Shown piece after piece: positions 1 to 64,000 of a DNA stretch of 64,000 nucleotides. The stretch is from the NCBI GenBank assembly GCA_002844335.1, contig CP019154.1, positions 2,356,001-2,420,000 on the forward strand, read 5' to 3'. Each line of letters opens with the position of its first letter. Within the stretch, counting starts at the first letter, position 1. A program made the position numbers and the translations under genes. This DNA comes from Haloarcula taiwanensis (GTDB taxonomy: Archaea; Halobacteriota; Halobacteria; Halobacteriales; Haloarculaceae). The notes below the pieces were generated by a model, which did not search any database, was not told where the DNA came from, and was given only the letters and a program-made list of their open reading frames with translations.

Positions 1-45
1 CACCACGCCGACAACGTGTGACTGGGCGTCGGTATCGCGCTTCAA
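1..45 (-). CDS. Type IV pilin-like protein, N-terminal 15 codons only (runs off window start)
   Basis: Reading leftward from 45, the frame gives (M)KRDTDAQSHVVGVV. This resembles the start of haloarchaeal type IV pilins, where a short basic leader is followed by a SHVVGV-type hydrophobic segment cleaved by the prepilin peptidase. The apparent start is TTG at 45-43, overlapping the TGA stop (44-42) of the pilC-like gene, which would couple their translation. The frame stays open upstream, so the start is not certain. The position, directly after PilB and PilC, supports a pilin or pseudopilin of the same operon. The body of the gene lies outside the window. Confidence 0.55.
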   Translation of the reverse strand, partial: MKRDTDAQSHVVGVV

Positions 46-1934
46 ATCAGACCAGCCCCCGCGAAGACAACGTATGCGACGAGAACCAGCCCCGAGGAGT
101 GCAACAGCGCTTCGTAGGCGCCGCGGCTCGCCGTGCCGGCGAACCAACCACAGGCCAGCATCGTCGCCTGCGTGACGACGTAGAACCGGTGTTGCTCCCG
201 GACGGGTTTGATCGCGCTCGGGTCGAAGGCGATGTTCGCACCGCCAGAGACCGACGACAGTTGTGCGAAGCTATCGAGGACGTAGACGTTGACAGCGACG
301 GTAATGCCGATGACGAGCAGCGCCGTCGTCCAACCGACCGCAACGTAGACAAGCAGGGCTGATCGGATGGATTTCCGCAGATGGTAGAGTTGACCGATCT
401 CTGTCTGGAGCGTCTCGAACACGTCCTCCGCATCGCTCCCCGTATCCAGCGCGCCGACCACAAGCCCGATGGTCTGTTCGGCCATCGGCGTACCGACGCG
501 ATCGACGAAGTGGTCCAGCGCCGCGGCCCGGCGGTCGGCCGCGGCGTCGCCGGGGCTATCACCCAGCGACAGTGTGAACGCGAGCGACTGGACATCGCTG
601 GCGAGCGCGCCGAGTTCCACGTCGTCGGCGACACGTCGGACCGCCTCTGGGAACGGGCGGCCCAGCGCGACGTGGCCGGCGACGGCGTGAACAAAGTCCT
701 GTATCTCCCGGTCCTTCGCGTCGTCCGCTCTGGCCCGACGGGCCGTTACCAAACCGACGGGGACGCCGACGGTGGTATACGAAAGGAGCGCGACGTTGAC
801 CGGACGGTAGCCCAGTGACCAGAGACCCGCGGCGACGACCACGCCCAACGGCACGCAGGCGAGGAGTGCACTTGCTGGGTTCGAGGGAATCGTCATGAGG
901 ATTGCGACAGGGCCATCCGGCAGGCCATAGCTCGGAGCGGCCGTGTTCCGCGGACGGAGCGTCGTAACGACAAACGCCGCCAGCAACCCGGCAGCCATCA
1001 CGAACGCCGCGCTCCCGTAGACGACGATCGCGCGAACGGTCGTTTCGCCCAGCGGCGTCGCAACAGGCTCGGAGAGGCCGGGCGCGAGAATACCCATCAC
1101 AGTGACGATGAGCACCACGAGCGCAGGCAACACCAGCAACACTACGAACAGTTCCGCGAGCAGTTCGAGATAACCAGTCGCCCGCTCGTGTTGTCGACTC
1201 TGCTCGTGCGAGAGCAAGCGCCCCTCCATCTCCAGATATCCCTCCAGCGCCTCGGCGCTCTGATTCGCATGTTCGCGGAATTTGAGCAGAAACGGGGCCA
1301 GCAGGTCTCGCGAAGGTGTCTCGCTGGCGACCCGCTCAATACCAGTGTCGAGACTCCCGGTGAGGATGCCTTGGTTAAGCGCACGTCGGAAGGCGACCGC
1401 TGTCTCGCCGTAGGCGTCCTGTTCGGCAACGGCGCGGAGCATCTCTCGCCGGTCGTGGGTTCCGGACGCGAGGACTCTGAGGTATCGGACGGCGCCGGGG
1501 AGCGTGGCTGCGATGTCCGCACGCCGCGCGTTTGCGACCCACGAGAGATACCGGTTGCCGGCGACGAACACGCCCCGTTTGAGCGTGAGGCCAGCGACCG
1601 CTCCGAGGATAGTGGCCACGAGAAGCCGAGGGACTTCTGGTAGCGCCAGCCGGTTGATGACCGGGAGGCTCTGCTGGAGCACCGCGACGAACGAATCGAA
1701 AGTCCCCGGCGGCACGAGCATCGCTACCGTGGCGGTGCCGATAACGCCCACAACGAGTGCCAGCCACGAGAGTCCGTACACCCTGGCAACGTAGACGCCG
1801 AAGCCAGCACTTGGATAGGCGGCCCGGTAGCGGTCACGCGTGCTTGCGTGGCTGTCATCCTCGGCGTGGTGGGCGAACAGGGCGTACAGACCCCGGTCGA
1901 GCAAACCGAGTGTCTCGCCGCCCTCAGTCGTCAC
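42..1934 (-). CDS. Type IV pilus assembly membrane platform protein (PilC/TadC/FlaJ family)
   Basis: A 630-residue polytopic membrane protein with two type II secretion system F-like regions separated by hydrophobic segments. Hydrophobic stretches lie at about residues 50-75, 100-120, 260-330 and 360-400, with more near the C-terminus (about 530-560 and 585-630). This duplicated layout is that of the archaeal PilC/TadC platform, which sits in the membrane and couples the PilB ATPase to pilin assembly. The start is GTG at 1934, overlapping the end of the pilB-like gene by 11 bases. Its stop overlaps the start of a pilin-like frame. The three form a tight minus-strand operon. Haloarchaea carry several pilB-pilC pairs, so I do not assign a paralogue number. 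Confidence 0.85.
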   Translation of the reverse strand: MTTEGGETLGLLDRGLYALFAHHAEDDSHASTRDRYRAAYPSAGFGVYVARVYGLSWLALVVGVIGTATVAMLVPPGTFDSFVAVLQQSLPVINRLALPEVPRLLVATILGAVAGLTLKRGVFVAGNRYLSWVANARRADIAATLPGAVRYLRVLASGTHDRREMLRAVAEQDAYGETAVAFRRALNQGILTGSLDTGIERVASETPSRDLLAPFLLKFREHANQSAEALEGYLEMEGRLLSHEQSRQHERATGYLELLAELFVVLLVLPALVVLIVTVMGILAPGLSEPVATPLGETTVRAIVVYGSAAFVMAAGLLAAFVVTTLRPRNTAAPSYGLPDGPVAILMTIPSNPASALLACVPLGVVVAAGLWSLGYRPVNVALLSYTTVGVPVGLVTARRARADDAKDREIQDFVHAVAGHVALGRPFPEAVRRVADDVELGALASDVQSLAFTLSLGDSPGDAAADRRAAALDHFVDRVGTPMAEQTIGLVVGALDTGSDAEDVFETLQTEIGQLYHLRKSIRSALLVYVAVGWTTALLVIGITVAVNVYVLDSFAQLSSVSGGANIAFDPSAIKPVREQHRFYVVTQATMLACGWFAGTASRGAYEALLHSSGLVLVAYVVFAGAGLI

Positions 1935-4161
1935 CCGTACCGACCTCCAGGTGCGGATTGTTTGGGGTACCAGTCTGTCGCCGCAGTCGCTCGACGGTCG
2001 CTGCCTCGTTCGTCTCTAGGTCGGCTAGCACGCTGAACAGGTCGTCGAAGTCAGTCAGGCCCTCCTGAACGAGGTACTGGACGTACCGGTGACGACGGTG
2101 AAACGCGTCCTCGACGGCTGAGACCGGTTTGTCACGGAGGTCCGAGAGCCGGTCGAAGATACCAGTGTCGACCTGCCGCCGGTCATCGCCGAATTGCGGG
2201 TGGTCATAGCCGAATTCGAAGGTCCCGTCGGGCCGCCGCCAGCAGACGCTGTTCCAGTGGATTGTCGTCCCGTCCTTGTGTATCGTCCCACTCCGGTCGT
2301 TCCCACCTTCGGCGACGGACGGGTCGTCAACGAACTCGACGACGTCACCGACGTAGCGCTCCCCATCGACGTGCCGAGGGAATACGACGAGATCTATCTC
2401 TTCGAGCAGATAGGTCGGCACGCCCTTCTCGATAACGCGGTTGACCAGCGACTCAATGTCGTCAGCGTGGGTCGTCCCGATAACGCCGTGACCTGTGTTG
2501 AGCGTCTCAGCGAAGGTCTCGAACGACGCGGCCGTGTTGATTTCGGCGATGACCTCGACATCTGGGTTCAGATAATTGCACTGTGTCATCAGATCGGCCA
2601 TCGTCACGCGGCGGTGGTCCCGCTCGTGGTCCCGAGTGGTGAGCGAAACGCCTGTCTCGTGGGGAATCCGGACCTCACGCGACCCTTCGTCGATACTGAT
2701 GGGGCGGTCCCGATACGGGATAAAGGGCATATGGGCGTTCATGAGGGTCGTTTTGCCGGCCCCGGTTGGCCCCGAGAAGAGGACGACGCCGTGGGATTCA
2801 TACAGGAGCCACAGCAGCGCGACCAGTTCCGTCGGCAGCGAATCACGCTGGACCAGATCGACCGGTGTCATCGCATCGCTCGACTGTTTTCGAATAGAGA
2901 TGTGGGGCCCGCCTTCGCTGATAGTCGGTAGAGCAACGGCACAGCGGATGGTGTCGTCGGTGTCGTGGAGACCGTCCCCATCAGGGTCGATATTGACTTT
3001 CGCGCTCGGATTCGAGGCGTTGAGTTCAACACCGTCATCAGCGGCCAACTGCGTGACGACGTTGACGAAGGCCGCCTCGGAGTCGAAGGCGAGATTGGTC
3101 GGTACCCGGCCGTCGTGGCCGAGATCGGCGCGTGGGAGGACCTTCACGCGCTCGTCGACCCGGTTCGCCTCAATGTCTTCGAGCGTGTGGTCCCGAATCG
3201 GGACAGTGAGTTTCCCGTAGCCGACTAGATCCCGAAGTACGTAGTACAGCAGGTCGTCGAGGCGGTCGTCGGCGAACCGGTGGTCAACCGGCGGGACAGC
3301 CAGATCGAGTTCGGCCAGCGCCGACCGGAGTCGGTAGCGGGCGGCGTCGACCCACTCGGTCGTGTTACGGACGGTTAGCTGCCGAGCCAGTAACGAGCGA
3401 GCGCGTTCTCGGACGAACTCGACGCGGTCTTCGACGACGCCGTTGACGCCGGTCTCCCAGACACGCTCCTTGCATACCTCGATGAGTTGTTCGTCGCCGG
3501 GGAGCAGGTCCGGCTCTCGAACCGCGTACTTCGTCGTGAACGGGTCGGCACCGAGGAGATGCTCGCGGTAGACGACGACCGGAATCTCGAACCCCTGAAA
3601 CCGGACAGTGTGGCGCTCGACACGCTCGCTCGCGAACCGATTGAGATACGCCGGGTCCGCTCCGAGGTCGGTCTCGGCCGGGGCGTAATCATCGGTATGG
3701 ACGACGACACCGTCGTCAGTCACGTCAGCGACGTCGATACGGGAATCCAGCGCGTACGGAGTCAGCTCGTCGAAACACGCCAGCGACGAGAGCGCGTGGT
3801 ACTCGATTCGGCGGCGGCTCGCCGGCGACGCGTCGATCAATCGGTCGATGACCCGGCGGTGTTTCGCATCGAACCCCCCGTTCATTCGCTCCACCGCCCC
3901 CTCACGCGTCCGTGGCCGCTCGATATTCGCACCTGCGAAGTGCGCCTCGACAGTCGACAGTGCGTTAGCTTCTGACGCTGAGAGCACGGGATCACGGACA
4001 TCGTACCGGAACCTATTTGCACCTCGTCGAACGGTCACGACGACGCCCGGATACACCTCGTCTTGCTCACGAACGTCCGGCGCGTACCAGGCGTCGGCGT
4101 CATCCGGTGGCGTCGGTGCGGGGACCTCCGGCGCGGTCTCCGCGGCAGCCTGTGCGGTCAT
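1924..4161 (-). CDS. Type II/IV secretion system ATPase (PilB/FlaI family), pilus assembly
   Basis: A 745-residue cytoplasmic ATPase that powers pilus assembly. It has the Walker A motif GPTGAGKTT (about residue 470), an Asp-box-like ISIDEGSREVRIP segment, the VEVIAEI strand and a His-box-like GHGVIGTTHADD, in the order expected for GspE/PilB/FlaI proteins. The N-terminal half is the family's variable acidic region. The frame is open to 4290, but I start at ATG 4161: upstream residues are not haloarchaeal in composition, and an A/T-rich TATA-like box at 4183-4192 sits about 26 bases ahead, as for a leaderless transcript. It is first in an operon with the PilC-like gene. Confidence 0.87.
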   Translation of the reverse strand: MTAQAAAETAPEVPAPTPPDDADAWYAPDVREQDEVYPGVVVTVRRGANRFRYDVRDPVLSASEANALSTVEAHFAGANIERPRTREGAVERMNGGFDAKHRRVIDRLIDASPASRRRIEYHALSSLACFDELTPYALDSRIDVADVTDDGVVVHTDDYAPAETDLGADPAYLNRFASERVERHTVRFQGFEIPVVVYREHLLGADPFTTKYAVREPDLLPGDEQLIEVCKERVWETGVNGVVEDRVEFVRERARSLLARQLTVRNTTEWVDAARYRLRSALAELDLAVPPVDHRFADDRLDDLLYYVLRDLVGYGKLTVPIRDHTLEDIEANRVDERVKVLPRADLGHDGRVPTNLAFDSEAAFVNVVTQLAADDGVELNASNPSAKVNIDPDGDGLHDTDDTIRCAVALPTISEGGPHISIRKQSSDAMTPVDLVQRDSLPTELVALLWLLYESHGVVLFSGPTGAGKTTLMNAHMPFIPYRDRPISIDEGSREVRIPHETGVSLTTRDHERDHRRVTMADLMTQCNYLNPDVEVIAEINTAASFETFAETLNTGHGVIGTTHADDIESLVNRVIEKGVPTYLLEEIDLVVFPRHVDGERYVGDVVEFVDDPSVAEGGNDRSGTIHKDGTTIHWNSVCWRRPDGTFEFGYDHPQFGDDRRQVDTGIFDRLSDLRDKPVSAVEDAFHRRHRYVQYLVQEGLTDFDDLFSVLADLETNEAATVERLRRQTGTPNNPHLEVGTGDD

Positions 4162-4182
4162 ACGCAGTTTTAGCCCAGCTAT

Positions 4183-4192
4183 TGTACTTAAA
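4183..4192 (-). promoter_or_regulatory. TATA-like box of the pilB-pilC operon
   Basis: On the minus strand this reads TTTAAGTACA, centred about 26 bases upstream of the chosen pilB ATG. That is the spacing expected for an archaeal leaderless transcript and supports start 4161. The flanking 4162-4448 is A/T-rich and holds no gene I can support. Confidence 0.5.
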
Positions 4193-4448
4193 CTTGTAGA
4201 CTTGCTTTTTCGGAATTTAATTAAAATATAAAGGCTAGAAAAGAGTATATGAGGGGTAGCGGAGATCCGAGGAGAGTGGTTTCTCAACATTACATAATCT
4301 CGACAGGGTAGGGCCGTCTGATACTGTCGAATAATCGTTGGTGTTGGGTGATAGACGCAGTCTTGCAGGCGTGCTGTCGATTTGAATGTGTATTTTCGTG
4401 ATATGCACCAGAATTATCATAACCGTGCCCACGGATCAGGTCATTTGT

Positions 4449-5063
4449 ATGAAACAAACGCAGCCGGCACCGAACGGTGAGAGCACAGAGTCGACAACCG
4501 CCACACGACGACGGATACTCAAAGGCACACTTGGTGCGGGGGCGACCGCAGCAGCGGTTCCGAGCCTGAGCGGCGTCGCGGCGGCCCATTTTCCGGTCGA
4601 GATCGCAATCGAGATTCAGCCCGAGAACGCGGAGAGCTTCATCGACCTATCGGACCACGAAACCGTCACCGTCGCGGTCAAGCAGTCGGAGTTTATCAAC
4701 AGCGATGGAGACAGTGAGACGTTCGATCCCACTGAGCGGGCTGTGCGCTATCGGTTCGGCTCGCGTCTCGCACTGGAAGACGGCGGGGGTGCTCGACCCA
4801 TCGATGATGGCGAGATCACGGAACCAGAAGACGAGGCTACGGACGACCAGTCGTCGCTCGTTCTCACGTTCCCGGTCGATGAGATGGGGCTCGACGGCGG
4901 AGAGGAGACAGCGTGGTTGTACTGGGAGCGGGACGAATCCGGGCACCACGGCTACGCCGGCTTCGATTCCGTGCGGGTATACCGCGGATACTCCAGGGGC
5001 AGCGGCCTGATCGAACAGCTACGACAGTTGCTGGGAGGTGAGGCGGCATCCAGTTCTGACTGA
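4449..5063 (+). CDS. Tat-exported protein of unknown function
   Basis: A 204-residue protein with a twin-arginine signal: TRRRILKG at about residues 19-26, then a small hydrophobic Ala/Gly-rich core ending near VAAAH. Haloarchaea export most folded proteins through Tat, so an extracellular or cell-surface role is expected. The mature part is acidic and looks like a beta-rich single domain, with no catalytic motif I recognise. ATG 4449 is preferred over the in-frame start at 4386 because it places the RR motif at the usual distance from the N-terminus. It stands alone between the pilus operon (divergent) and a regulator gene. Confidence 0.75.
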   Translation: MKQTQPAPNGESTESTTATRRRILKGTLGAGATAAAVPSLSGVAAAHFPVEIAIEIQPENAESFIDLSDHETVTVAVKQSEFINSDGDSETFDPTERAVRYRFGSRLALEDGGGARPIDDGEITEPEDEATDDQSSLVLTFPVDEMGLDGGEETAWLYWERDESGHHGYAGFDSVRVYRGYSRGSGLIEQLRQLLGGEAASSSD

Positions 5064-5121
5064 GGGCCTGTGAACCCGGAGCAGTGCTGGCAGCGCGTGC
5101 CTGTACTCGCGATGCTGGCGA

Positions 5122-5128
5122 CTATATA
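5122..5128 (+). promoter_or_regulatory. TATA box of the Bat-type HTH gene
   Basis: CTATATA centred 25 bases before ATG 5150. This marks a leaderless start and argues against the upstream in-frame start at 5084. Confidence 0.55.
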
Positions 5129-5149
5129 CGTCGAATCCGATGGGACGCT

Positions 5150-5827
5150 ATGGCTATCGTTGCTGAAATCCTCCTCGCCGACGAAACCCTTCCGCTGGTC
5201 GGCGTGGCGGACTCGGTTCCGAGCGGCGAACTTTCGATTTCGAACGCCGTCGGCCTCGAAGACGGAAAGCTGCTGCTGACGGTTAGCGTCGACGCTGACT
5301 CCCGCGACGCGTTTGAACGAGAACTGGACGCCCAGCCACAGATCACTGATGCGGCGGAGATTGGACAGACGGCCAACGGCTGGTTCTACAAGATTGTCGT
5401 CGACAACGCGTCGAGTCTTGTTGCATCTCACGACCCGGCGGAGTTCGAGGGCGTTGCGATGGACGCGACGGTCACCGGCGAGGGGATACGTGAACAGAAG
5501 GTGTTCTCCGACTACGACGCGTTCAGTGCGCTACAGGACCGGTGTGCGGTCAACGACATCCCGCTCGAACTGCTGAACATCGCTTCAGACCCCGAGAACC
5601 CCGGCGAGCGCGACCAGTTTGGACTCACTGACAGGCAGTATCGAGCGATATCCGTCGCCCTCTCTGCGGGGTATTACGATTCGCCACGTCGGTGCTCGAC
5701 GGCGGAACTCGCCGACAAACTCGATGTGTCAGCCGCCGCGGCGTCTGATCTCTTGCGCCGAGCCGAAAAACAGCTCATCAGTTCGACGGTCGGCCCCGAC
5801 CAGTTCCGGAACGCGCTCGCGCAGTAG
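5150..5827 (+). CDS. Bat-type helix-turn-helix transcriptional regulator (HTH_10 family)
   Basis: A 225-residue regulator. The last 55 residues carry the Bat-type HTH: LTDRQYRAISVALSAGYYD, then a proline/arginine turn, TAELADKLDVSAAAASDLLRRAEKQL. The N-terminal 150 residues are the variable ligand- or signal-sensing part common in this haloarchaeal family, with no recognisable cofactor motif. These proteins are cytoplasmic DNA-binding regulators related to Bat, the bacterio-opsin activator, but most are uncharacterised. The target is unknown. The start rests on the TATA box at 5122-5128. Confidence 0.85.
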   Translation: MAIVAEILLADETLPLVGVADSVPSGELSISNAVGLEDGKLLLTVSVDADSRDAFERELDAQPQITDAAEIGQTANGWFYKIVVDNASSLVASHDPAEFEGVAMDATVTGEGIREQKVFSDYDAFSALQDRCAVNDIPLELLNIASDPENPGERDQFGLTDRQYRAISVALSAGYYDSPRRCSTAELADKLDVSAAAASDLLRRAEKQLISSTVGPDQFRNALAQ

Positions 5828-5923
5828 CCGTTCCCCTGTTCGACCGCACCGTCCCTGTCGTCACATAAACGGGCTTATCAGTAAGCGAAGCACGCTCGTG
5901 GCCGTCGCACCTACGGGACGACG

Positions 5924-6700
5924 ATGACAGATAAATCTGAGACAGACGACGACCAGAACACACAGCGACTTGCAGGCGACGTTGCGATTGTAACGGGCGC
6001 ATCATCGGGAATCGGTGAGGCAACCGCCGAAGCGCTCGCTGATGCGGGCGCAAGTGTCACACTCGCAGCTCGGCGCGCTGACGAACTGGAAGCGCTCGCG
6101 GACCGGATCGAGTCATCTGGTGGGGAGGCGCTTGTTGTACCGACGGACGTTACCGAGGAAGACGACATCGACTCGCTGGTCGAGGCGACGACCGACGAGT
6201 ACGGTCGCATCGACATCCTCGTCAACAACGCCGGCGTGATGCTGCTCGAACCGCTGGAACGGGCAGACCGGTCGAACCTCAGGCAGATGGTCGAGGTGAA
6301 CCTGCTCGGGCTGATGAACCTCACCCACGCGGTGCTCCCGGTCATGCAAGAGCAGGAAAGCGGCCACATCGTCAACGTCTCCTCCGTCGCGGGACGCCGC
6401 GCGTCGGCCGATTCGAGCGGCTACAACGCGACGAAGTTCGGGGTGAACGCGTTCACTGAGGCAGTCCGGCAGGAAGTAACGACACAGGGCATCCGGACGA
6501 CAGTTATTGAACCGGGTGCCGTCGATACGGAACTCGCGACACACGTCCCGGACGAGCAGGTGCTTGAGCGGTTCGCGGAGATGGATCTTCCGATGCTCCA
6601 CCCCGACGATATCGCTCGCGGCATCGTGTACGCGACGAGCCAGCCCGCCCGCGTGGACGTGAACGAACTCCTGATCAGGCCGACCGGCCAGGATATCTGA
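5924..6700 (+). CDS. Short-chain dehydrogenase/reductase (SDR), classical type
   Basis: A 258-residue NAD(P)-dependent oxidoreductase. It has the Rossmann glycine motif TGASSGIG (about residues 25-32), the NNAG motif (about 105), the catalytic Ser in NVSSVAG (about 155), and the YNATK Tyr/Lys pair (about 168-172). The C-terminus is of the YdfG/serine-3-dehydrogenase subtype, with a late segment like DIARGIVYATSQPARVDVNE. The substrate cannot be read from sequence. It stands alone downstream of a regulator, with no operon partner. Confidence 0.9.
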   Translation: MTDKSETDDDQNTQRLAGDVAIVTGASSGIGEATAEALADAGASVTLAARRADELEALADRIESSGGEALVVPTDVTEEDDIDSLVEATTDEYGRIDILVNNAGVMLLEPLERADRSNLRQMVEVNLLGLMNLTHAVLPVMQEQESGHIVNVSSVAGRRASADSSGYNATKFGVNAFTEAVRQEVTTQGIRTTVIEPGAVDTELATHVPDEQVLERFAEMDLPMLHPDDIARGIVYATSQPARVDVNELLIRPTGQDI

Positions 6701-6937
6701 GACGGCCACCGCACTTGTCGAACGATGTCGCGACGGTCGGATCGAAACGCCGCCTCCGGTGTAGTTGACACACGCAGTACTGGCCGCCGAAGCCAGCTGT
6801 CAGGTGCTAACTGACCGCACTACCACATCGCGTTCGTTGCCGTCGTCTGTGCGATTTCCGCGTGCTGAAACGGGACGTACAGTCGCCGAAACGCCCGGTG
6901 TCGGAGGAACCTTACGTCGCCCTCCCTAACCACACAC

Positions 6938-8158
6938 ATGGCAATTGAGACGGATGTCCTTGTCGTCGGTGGTGGCGCGACCGGCGCTGGCGTCGCTCGT
7001 GACCTCGCACTCCGTGGCGTCGACGTGACGCTCGTCGAGCGCAACGGGCTGACAAGCGGTACCTCCGGGCGCTCGCACGGACTGTTACACAGCGGAGCCC
7101 GCTACGCCGAGGCCGACCGGGTCGGTGCCGAGGAGTGCATCGCCGAAAACCGGATACTCAAGGAGATCGCCGGAGCCTGCATCCGTGACACCGGCGGGTT
7201 GTTCGTCCAGCTCGCCGCGGACGACCCCGACTACTTCGAGGCCAAGCGGGCGGCCTGTGCGGAGGTCGGTATCCCCGTCGAGACGCTGGACGCCGATGCG
7301 GCCCGCGAGCGAGTGCCTGACCTCGCGCCCGACGTTGAGCGCGCGTTCGAAGTCCCGGACGCCGTCATTTATCCGTCGCGGCTCGTCGCCGCAAACGCCG
7401 CAGACGCGCGCGACCACGGTGCAACGATACACCCACACGCACCCGTCGAAGACGTCCTCGTCGAGAACGGGCACGTGGTCGGCGTGCAGGTCGGCGGGAC
7501 AGCCGACGACAGTATCGAGGCCGACTACGTCGTCAATGCGACCGGGGCCTGGGCTGGCGAGTTTGCCGCGATGGCCGGCCTCAACGTCGAGATGCAACCG
7601 ACGCGAGGGGTGATGGTCTCAGTCGAGTACGACGCCCTCGGGCCGGTACTCAACCGCTGTCGGGACCCCGACGACGGCGACATCGTCGTGCCACACGAGA
7701 ACGAGGCCGTCCTCGGAACGACGAGCGTGCCCGTCCGCGACCCGGACGAGTACGAGACGGAGCAGTGGGAGATCGAGGAGAGCATCGAGGAGTGTGCGGC
7801 GATGCTGCCGCCAGTTGCAGACGCACCCGAGGTCCGGACCTGGTGGGGCGTCCGACCGCTGTACGCGCCAGACGAGGCGGAGCGCGGCCGCGGTATCTCG
7901 CGGGGCTTCTTCCTGCTCGACCATGCCGACGACGGCGTCGACAACATGGCGAGTATCGTCGGCGGCAAGCTGACCACCTATCGGCAGATGGCCGAGGCGA
8001 CCGCCGACCGCGTCTGTGACAACCTCGGCGTTGACGCTGCCTGTCGGACTGCGGACCAGACGCTCCCGGGCGTCGACGACCCGAAACAACTGGACGCGCT
8101 CGTGGCCGAGTTCGACGGTCAGGGCCCGACTGACCAAGACGTGGTCGGGTCGACGTAA
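6938..8158 (+). CDS. FAD-dependent dehydrogenase, GlpA-like, lacking the C-terminal [2Fe-2S] domain
   Basis: A 406-residue flavoprotein of the DAO/glycerol-3-phosphate dehydrogenase fold. The N-terminal dinucleotide-binding motif is VVGGGATGAGVARDLALRG; then come SHGLLHSGARYAE and the C-terminal FAD-binding IVGGKLTTYRQMAE, both typical of GlpA/GlpD. Full GlpA proteins are about 540-590 residues and end in a [2Fe-2S] BFD-like domain; here the protein stops soon after the FAD domain and no such cysteines are present. No glpB, glpC or glpK lies nearby. It may oxidise glycerol-3-phosphate or another hydroxyacid. The call to the family is firm; the substrate is open. Confidence 0.75.
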   Translation: MAIETDVLVVGGGATGAGVARDLALRGVDVTLVERNGLTSGTSGRSHGLLHSGARYAEADRVGAEECIAENRILKEIAGACIRDTGGLFVQLAADDPDYFEAKRAACAEVGIPVETLDADAARERVPDLAPDVERAFEVPDAVIYPSRLVAANAADARDHGATIHPHAPVEDVLVENGHVVGVQVGGTADDSIEADYVVNATGAWAGEFAAMAGLNVEMQPTRGVMVSVEYDALGPVLNRCRDPDDGDIVVPHENEAVLGTTSVPVRDPDEYETEQWEIEESIEECAAMLPPVADAPEVRTWWGVRPLYAPDEAERGRGISRGFFLLDHADDGVDNMASIVGGKLTTYRQMAEATADRVCDNLGVDAACRTADQTLPGVDDPKQLDALVAEFDGQGPTDQDVVGST

Positions 8159-8243
8159 CCGTCCATCATGCCCTGATTCAAACCGGAAGCGAGGGGTGTC
8201 AGCCGACTGTACCGTTATAAGGGTGGCAGCCGCACGTGCACTC

Positions 8244-9095
8244 ATGATAAACGAGACCGTGCGGCAGATCAAGGAGATGGAGACACAGAGCTCCTCGATT
8301 GCCGCCGTGAAAGCTGCCAACGCGCTCCGGGAACTGACAGACCGCGAGTGCCACACGGTCGAGGACTTTCTCCGTGTCGTCGAGCGCAACAGCAGCGCAC
8401 TCCAGCGGGCGAACCGCTCGCATGCGCCGCTGTACACGACACAGCAACGCATCGTGACGGATCTGAAAGACGCCGACCTCGACTCGGTCCCGGCGGCCAA
8501 GGAACGACTGCGTGACACAATCGACGATGTCGTCACGGAAATCGAGACCAGCAAGGACCGTGCGGCAGAACGGGCGGCGACGCTCATCGACGACGGCGAC
8601 GTGCTGGTGACACACGAGAACTCCTCGACAGTGATGGCGACGCTCATGACAGCGCTGGACGACGGCAAGGAGTTCCACCTGTACGCGGGCGAGTCCCGGC
8701 CGCATTTCCTGGGCCGTCGAACCGCCCGTCAGCTGGCCGACCGGGACGGGGCCGACGTGACGCTTATCGTCGACGGTGCGACGGGCCACTACCTCTCGGA
8801 GGCCGACCGCGTCTTCGTCGGCATGAACTGCCTCATCGACGACGTGGTGTACAACCGTATCGGGACGTTGCCGCTGGCCGCGACGGCCAACGAGCTTGAC
8901 GTTCCCGTGACCGTCGTCGGGACATCGTCGAAGTTCATCGGGAGCGGCTTCAGCTTCCGGAACACGTTCCGGCAGGGGTCGGACGTGATGCTCGAACCGC
9001 CGGAGGGGTTCGATATCGGCAATCCGGGCTACGACGCGACGCCGACCCGCCTGCTCGATACGGTCGTCACTGAAGACGGTATCCTGCAGTTCTGA
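8244..9095 (+). CDS. eIF2B alpha-like isomerase, probable ribose-1,5-bisphosphate isomerase
   Basis: A 283-residue protein of the eIF-2B alpha/beta/delta family. The N-terminal helical half starts MINETVRQIKEMETQSS, and the C-terminal Rossmann-like half contains THENSSTVM, ESRPHFLGRRTA, MNCLIDDVVYNRIGTLPLA and TSSKFIGSGFSF. In archaea these proteins include ribose-1,5-bisphosphate isomerase, which works with AMP phosphorylase and type III RubisCO in AMP breakdown, and some annotated as translation factors. The length (about 280, not 320-350) and lack of translation neighbours favour the isomerase. The next genes run in the opposite direction. The in-frame extension upstream to 8016 overlaps the GlpA-like gene and is rejected. 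Confidence 0.75.
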   Translation: MINETVRQIKEMETQSSSIAAVKAANALRELTDRECHTVEDFLRVVERNSSALQRANRSHAPLYTTQQRIVTDLKDADLDSVPAAKERLRDTIDDVVTEIETSKDRAAERAATLIDDGDVLVTHENSSTVMATLMTALDDGKEFHLYAGESRPHFLGRRTARQLADRDGADVTLIVDGATGHYLSEADRVFVGMNCLIDDVVYNRIGTLPLAATANELDVPVTVVGTSSKFIGSGFSFRNTFRQGSDVMLEPPEGFDIGNPGYDATPTRLLDTVVTEDGILQF

Positions 9096-9101
9096 AGCTG
9101 T

Positions 9102-10592
9102 TCAACGGATCGTCCTGTCGGTGACCCTGCGAAGTCGCTCAGCAACATCAGCGTCGAGCGCCGCATCGGTCACCCGCCACTGCCAGTTCCCGGTTGCCGT
9201 GCCGGGGACGTTGAATCGGGCGTCACTACCGAGACCGAGCAGGTCCTGCATGGTCGTCATCGCGACAACCGCGTTCGAGTTCCACACCGCCTCGATGAGA
9301 TCCCAGTTGATTTCGTCTCCATCAGTGCCGAGGTTGTAGTGGAGGCAGTCGCGCTGGCGGTCGGAAAGCCCGCGGTAGTAGCCGACGATAGTGTCGGTGT
9401 CGTGGGTCGACGTGTAGCCGACGGCCGACTCCGGGTAGTGCATCGGCTGGTACATATGCCCCTCCTCGCACCAGTCGGCGTACTGCGGCACGCGCATCCC
9501 GGGGAAGCCGAACTGGTCCCGGAGCGCGACGATGCTCTCGTCGAGAAAGCCCAGGTCCTCGACGAAAAACGGGAGTTCGCCGAGTCGGTCTCTGACTGTC
9601 TCGAAGAAGTGCGCCCCGGGGCCGTCGCGCCACTGGCCGGCGGCCGGGTCGTCCGCCTCGGCCGGAATCGACCAGAACTCGTCGAAGCCTTTGAAGTGGT
9701 CGATGCGGGCGATGTCGACAAGGTCGAACAGCCGCTCGAACCGGTCAACCCACCAGCCGTAGTCGTTCGCACGGAGTGTCTCCCAGTCGTACACCGGGTT
9801 CCCCCACCGCTGGCCGTCGTCGCCGGGATTGGGCGGGACACCGGCCACCTCCGCGGGGTAGTGGTCGTCGTCGAGTCGGAACACCTCGGGGTATGCCCAG
9901 ACATCCGCCGAGTCGAGGCCCACGTAGATGGGGAGGTCGCCAACGAGACCGATGTCCCGCTCGGCCGCGTACTCGGCCAGCGCCTCCCATTGGCTGTCGA
10001 AGCACCACTGAACGAACTTGTGGTAGCGGATGTCATCGGCCAGTTCCTCCTGATATCGCTCCATGGCCGCTGGCTCGCGCGTTCTGATGTCGTCCGGCCA
10101 GTCCATCCAGCCGGCGTCATCGAACTCGGTTTTCAGCGCCGTAAACAGCGCATAGTCGTCGACCCAGCCGGCCTCGCGCTCACAGAACTCGGCGAAAGCG
10201 TTCCGGTCGGCTTCGGCCGCGCTCTCGTCGAAGTTCTCGTAGGCGGTCCGGAGCCGGCGCTCCGTAAACTCGGTCACGCGGTCGTAGTTGACCTGCTGTT
10301 GCGAGAAGTCACCCGGCGGTTCGACCTCGTCCGCGGTGAGATAGCCGCGGTCGACGAGGTCACGGAGGTCGATGAGCAGCGGGTTGCCGGCGAAGGCGGA
10401 CGACGACTGGTACGGGGAGTTCCCGTGGATGCTCGCCGTGGGACCGAGGGGGCAGAACTGCCACAGCGACTGGTCCGCCCGGTCGAGGAAGTCGACGAAC
10501 GCCCGCGCGCCGGAACCGAGGTCACCGATACCGTGTGGCCCCGGGAGCGACGTCAGATGGAGAAACACGCCACTCTGCCGTTCGAATTGCAT
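9102..10592 (-). CDS. malQ: 4-alpha-glucanotransferase (GH77, amylomaltase/MalQ)
   Basis: A 496-residue GH77 enzyme, the usual size for the prokaryotic short form. It begins RQSGVFLHLTSLPGPHGIGDLG, the family's N-terminal signature. Catalytic motifs are RIDHFKGF (Asp nucleophile, about residue 297), FFVEDLGFL (acid/base Glu, about 344) and TSTHDTDTIVGYY (stabilising Asp, about 399). It transfers maltooligosaccharide segments between alpha-1,4-glucans in the cytoplasm. ATG 10592 is chosen because everything upstream in frame is unlike the family. It is divergent from the GT4 synthase gene and lies in a run of alpha-glucan genes. Confidence 0.93.
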   Translation of the reverse strand: MQFERQSGVFLHLTSLPGPHGIGDLGSGARAFVDFLDRADQSLWQFCPLGPTASIHGNSPYQSSSAFAGNPLLIDLRDLVDRGYLTADEVEPPGDFSQQQVNYDRVTEFTERRLRTAYENFDESAAEADRNAFAEFCEREAGWVDDYALFTALKTEFDDAGWMDWPDDIRTREPAAMERYQEELADDIRYHKFVQWCFDSQWEALAEYAAERDIGLVGDLPIYVGLDSADVWAYPEVFRLDDDHYPAEVAGVPPNPGDDGQRWGNPVYDWETLRANDYGWWVDRFERLFDLVDIARIDHFKGFDEFWSIPAEADDPAAGQWRDGPGAHFFETVRDRLGELPFFVEDLGFLDESIVALRDQFGFPGMRVPQYADWCEEGHMYQPMHYPESAVGYTSTHDTDTIVGYYRGLSDRQRDCLHYNLGTDGDEINWDLIEAVWNSNAVVAMTTMQDLLGLGSDARFNVPGTATGNWQWRVTDAALDADVAERLRRVTDRTIR

Positions 10593-10684
10593 ACGCACCT
10601 GTTGCCCTGACAGGCATTTCAATGGGCGGGGTTGTTGACTGCCAGCGTGTCTGCTTACAGACGCGGAAACGGGGCGCACGCAAA

Positions 10685-10694
10685 CATATATATT
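10685..10694 (+). promoter_or_regulatory. TATA box of the GT4 synthase gene
   Basis: CATATATATT centred about 22 bases upstream of ATG 10711, fitting a leaderless transcript and favouring 10711 over the in-frame starts at 10693 and 10738. Confidence 0.5.
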
Positions 10695-10710
10695 GTATCC
10701 ATTTGATGCT

Positions 10711-11790
10711 ATGACGAGAGAGTCAGTTACAGAGATGCCACCGAACGTTCTGATGCTTGGCTGGGGGTTCCCACCCAACATCACCGGCGGGCTTGATACC
10801 GCTATCGGGGAGCTGTTCGAACAGCTCGAACCGAGAGACGACATCGAGTTCGAGCTGGTGTTGCCCGCGGAGTACGCGCCGCCGGACCGCGACGGCATCC
10901 ACGGCGTGCCGACAGGCAGCGGCGACATCATCACCCGTATTGGCCGGCTAGCTGGAGAGTTCGCCGACGAAGCGGCCGACGCGGACATCATCCACACGAA
11001 CGACTGGTTCGGTTACAATCCCGGGTCGCGGGCCAAATCGGCCCACGATGTCGAGTGGATCTCGACGTTCCACTCGCTGTCAGCGGACCGTAACGTGACG
11101 CCGCCACAGCGGGAAGTCGAGACGGAACAGCGGGTCGCGAACCGAACGGACCACCTACTCGCGGTGAGTAAGTTCACGCAACGCCGGATCCGTGAGCAGT
11201 ACGACGCCGACTCGACAGTCATCTACAACGGGTTCTCGTCGGTAGAGCCGACGGGCCGGGACATCAAGGCGGAACTCGGTATCGACGGGAAGATGCTGTT
11301 TTTCGTCGGGCGACACACCGACCAGAAGGGGCTGTCGTACCTGCTGTACGCGCTCTCGAAGCTCGGCCGGGACGACGTGAGCCTCGTACTCGGCGGCTCA
11401 GGGCACCTCACCGAACAGCTCGAACGGTTCGCGGAGCTACTGGGAATCGAAGACCGTGTCTACTTCCCGGGGTATCTCCCACAGTCAGAGCTCGGGGACT
11501 ACTACAACAGCGCGGACCTGTTCGTCTCACCGTCACTTGCAGAGCCGTTCGGAATCACCATCGTCGAAGCGCTGTCGGTCGGGACGCGCGTCGTCGCCTG
11601 CGAGAGCGGAGCCGCAGAACTCCTCAACGAGGACTGTGTCATCGAGGTCGAACCCGATTCGGACTCCATCGCCGAGGGGATCGAACACGCCCTATCGCTG
11701 TCGACGCCCATCGAGTACGACGTCCGAACCTGGGGCGAAGTCGCTGACGAACACGTCGAGTTCTACCACGAGGTTCTAAACGAGGCCTGA
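10711..11790 (+). CDS. GT4 glycosyltransferase, glycogen/alpha-glucan synthase-like
   Basis: A 359-residue retaining glycosyltransferase with two Rossmann domains. The N-terminal loop MLGWGFPPNITGG is typical of starch/glycogen synthase-like GT4/GT5 enzymes. The C-terminal donor site has FFVGRHTDQKGLSYLLYAL and the E-x7-E motif in EPFGITIVEALSVG. Its surroundings (glucanotransferase, NDP-sugar pyrophosphorylase, glucoamylase, amylase) suggest it extends an alpha-1,4-glucan from ADP- or UDP-glucose; a trehalose or lipid glycosyltransferase cannot be excluded. It converges with the next small gene, ten bases away. Confidence 0.82.
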   Translation: MTRESVTEMPPNVLMLGWGFPPNITGGLDTAIGELFEQLEPRDDIEFELVLPAEYAPPDRDGIHGVPTGSGDIITRIGRLAGEFADEAADADIIHTNDWFGYNPGSRAKSAHDVEWISTFHSLSADRNVTPPQREVETEQRVANRTDHLLAVSKFTQRRIREQYDADSTVIYNGFSSVEPTGRDIKAELGIDGKMLFFVGRHTDQKGLSYLLYALSKLGRDDVSLVLGGSGHLTEQLERFAELLGIEDRVYFPGYLPQSELGDYYNSADLFVSPSLAEPFGITIVEALSVGTRVVACESGAAELLNEDCVIEVEPDSDSIAEGIEHALSLSTPIEYDVRTWGEVADEHVEFYHEVLNEA

Positions 11791-11800
11791 CCGGCCGCGC

Positions 11801-12130
11801 TCACCGGAGAAAGCGAACGTCCGTGACCGGTTCCGGGTGGACGATCAGGTAGCCGTCGGCGGTCGGCTCCAACCCTGTCACGGACGTTGTGTCCGTTTGC
11901 GTCCGGTACGGACTATCGGCGGTCCCGTCAGCCGACTGGTAGGGACTGTCGTACGGTGTCTGCCTGTCCTCCGGGGGGCGGTCGAAATCCTCCGGCGGCA
12001 GGTATATTTTTTCGCCCGATTTCGAGCGGACCACGACGGCCGTGTCGCGGTCGCCCGAGACGTCGATTCTGGTCCGGCCATCGTCGATTGTCATCTCAAA
12101 CGAGACTGGCTCCGTTTCTGTTTGTGCCAT
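11801..12130 (-). CDS. Conserved haloarchaeal hypothetical protein
   Basis: A 109-residue acidic protein, start ATG 12130. The N-terminal half looks like a small beta-rich domain with repeated VVV/TRIDV strands; the middle is Pro/Asp/Ser-rich and includes TPYDSPYQSADG and SPYRTQ, a repeated SPY(Q/R) element. The C-terminus returns to predicted strands. No signal peptide, membrane segment or metal motif is present. I do not recognise a function. It lies between the glycosyltransferase and the pyrophosphorylase, so a link to glucan metabolism is possible but unsupported. Confidence 0.6.
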   Translation of the reverse strand: MAQTETEPVSFEMTIDDGRTRIDVSGDRDTAVVVRSKSGEKIYLPPEDFDRPPEDRQTPYDSPYQSADGTADSPYRTQTDTTSVTGLEPTADGYLIVHPEPVTDVRFLR

Positions 12131-12259
12131 GTTATCAGATATCTCGCCTACCGCGAGTAAATGATGCTCTGTCACTTAGTCCTTCGCCAGCGGTACAGTG
12201 ACTGGCGGTGGCCCGTCGTGAGTCCTGCATTCGAACAGTGGACCCGTCGTCGCGAGCCA

Positions 12260-13204
12260 TCAGCGGTTGATGATGAGCGACCCCGACATGTTGTACCCCT
12301 CAACGGTGACATCCTCACCGAGAATCGTCTCGTCGAGGTCGCAGTCGTTGACCTCGGCGTCGGGGAAGACGATGGTCCGGTCGAGGCTGCTGTCAGTCAC
12401 TTCCGCCCCGGCCATCACGTGGACAGTGGTCCCAATCTCAGAGTTCTCGACGGTCGCGTCGGGGTGGATGAGCGACCCGCCGTCGAGTTTCCACTCGACG
12501 GTCTCGAAATACGACTCAGGTGTCCCGATGTCGAACCAGACATCGTCAAACGTGAACGCGGACACCGGTTCCTGCTGTTGCAGCCAGTCGATGTACCAGC
12601 CCGGTTCGTCGGGGTTGTTGTCGCCAGAGAGGTACTCCTCGAAGCGGAGCGAGTCGGCCGGGAAGGCGTAGCAGGCAATCGATACAAGCGTGCTCTTGGG
12701 GTTGTCAGGCTTCTCCTGGAAGTCGACGACGCGTTCGCCGTCGAGTTCGACGAGCCCGTATGACTTGGCTTTCTCCCGCGAACCCACGTCGTAGGCAGCG
12801 AGTGCCGGCCCGTCGCGGTCCTCGAAGAAGTCGAGGAACTCCGAGGGGTCGAAGCCGATGAGGTTGTCGCCGCCGATGATGAACAGGTCGTCGTCGATGC
12901 CCTCGCGCTCGATCAGTTGCGCGAGCGCGCCGACGACGCCGAACTTCTCGTCTTCGTCTTCCGTGCTCTCGACGGAGAGTTGGACCTTTTCGTAGCCCCT
13001 CTCGTCGATATGGGCTTCGAACTCGTCGGCGAAGGCCTCATTCGTACTCAGATACGTCGTCCCGATACGGTCGTCAGCTTCGAGCGACTGCAAGACACCG
13101 TCGATGACGGTCGTCTCACCAACCGGGAGTAGCATCTTCGGTCGACGCCGCGTGATCGGCCACAGCCGTGTGGCGTAGCCGCCAGCTAGAACAATCGCGT
13201 CCAT
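12260..13204 (-). CDS. Sugar nucleotidyltransferase (glucose-1-phosphate NTP transferase family)
   Basis: A 314-residue nucleotidyltransferase. The N-terminal signature is VLAGGYATRLWPIT followed by RRPKMLLPVG; the metal/sugar-binding region has GGDNLIGFD, VDFQEKPDNPKST and WFDIGTPESYFE. The C-terminal ~55 residues form a short left-handed beta-helix (isoleucine-patch repeats: HPDATVENSEIGTTVHV). It makes an NDP-sugar from a sugar-1-phosphate; beside glycogen-type genes the most likely product is ADP- or UDP-glucose, but dTDP-glucose is not excluded. It follows the tandem GH15 gene on the same strand after a 50-base gap that holds its own TATA box. Confidence 0.85.
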   Translation of the reverse strand: MDAIVLAGGYATRLWPITRRRPKMLLPVGETTVIDGVLQSLEADDRIGTTYLSTNEAFADEFEAHIDERGYEKVQLSVESTEDEDEKFGVVGALAQLIEREGIDDDLFIIGGDNLIGFDPSEFLDFFEDRDGPALAAYDVGSREKAKSYGLVELDGERVVDFQEKPDNPKSTLVSIACYAFPADSLRFEEYLSGDNNPDEPGWYIDWLQQQEPVSAFTFDDVWFDIGTPESYFETVEWKLDGGSLIHPDATVENSEIGTTVHVMAGAEVTDSSLDRTIVFPDAEVNDCDLDETILGEDVTVEGYNMSGSLIINR

Positions 13205-13222
13205 ATCCCACAGTCAGAGGCG

Positions 13223-13230
13223 AATTATAA
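13223..13230 (-). promoter_or_regulatory. TATA box of the sugar nucleotidyltransferase gene
   Basis: TTATAATT on the minus strand, centred about 22 bases upstream of ATG 13204. It shows this gene can be transcribed independently of the GH15 gene upstream. Confidence 0.5.
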
Positions 13231-13254
13231 AGTGGTTCTCACTTATGAGGGATT

Positions 13255-16200
13255 CTACAGGTTAAGCTGCCAGACAGTTGTCCCGGCAGTGACCAGGTCT
13301 TCGTCGTCTGCGGCGGCAACAATCACTTGATTCTCACCGGGGTCGACATCGACTGCAACCTCGAATTCGCGGTCATCGACGGAGATGTACGTGATGTCGG
13401 CGGGCGTTTTGACGACGACACAGACACCAGTGGTCTCGCCGGAGACGACCAGTTCGTTCCCGCGGAACTGCGTATCGACGCGGAGCGCGGGGCTGCGATC
13501 AGGAGTGTGGGCCCGTCGCTCCCGGTAGCGGTCGTCAACGAACGCGGGCGTCTCGACCGGTTTACCGGCGCTGATACCGTGGGCTAACCGCACGTACTGG
13601 GCCATCGACCACGCCAACGGCGTCGCCGAGCCGGTCCCTTCGGCGAACTCCCAGTCGTACTCGGTCGCGTGGCCACGGTCCCATATCTGCTCGGCGATCA
13701 TCCGGCCCGAGTTCGCCACGTCCTGCATCATCCGAAGACAGTTCTCGGGCGGGATGTCCGGGTCGTCGCGGTGGAGTTCGTACTCGGCGCGCTCGCCGGT
13801 GAGCAGCGGCCAGAGGCGGCCCTTCCCCTTGTGTTCGACCGTCCACGGTGCGCCCTGGTCGTCCCGACCACGCTCGCCGTAGCCGTCGCCGTTGTACCGG
13901 TAGAACCCGGGTGCGTGCTCCGTGTCGACGCTGATGGTGTCGTCGACCTCGACGAGCGAGTTCCGGATGGTCTCGTCGTCGTCGGGCTTGATACCCAGCC
14001 GGACGAGTTCGAGGAAGCCACCGTCGATGATGTTGCGTTCGTCCAGCGTCGGACCGTCGTTGGCGAGCGTGCGGAGGTGCCCCATCTCGGGGTTGCCATC
14101 GAGCGTTATTCGCGTGTAGTAGGGCGTGTTGGTGTGGCGCTCGGTCCCGGTCTCGGTCGCGGTCCAGGCCTCGACGTTGTTCGCCCACTGGTCGGCCAGC
14201 GCCAGCCAGACGAGCGCGTCGGCCTCGTGGCCGGTGTCGAGCGCGAGCTTCGCCGCACACGCAAGCCCCGCGATTTCGGCCGCAATCGAGGACGGCGAGA
14301 AGCCGGCCTCCTCCTCCCAGCGCTCCTGTGCGGTCTCGGGGCCGTGGCGGACGACGTACTCAGCCGACCGCCGGACGTTCTCGTAGCTGTACTCAACGTC
14401 CTCGAAGTCGACGCCGCTCTCGGCGAGCCGATAGGCCATCACCTGCGGGAACGAGATGTTGTCCATCTGCTCGCCGCCCCAGCGGGTCGTCCCGTTGACG
14501 TAGGTGTTCTGCGGGATGAAGCCAGCCTCGTCCTGCTGGTACTCGTAGATGTACTCCAGTTGGTCGGTGGCGATGTCCAGCGACCCGATGGCGTCGAAGA
14601 CGCTGAACACCTGATAGAGGTCCCGCGACCAGACGAAGTTGTAGCCGTAGCCCTTGGGCTCCTCGGCGTGGACGGCCTCGCCCCACGGCACGGACGGCGA
14701 GGCGATAGAGGCCCCGTGGTAGGTCTTGTCCTCGACGGCCAGCAGCGTCATCAGCGCGGTTCTGTACTGGTTCGCCAGCGCTTCGTCGTCAGCAACCGAG
14801 TCCGGGAGTTGCTTGTCCGAGAGGAAATCGGCCCAGCTGTCGGCATACTCGGCACGGACCGTCTCGTAGCCGCGGTCGAGCGCGCCGTCGGCTTCGCCCA
14901 GCGCGGCAGCGGTGTCAGCCTGTCGCGCGAAGCCGAGCGCGACCGTGTCGCTGACTCTCGTTCCCGAATCCAGCCGACCGATGAGGACGAGGTTCGTCCC
15001 GTCGATCGACTCGACCGGGTCCGGGAGGTCGCCGTCCGAGTACAGCCCGTCGAGACGGTCGCTGCCGGCCGCACCGACGGTGGCCCAGTCGAAGCGTCCG
15101 GCCGCAGCCATCGCCACGGCGATAGAGTAGGCGTCGCCGTTCTCGTCGACGAGCAAGTCGTTGTCCGTCTGATCGGTGTAGGCGCGAGGGTTCCGGCCCA
15201 CGAGGTGGTAGCTCCCGGGCTGGCCGTATCTGATAGCGCGGTCCTCGGTGACCGTGCTGGTGAGCGCGATGTCCGCGACCGAGAACACGTCGTATGATTT
15301 GCCGTCCTCGGCGCTGAAGGACACGTCGGCGACGATGGCGTCGTGCTCGGGGTCAGTCGCGTAGTCGACGGTCAGCGTCCACTCGTGGCCCCGGCCGTCA
15401 CCGGTCTCGGTGAAGACGTGGCGATAGAGGAGCGCCTCGTCGTCGACGGGCTCGACGCGCCGCCTGACGCTGTCGTCGGTCCGGCGGTTCTCCCGGTGGG
15501 TCCGGACGGCGTAGTCCGTCTCGTCCGTACACCGAACCAGGAAATCGAGCGTCCGCAGATTCATGAGGTCGACCTGCGGGTAGCGGGCCTCCGTCAGCGC
15601 GCCCTCGGTGAGCGTGAACCAGACGCGCGAGGGGTCCTGCTCGTCGTGGTCGGCGACGGTGCCGACGCCGTACTTCTCCCCGGTCGTCCAGGTCGGTCGC
15701 TCGCTCGGCCCCTCAGTTCCGGCTGAGGTCGTCGGGAGTGCGTTCAGTTCACCCAGGCGTGCAGTCGCGTGAAGCCGCAACGCATGCGACCAGCCAAGCG
15801 GCGTCGCGCTGTCGAGGTCGCCGTCGTCGAAGGCCTGCTCGGCGAGGTAGCCGGCGTCGGTCGTGAGCGGCCCGTCCTCTTCGAGTAGCTCGTACAGGTC
15901 GCTCGCGCGGTCGAGGTACGCGTCGCCACGCTCGTCGCGGTCGTTCAGCATATCGCCCACGCGAGCGGCAGCGAGTGCCCCCATCGCCGTCGTAACCGTC
16001 CAGATCTTCTCGCTGTCCTGATGGCCGGTCCGCCAGCGGTCACCCTCGTAGCGGGCCAGTCCCGCGACCCGGCTCTCGGTGGGGTTCCGGAAGAGCGTGT
16101 CGAGCGTCGTGCTCACGTGGTCCGCCAGACGGGTGAGGTGCTGGTCGGAGAGCGTCGTCGACTCGACGTTGTCGTACTCCTGCAGCGCGTCCGCGAGGTG

Positions 16201-17790
16201 GAGTCCCGCAGCGTCGATACGGTGGTCCGGGGTCCCGTTTGTCAGCCCGATCACGTACACACCCAGATCACTGTCCCAGAGCGTATCGAGCCCATCCAGC
16301 AGCCTGTCGGCTGCCGCCAAGCTCCGCTCGCAAACCGACTCGGGCATCGGAGCGCGGCCCACCGCGGCGAAGGCCTCGATGAACGTCGCAGTAGTATGTG
16401 TGAACTGGCCGATGGAGTCCTCCCAGACGTTCTGACACGGCTCGGGGAGGCCGTTGGCCGCGATGTCTTCGATGAGCGTGTCAACGGCCGCCTCGATAGT
16501 CCCTCGAACTGTCGCTGTCAACTCGGCGTCCATCTTGCTGCGATGCGTTCGCAGCAACGTCGCGAGGAAGGCGGTGACGGTCGCGGTCTGGTCGGCCTGA
16601 TACTCCGGCGATTCGGCGTTGTGTTCGACCCGAGCGTTGGCCCAGCCCGGGGCGATATCCCCCGTGTCGGCCCAGACGCGGTGGGGCCACCGGCCGTCAG
16701 GGAGCTGGCTGTTACAGAGGAACTCAGCGCTCTCAAGCAACATCTCGACAGTGTCTATTTCGAGTCGGTCGCCGGCTTCGAGCAGATGCCGGGAGACAGA
16801 GGCGTCGTCGCGGAACCAGACGTAGCCGTAGCCGCCGGAGTTCGAGTAGAAGGGGTCGAACTCCGGGGCGGCGATGCGACCGCCGGTCGGCGAGGACAGC
16901 AGGTCGAGCACCCGCAGGTCCATGCGTATCGAGTCTGAGCGTGTCATTGATTCGGACACGTCGATGCGTGTTCGCTCCCGCCCGGCCTGCCGGAGGTCGT
17001 CGGAGGTCGTGTGCGCTGTCATGCAGTCGGCGAGGTCCAGAAGCGCCGTTTCCCGGTCGACCTCGTCGTGGTTCGAGAGCTGACTGACGAGCGTCGTGTC
17101 CTTGCTGCGCCCGGACCGGTCAAGCGGCGCGGTCACGAGGAAATCGCCGGTGAGCCGGGTCTGGTCGCGCCGTTCGACCGGCTCCGACCGCGGGAACTCG
17201 ACCGGGCTATCCGAAAGTATCTCTGCGAGCCGTTCCGGTCGCTGTCCGGCGACGGCGTCTAGCCCGGTCGACGAAGCAAGGTAATCGTGCTCCCGCCGGT
17301 GGTACACTTCCAGTACCCGCGAGTTGTCGGGCCCGGCGTCTTCGTGAATCAGCGAGCCGACGCCGCTGTCGCTGTTTTCGGGGGCCAGTGTGACGAACGC
17401 CACGAGCTTGGCGTTCTGTGGAACCGCCCCGCGCATCGCGACGTGTGTGACGTGTGCCCGTCCAAGCGTCAGGTCGTACTGGTGGACGGTGAACGACCCC
17501 GCGTCGTACTCGGTCTCGACGAGCCGCGTCTCGCGGTAGTAGTGCTGTCTGATGGTCTCTAGGTCGCTGAACCACCGTGTTTCGTCTCCAAGCATAACCC
17601 CGAGTCGGGAGCGATCGATGCCGGAGAGCCCGGAGAGCGAATCGGAGTAGTCCTGCAGTGTTCCGTCTTCGCCGACGTGTACGAGTCGATCACCGTGCCC
17701 CGAGAAAGAGCCTGAAACAGTCCTGCGCTCCTCTGGAAAGCGCTCGTGACGAGTCCGCTTGTATTCGTTGAGCGCTGTCGAAAGCCGCAT
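13255..17790 (-). CDS. Tandem glucoamylase-like protein (two GH15 modules in one chain)
   Basis: A 1511-residue protein, twice the size of a usual glucoamylase. The N-terminal half (about 1-670) is a GH15-related module with GGYGYVWFRDDASVSRHLL (about residue 320) and NVWEDSIGQFTHTTA (about 450). The second half begins with a glucodextranase-type beta domain (about 690-1000), then a full GH15 barrel: YGYNFVWSRDLYQVFSVF (about 1050), a catalytic Glu region EEEAGFSPSS (about 1160) and RLWPLLTGERAEYEL (about 1330), ending in a beta-sandwich. No signal peptide is present, so it probably acts in the cytoplasm, releasing glucose from alpha-glucans. Start 17790 is chosen by its TATA box; ATG 17796 is possible. 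Confidence 0.85.
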   Translation of the reverse strand: MRLSTALNEYKRTRHERFPEERRTVSGSFSGHGDRLVHVGEDGTLQDYSDSLSGLSGIDRSRLGVMLGDETRWFSDLETIRQHYYRETRLVETEYDAGSFTVHQYDLTLGRAHVTHVAMRGAVPQNAKLVAFVTLAPENSDSGVGSLIHEDAGPDNSRVLEVYHRREHDYLASSTGLDAVAGQRPERLAEILSDSPVEFPRSEPVERRDQTRLTGDFLVTAPLDRSGRSKDTTLVSQLSNHDEVDRETALLDLADCMTAHTTSDDLRQAGRERTRIDVSESMTRSDSIRMDLRVLDLLSSPTGGRIAAPEFDPFYSNSGGYGYVWFRDDASVSRHLLEAGDRLEIDTVEMLLESAEFLCNSQLPDGRWPHRVWADTGDIAPGWANARVEHNAESPEYQADQTATVTAFLATLLRTHRSKMDAELTATVRGTIEAAVDTLIEDIAANGLPEPCQNVWEDSIGQFTHTTATFIEAFAAVGRAPMPESVCERSLAAADRLLDGLDTLWDSDLGVYVIGLTNGTPDHRIDAAGLHLADALQEYDNVESTTLSDQHLTRLADHVSTTLDTLFRNPTESRVAGLARYEGDRWRTGHQDSEKIWTVTTAMGALAAARVGDMLNDRDERGDAYLDRASDLYELLEEDGPLTTDAGYLAEQAFDDGDLDSATPLGWSHALRLHATARLGELNALPTTSAGTEGPSERPTWTTGEKYGVGTVADHDEQDPSRVWFTLTEGALTEARYPQVDLMNLRTLDFLVRCTDETDYAVRTHRENRRTDDSVRRRVEPVDDEALLYRHVFTETGDGRGHEWTLTVDYATDPEHDAIVADVSFSAEDGKSYDVFSVADIALTSTVTEDRAIRYGQPGSYHLVGRNPRAYTDQTDNDLLVDENGDAYSIAVAMAAAGRFDWATVGAAGSDRLDGLYSDGDLPDPVESIDGTNLVLIGRLDSGTRVSDTVALGFARQADTAAALGEADGALDRGYETVRAEYADSWADFLSDKQLPDSVADDEALANQYRTALMTLLAVEDKTYHGASIASPSVPWGEAVHAEEPKGYGYNFVWSRDLYQVFSVFDAIGSLDIATDQLEYIYEYQQDEAGFIPQNTYVNGTTRWGGEQMDNISFPQVMAYRLAESGVDFEDVEYSYENVRRSAEYVVRHGPETAQERWEEEAGFSPSSIAAEIAGLACAAKLALDTGHEADALVWLALADQWANNVEAWTATETGTERHTNTPYYTRITLDGNPEMGHLRTLANDGPTLDERNIIDGGFLELVRLGIKPDDDETIRNSLVEVDDTISVDTEHAPGFYRYNGDGYGERGRDDQGAPWTVEHKGKGRLWPLLTGERAEYELHRDDPDIPPENCLRMMQDVANSGRMIAEQIWDRGHATEYDWEFAEGTGSATPLAWSMAQYVRLAHGISAGKPVETPAFVDDRYRERRAHTPDRSPALRVDTQFRGNELVVSGETTGVCVVVKTPADITYISVDDREFEVAVDVDPGENQVIVAAADDEDLVTAGTTVWQLNL

Positions 17791-17813
17791 ACACATCAAA
17801 GCAGACCAATCTC

Positions 17814-17819
17814 TATAAA
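17814..17819 (-). promoter_or_regulatory. TATA box of the tandem GH15 gene
   Basis: TTTATA on the minus strand, 26 bases from ATG 17790 and 20 from ATG 17796. This favours the start at 17790 and shows a promoter in the 126-base gap after the GH13 gene. Confidence 0.5.
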
Positions 17820-17916
17820 CTCCTGTGGTTCGGACAAATTAGTGATACTTCGAGGCCACGACCGCATATCCCGGGAGGGCGGAGCCGCTATCGTTGAACG
17901 GACCCGACCGCGCGAA

Positions 17917-19914
17917 TTACTGGCGCAGGTCGCTCCCGGCGGCCGGGAACACACCCACGCTATCGACTGTAACGGTCGCGTTCCCGTCACCAGCACCGCC
18001 GCGGTGCTCCCCGGACACAAGGTCGGTGTTGGCGGTCACGGCCGGCAGCTCAACCGTCGTCGGCTCGCTGCTGAAGTTGAGTACCACAACGGCTGCGTCC
18101 TCGGCAGTCGCCCGTGCGTACGCGACGACACGGTCAGACGGCCCGTCTCGGACCTCGTACGGGATGCGGAGCAGGTCCGCGTCGGCCGACAGTGCTGGCT
18201 GGTCGTGTCTGGCTGCCGCAAGGTCGCTGACGAACGACTGGAGCGCCTCGTCGGCGTGGTCCCACGCGAGGTCGTCGCGACGGCCGCGCTGGCCGAACTC
18301 CTGACCGGCGTAGAGTAGCGGCGCGCCCGGAAGCGTGAACAGCGCGCCCGCGGCGGCCTCGGCGGCGTCGCGCCCGTAGTCGACGACGTAGCGCGTCTCG
18401 TCGTGGTTCTCAGCGTACAGCATGAACGACGCGTGCTCCGGGAAGCCGATCTCCGCCCGCCCCTCGATGGCACCGAGGACGGCCTCGGCGTCGCCGCCGC
18501 CCCCGACTTGCCGGAGCGCGGCGTATGTCGTCGAGTCGAAGTGCATATCGAACAGCCCGGCCTGGAAGTCGGGGATGTACGGGATTGTCTCGTCCAGTAG
18601 CAGGAACTCGCTGTCGCGGTCCTTGCAGTAGTCGTGGATCTCGCGCCAGAAGCTGTTCGGGACGGCCCAGGCCATGTCACAGCGGAACCCGTCGACCAGG
18701 TCGGCCCACTGGGCGACCGCATCGAGCAGGTGCCGGCGGACCGGCAGGTGATCGAAGTTGAAGTTCGCGATGTGTTCCCACTCGAAGTACGTCTCCGGTT
18801 CGGTGTCGGTGCGCCACTCGTACCAGTCGCGGTACTCGCTGTCTGGGTCGTCGCGGGCGGCCTCGAAGTAGGGGTGAGTCCGCGCCGAGTGGTTACAGAC
18901 GAGGTCGAACAGTATCTTGAACCCGCGGTCATGGGCCGCCTCGACGAACCGCTCGTAGTCCGCGCGGGTGCCGAGGTCCGACGCGATAGCGAAGAAGTCC
19001 GTGATGTTGTAGCCGTGGGGCGCGTGGTCGTTCTGCAGGACCGGCGTGAGCCAGAGCACGTCGACGCCCAGGGAGTCGAGGTAGTCCAGTCGGTCGACGA
19101 TGGCATCGAACGGCGAGTCGTCGCTGTCCCCGGCGAACGTGCGGACGTAAATCTCGTAGATGACCGCGTCCTCGGCCCACTCGGGCGCGTCGTACGGGCG
19201 GGTGGCGGCGACGCCGGCCCCGCTGGCCACCGTCTCGACGCCGTCAGCGGTGCGCGTAAATTCGACGGCGTCGGGCACGCTGTAGCCGTGGTCCCCGACC
19301 GCGACGGCGTGGATGCGGGCACGCTCCGGGAGCGCGTCCAGCGGGATCCGGAGGGCTGTCCCGTCCCGGGTCACCGCGTCGGCGTCGATGTCGTCGCGGT
19401 CGTCGAACAGATACTCGACGGCGAGGTCGGCGGCCGCCTCGCTCCCCTCCGGGTGGGGGCTTCGGTCCGCGCGGACGACGGCCTCGTCACCCTCGATGGC
19501 CGGCCGCAGGGTCAGGCGCGGGCGGCCGCCGCCACCGCCGCCGTCGCTACTGTCATCTGCCAGCGTGTACTCGTCGTCGCCGCCGGAGCCGCTTTGCCCG
19601 CCGGAGACGCCCCCGCGTTCCCCACCGGAACGACCGGAGCGCCCCGAAGTGTGTGACCCGCTGGATTCGAGCCCCCCCGGAAACGCGCGGACGGTGAGGT
19701 CGTGCTTGCCGTCCGGCGCGGTGAGGCGGACGGTGTACCTGCCCGGCGTGTCGGGGACGAAGTGTTCGACCGGGTCGTCGCCGAGGGTGGCAGTGGACTG
19801 TACCGGCGCACGCGCGACGTGCCAACTGTAGTCCGCCGTCGGGTCCGGGTCCCGGGGCGCGAGTTCGACCTCGTCGCCCGTCGACACGAACCGCGGCGGT
19901 CCAGGATGGTGCAT
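17917..19914 (-). CDS. GH13 alpha-amylase family protein (MalA-like, cyclomaltodextrinase/neopullulanase type)
   Basis: A 665-residue GH13 enzyme. Residues 1-80 are a beta-sandwich; about 80-135 is a Gly/Ser-rich linker; a second beta domain (about 135-235) precedes the barrel, which begins VIYEIYVRTFAGDS (about 251). Catalytic residues: Asp nucleophile in GFRCDMAWAVP (about 411), Glu in LLLDETIPYI (about 441), Asp in YAENHDETRYV (about 505). No signal peptide was seen, so it is likely intracellular, hydrolysing maltodextrins or branched glucans. Start ATG 19914; the longer frame to 20172 is rejected because it overlaps the divergent membrane gene and is Arg-rich. Confidence 0.9.
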   Translation of the reverse strand: MHHPGPPRFVSTGDEVELAPRDPDPTADYSWHVARAPVQSTATLGDDPVEHFVPDTPGRYTVRLTAPDGKHDLTVRAFPGGLESSGSHTSGRSGRSGGERGGVSGGQSGSGGDDEYTLADDSSDGGGGGGRPRLTLRPAIEGDEAVVRADRSPHPEGSEAAADLAVEYLFDDRDDIDADAVTRDGTALRIPLDALPERARIHAVAVGDHGYSVPDAVEFTRTADGVETVASGAGVAATRPYDAPEWAEDAVIYEIYVRTFAGDSDDSPFDAIVDRLDYLDSLGVDVLWLTPVLQNDHAPHGYNITDFFAIASDLGTRADYERFVEAAHDRGFKILFDLVCNHSARTHPYFEAARDDPDSEYRDWYEWRTDTEPETYFEWEHIANFNFDHLPVRRHLLDAVAQWADLVDGFRCDMAWAVPNSFWREIHDYCKDRDSEFLLLDETIPYIPDFQAGLFDMHFDSTTYAALRQVGGGGDAEAVLGAIEGRAEIGFPEHASFMLYAENHDETRYVVDYGRDAAEAAAGALFTLPGAPLLYAGQEFGQRGRRDDLAWDHADEALQSFVSDLAAARHDQPALSADADLLRIPYEVRDGPSDRVVAYARATAEDAAVVVLNFSSEPTTVELPAVTANTDLVSGEHRGGAGDGNATVTVDSVGVFPAAGSDLRQ

Positions 19915-20006
19915 AGGTGCACTGCGATTGTCAGTGTCTTTGTAGTTGGGGTCGCCGAGAAGTTCCCCGGCAGCAGCGCTTTCCGAGTGGGGCCTGTACC
20001 GCCCCT

Positions 20007-20342
20007 GTGCCCGAGTACCGACGCGACGCCGCGTTCGCCCTGCTCTGTGGGCTCGTGCTCCTCGCGTATCTGCGCTGGACCGCCGCGGTCGAGACACTCC
20101 AGTCCGGGGTCGCCGTCGTGGTCGGCGTGGCCGGTGCACTGGGCGTCGAGGCGCTGTTTCTTCTGGACACACCCGCCGCGTCGCTGTGGGAGCGCCGCGG
20201 CGTGCGGACGGCGTCGGCGGTCGCGCTCCTGGTGTGTGCCGCCGGCCTCGCGGTGCTGCTGGGTCCGGTCGTCGTCGCCGCGGCGTGCTGGGGACTGGCG
20301 ACGTACTTCGTCGTTCTCGCGGTGAGTCTGCTCAAGCGGTAA
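20007..20342 (+). CDS. Small integral membrane protein, unknown function
   Basis: A 111-residue protein of four short hydrophobic segments separated by small charged loops (LLCGLVLLAYLRW, VAVVVGVAGALGV, VALLVCAAGLAVLLG, VVVAAACWGLATYFVVLAVSLL). I use the GTG start at 20007 (VPEYRRDAAF); the ATG at 19917 would add thirty Cys/Arg-rich residues unlike the rest. It is divergent from the GH13 gene. No motif links it to a known transporter family. Confidence 0.6.
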   Translation: MPEYRRDAAFALLCGLVLLAYLRWTAAVETLQSGVAVVVGVAGALGVEALFLLDTPAASLWERRGVRTASAVALLVCAAGLAVLLGPVVVAAACWGLATYFVVLAVSLLKR

Positions 20343-20709
20343 CAGTCGGCGCGCACCCCGGCCGTTCGACGGGCATATTCCCCATTCCGATAGAGGTTCT
20401 CTGGACGAATGACCCCATATCCTGCACTTTACTATATATATATAGAAGTAGATAGGGTGTTTTGAACCTAATAAATTCTATTTAAGAATGAATACAACCA
20501 TATCCCCGAGTTATAGAATGGTATAGGCCAAGTATGCATAGAAATTGCCGCAAAAGAGATACTTATTCGACGAACGACGGGCGGTCGCCTGACTGTCCCG
20601 GCTTCGAGCGCCACCGCGGCTGTCCGGACCTGACCAGTGAATAACAACTGTACTGTTATTAGATTGCGCCGGTCGCCATCGAGACAGCCGGCGGCAGAAC
20701 GAACGGCCG
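20343..20709. other. Intergenic region, A/T-rich, no gene seen
   Basis: A convergent gap of 367 bases between the membrane gene and an IclR gene. The stretch 20420-20530 is strikingly A/T-rich for this genome and includes a TATATATATA run near 20435-20445. It may hold terminators for both genes. I see no open frame or RNA I can support. Confidence 0.4.
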
Positions 20710-21474
20710 TTACCCGTGGGCCAGGTTGACCTCGATGACGTTGGCGGCCTGTTTCACCGTGTCGACGAGCTGGGCTTTGCGGCCCGGGGACTGCAGTCGG
20801 TTGATTGGGGCGGTGATGCTGATGGCGGCTTCCCGGCGGTCGCCGGTGTCGATTGGGACCCCGACACAGCCGGTGCCGTCGACCCGTTCCTCGGTGTCGT
20901 CGGCGACGCCGGTTTCGCGGATGGTTTCGAGTTCGGCGAACAGCGTCTCGCGGTCGGTGATGGTGTTGTCCGTCTCTGCGGGCAGCCCGCGGGTGTCGAT
21001 GATTTCCGCGACGCGGTCGTCGTCGAAACTCGACAGAAGCGCTTTGCCGATAGCGGTCTTATGCAGGTGGATGCGCTTCCCGAGGCGCGTATCGAGCGCG
21101 ACCGCCTGGTCGCCGCTGGTCGTGTGGATGTAGATGCCGTAGCCCTGCTCTTCTATCATCAGGTTCGCCAGTTCGCCGGTCTCGACGGCCATCCGTCTGA
21201 CTTCGGGCTTTGCCACCTCGTAGATGCCGTCGTAACGCTGTGCGATGCCGCCAAACTCCAGCCACCGGAGCCCGATGCGGTACTCGCCGTCCCGTTCGAC
21301 CACCAGGCCCTCGTCTTCCAGCGTCAGCAGGTGCTTGTATATCGTGCTCTTGGCCGACTCCAGCGAGTCGGCGAGTTCGGCTAGCGTGGCACTCCCACCG
21401 AGGTCTTTGATAGCCGAAAGTACCGCAAGCGAGGTCTGCGTCGCCCGGACCGAGTCCGTTTTTGCCCGTGTCAT
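20710..21474 (-). CDS. IclR family transcriptional regulator
   Basis: A 254-residue IclR regulator. The N-terminal winged helix has TSLAVLSAIKDLGG, LAELADSLESAKSTIYKHLLTLEDEGLV; the C-terminal effector domain has GKRIHLHKTAIGKALLSSF and GTGCVGVPIDTGDRREAAISI, the usual IclR signatures. It is divergent from malate synthase across a 412-base gap, so it is a good candidate regulator of aceB; IclR in E. coli controls the glyoxylate bypass. The effector is unknown. Confidence 0.9.
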   Translation of the reverse strand: MTRAKTDSVRATQTSLAVLSAIKDLGGSATLAELADSLESAKSTIYKHLLTLEDEGLVVERDGEYRIGLRWLEFGGIAQRYDGIYEVAKPEVRRMAVETGELANLMIEEQGYGIYIHTTSGDQAVALDTRLGKRIHLHKTAIGKALLSSFDDDRVAEIIDTRGLPAETDNTITDRETLFAELETIRETGVADDTEERVDGTGCVGVPIDTGDRREAAISITAPINRLQSPGRKAQLVDTVKQAANVIEVNLAHG

Positions 21475-21886
21475 TAGTCACCAGTTCTTGGGCCGCTCGA
21501 ATAAAATTGCCGTATCGGCTGTGACAACCGCTCTGCGCTAGCTTCCGGGGCGACATATCTGGCGAGAGAGGCTCACTGCGTGTTTCGACCGGCAGAGTGA
21601 TTCGAAAAGACGAAACGGAAAGTCGGGCGCGATGGCGCGATTCCAGCGGCCGAAGTTGCCAGGACTCCGCGACGTGGAGACCGAACGGCCACGAGATACC
21701 GACAGATCAGTGTGTGCCGCCGACTGTTGTGTCGTCCGGGCAGACAGCGCACCAATAGTTACCAGAGAGACATATTTCGTAAATCCGAATACGGCGGAAG
21801 ACGGTGGAATAACTGCGCTCGTTGATGTCTCGGTCGACAACGGACGGTAGATTTAACACGGTCCGTTTGGTTCTTTGAGACGAGTT
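21475..21886. other. Divergent intergenic region between iclR-like gene and aceB
   Basis: 412 bases with no supported gene. It holds the promoters of both flanking genes: an A/T-rich TTTTATTC element about 30 bases upstream of the IclR start, and GATTTAACA near 21850 ahead of aceB. Any IclR operator should be here; I see only short imperfect inverted repeats (around 21776-21792) and do not call one. Confidence 0.4.
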
Positions 21887-23194
21887 ATGAGTGTGACCCG
21901 ACACTACGAGCGCGAGTTCGTCAGAACGTTCTTTACCTCGCCGACAGCGGTGGACGGCGAGAGCGATTCAGCCAAGATGCTCCGAAGCGCGGGCCAGCTC
22001 CGTGGCCTGCAGGCCCCGGACGTCTGGGTCCCGGACAACGAGGACGCGACGGCCCCGAACATGCGCGAGGAGGGCGTCCAGAACATCATCGACGTGGTCT
22101 CCGAACAGGGAGCCGACTTCCCCGGCGAGATACACCCGCGTGTCGTCTGGCACCGCGAGTCGCCGACGACCCGCTATCAGGGCTTCCAGCAGATGCTGGA
22201 GATAACAGACCCCGAAAACGGTGCCGTCGAGCACATCGACGGCTTCGTCATTCCGGAGGTCGGCGATATCGACGACTGGAAGAAGGCCGACGAGTTCTTC
22301 ACCATCATCGAGAACGAGCACGGGCTCGAAGAGGGGAGTCTCTCGATGTCGGTCATCGTCGAGAGCGGCGAGGCCGAGTTGGCGATGGGCGACCTACGGG
22401 ACGAGATGGGCAAGCCCTCGAACAACCTCGAACGCATGTTCCTGCTGGTCGACGGCGAGGTCGACTACACGAAGGACATGCGCGCGATGACGCCCACCGG
22501 CGAACTGCCGCCGTGGCCGGAACTGCGCCACAACACCTCCCGGGGTGCCAGTGCCGCGGGCCTCATCGCCGTCGACGGTCCCTATGACGACATCCGCGAC
22601 GTCGAAGGCTACCGCGAGCGAATGAAGGACAACCGCGCGAAGGGGATGACCGGCATCTGGTCGCTGACGCCGGGTCAAGTCGTGGAGGCGAACACGGCCC
22701 CGCTCCCGCCCAAGACCGGCAGCTGGCTGCTCGAAGCCGGCGGTCAGGAGGTCGAACTCGAACATGAGGACGGCAGGCAGGTGTACGACGGCGACGACCT
22801 CTCGCTGGAGCCGGACGGCGACGGCGGCTACGTCCTTCGGGCAGGCGGTGAGCGGCTGGAACTGGACGAGGATGAACTCACCGAGGAACTGCTCGACCGG
22901 ACCGCATACATCCCCAGCATGAACGACATCGTCGACTCTATGGAGGAGTTCGAGGCCGCAAAGGAAGCCGGCAAGGGGGCCATCGCGATGACACAGGCCG
23001 CGACACTGGTCATCGACGGCGTCGAAGTCGAGGTCAGCAAGGACCGGATGTGGGACGAAGCGACCTATCAGGCCGCCCAGACGCCCATCACGCTGTTTCA
23101 AGATGTCTACGAGCACCGGCCGGACCAACACGAAGAACTAGAGGAGATGTACGGAGCCGACGTGGTCGAGCGGGCGACCGCCGTCGGGAACTGA
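21887..23194 (+). CDS. aceB: Malate synthase, haloarchaeal type
   Basis: A 435-residue enzyme that condenses glyoxylate with acetyl-CoA to malate. It is close to the short haloarchaeal malate synthase of Haloferax volcanii, with REFVRTFFTSPTAV at the start, WVPDNEDATAPNM, HGLEEGSLSMSVIVESGEA and IWSLTPGQVVEANTAPLP; it is far shorter than bacterial AceB or GlcB. Haloferax has aceB beside isocitrate lyase (aceA); here the neighbours are an IclR gene and a VOC protein, and no aceA is in the window. That arrangement fits organisms such as Haloarcula that feed glyoxylate from the methylaspartate cycle. Confidence 0.95.
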   Translation: MSVTRHYEREFVRTFFTSPTAVDGESDSAKMLRSAGQLRGLQAPDVWVPDNEDATAPNMREEGVQNIIDVVSEQGADFPGEIHPRVVWHRESPTTRYQGFQQMLEITDPENGAVEHIDGFVIPEVGDIDDWKKADEFFTIIENEHGLEEGSLSMSVIVESGEAELAMGDLRDEMGKPSNNLERMFLLVDGEVDYTKDMRAMTPTGELPPWPELRHNTSRGASAAGLIAVDGPYDDIRDVEGYRERMKDNRAKGMTGIWSLTPGQVVEANTAPLPPKTGSWLLEAGGQEVELEHEDGRQVYDGDDLSLEPDGDGGYVLRAGGERLELDEDELTEELLDRTAYIPSMNDIVDSMEEFEAAKEAGKGAIAMTQAATLVIDGVEVEVSKDRMWDEATYQAAQTPITLFQDVYEHRPDQHEELEEMYGADVVERATAVGN

Positions 23195-23237
23195 CGGGGC
23201 CGTTCCGTTTCGCCATTCGAAACGCCGCGGGCGCGGT

Positions 23238-23618
23238 TCAGTCTTCTAGCGGTTCGATGAGTTCGACGTGATGGCCGTCGGGGTCGGCCACGAAGGCCGT
23301 GTACGCGCCGGCTTCCGGCTGTGGCCCCGGCTCCTTGACGACTCCGTGGTGGTCAATGCGCTCGACCGTCGCGTCGACGTCGTCGACGCCGAGCGCGAGG
23401 TGGTCCCAGCCGTCTCCCATCTCGAAGCTCGTCTCGCCGTCCGTCTCCGAGAGCTGTAGTTCGACGCCGCTGTCGTCGGCCACGTAGTAGTTCGTCGTCT
23501 CGCCGTCCGGCGTCGTGAACTGCCAAGACTCCTCGAAGCCGAACTGTTCGTAGAAGGCAATCGATTCCGCCGCGTCGGCGACGTTCAGGCACATATGGAG
23601 CACGCTTGCACTGACCAT
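23238..23618 (-). CDS. VOC superfamily protein, glyoxalase I-like
   Basis: A 126-residue vicinal oxygen chelate protein with two beta-alpha-beta-beta-beta modules. The four likely metal ligands are visible: His in VLHMCLNV, Glu in VELQL, His in WDHLALGV and Glu in HHVELIEPL, as in lactoylglutathione lyase. Start ATG 23618 gives the family's usual N-terminus. Haloarchaea lack glutathione, so the true thiol partner, if it is a glyoxalase, would be another compound such as gamma-glutamylcysteine. It is convergent with aceB. Confidence 0.82.
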   Translation of the reverse strand: MVSASVLHMCLNVADAAESIAFYEQFGFEESWQFTTPDGETTNYYVADDSGVELQLSETDGETSFEMGDGWDHLALGVDDVDATVERIDHHGVVKEPGPQPEAGAYTAFVADPDGHHVELIEPLED

Positions 23619-23720
23619 ACACCGCATCCGACGCCCCGGGGCAAATAGCTGGCGGGCTCCCCAGAATGAATTGTGACCGCATGCCACAGACTTTAATGAT
23701 TATTACCCCTGAATGCTCGT

Positions 23721-26700
23721 ATGGCGATTGAAAACGTCGAGGACACCTGGTCAGCACAGGAACTGGACCTGGATAGACCGGATGTCGACGCGTATCGAGA
23801 CCTTGCGGAAGCGCTCCGTTCGCGGGTCTCAGGTGGGGTTGAGTTCGACGAATACGCCCGGATTCTGTACGCAACGGACGGGAGCATCTACCGCGCCGAA
23901 CCGGCCGGAGTCGTGTATCCGACGGGTATCGACGACGTGCGAGCGGCCGTCGACGTGGCGACGGCCCACGGCGTGCCGATACTCCCTCGCGGAACCGGGT
24001 CGTCGCTTGCCGGGCAAACCGTCGGCCCGGGCTGTGTCGTGCTGGACATGTCCCGGCACATGGACGAGATCATCGAGATTCGGCCTGGCGAGCAGACGGC
24101 GCGCATCCAGCCCGGTGTGGTGCAGGACGATCTGGACGACACGCTGGCCGAGTACGGCCTGAAGTTCGCCCCTGACCCGGCGTCGTCGAACCGGGCATCG
24201 GTCGGCGGCGGTATCGGGAACAACTCCACCGGCGCGCACTCCGTCAGATACGGCATCACCGACGCCTACACCGACGCGGTGAAGGCCGTTCTCTCGGACG
24301 GGTCGCTCATCCACGCCCGCGAGGTGGTCATCGACTCGCCGGAGTGGGACGACATCGTGAGCAAAGACGACCGTGAGGCCGACATCTACCGGACGGTCCG
24401 GAAAATCGTCGAAGAGAACACCGAGGAGATTGAAGAACGCTACCCAGATCTGAAACGGCGGGTGTCGGGCTACAACCTCGACCGCGTCATCTACGAGAAC
24501 GACGACGGGGAGCTGGTCCTGAACCTCGCAAAGCTGTTCGTCGGGAGCGAGGGGACGCTGGGCGTCATCGTCGAGGCCGAACTCTCGCTGGTGACGGTCC
24601 CCGAGGAGACGGCGCTGGCGCTGTACTGCTTCGACACGCTCGGGGACGCGATGCGGGCCGTCCCGGTCGCGCTCGACTACGATGTCAGCGCGGTCGAGCT
24701 GATGGACGACGAGATGTTCAGGCTCGCAGCGGGGTCCGACGGCTACGCCGAGTACGTCGAGCCAATTCCCGACCGGGCGGCGGCCGCACTGATGCTCGAA
24801 TACGACTCGGAACTGCACGACGACTTCGAGGCGGCCATCGCGCGGACCAACGAGCGGTTCCTCGATACCGGCGCGGCCTTCGACGTGGTCGAGGCCTACA
24901 CCGACGAAGACCAGGCCGACCTCTGGAAGCTCCGGAAGGCGGCGATTCCGCTCCTGATGTCCATGGACGGCGACCCCAAGCCGTACCCGTTCATCGAGGA
25001 CGCGACGGTCCCGCCAGCCGAACTGGCCGAGTACGTCGAGAAGTTCGAGGACGTGCTGGCCGACCACGACACCTCCGCCGCGTACTTCGCCCACGCCGGT
25101 TCCGGAACGCTCCATATCCGCCCGATTCTCAACCTGAAGGAGGAATCCGGCATCGAGGATATGCACTCTATCACCGACGACGTAACCGACCTCGTGCTGG
25201 AACACAAGGGGTCGTTCTCCGGCGAGCACGGCGACGGGATGGCCCGGACAGAGTTCACGCCGAAAATGTACGGCGAGACGCTCTGGGATGCGTTCAAGGA
25301 AGTCAAGACGGCGTTCGATCCACAGTGGTGGATGCACCCGGGTAACGTCGTCTACCGCGACGGGCCCGAAGACATCGGCCCCGACACCGACCGGGGCGTC
25401 GGCGCGGACATGCGCGAGAACCTCCGGTACGGCCCGGACTACCAGTCTCTGGAGCCACAGACGACGCTCGACTTCAAGGACGAGGGCGGTTTCTCACATC
25501 TGGTCGAACTGTGTAACGGCTGTGGCACCTGTCGACAGACCGACGGGGACGTGATGTGTCCCACCTACCGCGCCTCGGAGGAGGAGGTTCAGACGACGCG
25601 GGGCCGTGCGAACCTCCTCCGGTCGGCCATCAGCGGCGACCTTGACGAAGACGAGATTCACTCCGACCGGTTCCAGGAGGAAGTGCTCGACCTCTGTGTC
25701 GGCTGCAAGGGCTGCAAGAGCGACTGTCCGACCGGCGTCGACATGGCGAAACTCAAGACCGAACTGAAACACCAGCACCACCAAGAGGAGGGAACAAGCC
25801 TCCGGGAGCGCCTGTTCGCCAACATCGACACCGCCTCGAAGATCGGGTCGGCGCTGGCCCCGGTTTCGAACTGGGCGACAGACATCCCGGGGGCGCGAGT
25901 CGTCATGCAGAAACTGTTCGGCATCGCACCGGAGCGCGAACTCCCGACCTTCCGCCGGGAGACGCTGCAAGACTGGTTCGATGACCGCGGCGGCTCAACC
26001 GTCTCGCGGGCCGAGGCCGACCGGAAGGTCTTGCTGTTCCCCGACACGTACACGAACTACTCGTACCCGGCCGCCGGCAAGGCCGCCGTCGAAACCCTCG
26101 AAGCCGCGGGCGTCCACGTCACCATCCCGGACGACACCGCGCCGTCGGGACGGGCGGCGTACTCCTCCGGGATGCTGGACCTGACGCGGGAGCGCGCCGA
26201 GACGAACGCGAACCGGCTCGCGGAGCGCGTCGCCGATGGCTGGGACGTCGTGTTTGTTGAACCCTCTGACGCGGTGATGTTCCAGGACGAGTACCGCGAC
26301 TTGCTCGACGGCCCCGAAGTCTCGCGGGTGGCCGAGAGCGCCTACGGCGTGCTGGAGTACCTCGATACGTTCCGACTCGACGACGCGCTGCCGGTCGAGG
26401 ACCGGTCGCTCGGGGCCGCCGGCGCGGTCAGCTACCACGGCCACTGCAACCAGAAGGGGACCAACAAGGACCACCACGCCGTCGGCGTCATGCGCCGGGT
26501 CGGCTACGAGGTCGACCCGCTGGACTCGACGTGCTGTGGCATGGCCGGGAGCTTCGGCTACCACGACGAGCACTACGACCTCTCGAAGACTATCGGGCGA
26601 CTGCTGTTCGACAAGGTCGAGGAAAGCGACGGTGACCGCGTCGTTGCCCCGGGCGGGTCCTGTCGGTCGCAACTGGGTGACCGCGACGGCGTCGACGAGA

Positions 26701-26771
26701 TTCCACCCCATCCTATCGAAGTTGTCGCCGAGCGACTCCCAAACACGACGACAGCCGGACAGCCAGTGTGA
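23721..26771 (+). CDS. FAD/Fe-S D-2-hydroxyacid dehydrogenase (GlcD-GlcF fusion, YdiJ-like)
   Basis: A 1016-residue fusion. Residues about 60-200 form the PCMH-type FAD domain (LPRGTGSSLAGQTVG), about 230-540 the FAD-linked oxidase C domain with HAGSGTLHIRP and SGEHGDGMART, then two [4Fe-4S] motifs CNGCGTCRQTDG (about 596) and CVGCKGCKSDCP (about 658), and a CCG-type domain with CNQKG (about 908) and CCGMAGSFGY (about 936). Size and order match YdiJ-type D-2-hydroxyglutarate/D-lactate dehydrogenases. It likely passes electrons from a D-2-hydroxyacid to the quinone pool. The LarA-like gene downstream makes D-lactate a plausible substrate. Confidence 0.85.
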   Translation: MAIENVEDTWSAQELDLDRPDVDAYRDLAEALRSRVSGGVEFDEYARILYATDGSIYRAEPAGVVYPTGIDDVRAAVDVATAHGVPILPRGTGSSLAGQTVGPGCVVLDMSRHMDEIIEIRPGEQTARIQPGVVQDDLDDTLAEYGLKFAPDPASSNRASVGGGIGNNSTGAHSVRYGITDAYTDAVKAVLSDGSLIHAREVVIDSPEWDDIVSKDDREADIYRTVRKIVEENTEEIEERYPDLKRRVSGYNLDRVIYENDDGELVLNLAKLFVGSEGTLGVIVEAELSLVTVPEETALALYCFDTLGDAMRAVPVALDYDVSAVELMDDEMFRLAAGSDGYAEYVEPIPDRAAAALMLEYDSELHDDFEAAIARTNERFLDTGAAFDVVEAYTDEDQADLWKLRKAAIPLLMSMDGDPKPYPFIEDATVPPAELAEYVEKFEDVLADHDTSAAYFAHAGSGTLHIRPILNLKEESGIEDMHSITDDVTDLVLEHKGSFSGEHGDGMARTEFTPKMYGETLWDAFKEVKTAFDPQWWMHPGNVVYRDGPEDIGPDTDRGVGADMRENLRYGPDYQSLEPQTTLDFKDEGGFSHLVELCNGCGTCRQTDGDVMCPTYRASEEEVQTTRGRANLLRSAISGDLDEDEIHSDRFQEEVLDLCVGCKGCKSDCPTGVDMAKLKTELKHQHHQEEGTSLRERLFANIDTASKIGSALAPVSNWATDIPGARVVMQKLFGIAPERELPTFRRETLQDWFDDRGGSTVSRAEADRKVLLFPDTYTNYSYPAAGKAAVETLEAAGVHVTIPDDTAPSGRAAYSSGMLDLTRERAETNANRLAERVADGWDVVFVEPSDAVMFQDEYRDLLDGPEVSRVAESAYGVLEYLDTFRLDDALPVEDRSLGAAGAVSYHGHCNQKGTNKDHHAVGVMRRVGYEVDPLDSTCCGMAGSFGYHDEHYDLSKTIGRLLFDKVEESDGDRVVAPGGSCRSQLGDRDGVDEIPPHPIEVVAERLPNTTTAGQPV

Positions 26772-27204
26772 CAGGGTCAGCGACTGTTCGCGCCCTCTAA
26801 AAAAAGGCCTGCTTGGCAGTGTCCGTGGCTTTCTATACACTCCTGTGTCTGTCGATAATCAAGTTGCGTCTGTTGCGAAACTCCTTTTTATGCCGTTGTT
26901 TGTATTCAGATTTTTATTTCTGATACTACTTTCGGTCTTTTTAGTTATATATGTCGCCAAATCACCCATAGTTTGCTGTATAAAACTATATTAGTGGCAT
27001 ATATGTAGACAGCCACGCAAAGGAATCGGTTCTCTCTGGGTGGAAATCAGTGCTCGTGCTTCTGCTCGCTTCCGGTTCCTGCGTCAGCTCGGATTGGCTC
27101 GTATTCCGATACGTTCATCATCCTGATACGCGGGGCCAGAGAAACGAACGTACAGTTGTTAGAAATTGTTTCAGACGCACGGCGGGACTGTCGCTACCGA
27201 AGAG
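26772..27204. other. Intergenic region with A/T-rich, T-tract terminator-like core
   Basis: A convergent gap of 433 bases. The part 26870-27000 is unusually A/T-rich and has several T runs on the plus strand (for example 26883-26888, 26911-26916 and 26935-26941), fitting archaeal transcription termination after the dehydrogenase gene. A 34-codon hydrophobic frame (26890-26994) lies in it but probably reflects base composition. Confidence 0.4.
26880..26945 (+). terminator. Candidate T-rich terminator after the D-2-hydroxyacid dehydrogenase gene
   Basis: Three runs of five T within 66 bases, in an otherwise GC-rich genome and about 110 bases after the stop codon. Archaeal RNA polymerase terminates at such U-tracts without needing a hairpin. 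Confidence 0.4.
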
Positions 27205-28503
27205 TTAGTCCCGGGTAAACGACGCAGTGCCGTCGGTGAACGCGAGCGACTCACGCTCGGTGACTTCGGCGGCGGGCGGCAAGTCCTCGACGAGCGGCTC
27301 GGAAACGTGGAGCACCGAGAGCTCCTGTGTGGACTGGATCCAGACGATGCGGACCGTGTCGGGGTCGTAGCCGCCGAGCGCAGACAGCGCCGTCCGGATA
27401 GCGAACTCGTCGTCCGGCGCGACGAGCGGGAGCTTTGCCTTCGCCGTCGACCCGCTGGTGAGTGCGTTCGCGTACGTTTTCTGCAGGTCCAGCTGGTCGA
27501 CAGCGGCCCGGCGGGTGATGTCGGCCAGCCCGATGCCGTTGCCGTTGCCCTTCGTCGCCTTGGTGAGTCCACGGGCGTAGAGCAGCTTGATCGACGGCTC
27601 GTCGGGGTCCGGTGCGTTGAGAACGCGGTAGCGGCCGATGACGTTCGTGTCCATTCCCGCGCCGGAGACATCCTTGCCGAGTTCGTCGACGACGAGCAGG
27701 TCGATGTCGTCGACCGGGAGCGTCGCCATCTCGTCGTACGCCCGTTCCAGCAGGGCGGGCTCGCGGTCGGCGAACGAGCCCGCGGGAATCGCCTCGGCGT
27801 GGGCCGTCTCCTCGTGGAAGTTCTCGACCAGCGCGATGCCGCCGACAAGCGGCAGCGCCGACTCGACAACCGGGAGCGCGGCTTCCAGCGCCTCCACGTA
27901 CCCTTCCTTGATAGCTGTCGAGTGGAACGCCTTCGCACCGTGTTGCTTGCCCAGCCCGACGACGGTCATCTTCGTCAGACCACTCTCGATGCGACCGCTG
28001 TAATTAGTGTGGGGTTTCACTCGGTTCACGACGACCACGGCATCCGCTTCCTGTGCCGCCGTCGAAACGTGGACTGGAAACTCGGTGTCACCGACGGTGA
28101 CGGTGTCGACCTGCTCGGTGTCCATCCGGGCGTCGATGTCGGCGTCGAGGCGCGATTCGGTGATCCCCAGACTCTCCAGCACTTCGCGCTGGCCCTCCGG
28201 CGTCGCCCCGCCGTGGCTCCCCATCGCCGGGACGACGACCGGCTCGAAGCTCCGGTCACGAACAGCCGCGACGACAGCCTCGGCGATGTCGTCGATACGG
28301 TGGATGCCGCGGCTGCCGACGGCGACGGCGACAGTCGCACCCGGTGCCAGCCCATCAAAGTCGAGACGGCCGAGTTCGGCGCGCGTCGCAGCCGACGGGT
28401 CGTCGACGGCGGCCGTCTCTGGCTCGTACTGGATACGAGCGAAGTCCGGCAGCGGCTGTGGGGCAATGAGATGGTCCACGTCGCCTCGGTCTGGGAAGTT
28501 CAT
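27205..28503 (-). CDS. LarA-like protein (DUF2088 family, nickel-pincer racemase superfamily)
   Basis: A 432-residue cytoplasmic protein of the lactate racemase LarA superfamily. Conserved pieces include VAVGSRGIHRIDD, PAMGSHGGATPEGQ, NRVKPHTNYSGRIESGLTK and VGLGKQHGAKAFH, with histidines placed much as in LarA. In LarA a lysine ten residues after the pincer-site histidine carries the nickel cofactor; here the nearest lysine is thirteen residues after, so LarA chemistry is not proven. No larB, larC or larE homologue is in the window. With a D-2-hydroxyacid dehydrogenase upstream, a hydroxyacid racemase or epimerase is the best guess. Start ATG 28503. Confidence 0.75.
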   Translation of the reverse strand: MNFPDRGDVDHLIAPQPLPDFARIQYEPETAAVDDPSAATRAELGRLDFDGLAPGATVAVAVGSRGIHRIDDIAEAVVAAVRDRSFEPVVVPAMGSHGGATPEGQREVLESLGITESRLDADIDARMDTEQVDTVTVGDTEFPVHVSTAAQEADAVVVVNRVKPHTNYSGRIESGLTKMTVVGLGKQHGAKAFHSTAIKEGYVEALEAALPVVESALPLVGGIALVENFHEETAHAEAIPAGSFADREPALLERAYDEMATLPVDDIDLLVVDELGKDVSGAGMDTNVIGRYRVLNAPDPDEPSIKLLYARGLTKATKGNGNGIGLADITRRAAVDQLDLQKTYANALTSGSTAKAKLPLVAPDDEFAIRTALSALGGYDPDTVRIVWIQSTQELSVLHVSEPLVEDLPPAAEVTERESLAFTDGTASFTRD

Positions 28504-28623
28504 ACCAGAGGGTTCGGGGCGAATCATACAAAAACCGCGGTCACACGGCGCTACCGTGGCTCGGAACACGATCCTCGTTCCAGAAGGTCAGAAGAAGCCT
28601 GCGACGAACCGCGGATGCCGCCG

Positions 28624-29781
28624 TTAGTCCTGTAACAACAGTCGGACAGCGTCGGAAAGCTGGCCGACGCGGGCGGCGTGTTCGAAGGACTCCTCGCGGA
28701 TACCGTTCGTGACGAGCGCGAACCCGACGTTCAGTTCGGGGTCGCCCCAGCCGAACGAACTGCCGAGGCCGGCGTGGCCGAACATGCGCTCTTTGCTGGC
28801 GGCCCCGAACATATCGGCGGCCAGCCCGCCGGTCCAGACGCCGAGTCCGTAGCGAGCCGGACGCGACAGCGTGCCGTCGGACTCGGTTTCGGCGTGGGTC
28901 GTGGTCGCCTCGTCGACGGTCGCTTCGGTCAGCAGTTGCGTCCCGTCCAGCGACCCACCGTTTGCGAGACAGGCGTAGAACCGGGCCATGTCCCGGGCGG
29001 TGCCGATGCCGTTGGCTGCGGGAATCACCGCCCGGCGCATCGCCGCCTGATTGAACGCCGCCGCGTACTCCGCGGCAGGGTCTTCGAGCCCCTCGTCGAC
29101 ATCGTGACACCGCTCGAACGCCTCGTAGCCGGCCAGGGTCGCCACGTCGTCGGGCTCGTCATCCCGCAGACCGATTCCGGTATCGTCCATCCCCAGCGGC
29201 TCAAACACGTTTTCGGCGACGTAGTCTTCGACCGGCTGGCCGCTACAGCGACGGATGAGTTCGCCGACCAGCCAGCCGTAGTTGATGGCGTGATACGCTG
29301 GCGTCGTTCCGGGCTCGAACACAGGTTCGATGTCCTCCATCGCCGCGACGACAGCATCCCAGTCGCCCCAGCTTTCGTACTGTTCGTCGAACTCACCGAA
29401 GGGGAGGCCGGCGGTGTGGCTGAGTACCTGCCGGACTGTAATGGATGCTTTCTGCGTGCCGTCGTCGGCAAACTCCGGCCAGTGCTCGACGACCCGGTCG
29501 TCGTAGTCGAGCTTGCCCTGTTCGACGAGCTGGTGCAGGCCGACACCGGCGAACGGCTTCGTACAGGAGAACAGCATGTGGCGTGTCTCGGGCGTCGTTT
29601 CGTCGCCGTCGGGACCCGTGGAGCCGCCAGCGAAATCGACGACCAGGTCGCCGTCAACGTACACCGCCAGCTGTGCGCCGTGGTGGAGTCCGACATCGAG
29701 CTGTCGCTCGAACTGGGCCCGGAGCTGTTCGATATCGCTTGCGCCAAGCTGTGGCATGGTCTGTGTTGAATCCGGGCGCAT
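28624..29781 (-). CDS. Serine hydrolase, beta-lactamase/esterase (class C-like) family
   Basis: A 385-residue penicillin-binding-protein-fold hydrolase. The active-site serine and lysine lie in LFSCTKPFAGV (S-x-x-K), the tyrosine motif in AYHAINYGWLVGE, and the third motif in FGHAGLGSSFGWGDP, as in EstB-type esterases. No signal peptide is seen, so it is probably cytoplasmic, and an esterase is more likely than a true beta-lactamase. It is divergent from an IclR gene across 126 bases that hold a palindrome. Starts at 29781 or 29757 are both possible. Confidence 0.85.
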   Translation of the reverse strand: MRPDSTQTMPQLGASDIEQLRAQFERQLDVGLHHGAQLAVYVDGDLVVDFAGGSTGPDGDETTPETRHMLFSCTKPFAGVGLHQLVEQGKLDYDDRVVEHWPEFADDGTQKASITVRQVLSHTAGLPFGEFDEQYESWGDWDAVVAAMEDIEPVFEPGTTPAYHAINYGWLVGELIRRCSGQPVEDYVAENVFEPLGMDDTGIGLRDDEPDDVATLAGYEAFERCHDVDEGLEDPAAEYAAAFNQAAMRRAVIPAANGIGTARDMARFYACLANGGSLDGTQLLTEATVDEATTTHAETESDGTLSRPARYGLGVWTGGLAADMFGAASKERMFGHAGLGSSFGWGDPELNVGFALVTNGIREESFEHAARVGQLSDAVRLLLQD

Positions 29782-29798
29782 ACTACAAGTTAGGTTCG

Positions 29799-29818
29799 GT
29801 TCGACAGCGGAATCGAAC
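29799..29818. promoter_or_regulatory. Candidate IclR operator (inverted repeat)
   Basis: GTTCGA, eight bases, TCGAAC: a perfect six-base inverted repeat in the gap between the serine hydrolase gene and the IclR gene. Divergent regulators of this kind often bind such a site and control both genes. This is an inference from position and symmetry. Confidence 0.35.
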
Positions 29819-29907
29819 GGCGGACAGCTACTCGTTGCATTCGAGCTGTCGGACCCCGGTGGTCGAGTATGCGAAACGTTGATGTCACTAAGCGGTCACG
29901 AGCCCGT

Positions 29908-30678
29908 ATGCTCGGCAACAAGAACGGCACGTCAGAGGTGTCGACGACCCGGACGTCATTCGAGATTCTGGCGCTGATTCGGGACGCGGGAGGCGCGACA
30001 ATCGCAGACATCCGGGCAGAGACGGACCTGGCCAAGAGCACGGTGTATCGACACCTCAAGACGCTGCACGACATGAACTATCTCGTCGAAGAGGGCGGGG
30101 AATACCGGCTCTCGCTGCGGTTTCTGCAACTCAGCGAACCGCCGCGGATACGGCGACCGGGCTATCTCGTCGCCAAGCAGAAAGTCATCGAGCTGGCGAT
30201 AGAGACTGACGAACGGGCGCTGTTTCTGGTCGAGGAGGGTTTCGAGGGCGTGTATCTCCATCGGGCCGGCGGCCGGAACCCGCTCCAGAGCGACACGATG
30301 ATCGGCAGACGCCGGCCACTACACGCGCTCGCCTCGGGGAAAGCCATTCTCGCGGAGTGGTCCGACGAACGCATCGAAGAGTTCGTCGAAACCGCAGGCC
30401 TCAACAGACTGACGGCGAACACGATTACCGACCGGGATGCACTGGTCGAGGAACTCGAACAGGTCCGCGAGCAGGGCTATGCGACCAACATGTCAGAACA
30501 CATGGACGGCCTGCGCGCGGCGGGCGTGCCGGTGTACAACCACGAGGACGATCTCATCGGCGCGTTAAGCGTCTTCGGTCCGAGCGGCCGGGTACGCCGG
30601 GCAGATATCGAATCAACGTACCCCGACCTACTGGAACAGAAAGCCAGCGAGCTGAAGATCGACCTCACGTATGATTGA
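29908..30678 (+). CDS. IclR family transcriptional regulator
   Basis: A 256-residue IclR regulator. The winged helix has TSFEILALIRDAGG and IADIRAETDLAKSTVYRHLKTLHDMNYLV; the effector domain has RRRPLHALASGKAILAEW and GLRAAGVPVYNHEDDLIGALSV. It differs from the regulator at 20710 and is divergent from the serine hydrolase, which it may control. I chose ATG 29908 (MLGNKNG) because it gives a normal N-terminus; ATG 29869 would add thirteen basic residues. Confidence 0.87.
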   Translation: MLGNKNGTSEVSTTRTSFEILALIRDAGGATIADIRAETDLAKSTVYRHLKTLHDMNYLVEEGGEYRLSLRFLQLSEPPRIRRPGYLVAKQKVIELAIETDERALFLVEEGFEGVYLHRAGGRNPLQSDTMIGRRRPLHALASGKAILAEWSDERIEEFVETAGLNRLTANTITDRDALVEELEQVREQGYATNMSEHMDGLRAAGVPVYNHEDDLIGALSVFGPSGRVRRADIESTYPDLLEQKASELKIDLTYD

Positions 30679-30733
30679 GAAGTGCAGATTCGTGTGGGCG
30701 TCGTCCCGCATTCCGGAATGTGTCGGACGGACC

Positions 30734-31897
30734 CTACTCGAAGGCCGGGATGCCGGTCAGGTCGTGGCCGATGATGAGCGAGTGGATGTCGTGCGTTCCC
30801 TCGTAGGTATAGACGGTTTCGAGGTTCGTCAGGTGCCGCATCGGGGAGTAATCAGCCGTGATGCCGTTGCCGCCGAGCATCTCGCGGGCCACCCGTGACT
30901 GCTCGCGGGCCATCCGTGCGTTGTTGCGCTTGGCCATCGACACCTGTTCCGGGCGGAGGTCGCCGCGTTCCTTCAGGTCGGCGAGCCGGTGGGCGAGCAA
31001 CTGGCCCAGCGATATCTGGGTCGCCATCTCCGCGAGCTTCTCCTGCTGGAGCTGATAGCCGGCGATCGGCTTCCCGAACTGCTCGCGGTCGGTGGCGTAC
31101 TCGTGGGCGGTCTCGAAACAGTCCATGGCGGCCCCCACCGTTCCCCAGGCGATACCGTAGCGGGCCTGTGTGAGACAGGACAGCGGTCCCTTCATCCCCT
31201 CGACGCCCGGCAGGACGTTCTCCTCGGGAACGCGGGCGTTCTGGAGGCTGATCTCACCCGTAATCGAAGCCCGCAGCGAGAGCTTCTCGTCGATCTTGTT
31301 CGTCGTCACGCCGTCGCGGTCCGTCTCGACGAGGAAGCCCCGCACTGGGTCGCCGTCGGCGGAGGTGACCTTCGCCCAGACCACTGCGAGGTCGCTAATG
31401 GGCGCGTTCGTGATCCACGTCTTCGAGCCGTTCAGGACGTAGCCGTCGGCGTCGCGCTCGGCCGTCGTCTCCATCGCCGACGGGTTCGACCCGTGTTCGG
31501 GCTCGGTCAGACCGAAACAGCCCACCCGCTCGCCGCTGCCGAGTGCCGGCAGCCATTCCTCCTTCTGTGCATCGCTGCCGTAGGCGTGAATCGGGTACAT
31601 GACGAGGGCCCCCTGCACGCTGGCCATCGAGCGCAGGCCGCTGTCGCCGGCCTCCAGTTCCTGCAGGAGGAGGCCATACGCCGTCTCACTGAGTCCCGGC
31701 AGGCCGTAGCCATCGAGGTTCGGGGCGTAGAACCCGAGGTCGCCCATCTCGGTGATGAGATCCGTCGGGAACGTCCCGTCGATCCAGTGTTGCCCGACGT
31801 CCGGCTTGACTTCGTTCTCGACGAACTCTCGGGCCGTATCACGGACCATCCGCTCTTCCTCGCCGAGGTCGTCTTCGAGACCGAGGTAATCGATCAT
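30734..31897 (-). CDS. Acyl-CoA dehydrogenase, glutaryl-CoA dehydrogenase-like
   Basis: A 387-residue FAD-dependent acyl-CoA dehydrogenase with the full fold: GCFGLTEPEHGSNPSAM and VLNGSKTWITNAP in the N-terminal half, REQFGKPIAGYQLQQEKLAEM and REMLGGNGI in the C-terminal half. The catalytic base is the Glu of TYEGTHDIHSL. The Arg in SGLRSMASVQ matches the substrate-carboxylate arginine of glutaryl-CoA dehydrogenase, suggesting a dicarboxylyl-CoA substrate. It passes electrons to ETF. Start ATG 31897 has a TTAATT promoter element about 25 bases upstream. It is divergent from an aldehyde dehydrogenase. Confidence 0.9.
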   Translation of the reverse strand: MIDYLGLEDDLGEEERMVRDTAREFVENEVKPDVGQHWIDGTFPTDLITEMGDLGFYAPNLDGYGLPGLSETAYGLLLQELEAGDSGLRSMASVQGALVMYPIHAYGSDAQKEEWLPALGSGERVGCFGLTEPEHGSNPSAMETTAERDADGYVLNGSKTWITNAPISDLAVVWAKVTSADGDPVRGFLVETDRDGVTTNKIDEKLSLRASITGEISLQNARVPEENVLPGVEGMKGPLSCLTQARYGIAWGTVGAAMDCFETAHEYATDREQFGKPIAGYQLQQEKLAEMATQISLGQLLAHRLADLKERGDLRPEQVSMAKRNNARMAREQSRVAREMLGGNGITADYSPMRHLTNLETVYTYEGTHDIHSLIIGHDLTGIPAFE

Positions 31898-31979
31898 ATA
31901 GGATCTGTGGCCGGGGTTCAATTAAGCGTTTGCCCGCTGCCAAAGGGATAAAAGTCCGTGGCGCTGTCGACACTATAGA

Positions 31980-33449
31980 ATGTCACAACCAGATAGCCAG
32001 ACGGCGTGGAACCAACTATACATTGACGGTGAGTGGCGCGACGCCGACGCATCTGAGACGATTCCGGTGACTAACCCCGCGACAGGCGAGAAACTCGCGG
32101 CAGTACCCGCCGGGACAGAGGGGGATGTCAACGACGCCTACCGGGCCGCCGACGCGGCCCAGTCCGACTGGGCGGCGCTGTCGCGCGAGGAGCGCAACGA
32201 GTACGTCCAGTCGATGATCGGAGTGATGCAGGACCGGCTCGACGAAATCGTCGAACTACTTGCGACGGAGTCAGGCAGTGTTCAGGCCAAAGCAACTGCC
32301 GAGGCCAACTTCGCCATGGCGGACTTCCAGAGCGCACTGGAGATGGTCCCGCCGGAAGAGGAGGTCCGCGATTCGATGTATCACGAGGACAAGGACCATC
32401 ACATCGTCCGCGAGCCCGCTGGCGTCGTCGGGATTATCTCCCCGTGGAACTTCCCGCTACATCTCACGACGCGGGCGCTCGGCCCCGCGCTCGCGCTGGG
32501 GAACACCGTCGTTATCAAGCCAGCGACGGATACGCCGATAACTGGCGGCCTCCTGCTGGCCGACATCGCCGAGGAGGCTGGCCTCCCGGACGGCGTCGTC
32601 AACGTCGTGACGGGCCACGGCTCCGATATCGGCGACCGGATGGCCGGCCATCCGACCGCCCGTGTGATGTCGTTCACCGGGTCGACAGCAGTCGGCAGGT
32701 CCGTGGCCAGTCAGGCCGGAGACGCGCTCGCCCTCCCGGCGCTTGAACTCGGTGGCAACGGACCGTTCGTCGTCACCGAGGACGCCGACATCGAGGCAGC
32801 CGCCAAGGCCGGTTCTGTCGGTGCGTTCGGTCATCAGGGACAGGTGTGTATCTCGATCAACCGCCACCTCGTCCACGAGGCCGTCTACGACGAGTACGTC
32901 GAGAAGCTCGTCGAGCACGCGGAGTCGCTGACCATCGGGAACCCGCTCGACGAGGACGTGGAGTTCGGCCCGATCATCAACGAGAGTCAGGTCGACCAGC
33001 TCACCTCGTTCATCGAGCAGACCGTCGACGCCGGCGCGACGCTGGAAACGGGCGGCGAGGCCGAGGACCTGTTCCTCGAACCGACCGTCCTCTCGGGGTG
33101 TACCAACGATATGTCTGCGGCCTGTAACGAGCACTTCGGCCCCGTCGCTCCGGTCATCCCGTTCGAGTCCGACGAGGAAGCTGTCGAACTCGCCAACGAC
33201 ACCGAGTACGGCCTCGCCGCGGGCGTCTACAGCGGTGATGTCGAACACGGTCGGTCCATCGCCGACCAGATCGACGCCGGGATGGTCCATGTCAACGACC
33301 ACCCGATTCAGGACGAACCCAACGCCCCGTTCGGCGGGATGAAGAACTCCGGAATCGGCCGGTACAACGGCGAGTGGATCATGGACGAACTGACCGAGAC
33401 CAAGTGGATCTCCGTCCAGCACGAAGAGCGCGACTACCAACTGCTGTAA
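31980..33449 (+). CDS. Aldehyde dehydrogenase (NAD(P)+), ALDH superfamily
   Basis: A 489-residue ALDH. It has IISPWNFPLHLTTRALGPALALGNTVVIKPA (cofactor binding), the general-base Glu in LELGGNGPFVV and the catalytic Cys in GHQGQVCISINRH. It resembles vanillin/benzaldehyde and semialdehyde dehydrogenases of this superfamily; the substrate is not set by sequence. It starts at ATG 31980 with a GATAAAAG element about 30 bases upstream and is divergent from the glutaryl-CoA dehydrogenase-like gene. In this acyl-CoA block it could supply carboxylic acids to the CoA ligase that follows on the other strand. Confidence 0.92.
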   Translation: MSQPDSQTAWNQLYIDGEWRDADASETIPVTNPATGEKLAAVPAGTEGDVNDAYRAADAAQSDWAALSREERNEYVQSMIGVMQDRLDEIVELLATESGSVQAKATAEANFAMADFQSALEMVPPEEEVRDSMYHEDKDHHIVREPAGVVGIISPWNFPLHLTTRALGPALALGNTVVIKPATDTPITGGLLLADIAEEAGLPDGVVNVVTGHGSDIGDRMAGHPTARVMSFTGSTAVGRSVASQAGDALALPALELGGNGPFVVTEDADIEAAAKAGSVGAFGHQGQVCISINRHLVHEAVYDEYVEKLVEHAESLTIGNPLDEDVEFGPIINESQVDQLTSFIEQTVDAGATLETGGEAEDLFLEPTVLSGCTNDMSAACNEHFGPVAPVIPFESDEEAVELANDTEYGLAAGVYSGDVEHGRSIADQIDAGMVHVNDHPIQDEPNAPFGGMKNSGIGRYNGEWIMDELTETKWISVQHEERDYQLL

Positions 33450-33625
33450 CGTCCGAGCGAAGCGGCTGGTCCGCTCAAATCGATTGCGGAGGCCTATCCC
33501 ACGCAGAGGCTGAACTGTCGGACAGCGCGTCGTCCATATGCTGGCCGCTGTCGCAGGCAGACAGAACTGGGATGCGGAGTCCGCACAGCACCTCTGAATC
33601 GCCGGTCAGACGGGCTATATCGTCA

Positions 33626-35281
33626 TCACGTCGCCGGGGCGTTCTCGGCGACAGTTTCGATGACCGACTCGTCAACGTACTCGTCACGGAGCGTCTGTTT
33701 GGAGAACTTCCCGGTCGCGCCCTTGGGAATCTCGTCGACCAGACGGATGGCGTCGGGGACCCACCACGACGGGTACGACTCGGCGACGAGGTCTTTGATT
33801 TCTTGCCGGAGCGCGGCTTCGTCGGACACAGCATCGCGTGTGACGACGAACGCGGCGGGACGTTCGTCCCACCGCTCGTGGGGGACCGGGACGACAGCGG
33901 CTTCGACGACCTCGTCGTGACCCATAATCGCGTTTTCGACCTCGACGCTTGCTATCCACTCGCCGCCGCTCTTGACGAGGTCGTCCATCCGGTCGACCAC
34001 GTCGACGTATCCCTCCGGACTCACCCGGACGATGTCACCGGTTTTGAGCCAACCGTCGTCGGTGACGGCCTGTTCGGTCGCGTCGGGGGCGTTGTAGTAC
34101 TCCTGTGTGACCCACGGGCCACGCATCCAGAGTTCGCCCAGCGACTCGCCGTCCCAGGGCACTTCCTCGCCGTCGGTGTTGACGACTTTGAACTCCAGCC
34201 CGGCAAGCGGAAGCCCCGCGGAGTGGCTCCGCAGGTCGAACAGTTCCTCTTCCGGTAGGTCCGTCATTCCGGGCTTGGGCTCGTAGGCGTGCGTGACCGG
34301 TGACGTTTCGGTCATGCCGTACCCGGAGATGAGATCCACTCCGAACTCCGCTTTGTAGTCTTCCATCAGTGACCGCGGCGTCGCGGACCCGCCACTGGTG
34401 AAGTACCGAACCGAGGAGAAGTCCACGTCGGCCTCGCGGGCGTACTCCAACAGGTCCATGAAGACGGTCGGGACCGCCGCGGAGACGGTCACGTCCTCCT
34501 CCTGGATAAGCTTCGCCAGGTCCTCGGCCGACGGGTTCGGCCCGGGGAGGACCGTCTTGGCTCCTGCAGCGATAGTCGTGAACGGGCGACACCAGCCGCT
34601 GACGTGGAACATCGGGACGTACGTCAGCTCCACGTCGTCGGTCTTGATTCCGGCCTGGCTAGTCATCAGCGACATGACCTGTGTCCAGTACATTTTCTGG
34701 GTGTACTCGACACCTTTCGGCTTTCCTGTTGTCCCGGACGTGTAGCACATCCCCGCCGGCTGGTCCTCGGGCAGTTGCGGGAAGGAGTAGTCGGGGTCGC
34801 CGTCGGCGATGAACGATTCGTAGTCGACGACCGGCTCCAGCGACGTTTCGGGGACGGTGTCGCCCATCACGATGTACTGCTCGACGGAGGCAAACGCCGC
34901 CTCGTCGTACGCCGCTTCGAGCTTCTCCAGCATGACGGGGTCGACGATGAGAATCTCGTCCTCGGCGTCGGCCACGATGTGCTGGATGTGCTCGTCGGGC
35001 AGGAGGAGGTTAATCATGTGGACCTGTGCGCCCATGCAGGCGACGCCGTAGTAGGCCTCTTGATGCCAGTGGTTGTTCCAGGCGAACGTCCCGACTCTGT
35101 CCCCGCGTTCGATACCGGCCTGTTCGAGGGCAGAAGCTAGCTTCCGTACCCGTTCGGCGTACTCCGCTATCGTGTATCGGTGAATCCCCTGATGCGTCCG
35201 CGAAACGATCTCGCTGTCGGGGAACACGTTTTCGCCACGCCACAGGAACGACCGGAGGTTAAGTGGTGCACCGCCTGGCAT
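33626..35281 (-). CDS. Acyl-CoA ligase (AMP-forming), medium-chain fatty-acid type
   Basis: A 551-residue ANL-superfamily adenylating enzyme. Motifs: YTSGTTGKPKGVEYT (P-loop, about residue 180), YGMTETSPV (A4/A5), GWLKTGDIV (A7), DRMDDLVKSGGEWIAS (hinge and A8) and the catalytic lysine in PKGATGKFSK. It makes acyl-AMP, then acyl-CoA, and resembles medium-chain or long-chain ligases of beta-oxidation. Start ATG 35281 has a minus-strand TATA element (TAAGATAT) about 26 bases upstream. It is divergent from the enoyl-CoA hydratase/kinase pair. Confidence 0.92.
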   Translation of the reverse strand: MPGGAPLNLRSFLWRGENVFPDSEIVSRTHQGIHRYTIAEYAERVRKLASALEQAGIERGDRVGTFAWNNHWHQEAYYGVACMGAQVHMINLLLPDEHIQHIVADAEDEILIVDPVMLEKLEAAYDEAAFASVEQYIVMGDTVPETSLEPVVDYESFIADGDPDYSFPQLPEDQPAGMCYTSGTTGKPKGVEYTQKMYWTQVMSLMTSQAGIKTDDVELTYVPMFHVSGWCRPFTTIAAGAKTVLPGPNPSAEDLAKLIQEEDVTVSAAVPTVFMDLLEYAREADVDFSSVRYFTSGGSATPRSLMEDYKAEFGVDLISGYGMTETSPVTHAYEPKPGMTDLPEEELFDLRSHSAGLPLAGLEFKVVNTDGEEVPWDGESLGELWMRGPWVTQEYYNAPDATEQAVTDDGWLKTGDIVRVSPEGYVDVVDRMDDLVKSGGEWIASVEVENAIMGHDEVVEAAVVPVPHERWDERPAAFVVTRDAVSDEAALRQEIKDLVAESYPSWWVPDAIRLVDEIPKGATGKFSKQTLRDEYVDESVIETVAENAPAT

Positions 35282-35302
35282 ACTCCATGCCAACACACAC
35301 CG

Positions 35303-35310
35303 ATATCTTA
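35303..35310 (-). promoter_or_regulatory. TATA box of the acyl-CoA ligase gene
   Basis: TAAGATAT on the minus strand, centred about 26 bases from ATG 35281. It fits a leaderless transcript and fixes the start. Confidence 0.5.
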
Positions 35311-35452
35311 AAACTAGTCCTGCTGAGTGTGGTGGCTGTTGGTGCGCCGAATTCAGTGCGTAGCCAGTATTCGATAAAACTGTAAACTAGCGGTAAATTT
35401 ATACCGGAACCCTGTGAAGTGGCCCCATGCAGCTACGACAGAGGTATATCCG

Positions 35453-36247
35453 ATGAGCGAGTCCGTACTGCTCTCCATCGACGACGGAATCGCCACGCTG
35501 ACGCTGAACGAACCGGAGACGCGGAACGCACTCACACAGCCCGTATACGACGCGCTGGAGCACCACCTCGATACCATCGAGACGGCGTCCGATGTCCGGT
35601 GTGTCGTCATCGAGGGGACCGGCGAGTCGTTCTCGGCCGGCGGTGACATCAAGGGGATGAGTGAGCGACTCTCGAACGATGACCCGGCCGATGACGCCGT
35701 CAGCGAACTGGCCCGCCGAACCCGGGACACCATCGCCAGAGTCGTCGCACTGCCGGTTCCGACCGTCGCGAAGGTCGACGGGTCGGCCGTTGGGGCCGGC
35801 GCGAACCTCGCTATCGCCTGTGACATCCAGTTGGCGAGCGAGTCGGCCAGTATCGGCTTCGTGTTCCGGCAGGTCGGACTCAGCGTCGACGCCGGCACGT
35901 CGTATCTGCTCCCCCGCATTGTCGGGACCAACGTCGCAAAGGGACTGGTGTTCACCGGGGAGATTCTGGATGCCGAGCGGGCCACGGAGCTGGGCCTGTT
36001 CAACCGCGTCTACGACGACGAGGCGTTCGAATCCGAAGTCGAGGCGACCGTCAGCCGCATTGCTAATGGACCGACCATCGCTCTCCGGCATTCCAAGCGG
36101 CTGCTTCAGGACGGGCTGGAGAAGTCCTTCGACCGCGCACAGCGCGACGAGGCGACGGCTCAGGGCATCGTCTTCGAGACCGCCGACCACGAGGAGGGTG
36201 TCGAAGCGTTTCTGACCGACCGCCGACCGGAGTTCGTCGGACGGTGA
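35453..36247 (+). CDS. Enoyl-CoA hydratase/isomerase, PaaG-like
   Basis: A 264-residue crotonase. The oxyanion-hole segments are SFSAGGDIKG (about residue 64) and GSAVGAGANLAIACD (about 112). The segment FRQVGLSVDAGTSYLLPRIVG has Asp where PaaG-type isomerases have theirs, and the two catalytic glutamates of classical enoyl-CoA hydratase (Glu144 and Glu164 of the rat enzyme) appear replaced. This points to double-bond isomerisation rather than hydration. It starts at ATG 35453 and is followed 43 bases later by the APH-type kinase gene, so the two are probably co-transcribed. Confidence 0.85.
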   Translation: MSESVLLSIDDGIATLTLNEPETRNALTQPVYDALEHHLDTIETASDVRCVVIEGTGESFSAGGDIKGMSERLSNDDPADDAVSELARRTRDTIARVVALPVPTVAKVDGSAVGAGANLAIACDIQLASESASIGFVFRQVGLSVDAGTSYLLPRIVGTNVAKGLVFTGEILDAERATELGLFNRVYDDEAFESEVEATVSRIANGPTIALRHSKRLLQDGLEKSFDRAQRDEATAQGIVFETADHEEGVEAFLTDRRPEFVGR

Positions 36248-36290
36248 CACGACCCGCAGCTTTTCATGACGCGGACCGCAATCAGCAATC

Positions 36291-37361
36291 ATGACTGAAC
36301 ACAGCAGCGACTACTACCAGCGATTGGTCGACGAACGTGCGCTCAAAGAGTTTCTCGCAAAGGAGATAGGCCCGGCCGAGACGTTCGACGTTGCGCGCCA
36401 CGAGCAGGGTCACTCCAACGAGACGCTGTTTGTCACCTGGGGCGACCGAGAACTGGTCGTCAGGCGGCCCCCGCCGGGCCAGACCGCTGAGACGGCTCAC
36501 GACGTGTTGCGGGAGTATCGCGTCATCGACGCGCTGCAGGACACAGCCGTCCCGGTCCCACCGACGGTGACGGCCTGTGACGACCAGACGGTCATCGGGA
36601 GCGAGTTCTACGTCATGACCCGCGTCGAGGGGACCGTCATCCGAGACGAAGAACCGGAGCGCTTCGCGAACGACGACGCCCGAGAGGCCGTCGGCACCGA
36701 ACTGGTGGACACCCTCGCAGCCATCCACGAGGTCGATCCGTCAGCTGTCGGCCTGTCCAACCTCGGCCGCGCAGGCGGGTATGCGAAGCGCCAGGTCACG
36801 CGCTGGGGGAAACAACTGGCGTGGGCGTTCGAACGGACGACCGAGTCCCGAACCGTCCCCGAGCTAGAGCGGGTCGGCTCGTGGTTACAGGACGAGTGCC
36901 CCGACGACCACCCGGAGACACTGGTCCACGGCGATTACAAGCTCGATAACGTGATGTTCGGCCCCAGCGACAGCCCCGAACTCGCCGCCGTCTTCGACTG
37001 GGAGATGGCGACGCTGGGCGATCCACGGGCCGACCTCGGCTGGCTGCTCTCGTACTGGCGCGACGCCAAGGACCCGGAGCCGGAGATCCCCGACCTCGCG
37101 ATGGAGTTCATCGAAGCACCGGGCTACCTGACCCGTCAAGACTTGGTCGACCGCTGGGAAGCCCAGACCGGCCTGACGTTCGAACACGAGCGGTTCTATC
37201 GGACGCTCGCCGTGTACAAGCTCGCCGCCCTCGGCGAGATGTTCTACCGGCGCTATCTGGAAGGCAACGCCGACGACCCGTTCTACCCGCTGATGGAAAA
37301 CCGCGTCCCGGCGCTGGCCGAGCGCGCGATTCGGATTATCGAGGGCGACGAACCGCTCTAA
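36291..37361 (+). CDS. APH-family phosphotransferase, ACAD10/11-LvaA type (putative hydroxyacyl-CoA kinase)
   Basis: A 356-residue protein kinase-fold phosphotransferase. It has the nucleotide-binding start HEQGHSNETLFVTWGDRELVVRRPP, the catalytic loop HGDYKLDNVMF (about residue 215) and the metal-binding FDWEMATLGDPRADLGWLL (about 235). The spelling is that of the APH domain in human ACAD10/ACAD11, plant IBR3 and bacterial LvaA, not of aminoglycoside kinases. LvaA and ACAD11 phosphorylate 4-hydroxyacyl-CoAs. It follows the enoyl-CoA isomerase gene on the same strand and converges with an ACAD11-like dehydrogenase, which supports the same pathway here. Confidence 0.85.
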   Translation: MTEHSSDYYQRLVDERALKEFLAKEIGPAETFDVARHEQGHSNETLFVTWGDRELVVRRPPPGQTAETAHDVLREYRVIDALQDTAVPVPPTVTACDDQTVIGSEFYVMTRVEGTVIRDEEPERFANDDAREAVGTELVDTLAAIHEVDPSAVGLSNLGRAGGYAKRQVTRWGKQLAWAFERTTESRTVPELERVGSWLQDECPDDHPETLVHGDYKLDNVMFGPSDSPELAAVFDWEMATLGDPRADLGWLLSYWRDAKDPEPEIPDLAMEFIEAPGYLTRQDLVDRWEAQTGLTFEHERFYRTLAVYKLAALGEMFYRRYLEGNADDPFYPLMENRVPALAERAIRIIEGDEPL

Positions 37362-37489
37362 AGAGAGGGACGCCGAGGACCCTGCACATGTGGCGGCGCG
37401 GGGCTGGAACTCGCTCACGCCTGTGACATCTGGATTGCGACGACCGGCTCGGAGTGCGAGTAGCGACCGTTGCCGGTGACGGCGCTGGC

Positions 37490-38707
37490 TTACTCGCGGT
37501 AGCGCCGCACCGGTTTCAGTTCCTCGCTGTCCACGTCCTCGAAGGCCTCCCGGGCGATGGTCCGGAGGTGAACCTCGTCGGCCCCGTCGACGATGCGGAA
37601 CGTCCTGACCAGTTCGTAGAAGTCCGCCAGCGGAAGGTCCCGGCCGATGCCGTTGCCGCCACAGAACTGGACGGCGGTGTCGATAGCGTCCTGCGTCGCC
37701 CGGGCAGCGAACACTTTGCTCATCGACACCTCGACGCGGGCTTCATTGCCGGCGGCGATGGCGTCCGCGGCGGCCCGGACCAGCGCCCGTGCGGCCTGAA
37801 TCTGTGTCTCCTGTTCGGCGATTTCAAACCGGACGTGTTGCTTGTCGGCCACGGAGTCACCGAAGGCCTGCCGTTCGGTGGTGTAGGCCTTGGCGATGGA
37901 CAGCGCCCGTTCGGCCATTCCAGAAAAGCGCATACAGTGGGTGAGCCGCGCCGGACCGAGCCGCTGCTGGACGTGCTGGAAGCCGTTGCCTTCCTCGCCG
38001 AGCAGGTGCTCCTCAGGGACGCGAACGCCGTTGAACTCGATCTCGGCGTGGCCCTTCGGGTCGCCCTGGCTGCCCATGTGCGGGACGTTTCGAACGATGT
38101 CCACGCCGTCGGCGTCCGTCGGGACGATGAACACTGAACACCCCTGATACGGATGGACGTCCTCGTCCGTTCGAGCGAAGACGAGCAGGATGTCGGCATC
38201 GACGCCGCCGGTCGTCCACCACTTGTGGCCGTCGATGACCCACTCGTCGCCGTCTTTCTCTGCGGTGGTTCGAATCATCTTCGGGTCGGAGCCCGCGCCC
38301 TGCATCGGTTCGGTCATCGCAAAGCCCGACTGTATCTCGCCCTCGACGAGCGGGTCGAGATACTCCGATTTCTGGAGCGCCGTCCCCTGCATCTCCAGCA
38401 GGTGCATATTGCCCTCGTCGGGCGCGTCGACGCGCATCGCAATCGGGCCAAGGAGGCTTCGGCCCGCTTCCTCGAACGTCGGCAACACGTCCCGGAAGTC
38501 ATAGCCCATGCCGCCGTGTTCCTCGGGGATTTGCGGGGCGTACACGTCGTACTCCCGTGCAGCAGCGCGGAGGTCGCGAACTGTTGCGTCGGAGATCGCT
38601 GTCCCGCCCGCGAGTTCGCGCTCCCGCGGGATGACAACCTCGTCCATCAACGCTCTGGCGCGCTCGGCAAGCGCAGTCGCGGCCTCGGAATCGGTGAACG
38701 ATATCAT
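37490..38707 (-). CDS. Acyl-CoA dehydrogenase, ACAD10/11-IBR3-LvaC type
   Basis: A 405-residue acyl-CoA dehydrogenase-fold protein. It has GFAMTEPMQGAGSDPKMI, VIDGHKWWTTGGVDADILLVFAR and RQAFGDSVADKQHVRFEIAE. Near the C-terminus RIVDGADEVHLRTIAREAF replaces the usual YEGT segment; the (D)G-x-DEVH form is typical of the ACAD10/11 branch. In LvaC and ACAD10/11 this domain acts on the 4-phosphoacyl-CoA made by the partner kinase, removing phosphate to leave an enoyl-CoA. It lies next to the kinase (convergent) and a HAD gene (divergent). Start ATG 38707. Confidence 0.87.
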   Translation of the reverse strand: MISFTDSEAATALAERARALMDEVVIPRERELAGGTAISDATVRDLRAAAREYDVYAPQIPEEHGGMGYDFRDVLPTFEEAGRSLLGPIAMRVDAPDEGNMHLLEMQGTALQKSEYLDPLVEGEIQSGFAMTEPMQGAGSDPKMIRTTAEKDGDEWVIDGHKWWTTGGVDADILLVFARTDEDVHPYQGCSVFIVPTDADGVDIVRNVPHMGSQGDPKGHAEIEFNGVRVPEEHLLGEEGNGFQHVQQRLGPARLTHCMRFSGMAERALSIAKAYTTERQAFGDSVADKQHVRFEIAEQETQIQAARALVRAAADAIAAGNEARVEVSMSKVFAARATQDAIDTAVQFCGGNGIGRDLPLADFYELVRTFRIVDGADEVHLRTIAREAFEDVDSEELKPVRRYRE

Positions 38708-38875
38708 GGCACAGTCTCGTTCTCGCACGTCGTCATGATAAGTGTTGGAGCACAGCGAACGCGTGGTCGGTCGTTTATTCCACAGCGCGGTGCCCCGGCG
38801 CACCCGCCGCGACACAGCCACGGGACTCTGGGCGTCGGCGGTAGTTTCATACCCGGACCAGTCCAAGCCGCTACC

Positions 38876-39571
38876 GTGAACGAGAGGTCAGACATTGAGG
38901 CCGTCTTCTGGGATATCGGGGGCGTCATCCTTCGGATGGCGTCCGTCCGGGCGGCCCACCGCGAGTTTGTCGACCGCCTGTGTTCGGAGTACCCGGCGGC
39001 TGCGGATTCCGACGCGGCTCTCGACCGATGGCGGGATGTCCTCGGAACGTACTTCGGCGAGCGCGAGGGCACAGCGTTCCGACCGGCCCGCGAGGGGTAC
39101 CGGCGGGCAATCGACGAGATTCTGACAGTCAGTCCCGAGGAAACTGAGTGGGAATCACTGTTCCATAGAATCCGCGACGAACAGGTCGAACCCAACCCCG
39201 ACGCCATCGCAGCCATCGAGGCCTTGGCGGACGCGCCGCTCCATCAAGGCGTCGTCAGTGACGTGGACGACGACGAGGGCGAGCAACTGTTGCGGACCTT
39301 CGGGGTCTGGGACGCGATGGATTCGTACACCGCCTCAGAGGCCGTCGGTCGGACCAAACCGGACCCGGCGATGTTCGAAACGGCGCTCAGAAAGGCTTCG
39401 GTCGAACCGGCGCGGGCCGTGATGATCGGTGACCGCTACGAGCACGATATGCACGGCGGAACACGGGCCGGGCTGTGGACAGTCGCTTACGGGGCCGAAG
39501 ACGGACCCGCTGTGGATATCACGCTCGACGACCTCCGCGAGCTGCCGGATTGGCTTGGCGTCTCGGAGTGA
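38876..39571 (+). CDS. HAD-superfamily hydrolase, ACAD10 N-terminal-domain-like
   Basis: A 231-residue HAD protein. Motif I is FWDIGGVILRM: the nucleophile Asp is present but the second Asp is Gly, as in YihX-type phosphatases and, from memory, the HAD domain of human ACAD10. Motif II is VVSDVDDDE, motif III the lysine of GRTKPDPAMFE, motif IV VMIGDRYEHDMHGG. The start is GTG 38876; the longer open frame to 38153 is antisense to the dehydrogenase. It is divergent from that gene over 168 bases, which contain both promoters. It may remove phosphate from a pathway intermediate. Confidence 0.8.
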   Translation: MNERSDIEAVFWDIGGVILRMASVRAAHREFVDRLCSEYPAAADSDAALDRWRDVLGTYFGEREGTAFRPAREGYRRAIDEILTVSPEETEWESLFHRIRDEQVEPNPDAIAAIEALADAPLHQGVVSDVDDDEGEQLLRTFGVWDAMDSYTASEAVGRTKPDPAMFETALRKASVEPARAVMIGDRYEHDMHGGTRAGLWTVAYGAEDGPAVDITLDDLRELPDWLGVSE

Positions 39572-39610
39572 AGCCGGATTACGACCGCCGTTACTGGGAC
39601 TCCCCGCTAC

Positions 39611-40399
39611 TCAGATGTCGGGCGTCTCTTCGAGCCGTGGGACGCCAGCGGCGGTGATCGTCTGGCCGACGATGTACGACGATGCCGGGCTGGCGAGGAA
39701 CAGCGCGATGTCGGCGATCTCCTCCGAGAGGCCGATGCGGCGCTCGACGGCCTCGCGGTCGATATTGTCGGCGCTGACACCCATCTGTGACTCGACGCCC
39801 GGCGTGGCGACGAAGCCCGGGGCGATGCAGTTGATGCGGATGTCACGGTCGGCCCACTCCGCCGACAGCGTGGATGTGAGATTGCTGACGCCGGCCTTTG
39901 CGGCCCCGTAGTGACTCATATACGGTGCGCCCTGTTCCCCGGCAACGCTGGAGAGGTTGATGACCGCCCCGCCGCCGTCCGCTGCCAGCGCTTCGCCGGC
40001 CGCCTGCGTGCAGTGGTAGGTCCCGTGGAGGTTGATGTCGACGATGGTTTTCCAGCCGTTCTCGCTGATGTCGTCGAACCCGGACATGAAGCTCGCGCCG
40101 GCGTTGTTCACGAGCACATCCAGCCCACCGAACTCGTCGACGGTCGCTTCCACCAGCGCCTCGACAGCCTCGCGGTCTGTCACGTCGCATTCGATAGCGA
40201 CTGCGTCACCGGGCCGGTCGCTGTCGTTGATTTCGTCGGCCACCGGGCCGACGTTGTCCTGCTCGCGCGAGCAGACAACCACGTCGGCCCCGTCAGCCGC
40301 GAACTCCTCCGCGATTGCCCGGCCGATACCGCTCGATGCACCCGTGATAATCGCCCGCTGTCCCTCCAAGCGAAACCGCTCCGTGTGTGGCTTTGACAT
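39611..40399 (-). CDS. Short-chain dehydrogenase/reductase (FabG-like)
   Basis: A 262-residue SDR. It has TGASSGIGRAIAEEF (cofactor motif), NNAGASFM, the catalytic Ser in NLSSVAGEQG, and the Tyr/Lys in HYGAAKAGV, with the late INCIAPGFVATPG loop of FabG-like reductases. It likely interconverts hydroxyacyl-CoA and ketoacyl-CoA. LvaD, the SDR of the bacterial levulinate pathway, is also of this type. Start 40399 is chosen from several in-frame ATGs because a TTTATT element lies about 27 bases upstream. It is divergent from the MaoC gene. Confidence 0.88.
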   Translation of the reverse strand: MSKPHTERFRLEGQRAIITGASSGIGRAIAEEFAADGADVVVCSREQDNVGPVADEINDSDRPGDAVAIECDVTDREAVEALVEATVDEFGGLDVLVNNAGASFMSGFDDISENGWKTIVDINLHGTYHCTQAAGEALAADGGGAVINLSSVAGEQGAPYMSHYGAAKAGVSNLTSTLSAEWADRDIRINCIAPGFVATPGVESQMGVSADNIDREAVERRIGLSEEIADIALFLASPASSYIVGQTITAAGVPRLEETPDI

Positions 40400-40581
40400 C
40401 GCATCGGACATCTCGGCCATCTGCAATAAAGCTACGTCCTGAGTTCTCTCTGCCGGATTCAGTTGAATATCGTTGAACAGTCAGATCAGACGAGTGGTGC
40501 CGCGTCTCCCTGTGGCAGCGTCGAGAGTAACGGACGAGCCCCGGTAGCATTAACACCGACGCGAGACACGGAGGGATGTGT

Positions 40582-40695
40582 ATGTCCAGCAATAGTAACA
40601 AACCGGGGTCTAGGGACCAGCGGGTCCCAGCGGGGCAGTGGCAACTCGACCAGAAACCGGAGCGTCGTTTCACAGTCGCTTGCGAGGACCAGTAA
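40582..40695 (+). CDS. Possible 37-residue small protein upstream of the MaoC gene
   Basis: A short frame (starting MSSNSNKPGSRDQRV, ending ACEDQ) that stops one base before the MaoC start codon. A GGAGGG stretch at 40570-40575 sits a few bases before its ATG, which is a good Shine-Dalgarno match and unusual in this mostly leaderless window. The sequence is hydrophilic and matches no family I know. It could be a real co-translated small protein or an upstream reading frame that tunes MaoC translation; it could also be chance. Confidence 0.35.
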   Translation: MSSNSNKPGSRDQRVPAGQWQLDQKPERRFTVACEDQ

Positions 40696-40696
40696 G

Positions 40697-41140
40697 ATGG
40701 CCGGCGAGTTCGACACAGTCGACGTTGGCGATAGCTTTACCACGTCGGGCCGGACCATCACCGAGGCCGACGTGGTCAACTTTGCGGGTGTCAGCGGGGA
40801 TTTCAATCACCTCCATACGAACGCCGAACGGATGGCCGACTCGGGCTACGGCGAGCGCATCGCACACGGTGCGCTGGTGTTTTCAGTCGTCACTGGGTTG
40901 GTATGGCAGGCCCGCGACGAGGCCGAAAAGCGGCACATGGTCGCGTTCTACGGCATCGACCGGCTTCGGTTCATCAAACCAGTGTTTCTGGGCGATACGA
41001 TTCACGCCGAAGCCGAGGTTGTCGACACAGAGCGCCGAGACCACCCGGTTGCGACAGGCGTCGTCCGGACTGAAGTCACTACGCTGAATCAGGCCGACGA
41101 AGCTGTGTTCTCGGCCGAGTTCCTCACGCTTCGGCGGTAG
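40697..41140 (+). CDS. MaoC-like (R)-specific enoyl-CoA hydratase
   Basis: A 147-residue hotdog-fold hydratase. The active-site Asp and His lie in SGDFNHLHTN (about residue 35-43), followed by RIAHGALVFSVVTGL, the usual R-hydratase spelling. It adds water to trans-2-enoyl-CoA to give (R)-3-hydroxyacyl-CoA, used in beta-oxidation or polyhydroxyalkanoate synthesis. It follows a possible 37-residue frame by one base and is divergent from the SDR gene. No phaC or phaE is in the window. Confidence 0.9.
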   Translation: MAGEFDTVDVGDSFTTSGRTITEADVVNFAGVSGDFNHLHTNAERMADSGYGERIAHGALVFSVVTGLVWQARDEAEKRHMVAFYGIDRLRFIKPVFLGDTIHAEAEVVDTERRDHPVATGVVRTEVTTLNQADEAVFSAEFLTLRR

Positions 41141-41159
41141 CCCGCGCCGCCGTACTGCT

Positions 41160-41246
41160 CGGAATTTCCGGTTTGGTCTCGTTTCCGTCGAATTCACGCA
41201 CTGCTTCTCGGACTGTCGTCTGTTCGGCTGTCAGGCTAAACGCCAC
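41160..41246 (-). pseudogene. Relic of an acyl-CoA dehydrogenase N-terminus
   Basis: The minus strand encodes FSLTAEQTTVREAVREF followed by NETKPE, a close match to the conserved first helices of acyl-CoA dehydrogenases (FSLTEEQ..IR..VREFA..E..P). The frame then runs into a different, meaningless tail and stops near 41124; nothing like the rest of the enzyme follows. It lies next to a cluster with two intact acyl-CoA dehydrogenase genes, so it looks like the remains of a third. Confidence 0.5.
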
Positions 41247-41440
41247 ACCCAGTGTGTGACAGCTACCCGAATATATATTTGGCCGTGCACCATCTGGGCA
41301 AGTGTTTCTTGTGGACTTGGGTTTGACCGCCAAACGTCTCTGTAATAGTCAGTGCTACAGCAGTATCGCCACACGACCACTGTCGCGACCGTCGCTCTCC
41401 CGATGGCTGTCATCTGTGTGCAGACCGTTCTGCGGCGTGG

Positions 41441-41463
41441 CGTTCCGTATACTGGAATAATTC
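41441..41463. repeat. Short repeat motif, copy 1
   Basis: Reads CGTTCCGTATACTGG then AATAATTC. It shares about 20 of 22 positions with the copy at 41696-41717 and contains the palindrome GGAATAATTCC. Confidence 0.4.
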
Positions 41464-41695
41464 CCGTAGTACGCCACAGGCGGACGCTCACGGACACTTC
41501 GACCGGTTTCGTGAGAGGCAGGCGGAAAAGGATAATACCCGTACTTTTGTTATCCGGTCGCCAGTAGTACGGGCGGCAGTTAGCCCGATTGAACAGCCAG
41601 ACTGGGCCGCTCAGTCGCTGTCCGGTCAAACTGATCCCTGTAGTGCCGCGTTCGATTTCGCGTGTCTGTTGGGATCACAGCGACGCTAGCGGTAT

Positions 41696-41717
41696 CGTTC
41701 TGTATACTGAAACATTC
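41696..41717. repeat. Short repeat motif, copy 2
   Basis: Reads CGTTCTGTATACTGA then AACATTC, with the inner palindrome CTGAA-ACA-TTCAG. Same orientation as copy 1, about 255 bases away. Confidence 0.4.
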
Positions 41718-41992
41718 AGGCGGTGAGCGACGCCCGCTGACACGGGGCAGACCGTTGTAGAATGTCATAAGTGGAAGTGCATCCGTCCATATATATTCAA
41801 ATACTTACTCTTTCTACTCAGATAAGGCGGTTACAGTAACAGAATCCACAAACTCGTTTTGTATTGGGTTTTAAGTTACCATCGGGCGTGGTTCTCCCCC
41901 TACTCTTCCTAATGTAAAAACATATGGCGAAAGTAGATTTGCAGAGAAACAGACGAAAGATACACACGTTGTTCGGAATACAGAAACGTATT

Positions 41993-42000
41993 TCTATAAG
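41993..42000 (+). promoter_or_regulatory. TATA box of the gene at 42020
   Basis: TCTATAAG centred about 24 bases before ATG 42020; it selects this start over the in-frame ATG at 41924. Confidence 0.5.
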
Positions 42001-42019
42001 TGTGCACATATCTGGTCCT

Positions 42020-42355
42020 ATGGGAGACGAAGAAGACCTCGAAGACGAAACTGTGTCCGTATCGATGGAGATATCAGGAAATTACGACGAAGTCATGTCG
42101 AAACTGGCGACAGAGGACGATGGGTCGACGTCGCTCGTCTCGCTGCTCGACGACCTCGAACAGTTGCTTGACACAGTGGTCCGGATGGACGGTGGGACAC
42201 GCAGTGCAATTGCACAGCAACTGCCCAAGGATATGACCGTCTCCTTCGATGCACAGGCGGTCGTCGATACACTCCAGGTGCTCGAACGCTACGACCTCGT
42301 TGTCCTCGAAGGCAACACCTGGAAGCCGGGTCCGAAACTCACGACCGAAGAATAA
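42020..42355 (+). CDS. Conserved haloarchaeal hypothetical, possible winged-helix C-terminus
   Basis: A 111-residue acidic protein. The N-terminal 40 residues are charged (MGDEEDLEDETVSVSMEI); the middle is helical (SLLDDLEQLLDTVVRM). The last 40 residues (FDAQAVVDTLQVLERYDLVVLEG, then a Trp-Lys-Pro-Gly end) look like the recognition helix and wing of a winged-helix domain. I do not recognise the family. It stands alone between two gene-poor stretches. Confidence 0.6.
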   Translation: MGDEEDLEDETVSVSMEISGNYDEVMSKLATEDDGSTSLVSLLDDLEQLLDTVVRMDGGTRSAIAQQLPKDMTVSFDAQAVVDTLQVLERYDLVVLEGNTWKPGPKLTTEE

Positions 42356-43013
42356 GAACCACCGCGCCGCATCCGTCGTGAGCCGACTTCTCCCACACCG
42401 GGGCGGTGTGGTTACCAACCGAAGTCCGACGGTAGCAAGCGGCTAGTTCGCTGCAACCGGTCAGTAATGGCCGAAGCCAACGCCTGTAACTCCTGCCGGA
42501 GCGTCAGCTACAGCGTTCAACGGCGATGTCGTTCCAGTTGGCGTGAGCGACGTTCGGTAGCGTCCGCCTGTCGCCCAGTCTGTCGACTGTCACCATGTAA
42601 AGAGCTGTATAACAAACATTGGATAGCACGGAGAGGTAAATGCGAGCACACTTGGTGCTCGTACTCTCCCGACGCCCACCGTTCCATGCTCCCCTGTACG
42701 GGACGGTTTCACGCCGGGTTTGGCCACCCGGCATCGGTTCCTAATACGTCTGCCGATAGCCGGGGTCAGTTGCTACTGCGAGGCGCGGCACACTCGATAG
42801 TTCGTCAGACTCATTACTGGATTTTGATATTAATACCGCCGATAACTGTCTGTATTCATATGTATATCGCCACCGGATTCGTCAGTTTTACTATAATAAC
42901 TCAGACACTGCAGTGACCTCTTCGGTGGAATCTTGGGCCAAGTTTTGCTGCACCAATCGTGTTCTACCGCCCCGAAAGCACATATGTAATCATACAGATC
43001 GGCGGAACGGCGA
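42356..43013. other. Intergenic region of about 660 bases, no gene supported
   Basis: Open frames here are short, Arg/Cys-rich and inconsistent with haloarchaeal coding. A perfect seven-base hairpin (CGAGCAC-ACTTG-GTGCTCG) lies at 42643-42661, which could belong to an RNA or be chance. The last 120 bases are A/T-rich. Confidence 0.4.
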
Positions 43014-44003
43014 CTACCAGCGATGGTGGACATCGTCGAAGACGTACTCCTCGTAGATGTCACGCACCGCGCCGTGGACCTGATTCGAGAGCGGGTCCAT
43101 CTCGCTCACCGCCGCGTTCGCGCGGACGTGGGCCGGCGAGGTAGAGCCGGGGATGACAGTCGACACCGCGTCATGGTCCAGAATCCAGCGCAACGCCATC
43201 TGGGCCATTGTCATCCGTTCGGGGACGTGTTCGCGGAGTTCCTCGACGGCGTCAAAGCCCGCGTCGACCGGGAGGCCGGCGAACGTCTCGCCGCGGTCGA
43301 AGGCCTCGCCCTCGATGTTGAAGTTCCGGTGGTCGTTCTCGGGGAACTCCGTGTCCCGGGAGAGTTTCCCGGTCAGGAGTCCGGAAGCCAGCGGAACGCG
43401 GACGATGACGCCGATATCGCGGCGCTTGGCTTCCTCGAAGAACCGCTCCGCAGGCCGCTGGCGGAACATATTGAAGATGATCTGGACCGTTTCGATTTCC
43501 GGGTACTCGATGGCTTTCAGCGCTTCCTCAACACGTTCGACGCTGACGCCGCAGTGAGCGACCTTCCCTTCGTCTTGCAGCCGCGAGAGGGCGTCGAACG
43601 TCTCGGGCTGATAGTAGGCGTCGGTCGGCGGACAGTGGAGTTGTAACAGTTCCAGCGTTTCGGTCCCGAGGTACTCACGCGAGCGGTCGACGTGCTCGGA
43701 GAGGTTGTCGTAGTTGTAGCGGTCGGCTGTATGTGGGTCGAGCCGGCGGCCGGCCTTCGTCGCGACGGTCACCTCGTCGCGGACCCCGCGTTCGTCCAGC
43801 ACTTCTGCGATGCGCTGCTCGCTGAAGCCGTCACCGTACACGTCGGCGGTGTCGATGAAATCGACGCCGGCATCGAGCGCGGTCCGGATCGTTTCCCGGC
43901 CTTCCTCTGCCGAGACATCGCCCCAATCTCCACCGATGTTCCAGGTTCCAAGTCCGACGGCTGTCACGTCGTACCCTGCCGTCCCTAACTGTCGTCGGTT
44001 CAC
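43014..44003 (-). CDS. Aldo/keto reductase
   Basis: A 329-residue (alpha/beta)8 NADPH-dependent oxidoreductase. The catalytic tetrad is visible: Asp and Tyr in DTADVYGDGFSEQRI, Lys in VATKAGRRLD, His in LLQLHCPPTDAY. The C-terminal cofactor segment is VIPGSTSPAHVRAN. It reduces a carbonyl, substrate unknown; the sequence resembles the YhdN/L-glyceraldehyde-3-phosphate reductase branch. The start is GTG at 44003, giving MNRRQLG. Confidence 0.9.
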   Translation of the reverse strand: MNRRQLGTAGYDVTAVGLGTWNIGGDWGDVSAEEGRETIRTALDAGVDFIDTADVYGDGFSEQRIAEVLDERGVRDEVTVATKAGRRLDPHTADRYNYDNLSEHVDRSREYLGTETLELLQLHCPPTDAYYQPETFDALSRLQDEGKVAHCGVSVERVEEALKAIEYPEIETVQIIFNMFRQRPAERFFEEAKRRDIGVIVRVPLASGLLTGKLSRDTEFPENDHRNFNIEGEAFDRGETFAGLPVDAGFDAVEELREHVPERMTMAQMALRWILDHDAVSTVIPGSTSPAHVRANAAVSEMDPLSNQVHGAVRDIYEEYVFDDVHHRW

Positions 44004-44125
44004 GTACGACTATACCGTCGACAGTCACTTGGTGGCTGTGATACGCGGCAACAACCTGAACAAAAAAGGGCAGTGTAGCCCGATAGCAGGCAGTCCGGTG
44101 GACGTGCCAACGTGGACGCCGGGGG

Positions 44126-44275
44126 CTACGTGAGCCACTTCGTCCGGCGGATGTCGTACGCACCGCAGTCCGGACACGAGTGGTACTGAACGTCGAACGA
44201 CGCCCGGCACACCAGACAGGTGTACCGGCGGCTCGGTTCCTCCCCAGGGGACGCAACGTTATCGAACAATCCCAT
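44126..44275 (-). CDS. Zinc-ribbon microprotein (49 residues)
   Basis: Begins MGLFDNVASPGEE and holds two Cys pairs, CLVC and CPDC, nineteen residues apart in total span, the pattern of a four-cysteine zinc ribbon. It ends RRTKWLT. The frame from ATG 44275 to TAG 44126 is exact. Small one- and two-CxxC proteins are abundant in haloarchaea and a few affect stress survival and biofilms; this one's role is unknown. It lies 122 bases ahead of the aldo/keto reductase on the same strand, so the two may be co-transcribed. Confidence 0.75.
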   Translation of the reverse strand: MGLFDNVASPGEEPSRRYTCLVCRASFDVQYHSCPDCGAYDIRRTKWLT

Positions 44276-44534
44276 CGACGACCACACGCCACCTTAGCAA
44301 TACGAGATTAAAAACGGAGTAGATCGTTCACACGTTTCATACCAGTCGCGTCTGGCGATTGCGATTATGGAGTAGGGTAGTGGCAGCCAGTGACTGGTGG
44401 CACAGATGTAATAATTATCCTATATTTCTACGGCGGTCGAATTAGCCTTCCGGTGGAGGCGTGAGACCGACCTTGTCCTGACCAGAGAGTTGCGACCACG
44501 GATTTTAATGCCCAGTCTCCAGGTAACGGACGGT

Positions 44535-45716
44535 ATGGATGAGGCACCTGCTGTCGGTGAGTTGACACCGCCGGATCGAACACTGATGGGGCCCGGCCCG
44601 AGCGACGTCCATCCGCGCGTGCTCAAGGCGATGAGCACGCCGCTGGTCGGCCACCTCGACCCCTCGTTCATTGAGGTTATGGACGAGGTCCAGGACCTCC
44701 TCCGATACACGTTCCGGACGGACAATAAGTGGACGATTCCGGTCTCCGGGACCGGCTCCGCGGCGATGGAGGCAGCCATCGGCAACGTCGTCGAGCCGGG
44801 CGATACGATGCTTGTTCCGACGAACGGCTACTTCGGCGGCCGGATGGCAAGCATGGCCGAGCGTGCGGGCGGCGAGGTCGTCACCGTCGACGCGCCGTGG
44901 GGCCGGCCGCTCGACCCGGCGACGGTCGAAGCGGCCTTCGACGAGCACAGCCCGGACGTGTTCGGGTTCGTCCACGCCGAGACCAGCACTGGCGTTCTCC
45001 AGCCGTCCGTGCCCGAACTCACTGATATCGCCCACGCGAACGACGCGCTTGTCATCGCCGATAGCGTGACCTCGCTGGGCGGCGTCGAACTCCGCGTCGA
45101 CGACTGGGACATCGACGTGGCCTACGCAGGCCCGCAGAAGTGCCTCTCCTGTCCACCGGGCGCGAGCCCGCTCACGCTCAACGACGACGCGATGGACAAG
45201 GTCCTCGCCCGGGAGGAGGACCCCCGGTCGTGGTATCTCGACCTCTCCCTGCTGGAGGGGTACTGGGGCGAGGAGCGCGCCTACCACCACACGGCTCCAA
45301 TCACGAACGTGTACGCGCTCCGTGAGGCGCTTCGGCTCGTCGCCGAGGAGGGCATCGAAAAACGCTGGGACCGCCACCTGCACGTCGCTGGCGCGCTGAA
45401 AGCCGGCGTCGAAGGTATGGGACTGGAGATGAACGCCCCCGACGACTTCTGGCTCCCGAGCCTCAACACCGTCCGCGTGCCCGACGGCGTCGACGACGGC
45501 GCGGTCATCCAGCACCTGCTGGACGAGTACGACCTCGAGATCGCCAGCGGCCTGGGCGCGCTGGAGGGCGACATCTGGCGCATCGGCTGTATGGGCCATT
45601 CGGCCCGCCGGCAGAACGTCAGCTATCTGCTTGCTGCGTTGGGTAACGCGCTCGGTGAGCAGGGTTCGGCAGTGGACGTAGACGCTGGACTAGCGGCGAT
45701 GAGCGAGCGGTTCTGA
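44535..45716 (+). CDS. Class V aminotransferase, alanine-glyoxylate/serine-pyruvate type
   Basis: A 393-residue PLP enzyme, fold type I. It has MGPGPSDVHPRVL at the start, SGTGSAAMEAAIGN (phosphate-binding), the Asp in VIADSVTSLGGVE and the PLP lysine in AGPQKCLSCPPG. It transfers an amino group between alanine or serine and glyoxylate or pyruvate. If glyoxylate is made here, as malate synthase suggests, it could drain it to glycine. ATG 44535 is chosen: a TTTTAATG promoter element lies about 30 bases upstream. Confidence 0.9.
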   Translation: MDEAPAVGELTPPDRTLMGPGPSDVHPRVLKAMSTPLVGHLDPSFIEVMDEVQDLLRYTFRTDNKWTIPVSGTGSAAMEAAIGNVVEPGDTMLVPTNGYFGGRMASMAERAGGEVVTVDAPWGRPLDPATVEAAFDEHSPDVFGFVHAETSTGVLQPSVPELTDIAHANDALVIADSVTSLGGVELRVDDWDIDVAYAGPQKCLSCPPGASPLTLNDDAMDKVLAREEDPRSWYLDLSLLEGYWGEERAYHHTAPITNVYALREALRLVAEEGIEKRWDRHLHVAGALKAGVEGMGLEMNAPDDFWLPSLNTVRVPDGVDDGAVIQHLLDEYDLEIASGLGALEGDIWRIGCMGHSARRQNVSYLLAALGNALGEQGSAVDVDAGLAAMSERF

Positions 45717-45853
45717 CGCTCTCCAGAACCGGCCTCGGAGGGTTCGTTTTGCGGAACTGCTGGAACGAGATTGTCTCACGTAGCTCCGCTGTCCGAAGGC
45801 AAAGGACAACTCAACTGCTGTTCAGGTCCACTCGACACCGACTGAAAACCAAG

Positions 45854-45927
45854 TCCGCCCTCCCCGATTTGAACGGGGGACAAGTCGATCTACAGTCGAC
45901 TGCTCTACCAGTCTGAGCTAAGGGCGG
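45854..45927 (-). tRNA. tRNA-Tyr (anticodon GUA)
   Basis: A 74-base minus-strand tRNA. The acceptor stem pairs CCGCCCT with AGGGCGG, discriminator A. The D arm is GCTC/GAGC, the anticodon stem GTCGA/TCGAC with loop CTGTAGA (anticodon GTA), and the T arm CCCCG/CGGGG with loop TTCAAAT. There is no intron and no encoded CCA. It lies alone after the aminotransferase gene. Confidence 0.97.
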
Positions 45928-46025
45928 TCGACACCCGAAAATACCCCGCCGTCCGGACTTAAGGGTTGTTATTCGCGGAGGGTTCGCCGAACGGTCACAC
46001 GACGCGGAGTGACACACTGATTGGT

Positions 46026-46041
46026 GTCAGACACGTCTGAC
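46026..46041. promoter_or_regulatory. Palindrome GTCAGAC-AC-GTCTGAC upstream of cdrL
   Basis: Perfect seven-base arms with a two-base spacer, about 150 bases upstream of the cdrL start. A further half-site GTCAGAC is at 46137-46143, just before the cdrL TATA region. It resembles the palindrome upstream of cdrS, so it may be an autoregulatory site. Confidence 0.5.
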
Positions 46042-46188
46042 CCACTTGCAGAGGTCTGGGAGACGGGGCAACAGAGTCTACGGACGGAATCTGAGCGGAG
46101 GGAACGGTATCGCGTCATGCCGGTAGCTGACGGGCGTCAGACAGCGCGGGAAGATTAAAATACCATCATGTACAACACACGTCCGAAC

Positions 46189-46815
46189 TCGATGAGCAAA
46201 ATAACGTTCCGCGCTGACGACGACCTCATCGACCAACTCGAGGCGTTCGACGCCTCGAAGAGCGAGGTCATGCGCGAGGCGCTTCGGGAGTATCTCGGAG
46301 ACGCGTCGCCGTCAGCGTCGGAACCATCGTCGTCGTCAGAGTCTGTGACCGACGCCGAGACAATCGACGAGCTCATCGAAGAGCGTGTCGACAGTATCAT
46401 CGCCGACCGACTGCGGATACGACGCCGCCCCTCGCAACCGCAGGATATCAACGTAAACATCTCGTTAGACGGCGTAAGCGCAGGGGCAGCGAACGCTGAA
46501 ACCGAACGACGGCAGACCGCCGATCGGGGTGCAAGTGCCGAGGACGGGCGGTCTCACAGTGAAAATCAGTCGTCCGACACGAGCGGGCGTAAGACAGAGC
46601 CGGAAACGCGGGACAGGACCGACACGGAGGAACGTAAGACATGTGCGCAATGCGGTGATAATCTTGGACCGGACCACGTTTACTGCCCGAACTGTGGCGA
46701 GAAGGCGTCTCGGCGGGTGTTCTGTGATTGCGGCGATGAACTCCGGTCGGACTGGGGATTCTGCCCGGGCTGTGGGAGACGAACGCCCGCAGCGGATGTG
46801 CTCGATCAGACCTAA
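46189..46815 (+). CDS. cdrL: CdrL: long ribbon-helix-helix regulator with C-terminal zinc ribbons
   Basis: A 208-residue regulator. Residues 1-45 are a CopG-type ribbon-helix-helix (ITFRADDDLIDQLEAF, SEVMREALREYLG); about 45-140 is a Ser/Glu-rich linker; the C-terminus has two zinc-binding units, CAQCGDNLGPDHVYCPNCG and a FCDCG...CPGCG pair. This architecture and the position upstream of cdrS-ftsZ2 match haloarchaeal CdrL, which binds the cdrS-ftsZ2 promoter. Start ATG 46189 lies about 30 bases after ATTAAAATA; the ATG at 46168 is too close to that element. Confidence 0.85.
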   Translation, partial: SMSKITFRADDDLIDQLEAFDASKSEVMREALREYLGDASPSASEPSSSSESVTDAETIDELIEERVDSIIADRLRIRRRPSQPQDINVNISLDGVSAGAANAETERRQTADRGASAEDGRSHSENQSSDTSGRKTEPETRDRTDTEERKTCAQCGDNLGPDHVYCPNCGEKASRRVFCDCGDELRSDWGFCPGCGRRTPAADVLDQT

Positions 46816-46917
46816 TTCAGCGTTTACACTGGATAGAAGAGTCCAGACACCGTAAACGAGAAAATGTATGACACTGCCCGTAAGTTTTAATACATCAGGG
46901 TCAGTGGTTTATCCTGC

Positions 46918-46935
46918 GTAAGACGGTCGTCTTAC
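46918..46935. promoter_or_regulatory. Palindrome GTAAGAC-GGTC-GTCTTAC, candidate CdrL/CdrS operator
   Basis: Perfect seven-base inverted repeat about 120 bases upstream of cdrS. More half-sites follow: GTAAAC at 46985 and 47004, GTCTTAC at 47026-47032. It lies just after the promoter-like TTTTAATAC at 46885-46893. Confidence 0.6.
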
Positions 46936-47051
46936 ACGGCGGCGAACGCGAGGGGATGCCGCCCTCGTACTGCGGTTTCGCTGTGTAAACACTCGTGCGG
47001 GGCGTAAACAGCCCTCGTCCGGGCCGTCTTACCCAAGGGGAACTACCAAAC

Positions 47052-47228
47052 ATGGAGCGTGTGACACTACGGATTCCGAAGCAGCAGATTGAAGAGGTCG
47101 AACAGATGGTCGAGACGGGCGAGTACCCCAATCGGAGCGAAGCGATTCGCTCGGCGGTTCGGGAGATGCTCGCCGAGGAAGGCTCCGAACAGGCCTCCGA
47201 AAAGAAGCGGTCCTGGGCCAAGGTGTAA
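47052..47228 (+). CDS. cdrS: CdrS: short ribbon-helix-helix cell division regulator
   Basis: A 58-residue CopG-type protein consisting almost only of the ribbon-helix-helix: [16 protein letters not shown], then [16 protein letters not shown]. It ends in a charged tail. Its stop is two bases from the ftsZ2 start, the arrangement of the conserved haloarchaeal cdrS-ftsZ2 operon. In Halobacterium and Haloferax CdrS is a global regulator needed for normal cell division. ATG 47052 is preferred over the upstream GTG. Confidence 0.93.
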
Positions 47229-47230
47229 CG

Positions 47231-48469
47231 ATGCAGGATATCGTTAACGAGGCCCTCGAACGCGACGAGCAGGAACAGAAGCGGATGTCCGACGAGGACG
47301 TCGACGGGTTCGGCGACCCGCGCATCGTCATCGTCGGCTGTGGTGGCGCCGGCAACAACACCGTCAACCGCCTGTACAACATCGGCGTCGAGGGCGCTGA
47401 CACCGTGGCCATCAACACGGACAAACAGCACCTCAAGATGATCGAAGCCGACACGAAGATTCTGGTCGGCAAGTCCCTCACCAATGGCCTCGGGGCCGGC
47501 GGCGACCCGTCGATGGGCGAGCGCGCCACGGAGATGGCACAGGGCACTATCAAGGAAGTGCTAGGCGACGCAGACCTCGTGTTCGTCACCGCCGGCATGG
47601 GCGGCGGCACCGGGACCGGTGCGGCCCCAGTCGTCTCGAAGATCGCTAAAGAACAGGGCGCAATCGTCGTCGGCATGGTGTCGACGCCGTTCAACGTCGA
47701 GCGAGCGCGGACGGTCAAGGCCGAGGAAGGCCTGGAGAAGCTCCGCAACGAGGCGGACTCCATCATCGTGCTGGACAACAACCGCCTGCTCGACTACGTC
47801 CCGAACCTGCCGATCGGCAAGGCGTTCTCCGTGATGGACCAGATCATCGCCGAGACCGTCAAGGGCATCTCAGAGACCATCACCCAGCCGAGCCTCATCA
47901 ACCTCGACTACGCCGACATGACCTCCATCATGAACCAGGGCGGCGTCGCGGTGATGCTGGTCGGCGAGACCCAGGACAAGAACAAGACCGAAGAGGTCGT
48001 CAAGGACGCGATGAACCACCCGCTGCTCGACGTGGACTACCGTGGCGCGAGCGGCGGGCTGGTCCACATCACCGGCGGCCCGGACCTCACGCTGAAGGAG
48101 GCCGAGGGCATCGCACAGAACATCACCGAGCGGCTTGAGGCCGACGCCAACGTCATCTGGGGCGCACGGATTCAGGAAGAGTACAAGGGCAAGGTGCGGG
48201 TCATGGCCATCATGACCGGCGTCCAGTCCGCCCAGGTGCTCGGCCCGACGACCCAGAAACAGGCCAACAAGTCCCGCGAGGCGATTCAGGAAGTCGGCGA
48301 CGACACCTCATTCGATGCGTCCGACAACGTCGAGAGCTTCGACAGCCCCGCCCCGAACAGCGGGAGTCAGAACAGCGGCGGTCGGAACGCCGGCTACAGC
48401 GAGACCGACGGCGGACAGGACCAGCGCGAGAAGAACAACGGACTCGACGTCATCCGGACGAACAAGTAA
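47231..48469 (+). CDS. ftsZ2: Cell division GTPase FtsZ2
   Basis: A 412-residue tubulin-fold GTPase that forms the division ring. It has [14 protein letters not shown], the tubulin signature [35 protein letters not shown] and the T7-loop NLDYADM (Asp for GTP hydrolysis). After about residue 365 the tail is disordered (Ser/Asn/Gly-rich), ending in a short DVIRTNK. Haloarchaea have FtsZ1 and FtsZ2; linkage to cdrS identifies FtsZ2. It shares an operon with cdrS. Confidence 0.95.
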
Positions 48470-48547
48470 CACCGCGGTTCTTCTTTCCGTTCTCTACGGC
48501 CGCGAGCGACGCTTTTACTCAGCGGTGTCTGACAAACGAGACGTCGG

Positions 48548-49543
48548 TCAGACTGCTTCCAGCGCGTCCAGCAGATTACACTTCCGACAGAGGTCCCGCG
48601 CCGTCGGGGCGCCGCAGTTGTCACATTCGCCGTAGTCGGTGTCGCCGTTCTCGCCGCCGTAGGTGTCGGCGGCCAGCGCCGCGAGCTTCTCGTAGCCGGC
48701 CATAATCGAGTGGCGAGTCCCGGGATGGTTCTCTTCCAGTCCGAGCATGAGGTCCTGTATCTCGCCGCGGTAGGCCTCCTCGGCGTGGGGGCACTCGGTG
48801 ATGTGTGCCGGGAGGTCTTGGAAGCGGGCGTACAGCGCGACTTCCTTCTCCGGGATGTCGCGGAGCGGCTTCGCCCGGGGGATGTGGTGGTCCTGCGCGT
48901 CGCGGGTGCGCTCGGTCGACGCGTCGCCGTCGTCCTCGAACGGACCGAGCGACGCCTCGAAGTGCTTGGCTATCTGTTCCACGTCGCCTTCGAGGAAGTT
49001 CATCAGCGCCGTCTCGGCTTCGTCGTCGAGGTTGTGGCCGGTCAGCAGTTTGTCCGCGTCGAGTTCCTCGGCGTACTTCGAGAGGAGGTCACGGCGGAAC
49101 ACGCCACAGTAGGCACAGGCAGCCATCCCTTCGGGGTCGTCTTCGACAACGTCGTCCATCTGGACGCCGAACTCCTCGGCGTAGGAGACGGTGATGTGTT
49201 CGATGCCGAGGTCGTCGGTCAGTTCCTCGCAGGCCTCCAGACTCGCGTCGCGGTAGCCCTCGATGCCCTCGTGGATAGAAAGCGCAACCAGTTCGATTCG
49301 GGGGTCTTCGGCGAACGTGTCGTGCAGAATCTGCGTGAGAACGACGCTGTCTTTGCCGCCCGAGAGGCCGATAACCCACGTCTCGGGGTCTTCGACAGTG
49401 GCGTCGTCGGACACGAGGCCGTCCTCGCGGATGCGACGACGAACCCGTTTCGTGACCGCTCGGCAGAGATGAGACTCACAGAGGTGCAGCCCGGAATAGG
49501 CCGCGTGTAACACCGCGTTCTCGCCGCATTTGTCGCACTCCAT
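48548..49543 (-). CDS. ncsA: tRNA 2-thiolation protein NcsA (Ncs6/TtuA family)
   Basis: A 331-residue adenylating sulfurtransferase that thiolates the wobble uridine of tRNAs. The N-terminal zinc site is CDKC...CESHLC, the PP-loop GLSGGKDS (about residue 60), the central catalytic pair CAYCG and a later Cys, and the C-terminal zinc site CDNC...CRKC. It works with the ubiquitin-like SAMP2 and UbaA in haloarchaea. Start ATG 49543; the long upstream extension is Arg-rich noise. It converges with ftsZ2. Confidence 0.93.
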   Translation of the reverse strand: MECDKCGENAVLHAAYSGLHLCESHLCRAVTKRVRRRIREDGLVSDDATVEDPETWVIGLSGGKDSVVLTQILHDTFAEDPRIELVALSIHEGIEGYRDASLEACEELTDDLGIEHITVSYAEEFGVQMDDVVEDDPEGMAACAYCGVFRRDLLSKYAEELDADKLLTGHNLDDEAETALMNFLEGDVEQIAKHFEASLGPFEDDGDASTERTRDAQDHHIPRAKPLRDIPEKEVALYARFQDLPAHITECPHAEEAYRGEIQDLMLGLEENHPGTRHSIMAGYEKLAALAADTYGGENGDTDYGECDNCGAPTARDLCRKCNLLDALEAV

Positions 49544-49631
49544 CGTGACGAGTAGTCGTGGCCGCAATGGTGAGAGGGTTTCGTCTCGGTTCCGGCACGG
49601 CAGTAGACAGCGATGTCGTTGGAGACGCCGT

Positions 49632-50339
49632 TCACAGCGCGCCGGGGCCGTGCTGTAACGCGTCGAGAACCGTCTTGACGGTCTGCTCGCGGCCGCTCGA
49701 GGAGAACAGTTCGTGGCCGCCGTCGTACAGCCGTATACGGTCGGCCGGCAGGCGCTCGCCGACGGCACGCGGGTCGACGACTGTGTCCGTGAGCGAGCAA
49801 AACGCCGCGGCGGCGTCCCGGGCCGGCGGAAGGGACCGCTGTGCCCGAAACACCGTCCGGAGGAACGCCGGCGAAACCGACGACGGAGCGTCCGCGAGCT
49901 GCTGGGCCGTCGCCAGGTCACCGATAGCGTCGGCGTCCAGCGTATCGACCGGGATGAACGGTTTCGTAATCGGGAGCGAGGCGAGAGCGTCGAGCACCGG
50001 CCCCGGAACCGGGAAGTCACTGTCCCACCATGGGCTCAGGTACACTCGGTTGCCGATACCGTCGGCGTCGAGGTGGGCCGCTGTCAGCCCGCCTGCACTG
50101 TGCCCGAGCAGGTCGAACCCGCCGAGGTCGGAAGCGTACTCCTGGACCGGACCGACCCACTCCCGCCGGTAGTCGGTGATATGTGTCGGCAGTTCGACGG
50201 CGTGGACACGGTATGTCGTGGCAAGCTGGTCGATGAGCCACTGGACGTTCCGGTGTCGGCAGCGGTTCCCCCACCCGAGGACGAACAGGCAGTCTTTCGC
50301 AGCCCCCTCGTCGTACACGCGAATCTGCATATCCGACAT
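49632..50339 (-). CDS. Alpha/beta-hydrolase
   Basis: A 235-residue alpha/beta-hydrolase. The nucleophile elbow is GHSAGG (about residue 82); the likely acid is the Asp in SLTDTVVDP and the base His in YDGGHELF. The oxyanion loop is in VLGWGNRC. No signal peptide. The substrate, probably an ester or thioester, is unknown. Starts at 50339 (MSDMQIRVYD) or 50330 are equally good. Confidence 0.8.
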   Translation of the reverse strand: MSDMQIRVYDEGAAKDCLFVLGWGNRCRHRNVQWLIDQLATTYRVHAVELPTHITDYRREWVGPVQEYASDLGGFDLLGHSAGGLTAAHLDADGIGNRVYLSPWWDSDFPVPGPVLDALASLPITKPFIPVDTLDADAIGDLATAQQLADAPSSVSPAFLRTVFRAQRSLPPARDAAAAFCSLTDTVVDPRAVGERLPADRIRLYDGGHELFSSSGREQTVKTVLDALQHGPGAL

Positions 50340-50426
50340 TCCCGTTGTGCAGACATAAGCCCGGGTGAACGCCTGACAACCACTCGTCGCGTTGTCGACG
50401 TGGAAGCCGTGCTGTGCTCAGGGCCG

Positions 50427-51442
50427 CTACGACAGCCACGCGCCGTGTGGCTCGTAGTCGACGAGGTGCGTGGTCTCGATGCCATCGTCGGTCTGGCGTT
50501 TCCAGTCCAGTTCCACTGACTCGCCGCCCGACAGGTCCCGCCGCCCGGTGAGCCAGTGCAGCGGGCGCTCGACCATTTGCGCTTCGAGCACCGTCGTCAG
50601 CGCCTCGTTCAGTTCCGCCGGGACCTGATACAGCACGAGCGTGTTGACGACACAGATCGGGACATCGGACGGGATCTCGTCGAATACCGCCGGCAGGTCA
50701 TCGAGCATATCGCCCTCAACGAGTCGCGGTGGCTCCTCGTGGGCGACGGTGAGCGCCCCGTCGAGGACGGCCCGGCGCGCCTCGTGTTCGGGCCAGACGA
50801 GCGCGCGGAGCCAGTCCCTGTCGGCCTCGTCGGTCACGTCGAGCGGATTGCGGTCGAGACCGACCCGAGAGCGGATAGCGGGCGGCGTCTCCGAGAGCGG
50901 CGGGTCGCCGCGTCGGACGCTGCTCTCGATGGTAATCGGCGAGTCGCTGTTACCCACTACGAGACCGTCGTAATCGTAGCGGTAGCGGTCAAACAGCATG
51001 TTCAGGCCGGCACTCGGCCCGAGTTCCACCAGCGCGAGCGGTCCGTCGGTGGCGCGGGCCACCTGTGTGATAGCCGGGTAGAGGACCGCGCTGCGCCGTA
51101 CTGCGTCCGTCTGCGTGCGCCGGGTCCGCAGGAGCGGCCGGATATCGTCGGCATGGTCGAGACAGAACTCGCGGAAGGCTGGAAAGCACCCGTCGTCGGG
51201 GTCGCGCGCCGGCTGGGTGATGCTCGGGTAGTACTCGGCCAGCCGATGGTCGGGCTGCCGGTCGAGCAGGTACTGCACCGCGGCCAGCAGGAGGTGCGGG
51301 GCCTGGCGACCCTCAGGAACGGCCGCTGCGATGTCGAGGATATCACTGTCTTGCGCTGCCTCGCGACAGAGGTGGCTGGACAGGGGAGAGGAGTCGTCGG
51401 TCCGTACAGCCAGGTCCCAAACTGCGTCTGAAGGTCTGACAT
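50427..51442 (-). pseudogene. DUF2332 family gene with an N-terminal single-base frameshift
   Basis: The body, read to the stop at 50427, is a clear DUF2332 protein: SSPLSSHLCREAAQDSDI, LLAAVQYLL, PLALVELGPSAGLNMLFDRY, LVEGDML and VVNTLVLYQV. It has no good start codon. The ATG at 51442 opens MSDLQTQFGTW in another frame. Adding one G in the GG at 51410-51411 (complement) would join them as TQFGTWAVRTDDSSPL, which fits the family's F..WA......SPL start. So the gene is frameshifted, or the read has lost a base. DUF2332 function is unknown; a methyltransferase-like fold is suggested by the AGLNM and GDML motifs. Confidence 0.7.
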
Positions 51443-51524
51443 ATCGTCTCGGAGACAGCAAAGTGATATCGGTGTTCGCCTCCGGAGAGTCAGCGTTTAG
51501 GCTGCGCAAGCAGTAGGGCAGGCA

Positions 51525-52175
51525 ATGAGTCTGGACCGTCCGGAGGCAGTCGAGCGGGTCGAAGAAATCGTCGCCACAGTCGAGGACGAGACGATGCCGG
51601 TCCCGGTCCGAGAGGTGTGGGTGTACGGCGACGTAGCGCTCGGGCTGGACCCGGTCGAGCGACTGGACGTCTACGTCACCAAGGATATCCTGTTCAAGGA
51701 TGCCCCGGAGCGCGCCGAAGAGTTTCAGCGCAGTCACGGCGTCGACGGGGTCGGCAAGACCGTTCGCGCCGCGTGGGCCGACGAGCACCCCGAGTTCATC
51801 CGCGCGAACGCCAACGGCCACGCCGCGCCCGAGAAGTGCCTCGCCGCCCACCTCCTGAGCGACGACGAGCCGGTCCATCTGGAAGTGTGTAACGCCTCCT
51901 TCGAGGACAACGTCACCCAGCGGCTCAAGGGCGCGAAGATGCGAAACGACTACGAGCAGATTCTGGACCCCCGGGGAGCCTGCCTGTGGCTCGACGGCGA
52001 ACGGTCGCCCGACGCGTTCCAGAAGCTCCGTGACAACGAGTTCGTCTTCCCGACGCTGACCCAGTCGCTGTCGATGCTCGGGATGGACGAGACGGAGGCC
52101 GGCGACGCCGCCGACGCGGTCAAAGAGTACCGGGCACAGCAGGAGGGCGCGACGGTTCGAGGCGACGTGGTGTAG
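51525..52175 (+). CDS. Conserved haloarchaeal protein of unknown function
   Basis: A 216-residue acidic cytoplasmic protein. The first 60 residues, with VREVWVYGDVALGLDPVERLDVYV, look like a nucleotidyltransferase-like beta-alpha-beta core, though the catalytic GS motif of that fold is not complete. The rest is helical, ending in DAADAVKEYRAQQEGA. I cannot name a function. It is divergent from the DUF2332 gene and close to a zinc-ribbon protein on the opposite strand. Confidence 0.65.
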   Translation: MSLDRPEAVERVEEIVATVEDETMPVPVREVWVYGDVALGLDPVERLDVYVTKDILFKDAPERAEEFQRSHGVDGVGKTVRAAWADEHPEFIRANANGHAAPEKCLAAHLLSDDEPVHLEVCNASFEDNVTQRLKGAKMRNDYEQILDPRGACLWLDGERSPDAFQKLRDNEFVFPTLTQSLSMLGMDETEAGDAADAVKEYRAQQEGATVRGDVV

Positions 52176-52206
52176 CGCTCACCGTGCCGGCGCTGGACAG
52201 GGTGAC

Positions 52207-52365
52207 TTACAGCAGCCAAGGCGCGTCGACCGTCGAGAACCGGTGTCCGCAGGCGGGACATTCGACGAGCCGCGAGCCGGTCCCGCCGTCCGAAACCGCG
52301 GTGAACCGGCGGCTCCAGGTCACATGACGGCACTCCGGACAGCGGCGGACGAGCGGTGGTATCAT
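52207..52365 (-). CDS. Zinc-ribbon microprotein (52 residues)
   Basis: MIPPLVRRCPECRHVTW at the start and CPACGHRF near the end form a two-CPxC zinc ribbon, about twenty-five residues apart. It ends STVDAPWLL. Start ATG 52365; the longer frame to 52464 has Arg-rich residues and is rejected. The sequence resembles transcription-factor or ribosomal-type zinc ribbons but has no other domain. Role unknown. Confidence 0.7.
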   Translation of the reverse strand: MIPPLVRRCPECRHVTWSRRFTAVSDGGTGSRLVECPACGHRFSTVDAPWLL

Positions 52366-52523
52366 GGGGAGACGTGAGCCGGCACGTGTCGTCCGTAGCC
52401 GCTCACACAGCAAGGGCCTATCGACGGGCGACAGTACTCTGGGCGCGAACACAGGCCATGACAACTACAACGCGGTTTTGAGCGAACGGAAGGGATACAC
52501 CCACACCACGGGAAGGGAATCGT

Positions 52524-53339
52524 ATGCAACGGACGCGACGAGCGACCCTTGGACTGGTCGGTAGCGTGGCGATTGGTGCCCTGAGTGGCTGCCTCGCGCC
52601 GGGCGGGAACGGCAGTGGCGATGGCAGCACGGAAACACGCACGCATCCGTCGCCGGGAACTGATCCCGGCACCGAAACGGACGACGGAGGCACAGAGACG
52701 CCGACCGACGCTGGAGAGACGGAGACTCCCACCAACGAAACACCGACGGATGCGCTGGACGGGCTAGACAGAGTCGAGACACCGCCATACGAGGTCGAAG
52801 AGGTCGAGTGCAACGTTGCTGACTCCGGCGAGGGCGACCGCAATCCGCTGTATCTCTGTGCGAATATGCCGGCCAAGCCATCGTTGTCGTTCGAACAGGC
52901 GTCGACCCGAGGGGCGCTGTTTGCCGATGAAGGGCTAGCGCGCGCCCCGGACGACAACGGTGACCAGCTCTACGCGACGCTGTTGACAGACGCCGACGAC
53001 ATCGAGCGACTCGAAGACAACAGCGGTGACGCGTACAGTCTCGCCGCCGACACCGACTTCGAGAGTCACGCCGTGCTCGTCGTCCAGACCGGCTGGGGGT
53101 CCGGTTCGATCGTCCCCCATCTGAAACGCATCGAGGAGACAGCGGACGGCATCCACGCGTTCGGCTGTTACACGCAGCCCTGTGTGTACACCAGTGATTT
53201 CACTGCTCGGTCGACGGTCGTCAGGTTCGAGCGCCCGGACACCCTCGACAGCGGCGTCGTCAGCCTGACCGTCGACCCGTCGACGCGGTACAACGTGGCG
53301 ACGGGTGAGGGCGTGGTGACAATCGACCCGTCGGGGTAA
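52524..53339 (+). CDS. Predicted lipoprotein, unknown function
   Basis: A 271-residue exported protein. RTRRATLGLVG (twin arginine) and then the lipobox LSGC at about residue 22 mark a Tat-exported lipoprotein. A Thr/Glu/Pro/Gly-rich linker (about 25-75) follows, likely O-glycosylated, then a globular acidic domain with a pair of cysteines near FGCYTQPCVYTS. The binding partner is unknown. It precedes two membrane-protein genes on the same strand. Confidence 0.8.
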   Translation: MQRTRRATLGLVGSVAIGALSGCLAPGGNGSGDGSTETRTHPSPGTDPGTETDDGGTETPTDAGETETPTNETPTDALDGLDRVETPPYEVEEVECNVADSGEGDRNPLYLCANMPAKPSLSFEQASTRGALFADEGLARAPDDNGDQLYATLLTDADDIERLEDNSGDAYSLAADTDFESHAVLVVQTGWGSGSIVPHLKRIEETADGIHAFGCYTQPCVYTSDFTARSTVVRFERPDTLDSGVVSLTVDPSTRYNVATGEGVVTIDPSG

Positions 53340-53378
53340 CCCCGTGATTCTTTGCGACGTGCCGCTGAACCGACAGCT

Positions 53379-53810
53379 ATGACAGCCCTCCCGATTCGAA
53401 CCCTCCACGTCCTTGCGATGGCGGTCCTCGTCGGCGGCACAACCGTGCTCTGGTACAGCTATCGGTGCGGCACTATCGCCTCGCTCGCGCCCGCAAAGCA
53501 GTTCGAGTGGCTGTTCTGGGGCGGCGTCGGCGTACTCGTGGTCACCGGCGTCGGGAACCTCGGTTCGCTCGGACCGCCGGGTCCCGGAACCGACTGGGGA
53601 CGAACCTTACTGGTGAAACTCGCCGTCGTCGTCGCCCTCCTCGGGGGTTCGGTCGTCCGGACGCTACTCCTCGTTCAGATCGGTGACCGCGTGAACACGT
53701 TCGACGACCTGCACCCAGTCCACCGGCGAACGCTCTCGCGAGCGTACGGCGCGACGGCGGCCGTCTTTCTCGGTATCGTCGTCCTCGCGGAGGTCCTCGC
53801 GCATGGCTGA
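53379..53810 (+). CDS. CopD-like membrane protein
   Basis: A 143-residue protein of four hydrophobic helices: LHVLAMAVLVGGTTVLWYSY, FWGGVGVLVVTGVGNL, LLVKLAVVVALLGGSVV and TAAVFLGIVVLAEVLA. The first has the His of LHVLAM seen in CopD-type copper/heme-associated membrane domains. Function in haloarchaea is unproven. ATG 53379 is used. Its stop overlaps the start of the next gene by eight bases, so the two are translated together. Confidence 0.7.
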   Translation: MTALPIRTLHVLAMAVLVGGTTVLWYSYRCGTIASLAPAKQFEWLFWGGVGVLVVTGVGNLGSLGPPGPGTDWGRTLLVKLAVVVALLGGSVVRTLLLVQIGDRVNTFDDLHPVHRRTLSRAYGATAAVFLGIVVLAEVLAHG

Positions 53811-54387
53811 GGACCAGCGTGAGCAGGAGAGTATGGCGGACAACGTGAGTGAGACTGAGCCAGCGCGCGACAGCAAACAGAGTTCCACGCGGCCGGTGTC
53901 ACTCGTGACGTGGACGCTCGCGACGTTCGACACCGTCCTGTTCGTCCTGCTCGGCGTCCTCGCCGTCCACGCGAGCGGTGGTCTCGCCGACCTGCTCGCC
54001 GGGCTAAACACCCTCGTCGGCGTGGCCGTCTTCTGCTACCTCTGGGCGCTGTTCGTCCTAGCGGTTCGATGGGTTCACCGGAGGGTATCGCTCGATTCAG
54101 CCGGAGTCAGCACGCTCGTCCTCCACGGAGTTGCGGCCGGGAGTGTCACTGGTGTCGTGTTCCTGCTGGGACTGCTCGCGGTGGCACTCGTGTCGACGCT
54201 CCAGAGCGGCGGGGCCCGCCCCCAGTCGGTGCTGTTGGTCCTGCTCATCGGGGCCGGTGTCGCCGCTGTCGTCGGGGGCGTCGTCGGCCTGCTCGCCAGT
54301 CTGCTGGACATCGCAGTCTACGGACTGGCGGGCACTCTGCTCCCCGAACTCGGTAACGAGCGGGTCACGGAACCGCGCCGACGGTGA
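53803..54387 (+). CDS. Polytopic membrane protein, unknown function
   Basis: A 194-residue protein. A 45-residue acidic N-terminal tail is followed by four hydrophobic segments: VTWTLATFDTVLFVLLGVLA, VGVAVFCYLWALFVL, VLHGVAAGSVTGVVFLLGL and VLLIGAGVAAVVGGVVGLL. It overlaps the CopD-like gene by eight bases and likely forms a complex or works with it. ATG 53803 or 53833 are possible starts. It converges with the methyltransferase gene, overlapping its 3' end. Confidence 0.65.
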   Translation: MAEDQREQESMADNVSETEPARDSKQSSTRPVSLVTWTLATFDTVLFVLLGVLAVHASGGLADLLAGLNTLVGVAVFCYLWALFVLAVRWVHRRVSLDSAGVSTLVLHGVAAGSVTGVVFLLGLLAVALVSTLQSGGARPQSVLLVLLIGAGVAAVVGGVVGLLASLLDIAVYGLAGTLLPELGNERVTEPRRR

Positions 54388-55156
54388 CGAAGAACGGCAC
54401 CGTCTCGCGGCGCTCGTAGGCCTCGTCTTGCATCTGCTCGATTACGTCCCGTCCCATCGACCGCCAGCGCTCCCGGAGTGCGTCGTACTCGGCGGGCGTC
54501 GCCTCGCCGTTGAGAATCGTCTCACGGTCGTGGGCCAGCCCCGTTCCGGTCGCCTTCCGGCGAGCGGCCTGCATCGCCGCATCGTCGTAGGGTGGTTCGA
54601 TGCGCTGTTCTTGCTCGTATTTCGTCGTCGAGACGACGGACAGCCCCGCGTCGCGGAACACGTCGGCGGCATCACTCCCGAGGGTAACGTCTGTCCGCAC
54701 CCCGTCGAGAAAGAGCCGGCGGGCGCGGCGGGCCAGCACCGGTTCGTCGTCGACGGTCGATTCGACAGTGACGGCGGCGTTGTTTGGCTCGATGGCGGCC
54801 ACCCGGTCGGTGGCAACGCGGGCGAACTCCCGAACCGCGAGTTCTGGGTCAGGGAGGTTGATGAGCAGCGCCTGACATACCACCAGGTCGAAGGTGTCGT
54901 CGGGGAACGGAAGGCGCGTCGCGTCTCCGCAGACGGCCGGGTCGCCGGCGGCGGCCAGCAGGTCCGTGTCGGCGTCGAGGCCAACGACGGTCCCGTCTGT
55001 CTCCTCGCGAAGGACGCGGGTCAGTTCGCCGGTCCCACAGCCCACGTCGAGAACGCGCACACACTCGTCCAGTCGGAGGTCCAAGAGCGCATCGCGGGAG
55101 TCGGCCCACATTCCCCTGCGGGTGGTTTCGAGGTAGTCGGCAGAGAACCTGCGCAC
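54365..55156 (-). CDS. Class I SAM-dependent methyltransferase
   Basis: A 263-residue enzyme with VLDVGCGTGELTRVL (motif I, about residue 37), GLDADTDLL (motif post I) and FDLVVCQALLINLPD (motif II). The C-terminal part is variable and predicts a substrate-specific cap. The substrate is unknown; ubiquinone/menaquinone-type or small-molecule methylation are both possible. It converges with the membrane-protein gene, overlapping by 23 bases. Confidence 0.87.
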   Translation of the reverse strand: MRRFSADYLETTRRGMWADSRDALLDLRLDECVRVLDVGCGTGELTRVLREETDGTVVGLDADTDLLAAAGDPAVCGDATRLPFPDDTFDLVVCQALLINLPDPELAVREFARVATDRVAAIEPNNAAVTVESTVDDEPVLARRARRLFLDGVRTDVTLGSDAADVFRDAGLSVVSTTKYEQEQRIEPPYDDAAMQAARRKATGTGLAHDRETILNGEATPAEYDALRERWRSMGRDVIEQMQDEAYERRETVPFFVTVGAVP

Positions 55157-55200
55157 AGTTTCTCAGAGTCGAGTCGCCCTCAAAAGTACCGCGGTCGAAA

Positions 55201-56034
55201 TCAGTCGCGGCGGAGTTCCTTGACGCGCTCGATGTTCCAGGCGAAGCTCTTGCCGTCCTCGGTCGGCGTCTCAAGCACCAGCGGCACGTCGCGGATGGCG
55301 TCGTGGTTGACGAACGCGCGCATTCCGTCCGCGCCGATGTGGCCCTCGCCGATGTGGGCGTGCTCGTCCTTGTTCGTCCCGCACTCGTGTTTTGAGTCGT
55401 TGAGGTGGACGCAGGCGAGGTCTTCGAACCCGACCACGTCGTCGAACTCCGCGAGCGTCTCGTCGACGGCCGCGGGCGTCGAGAGGTCGTAGCCCGCGGC
55501 GAACATATGGGCCGTGTCAAGACAGAACTCGATGTCCTGGTCCGTTCGCTCCCGGACCGTCGCCAGGTGCTCGAACTGGCCGCCGAGTTTCGTCCCGCTG
55601 CCGGCGTCGGACTCGACCAGCACGGTGACCTCATCGGGGACGTCGAGGTCGTCCAGCACGCTGGCGGCGTTGTCCAGCCCGCCGTCGACGCCCGCGCCGG
55701 TGTGGGCTCCGAGGTGGACGTTGACGTACTCGATGCCCAGTTTGGCGGCGGCGTCGACCTCCTTCTGCATCGAATCGAGGGACTTCTCGCGGAGGTCGTC
55801 TTTGGGCGTACAGAGGTTGACGAGGTACGACGAGTGGATGACCCACGGGCCGACGCCGTGGTCGGCCGCGAGGTCGCGGAACTGTTCGGCCTCGTCGTCG
55901 TCGATGTTCGGGTCCTGCCAGACCTGCGGCGAGTGCGAGAAAATCTGCCCGCAGTTGCCGCTGTACTCGACCTGTTCCTCGACGGCGTTGTAGACGCCGC
56001 CAGCGATGGAGGTGTGTGCCCCGACTCGTACCAT
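55201..56034 (-). CDS. nfo: Endonuclease IV (AP endonuclease)
   Basis: A 277-residue TIM-barrel DNA repair enzyme that cuts 5' to abasic sites. Zinc ligands are in [45 protein letters not shown] and [25 protein letters not shown], the usual Nfo order. Size is standard. The start at 56034 (MVRVGAH) is favoured, though 56040 is possible. It lies alone, next to a methyltransferase gene on the same strand. Confidence 0.95.
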
Positions 56035-56153
56035 GCACACCGGTCGGTGATGCCCGACAAAAGAGGTTCCGGAGTGCTACGGTCGGTTATAGCTCGTGTC
56101 AGGATTTCCTCGAAGCGGGACGACAGGCCGGTGAACAGAGATACCCGACCGGC

Positions 56154-56468
56154 TCAGATCCACTCACGGACGGGTGGGATCATGCGGAGGCTCGATAGCG
56201 CGAGGTATGCACCGAACAGGACGAGTACCACACCGATAGCCGCTGGAAGCGGCGTTGCTGACCGTAGTAACGCTGCGCCCCAGGCGGCCAGTACGATGCC
56301 GATACCGACCAACATGAGCGTGCCGAGCGCGCCAAGCACTGCGTCCTCGGTAGCCACCCGAACAATCGCATACAGTTCTTCCTCGGAGAGCGTTGCGACG
56401 CTGCCGTCGGTTGCCCGAGGGTGGGCAGGGGTGTCGGCAGAGTCATCATCAGCGGGGGACGGGACCAT
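56154..56468 (-). CDS. Small membrane protein, unknown function
   Basis: A 104-residue protein. An acidic soluble half (VPSPADDDSADTP, then LSEEELYAIVRVA) precedes two hydrophobic helices, ALGTLMLVGIGIVLAAWGAAL and LPAAIGVVLVLFGAYLAL. No motif or partner is recognised. The alternative start at 56513 adds 15 residues. It is divergent from an HTH regulator. Confidence 0.55.
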   Translation of the reverse strand: MVPSPADDDSADTPAHPRATDGSVATLSEEELYAIVRVATEDAVLGALGTLMLVGIGIVLAAWGAALLRSATPLPAAIGVVLVLFGAYLALSSLRMIPPVREWI

Positions 56469-56647
56469 ATTACCGCTTGACCGGGTTCCTACAAAACGGT
56501 GGTGTCGTTCCATTGTCGGGAGTGGGTGAATAGTCCATCCTCGTAGCCCGTCATCGCAGACGTGAGGTTCACGGCGAACCGGCTACCGCATCTTAATCAA
56601 AAGCCAACTAGATAAAGTGGAGTGGGGTTGGTGGTTCCAGTAATCGA

Positions 56648-56655
56648 TTTATAAC
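56648..56655 (+). promoter_or_regulatory. TATA box of the HTH regulator at 56682
   Basis: TTTATAAC centred about 31 bases before ATG 56682, predicting a leader of only a few bases. Confidence 0.45.
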
Positions 56656-56681
56656 GACCGTTCCAAATTAGTACTAGCTAA

Positions 56682-57431
56682 ATGAGCGACACACAGCCAG
56701 CAGTGGCGGACACACGCGAGTTCGAGTTCGTCCTACAGTTCGACGCGGGAGCCGATAGCCTGATGGACGTGTTCCGGCAGCATGAAAGCCTCTCCGTGTG
56801 GTCCTCTGCCATCTTCGTCGGCGACGACCATATGTGGCGGCTCGACCACGCGAAGGGGACACCCGAGGCCCTGCGTGCGTTCGACGAGGTCTTTCTGGAC
56901 GAAAACCGCTGTAACGAGTGTTTCGACGTCGTGAGCTGTGAGACGGCGCGGACGTACCACGTGCTGGACCGCGGGGAGACGTCACGGACAGTGTACACGC
57001 TACGTCGTGAAATCAGCGGCTGTCAGTCGCTACCGAGTTTCCTCCATCGGCACGTTAGTGAGGGGACTATCTTCGAATCTCGGCGGACGGGCAACGAGTA
57101 CCGCTGGCGCGTCCTCTATCCGGGGTCTGCCCCCATCGGCGAGGTCTACGACAAAATCGAGTCGAGCCTCCGCGAGGGCGTCACGCTCTCGGTCTCTCAC
57201 ATCACCAGCGCGGGGAACTGGAAGGCGACCGAACGGGTCGCGACGAACTTCTCGCCCCAGCAGTGGCGGGTACTCAAAGCCGCCGTGACCCACGGCTACT
57301 ACGAGCGACCGCGGGAGGTCTCGGTCAAAGACCTCGCGTCGATACTGGACGAGCCGCGTTCGACCGTCCAGTACCAGCTCCGGACCGCCGAGGACCGCCT
57401 CGTCTCCCAGTTCGTCGAAGAGACCCTCTGA
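56682..57431 (+). CDS. Bat-type helix-turn-helix transcriptional regulator
   Basis: A 249-residue regulator. The C-terminal HTH_10 domain has FSPQQWRVLKAAVTHGYYERPREVS, VKDLASILDEPRSTVQYQLRTAEDRL. The N-terminal part (about 10-180) contains several Cys and aromatic residues (DENRCNECFDVVSCE) and is the sensing half; metal or redox sensing is possible but not shown. Its 3' end faces the KatG gene (22 bases apart), so redox control of katG is an idea to test. Confidence 0.85.
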   Translation: MSDTQPAVADTREFEFVLQFDAGADSLMDVFRQHESLSVWSSAIFVGDDHMWRLDHAKGTPEALRAFDEVFLDENRCNECFDVVSCETARTYHVLDRGETSRTVYTLRREISGCQSLPSFLHRHVSEGTIFESRRTGNEYRWRVLYPGSAPIGEVYDKIESSLREGVTLSVSHITSAGNWKATERVATNFSPQQWRVLKAAVTHGYYERPREVSVKDLASILDEPRSTVQYQLRTAEDRLVSQFVEETL

Positions 57432-57452
57432 ACGCGACCGCTACGCGGAGGC

Positions 57453-59663
<2,211 letters not shown>

Positions 59664-59880
59664 TCAGCGGTGCGGTTCGGACGAGTGTTCTGGAGCGAAT
59701 GATACCCGCAAGCCACAGCCGACGCGGCGACAGGAGCTACGATACGCCTGTTCTCAGCCGCTGTGAGTCGAAACCGAATGGCCGTTAGAGTGTTGTCAAA
59801 TACTAGAGGCCGCGAATTCGAGAGGGCCGCCGGTAGGTCGCGGTGGCTGTCCCGTGGAGGCAAACCGTCGCTACCTCGGG

Positions 59881-60675
59881 TCAGGGCGACCGTCGAATCC
59901 ACTCGTCAGTAGCGTACTTTCTCTCTGCGTGCTCGTGTGCGCGTGCGAGTTCATCGTCCGTCCACCCGCCAGCGTCGGCGTCGACCCACTCAGCCAGCGT
60001 CGAGCGGAGCGTCTCGACGGCTTCGGCGCGGTCGATATCGGTGTATTCGCCTATCGCCCCGACGCGTTCGGTGAACTGCTCCGAGTCGATGTCGGCGGTG
60101 AAACAGCCGGAGTGGCGGTCGGGACGCAGCGAGACAGACAGGGAGCCGTGCTGGATGACAGCGTCCTTCTGGCGGTACTGCGCGTTCCCGCTGAGTTTGC
60201 GGCCATCGGGGCCGACGATATCGTGGGCCGGATGGAGTTGCCGCAGGTAACAGGCCGGCTGATGGACCGCCGACCGCTCGTCGTCAGCAAACGACGCGTC
60301 GACGCCCATGCGCTCGAACGCATTCAAAACCGGCTCGCAGAACTGCTCGTAGCACGCCATCAGATCGCCCGGAACGGCGTCGGCCGGCGCGATAATCCCG
60401 TAGGAGATATCCGCCACGCTGTCGTGGTAGATCGCACCGCCGCCAGTGGGTCGTCGCGTTACCCCAACGGCCTGGCGCTCGCAGAACTCCCAGTCGATGG
60501 TGTCGGGGTCCTGTCCGTAGCCAAGCGACAGCGTATCGGGCCAAGTGTACACTCGCACCGTTGCCGGACCGCCCTCTGCGACGGTTTCAGCAGCGGCTGC
60601 TTCCAGCGCCATCGTCATCGGCCCGGGTCGTGTTTCCTCGCCGATGACGCGCCACTCTAGGTCGGCCAGTGACAT
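59881..60675 (-). CDS. Lipoate-protein ligase A-like (biotin/lipoate A/B ligase family)
   Basis: A 264-residue ligase. It has RRPTGGGAIYHD (lipoyl-AMP-binding RRxxGGG), the conserved lysine motif KLSGNAQYRQ and HGSLSVSL, as in LplA and archaeal LplA-N. It attaches lipoate to the E2 and glycine cleavage H proteins, used by haloarchaeal 2-oxoacid dehydrogenases. No LplB-type C domain follows; archaea often split it off. Start ATG 60675. It lies beside the large inverted-repeat element and is not in an operon. Confidence 0.87.
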   Translation of the reverse strand: MSLADLEWRVIGEETRPGPMTMALEAAAAETVAEGGPATVRVYTWPDTLSLGYGQDPDTIDWEFCERQAVGVTRRPTGGGAIYHDSVADISYGIIAPADAVPGDLMACYEQFCEPVLNAFERMGVDASFADDERSAVHQPACYLRQLHPAHDIVGPDGRKLSGNAQYRQKDAVIQHGSLSVSLRPDRHSGCFTADIDSEQFTERVGAIGEYTDIDRAEAVETLRSTLAEWVDADAGGWTDDELARAHEHAERKYATDEWIRRSP

Positions 60676-61158
60676 ACCCGGGCTTCGTGACGCGATGCGA
60701 TATGAATTGCGGGCTATAGTAGCCATTGAAAATCAATGCACACCTGATCGCACGATGGCAGTGTGATCAGTGTGTAAATCGTTTCAATTGTTACTATAGC
60801 AGCGGGTGGAATGACCGACGGGGTCGTTGGTTATGCAAAGAGCCAGAACGCCCCCGCTCGCTCGACACCTGCGACTCGCTGCGCGCTTCCTCGCTCCTCA
60901 ACGTTGCTCGTCAGTGCTTGCATCGCCTCGAACGTCGAGCGAGCGGCCCCTTTCAGTCCCACCCATAGCCGGTTGGACAAAGAATGCTGGGCGGGACTGA
61001 GAGGAGCGGCCGGCTGGACGAAGGCGGGCGATGTAAGCACCACAGGAACGACCGGAGGGAGTGACAAGGAGCGCAGCGAGCCCCCCGAGTACAGCCGGCC
61101 GGGGCTTTCTGGCTGTACAAACACCTGTTTCCAATCACGAGAGCGACAGAAGTAGGTC
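60676..61158. other. Intergenic region between lplA-like and cupin genes
   Basis: About 480 bases, mostly occupied by the inverted-repeat element (60831-61123). The first 150 bases hold the lplA promoter and nothing else I can support. Confidence 0.5.
60831..61123. repeat. Large imperfect inverted-repeat element of about 290 bases (MITE-like)
   Basis: The two halves are inverted copies of each other: AGCCAGAACGCCCC (60841-60854) matches the complement of GGGGCTTTCTGGCT (61101-61114); CTCGCTGCGCGC (60875-60886) matches the complement of GAGCGCAGCGAG (61069-61080); and the inner arms 60943-60965 and 60988-61010 agree at 19 of 23 positions around a 22-base loop. Intermediate blocks also match. 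No coding frame is supported. It could be a non-autonomous transposon remnant or a long hairpin RNA. Confidence 0.65.
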
Positions 61159-61635
61159 CTAGCCCTGAACGTTCCCGCACTCGGTACAGGTGAGTTCGAA
61201 CCGACCCTCGGCGAGGGCGACGCTCTGGGTCGTCTCTTCGTCGCACTCTGGACAGTGCGCTCTCGATTCTAGCTCGTCCCAGTCGTGGGTCGCGCCGGGC
61301 GCGCCGAAGGCCCAGCCGACGACGCGCTCGTCGCCGGAGTTGTACCCCTGCTGGAACTCGCCGGGTTCGAAGCGAATCAGTTCCCCGCCCGACACGTCGA
61401 CTTCCTCGCGGTCGAGGCCGACCTCGAAAGTGGTCTGTCCCCGCTCGATGTAGAACACCTCCTCCTGGTCGTGGTGGCGGTGGAGGCTCCCCGAGAAGGA
61501 GTCGCCGGGTTCGAGTTCGAAGTAGTTCGCCGCGAAATGCTCGGTCCCGAGTTTTCTGGAAACCGGCTTGCGGATGTCATGCACCTGCATCGGGTTCCGT
61601 TCGACCGGTACGTCGTCGATAGTTACTGTGTCCAT
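61159..61635 (-). CDS. Cupin-domain protein with C-terminal zinc ribbon
   Basis: A 158-residue protein. Residues about 30-115 form a cupin barrel; the metal-binding motif is SGSLHRHHDQEEVFYIERG (His, His and Glu), and GEFQQGYNSGDERVVGW ends the barrel. The last 40 residues hold CPEC and CTEC, a zinc ribbon. This fusion is frequent in haloarchaea, function unknown; a small-molecule binding or isomerase role is likely. Start ATG 61635. It lies next to the inverted-repeat element and is divergent from nothing; an HTH gene follows upstream on the same strand. Confidence 0.8.
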   Translation of the reverse strand: MDTVTIDDVPVERNPMQVHDIRKPVSRKLGTEHFAANYFELEPGDSFSGSLHRHHDQEEVFYIERGQTTFEVGLDREEVDVSGGELIRFEPGEFQQGYNSGDERVVGWAFGAPGATHDWDELESRAHCPECDEETTQSVALAEGRFELTCTECGNVQG

Positions 61636-61771
61636 GGTCAGTATCGTCCTGAGTTGGACCACCGCTGGCCCTGTAGTATATTCGCAACCCAGCACTAGAT
61701 GACACTTATCCGGAGTTTATAGTTTTTCGGGGCGGTTGTCGGCCGCTCCAGCAGTTCCCGAACAGAGCGGA

Positions 61772-62449
61772 CTACGCCGTCGATTCGGGGCGCTGTTCGA
61801 GTATGTCAGCCATTACATGGGCCTCAGCCTTCCTGAGGTGTTCGGCGGCAGTTCCGGGAGCACAGCCGAGTTCGGCGGCGACATCGTCCACGCTCCCCGC
61901 CCGAGGGCTACCGTAGTACCCGCAGTCGACGGCGGCGGCGACGGCCTCGAACTGCCGGTCGGTGAGCGCGGCCCCGGTATCGAGTCGCCGGCTGTCGTAC
62001 TCCCCGACCTCCCGAACGTCGACGGAGACGCCGTCGGGAACCGTTTCGACTGCCTGCTGGACCGTCCCCCCTGGACCGACCAGTGTGAGTCCGACTGTGC
62101 CGTCGGCCCGGTATGCGACCGGAGAAACGATGACCAGACCGGCTCGGGTGAGCGCGTCGACGAGGTCGTGATCGGTCGCAGACGGCGAGTCCTGTACGTA
62201 GAGGTAGAACGTCTCGTCGGGGCACGTAGAGATGGCGTACTCCCGGACGGTGTCGGCCTGTTCCAGCGCCGCCCGATAGGGCTCCGGCGGAAAGCCGTCG
62301 ACGTGAAACAGCAGCGTCTGGGGATCGGCCCCGATGTCGTTGCCCCGAAGGAGATAGCTCGCCTCGTAGCCGTCGTGATCGACGACGAACTGGTGCATCG
62401 GGTGCCGAACCTCCGGGGCCATCCACAGCGAAAGCGTGACGTACTTCAT
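61772..62449 (-). CDS. Bat-type helix-turn-helix transcriptional regulator
   Basis: A 225-residue regulator. The C-terminal HTH_10 domain has LTDRQFEAVAAAVDCGYYGSPRAGS, VDDVAAELGCAPGTAAEHLRKAEAH. The N-terminal part (about 1-160) is beta-rich and begins MKYVTLSLWMAPEVRHPMHQFV, a common start in this family. It is divergent from nuoCD across 88 bases and may control it. ATG 62449 is supported by TTATTTTAAA on the minus strand (62471-62480), about 26 bases upstream; the longer frame to 62644 overlaps nuoCD and is rejected. Confidence 0.87.
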   Translation of the reverse strand: MKYVTLSLWMAPEVRHPMHQFVVDHDGYEASYLLRGNDIGADPQTLLFHVDGFPPEPYRAALEQADTVREYAISTCPDETFYLYVQDSPSATDHDLVDALTRAGLVIVSPVAYRADGTVGLTLVGPGGTVQQAVETVPDGVSVDVREVGEYDSRRLDTGAALTDRQFEAVAAAVDCGYYGSPRAGSVDDVAAELGCAPGTAAEHLRKAEAHVMADILEQRPESTA

Positions 62450-62470
62450 GCCTGACCGTTCCAGGAGGTA

Positions 62471-62480
62471 TTTAAAATAA
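62471..62480 (-). promoter_or_regulatory. TATA box of the HTH regulator at 62449
   Basis: TTATTTTAAA on the minus strand, centred 26 bases from ATG 62449. It lies in the 88-base gap shared with nuoCD. Confidence 0.5.
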
Positions 62481-62537
62481 CCTCGGGCATGAGGGGACAG
62501 CCCGAGGGCGGCAGCCGGCGAACGGGCGACCACGGAG

Positions 62538-64000
62538 ATGGCCCAGACAGTCCACCGAGCCGACGACGTCCATCCGCTTATCGAGCCGATTGCCGACCAC
62601 GTCCTCTCCACCGAACGCCACGAGAACGCCCCGGCCGTTGTCATCCGCGCGGACGAGGTGCAGACCGTCCTCTCGACGCTACGAGCCGAGGCCGGTCTGG
62701 ACCACTGCGCCTGTGTTACGGCCCAGGAGTACGCCGACCGGTTCGAGACGATCTATCACCTGCGGCGCTACGACGACCCGACACAGGAACTTTCGGTCGT
62801 TGTGCCGACACCCAGGGAGTCGCCGAGCAGCGAGTCCGCCGCACCTGTGTATTCGACGGCGGCGTGGCACGAGCGGGAGGCCTACGACCTCGTCGGCATC
62901 GAGTACGAGGACCACCCAGACCTCCGGCGCATTCTCCTGCCCGAAACCTGGCAGGGCCACCCGCTGAGCCGGGACTACAATCAGTCTCAGCCACAGATCG
63001 TCTCCTTCCGCGAACACGAGCGCTTGCTCGAAGACCGCCGCGAAGGGCCGGAGACGATGCATCTCAACATGGGGCCACACCACCCCTCGACGCACGGCGT
63101 CCTCCACCTGAACGCCCAACTCGACGGCGAGCAGGTCGCGGCCGTCGACCCCGACATCGGCTACATCCACCGCTGTGAGGAACAGATGTGTCAGCAGGGC
63201 ACCTACCGCCATCAGATCATGCCCTATCCGGACCGCTGGGACTGGGGCGGAGCTGGCCTGTTGAACGAGTGGGCTTACGCCCGGGCGGCCGAGGACCTCG
63301 CCGACATCGAGGTGCCGGCGTACGCCCAGGTCATCCGGACGATGGGCGGCGAACTGTCGCGCATCCTCTCGCACATGCTTGCAGTCGCGACCTACGCGCT
63401 TGACGTGGTCGGGGAGTTCACCGCTACCTTCCAGTGGGGTGTCCGGGACCGGGAACTCGTTCAGGACATTCTCGAAGACCTGACCGGCCAGCGGCTGATG
63501 TTCAACTACCTGCGGCTGGGCGGCGTCGCCTGGGACCTGCCCGAACCTCGGGAAGCGTTTTTCGAGAAGATACGCGCGTTCCTCGACGACCTGCCGCACA
63601 AGCTCACGGAGTACCACGATATGCTCACCAGCAACGAGATTCTCCAGCTTCGGACGATCGATACGGGTCACCTCTCGGCTGAGGCCGCGAAGGCCTACGG
63701 CTGTACCGGGCCGGTTGCCCGAGCCTCCGGCGTCGACTACGACCTTCGTCGGGACGACCCATACGGCTACTACGACGAACTTGACTGGTCGGTCGTCACC
63801 GAACAGGGCGGCGACAACTTCTCGCGCCTGCTCGTGCGCCTGCGCGAAGTAGAGGAATCGGCGAAGATTATCGGCCAGTGCGTCGACCTGCTGGAGGACT
63901 GGCCCGAGGACGACCGCGAGATACAGGCAAACGTCCCCCGCACGCTCCGGCCAGACCCTGACACCGAAATCTACCGCGCCGTCGAGGCCGCGAAAGGCGA
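62538..64000 (+). CDS. nuoCD: NuoCD fusion subunit of complex I, 3'-truncated by the window end
   Basis: At least 487 residues are present (full haloarchaeal NuoCD is about 550). Residues 1-155 are the NuoC domain (VTAQEYADRFETIYHLRRYDDP, WHEREAYDLVGIEYEDHPDL, RRILLPETWQGHPL); the NuoD domain starts at GPHHPSTHGVLH (about 178), with GYIHRCEEQMCQQG, GPVARASGVDYDLRRDDPYG. It is a peripheral-arm subunit near the quinone site. No nuoA or nuoB precedes it; the upstream gene is a divergent regulator. It differs in places from the commonest haloarchaeal NuoCD, so a second copy is possible. ATG 62538. Confidence 0.93.
   Translation, partial: MAQTVHRADDVHPLIEPIADHVLSTERHENAPAVVIRADEVQTVLSTLRAEAGLDHCACVTAQEYADRFETIYHLRRYDDPTQELSVVVPTPRESPSSESAAPVYSTAAWHEREAYDLVGIEYEDHPDLRRILLPETWQGHPLSRDYNQSQPQIVSFREHERLLEDRREGPETMHLNMGPHHPSTHGVLHLNAQLDGEQVAAVDPDIGYIHRCEEQMCQQGTYRHQIMPYPDRWDWGGAGLLNEWAYARAAEDLADIEVPAYAQVIRTMGGELSRILSHMLAVATYALDVVGEFTATFQWGVRDRELVQDILEDLTGQRLMFNYLRLGGVAWDLPEPREAFFEKIRAFLDDLPHKLTEYHDMLTSNEILQLRTIDTGHLSAEAAKAYGCTGPVARASGVDYDLRRDDPYGYYDELDWSVVTEQGGDNFSRLLVRLREVEESAKIIGQCVDLLEDWPEDDREIQANVPRTLRPDPDTEIYRAVEAAKG

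Follow-up and report, generated by a model that had tools for sequence, protein, structure and literature searches.

A probable haloarchaeal counterpart of the ACAD10/11 and Lva routes

Animals and bacteria burn 4-hydroxy acids via a kinase and an unusual acyl-CoA dehydrogenase (ACAD), namely ACAD10/ACAD11 in animals and LvaA/LvaC in bacteria. A group of genes in Haloarcula taiwanensis, located in the 64,000-nucleotide stretch of contig CP019154.1 that was analysed here (the window), raises the question of whether archaea have their own version of this route. Enzymes were first assigned to the ACAD10/11 route as recently as 2024–2025, and archaea are unmentioned in PMC12440821 and PMC11342911. 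We consider it about 75% probable that the core of this locus is a haloarchaeal 4-hydroxyacyl-CoA degradation module.

Gene content of the locus

The gene set and coordinates of the original prediction, made from the DNA letters, agree with real open frames and strong Pfam matches. An AMP-forming acyl-CoA ligase on the minus strand (33626-35296; AMP-binding, 3.5e-81), which scores above the cut-off of an NCBIfam long-chain-fatty-acid--CoA ligase subfamily, is followed on the plus strand by a crotonase-family enoyl-CoA hydratase/isomerase (ECH; 35456-36247; ECH_1, 2.8e-46) and an APH-fold kinase (36291-37361; APH, 1.8e-50), the putative 4-hydroxyacyl-CoA kinase and counterpart of LvaA and of the ACAD10/11 kinase domain. 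Next come an ACAD with the ACAD10/11-LvaC active-site signature (37490-38707, minus strand), a candidate 4-phosphoacyl-CoA phosphate eliminase; a HAD-like protein (38876-39571, plus strand; Hydrolase/HAD_2), the proposed partner of the kinase as regulator or repair phosphatase; an SDR oxidoreductase (39611-40426, minus strand; adh_short_C2, 3.7e-61), possibly a LvaD-like 4-oxo/4-hydroxyacyl-CoA reductase; and a MaoC-type hydratase (about 40697-41140, plus strand; MaoC_dehydratas, 3.8e-28). An aldehyde dehydrogenase (31980-33449, plus strand; Aldedh, 1.9e-160) is peripheral. Current annotation is generic (phosphotransferase, acyl-CoA dehydrogenase, HAD hydrolase), with the SDR labelled as glucose 1-dehydrogenase. 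Only the ECH and kinase genes are arranged in tandem, with 43 nt between them; the other strands alternate, which rules out one single operon.

The kinase and the acyl-CoA dehydrogenase

In ACAD11, R626, H634, R637 and D753 bind phosphate or serve as base (PMC12440821). Arg-626, Arg-631, His-Cys-Met-Arg 634-637 and the catalytic Asp-753 are kept in all 36 haloarchaeal ACAD copies (36/36), with the phosphate-pocket residues R626, H634 and R637 and the HCMR motif present as RLGPARLTHCMR, and the D753-equivalent Asp replacing the usual Glu base. The window ACAD carries QQRLGPARLTHCMR plus DGADEVH, the latter being the DG-x-DEVH end recognised in the original prediction. ACAD paralogues of the same genome have YEGT and a Glu base, and the HCMR/phosphate-pocket signature was found in none of the seven, nor in four further paralogues. 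Judged from these residues, the haloarchaeal ACAD differs from ordinary dehydrogenases in its active site. Its best PDB matches are 4hr3 (1.3e-65) and ACAD11 (2wbi/8v3u, about 1e-64), followed by the next family at about 1e-45 (phmmer). In a tree rooted on canonical ACADs, the haloarchaeal and other signature-bearing enzymes group apart from the canonical ones (branch SH-aLRT 99); the haloarchaeal ACADs form a clade of their own (SH-aLRT 99), weakly placed beside Thermus/actinobacterial copies (81), and fall outside the clade of mouse ACAD11 and its close bacterial relatives.

The kinase has its best PDB matches in 9o56 (3.7e-58) and ACAD11 (8v3v, 4.9e-49; phmmer) and preserves the catalytic and CoA/substrate-cavity residues of ACAD11. 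The Asp and Asn of HGDxKxDN, the DWE motif, the Arg of RQVxxW and the alpha-C RE are kept in 60/60 haloarchaeal kinases, and the same 60 retain the catalytic D220 and N225 and the substrate-cavity R176.

Orthologues of both proteins occur in an identical set of 144 of the 292 haloarchaeal genomes and are both missing from the other 148, which answers the concern in the original prediction that the neighbourhood might not be conserved beyond this genome. This joint presence or absence also holds inside at least 11 genera whose species differ. The two genes lie within 5 kb of each other in at least 82 genomes and apart in many pair-bearing genomes. Across the Halobacteriota sample, the search gave no match outside Halobacteria, ruling out a presence throughout Halobacteriota within that sample. 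Kinase and ACAD share the same 144 of 292 genomes, which points to a functional link. The ACAD10/11- and LvaA/LvaC-like pairing that had been predicted is strongly supported by this phylogenetic profile, by adjacency, by the PDB matches and by the diagnostic residues. A reading in which the ACAD performs ordinary FAD/ETF-dependent acyl-CoA dehydrogenation and the kinase targets some unrelated small molecule is very improbable: although both come from large families and other ACADs lie near some pair-bearing loci, the canonical Glu is an Asp, the HCMR motif confined to ACAD10/11 is present, and the co-occurrence with the kinase is exact.

Proposed pathway and substrate

From the observed gene identities, diagnostic residues, co-occurrence and neighbourhood, we infer a series of reactions for this module. 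A ligase would form the CoA ester of the acid, or the SDR would reduce levulinyl-CoA or a similar 4-oxoacyl-CoA. The kinase would then use ATP to phosphorylate the 4-hydroxyl, a position assumed by analogy. The ACAD, with its Asp base, bound FAD and Arg/His/Arg phosphate pocket, would eliminate the phosphate to yield 2-enoyl-CoA with no net oxidation, and a hydratase and a hydroxyacyl-CoA dehydrogenase would take this product through beta-oxidation. The HAD protein probably restrains the kinase or clears off-pathway phosphate.

The lva operon of Pseudomonas putida encodes LvaA (kinase), LvaB, LvaC (ACAD), LvaD (SDR) and LvaE (ligase). The window likewise groups kinase, signature ACAD, SDR and ligase within 7 kb, and LvaA-C chemistry would be expected; the gene order is divergent, however, and haloarchaea add the HAD and often a fused 3-hydroxyacyl-CoA dehydrogenase/enoyl-CoA hydratase (HCDH-ECH). 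LvaB is a DUF6285 protein; LvaB-type DUF6285 (PF19802) was detected in 0 of 97 haloarchaeal genomes and in 2 of 14 control genomes. The Pseudomonas matches of the genome scan are stand-alone ACADs outside the lva operon.

Human and mouse ACAD10 (HAD, APH kinase and ACAD) and ACAD11 (kinase and ACAD) have the kinase catalytic and CoA-cavity residues and the ACAD residues R626/R631/HCMR/D753 in common with haloarchaea, but the haloarchaeal ACAD lies in a clade apart from theirs, and the domains that ACAD10 fuses in one chain are three separate open frames on differing strands in the haloarchaeal locus. Signature-bearing bacterial relatives of the ACAD (Thermus, Rhodococcus, Roseivivax, Georgenia, Deinococcus) adjoin a kinase and an SDR. 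The cluster on Thermus thermophilus pTT27 (TTH_RS10060-RS10100) also has the SDR-ACAD-kinase set, with an ACAD that is 45% identical and carries LDPARLTHCMR and DGPSEVH, but it is a tandem operon in which DUF6285 and a histidine phosphatase replace the HAD, and its kinase is only 30% identical. A histidine phosphatase is found at a comparable place in some bacterial clusters.

The same chemistry might instead act on a hydroxyacyl-CoA of another kind, be it branched, cyclic, terpenoid-derived or long-chain, and not on simple 4-hydroxy acids. The Rhodococcus relative adjoins an acyclic-terpene-utilisation protein and a carboxylase, the haloarchaeal ACADs branch separately from the characterised clade, and the accompanying genes differ from genus to genus. 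Every residue that forms the phosphate pocket or the base in ACAD11 is nevertheless retained, and for Haloferax mediterranei, whose cluster reads SDR-HAD-ACAD-kinase-HCDH with the HAD as E6P09_RS18915, the ACAD as RS18920 and the kinase as RS18925, growth on levulinic acid in mineral medium has been reported (PMC12455835). We regard a different substrate as improbable. In the levulinate study, growth on formate was similar and a control lacking any carbon source was not seen in its text; background growth is therefore possible.

Accessory genes

Broad conservation is limited to kinase, ACAD, SDR and HAD. The SDR is found in 131 of the 144 pair-bearing genomes, plus 29 genomes without the pair, and its orthologues near the kinase are 73-79% identical in many genera. 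Ligase, ECH and MaoC occupy the exact places seen in the window within the same genus and in one genome of another family, which also keeps the position of the aldehyde dehydrogenase; elsewhere they do so only partly. A conserved full route is ruled out by the only local conservation of ligase, ECH and MaoC. The ligase is a possible LvaE counterpart that would activate the acid. By eye, the ECH lacks the hydratase Glu pair and has a PaaG-type Asp, in line with the predicted PaaG-like isomerase, but it reaches no curated NCBIfam cut-off, the best models scoring below theirs. Roughly a dozen genera have the fused HCDH-ECH downstream of the kinase, which points to beta-oxidation. Many genomes carry it together with an Lrp-type regulator; the window locus has neither.

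The HAD protein

The HAD is encoded in 100 of the 292 haloarchaeal genomes, 99 of which also hold the kinase-ACAD pair. HAD and SDR, along with the flanking catabolic genes, could be linked to the pair merely by the clustering of haloarchaeal beta-oxidation genes, with an unrelated substrate for the HAD. This is unlikely: roughly one in three HAD-bearing genomes has the HAD at a distance from kinase and ACAD alike, and the SDR also occurs without the pair, but against this stand the near-complete co-occurrence and, in several genera, a HAD gene whose stop codon comes 117-263 nt before the kinase open frame on the same strand. As for bacteria, a HAD stands beside ACAD11-like clusters in only 1 of 80 loci, ruling it out as a trait of these clusters.

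Among the 18 HAD copies examined, D13-x-G15, S128, K161, D186 and D191 are constant, and motif I is D-x-G, not D-x-D, in all of them. The nearest relatives are PH0459/CTE7-type HADs (best PDB match PH0459/3u26, profile E 1e-31), and by alignment 3u26 likewise has no second motif-I Asp; we know of no tie between HADs of this type and acyl-CoA metabolism. The best NCBIfam model is TIGR02253, while the epoxide-hydrolase-N-type TIGR02247 scores 26 bits against a cut-off of 125. Judged from these NCBIfam models and PDB entries, the haloarchaeal HAD may be of another subfamily than that of ACAD10, and the "split ACAD10" may therefore be a case of convergence. What stands of the predicted ACAD10-like HAD is its link to the pair and the lost second motif-I Asp, not its identity as the same HAD.

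Two roles can be weighed. The HAD may be a genuine phosphatase that acts in metabolite repair on dead-end phosphoacyl-CoA or free phospho-acid, a reading that falls somewhat short of even odds. The nucleophile Asp13 and the residues of motifs II-IV are conserved, and the histidine phosphatases of the bacterial clusters are comparably placed; on the other side, the motif-I acid/base Asp is a Gly in all 18 copies, and the HAD of ACAD10, which similarly has only the first motif-I Asp, is nearly devoid of phosphatase activity and acts to restrain the kinase (PMC11342911). More tentatively still, the HAD could be a separate pseudo-phosphatase that is dedicated to the 4-hydroxyacyl-CoA kinase as its subunit or regulator and arose independently of the fused HAD of animal ACAD10, both lineages having converged on a HAD brake against phosphoacyl-CoA build-up.

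Implications

We regard the haloarchaeal cluster as a new archaeal form of a known pathway, widespread among haloarchaea, whose activity and substrate we infer. With the signature and an exactly co-inherited kinase present in half of the sampled haloarchaeal genomes, the route is extended to the third domain of life. The locus offers candidate genes for the use of levulinate, lactones and 4-hydroxy acids in bioplastic-making archaea. As a natural three-gene version of ACAD10, it also allows the unexplained HAD to be added, removed or assayed alone, and an archaeal version of the 4-hydroxy-acid route is now directly testable.

Gene content and diagnostic residues of the locus

The open frames of the original prediction and their domain assignments were all borne out, both as open frames and by domain matches. 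The kinase (36291–37361, + strand) belongs to the APH family, with 9o56 and the kinase domain of ACAD11 as its closest solved structures. The top structure matches of the acyl-CoA dehydrogenase (ACAD; 37490–38707, − strand) are 4hr3 and ACAD11 (~220 bits, vs. ~160 bits for any other ACAD), and the HAD (38876–39571, + strand) is a HAD-IA protein. Strands alternate between most genes, and the locus is therefore a cluster; a single operon is ruled out. The crotonase-family protein (35456–36247, + strand) lacks, by eye, both hydratase Glu and has a PaaG-type Asp (SVDAG), so that it looks more like an isomerase than a hydratase. The window also holds a second acyl-CoA dehydrogenase (30734–31921) with the canonical YEGT Glu, nearest to FadE/glutaryl-CoA-dehydrogenase-type models and adjoined by an IclR regulator (29869–30678), and, by eye only, a gene whose product resembles the LarA (nickel lactate racemase) family (27205–28569), adjoined by a beta-lactamase-fold serine hydrolase (28624–29781).

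Cryo-EM and mutagenesis of mouse ACAD11 identified R626, H634, and R637 (HCMR motif) as the 4-phosphate contacts and D753 as the base, while R631 is a general ACAD residue (PMC12440821). At the diagnostic positions, the window ACAD reads R-LGPA-R-LT-HCMR and DGADEVH. The strict pattern of this ACAD10/11-LvaC signature is found in 34/36 haloarchaeal ACADs, the remaining two deviating solely in the motif's Gly, and paralogues in the same genome have the canonical YEGT-type Glu without HCMR. Conserved in 60/60 haloarchaeal kinases are the DWE metal site, both catalytic residues (Asp and Asn), and the RQVxxW Arg (ACAD11 R176 region); the position matching ACAD11 R86 is uncertain.

The HAD of ACAD10, which retains only the first Asp, is reported to be nearly devoid of phosphatase activity and to act as a restraint on the kinase (PMC11342911). 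In a striking parallel, the haloarchaeal HAD likewise has only the first Asp of motif I, which reads D-x-G in 18/18 copies; these copies keep the nucleophile Asp13, Ser128, Lys161, Asp186, and Asp191, and D-x-G by itself is no proof of lost HAD activity. The haloarchaeal HAD has its closest matches in PH0459/3u26 and TIGR02253, and its score is poor against TIGR02247, an epoxide-hydrolase-N-type model to which the HAD of ACAD10 probably belongs. Common descent of the two HADs is no more likely than convergence.

Linkage and distribution

Among 292 sampled genomes of the class Halobacteria, strong kinase (E < 1e-75) and strong ACAD matches share an identical set of 144 and are both missing from the other 148 (Fisher's p = 2.8e-87, which overstates the independence of genomes). 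At least 11 genera (labelled g1, g3, g7, g8, g15, g17, g22, g24, g27, g28, and g35) mix positive and negative species, and within them the two genes are always present or missing together. Adjacency extends beyond this genome: kinase and ACAD lie ≤5 kb apart in at least 82 genomes, with a back-to-back placement as the commonest arrangement. The HAD is present in 100 genomes, 99 of them pair-bearing, and the match in the sole exception covers half the length. It lies ≤5 kb from the kinase in at least 53 genomes (at least 41 beyond the window's genus), in several genera immediately upstream on the same strand. The SDR (39611–40426, − strand, in the window) occurs in 131/144 pair-bearing genomes and in 29 without the pair. 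In ~12 genera, next after the kinase comes a fused 3-hydroxyacyl-CoA dehydrogenase/enoyl-CoA hydratase (HCDH-ECH) and then an Lrp-like regulator. All genome counts rest on samples.

Among 295 genomes sampled from the phylum Halobacteriota, no member was found outside Halobacteria. Bacterial ACAD11-like loci (n = 80) have a kinase within 6 kb in 45 cases and a comparable HAD in one; ACAD, kinase, and SDR occur together on plasmids of Thermus, Rhodococcus, Roseivivax, Georgenia, and Deinococcus. In quick maximum-likelihood trees computed without bootstrap, canonical ACADs split from all signature-bearing ones (SH-aLRT 99), and the haloarchaeal ACADs form a single clade (99) outside that holding ACAD11, with Thermus and actinobacterial copies as weak neighbours (81). 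The haloarchaeal kinases likewise group together (88). The haloarchaeal pair therefore represents an old, separate branch rather than an lva operon copied recently.

On plasmid pTT27 of Thermus thermophilus (locus L195, 8944–12071), an operon comprises a signature-bearing ACAD (45% identity to the window ACAD), a kinase, the LvaB-type DUF6285, and a histidine phosphatase, offering a tractable thermophile counterpart. At four Pseudomonas loci (L130, L138, L147, and L161), the ACAD11-like gene stands alone with no kinase detected close by, and is apparently a second, unlinked member beside the lva operon. Some haloarchaea (genomes G198 and G143) have 3–7 kinase copies, several without an adjoining ACAD, and locus L089 additionally carries a highly divergent kinase (27%), which suggests further specialised hydroxyacyl kinases.

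Proposed function

Plasmid pHME132 of Haloferax mediterranei ATCC 33500, presumably the same strain as DSM 1411, bears the SDR, HAD, ACAD, kinase, and HCDH-ECH. One study reports growth of DSM 1411 in mineral medium with levulinic acid and similar growth on formate, so the former may be background growth (PMC12455835). The only annotated hydroxyacyl-CoA dehydrogenase on pHME132 may be HFX_4016, which is induced in polyester mobilisation (PMC4823750). The plasmid cluster (locus L203, 25880–44324) runs on into a ligase, SCP2, and alcohol and aldehyde dehydrogenases, and also holds two adjoining frames annotated as alkyl sulfatase pieces; this gene content hints at possible alkyl sulfate or alcohol degradation nearby.

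Judged by the mechanism known for ACAD10/11 and LvaA/LvaC, the haloarchaeal pair most likely serves 4-hydroxyacyl-CoA phosphorylation and phosphate elimination. The SDR and the ligase (33626–35296, − strand) would fit entry steps of the LvaD and LvaE type; the kinase would phosphorylate 4-hydroxyacyl-CoA, and redox-neutral elimination of the phosphate would then yield 2-enoyl-CoA for beta-oxidation.
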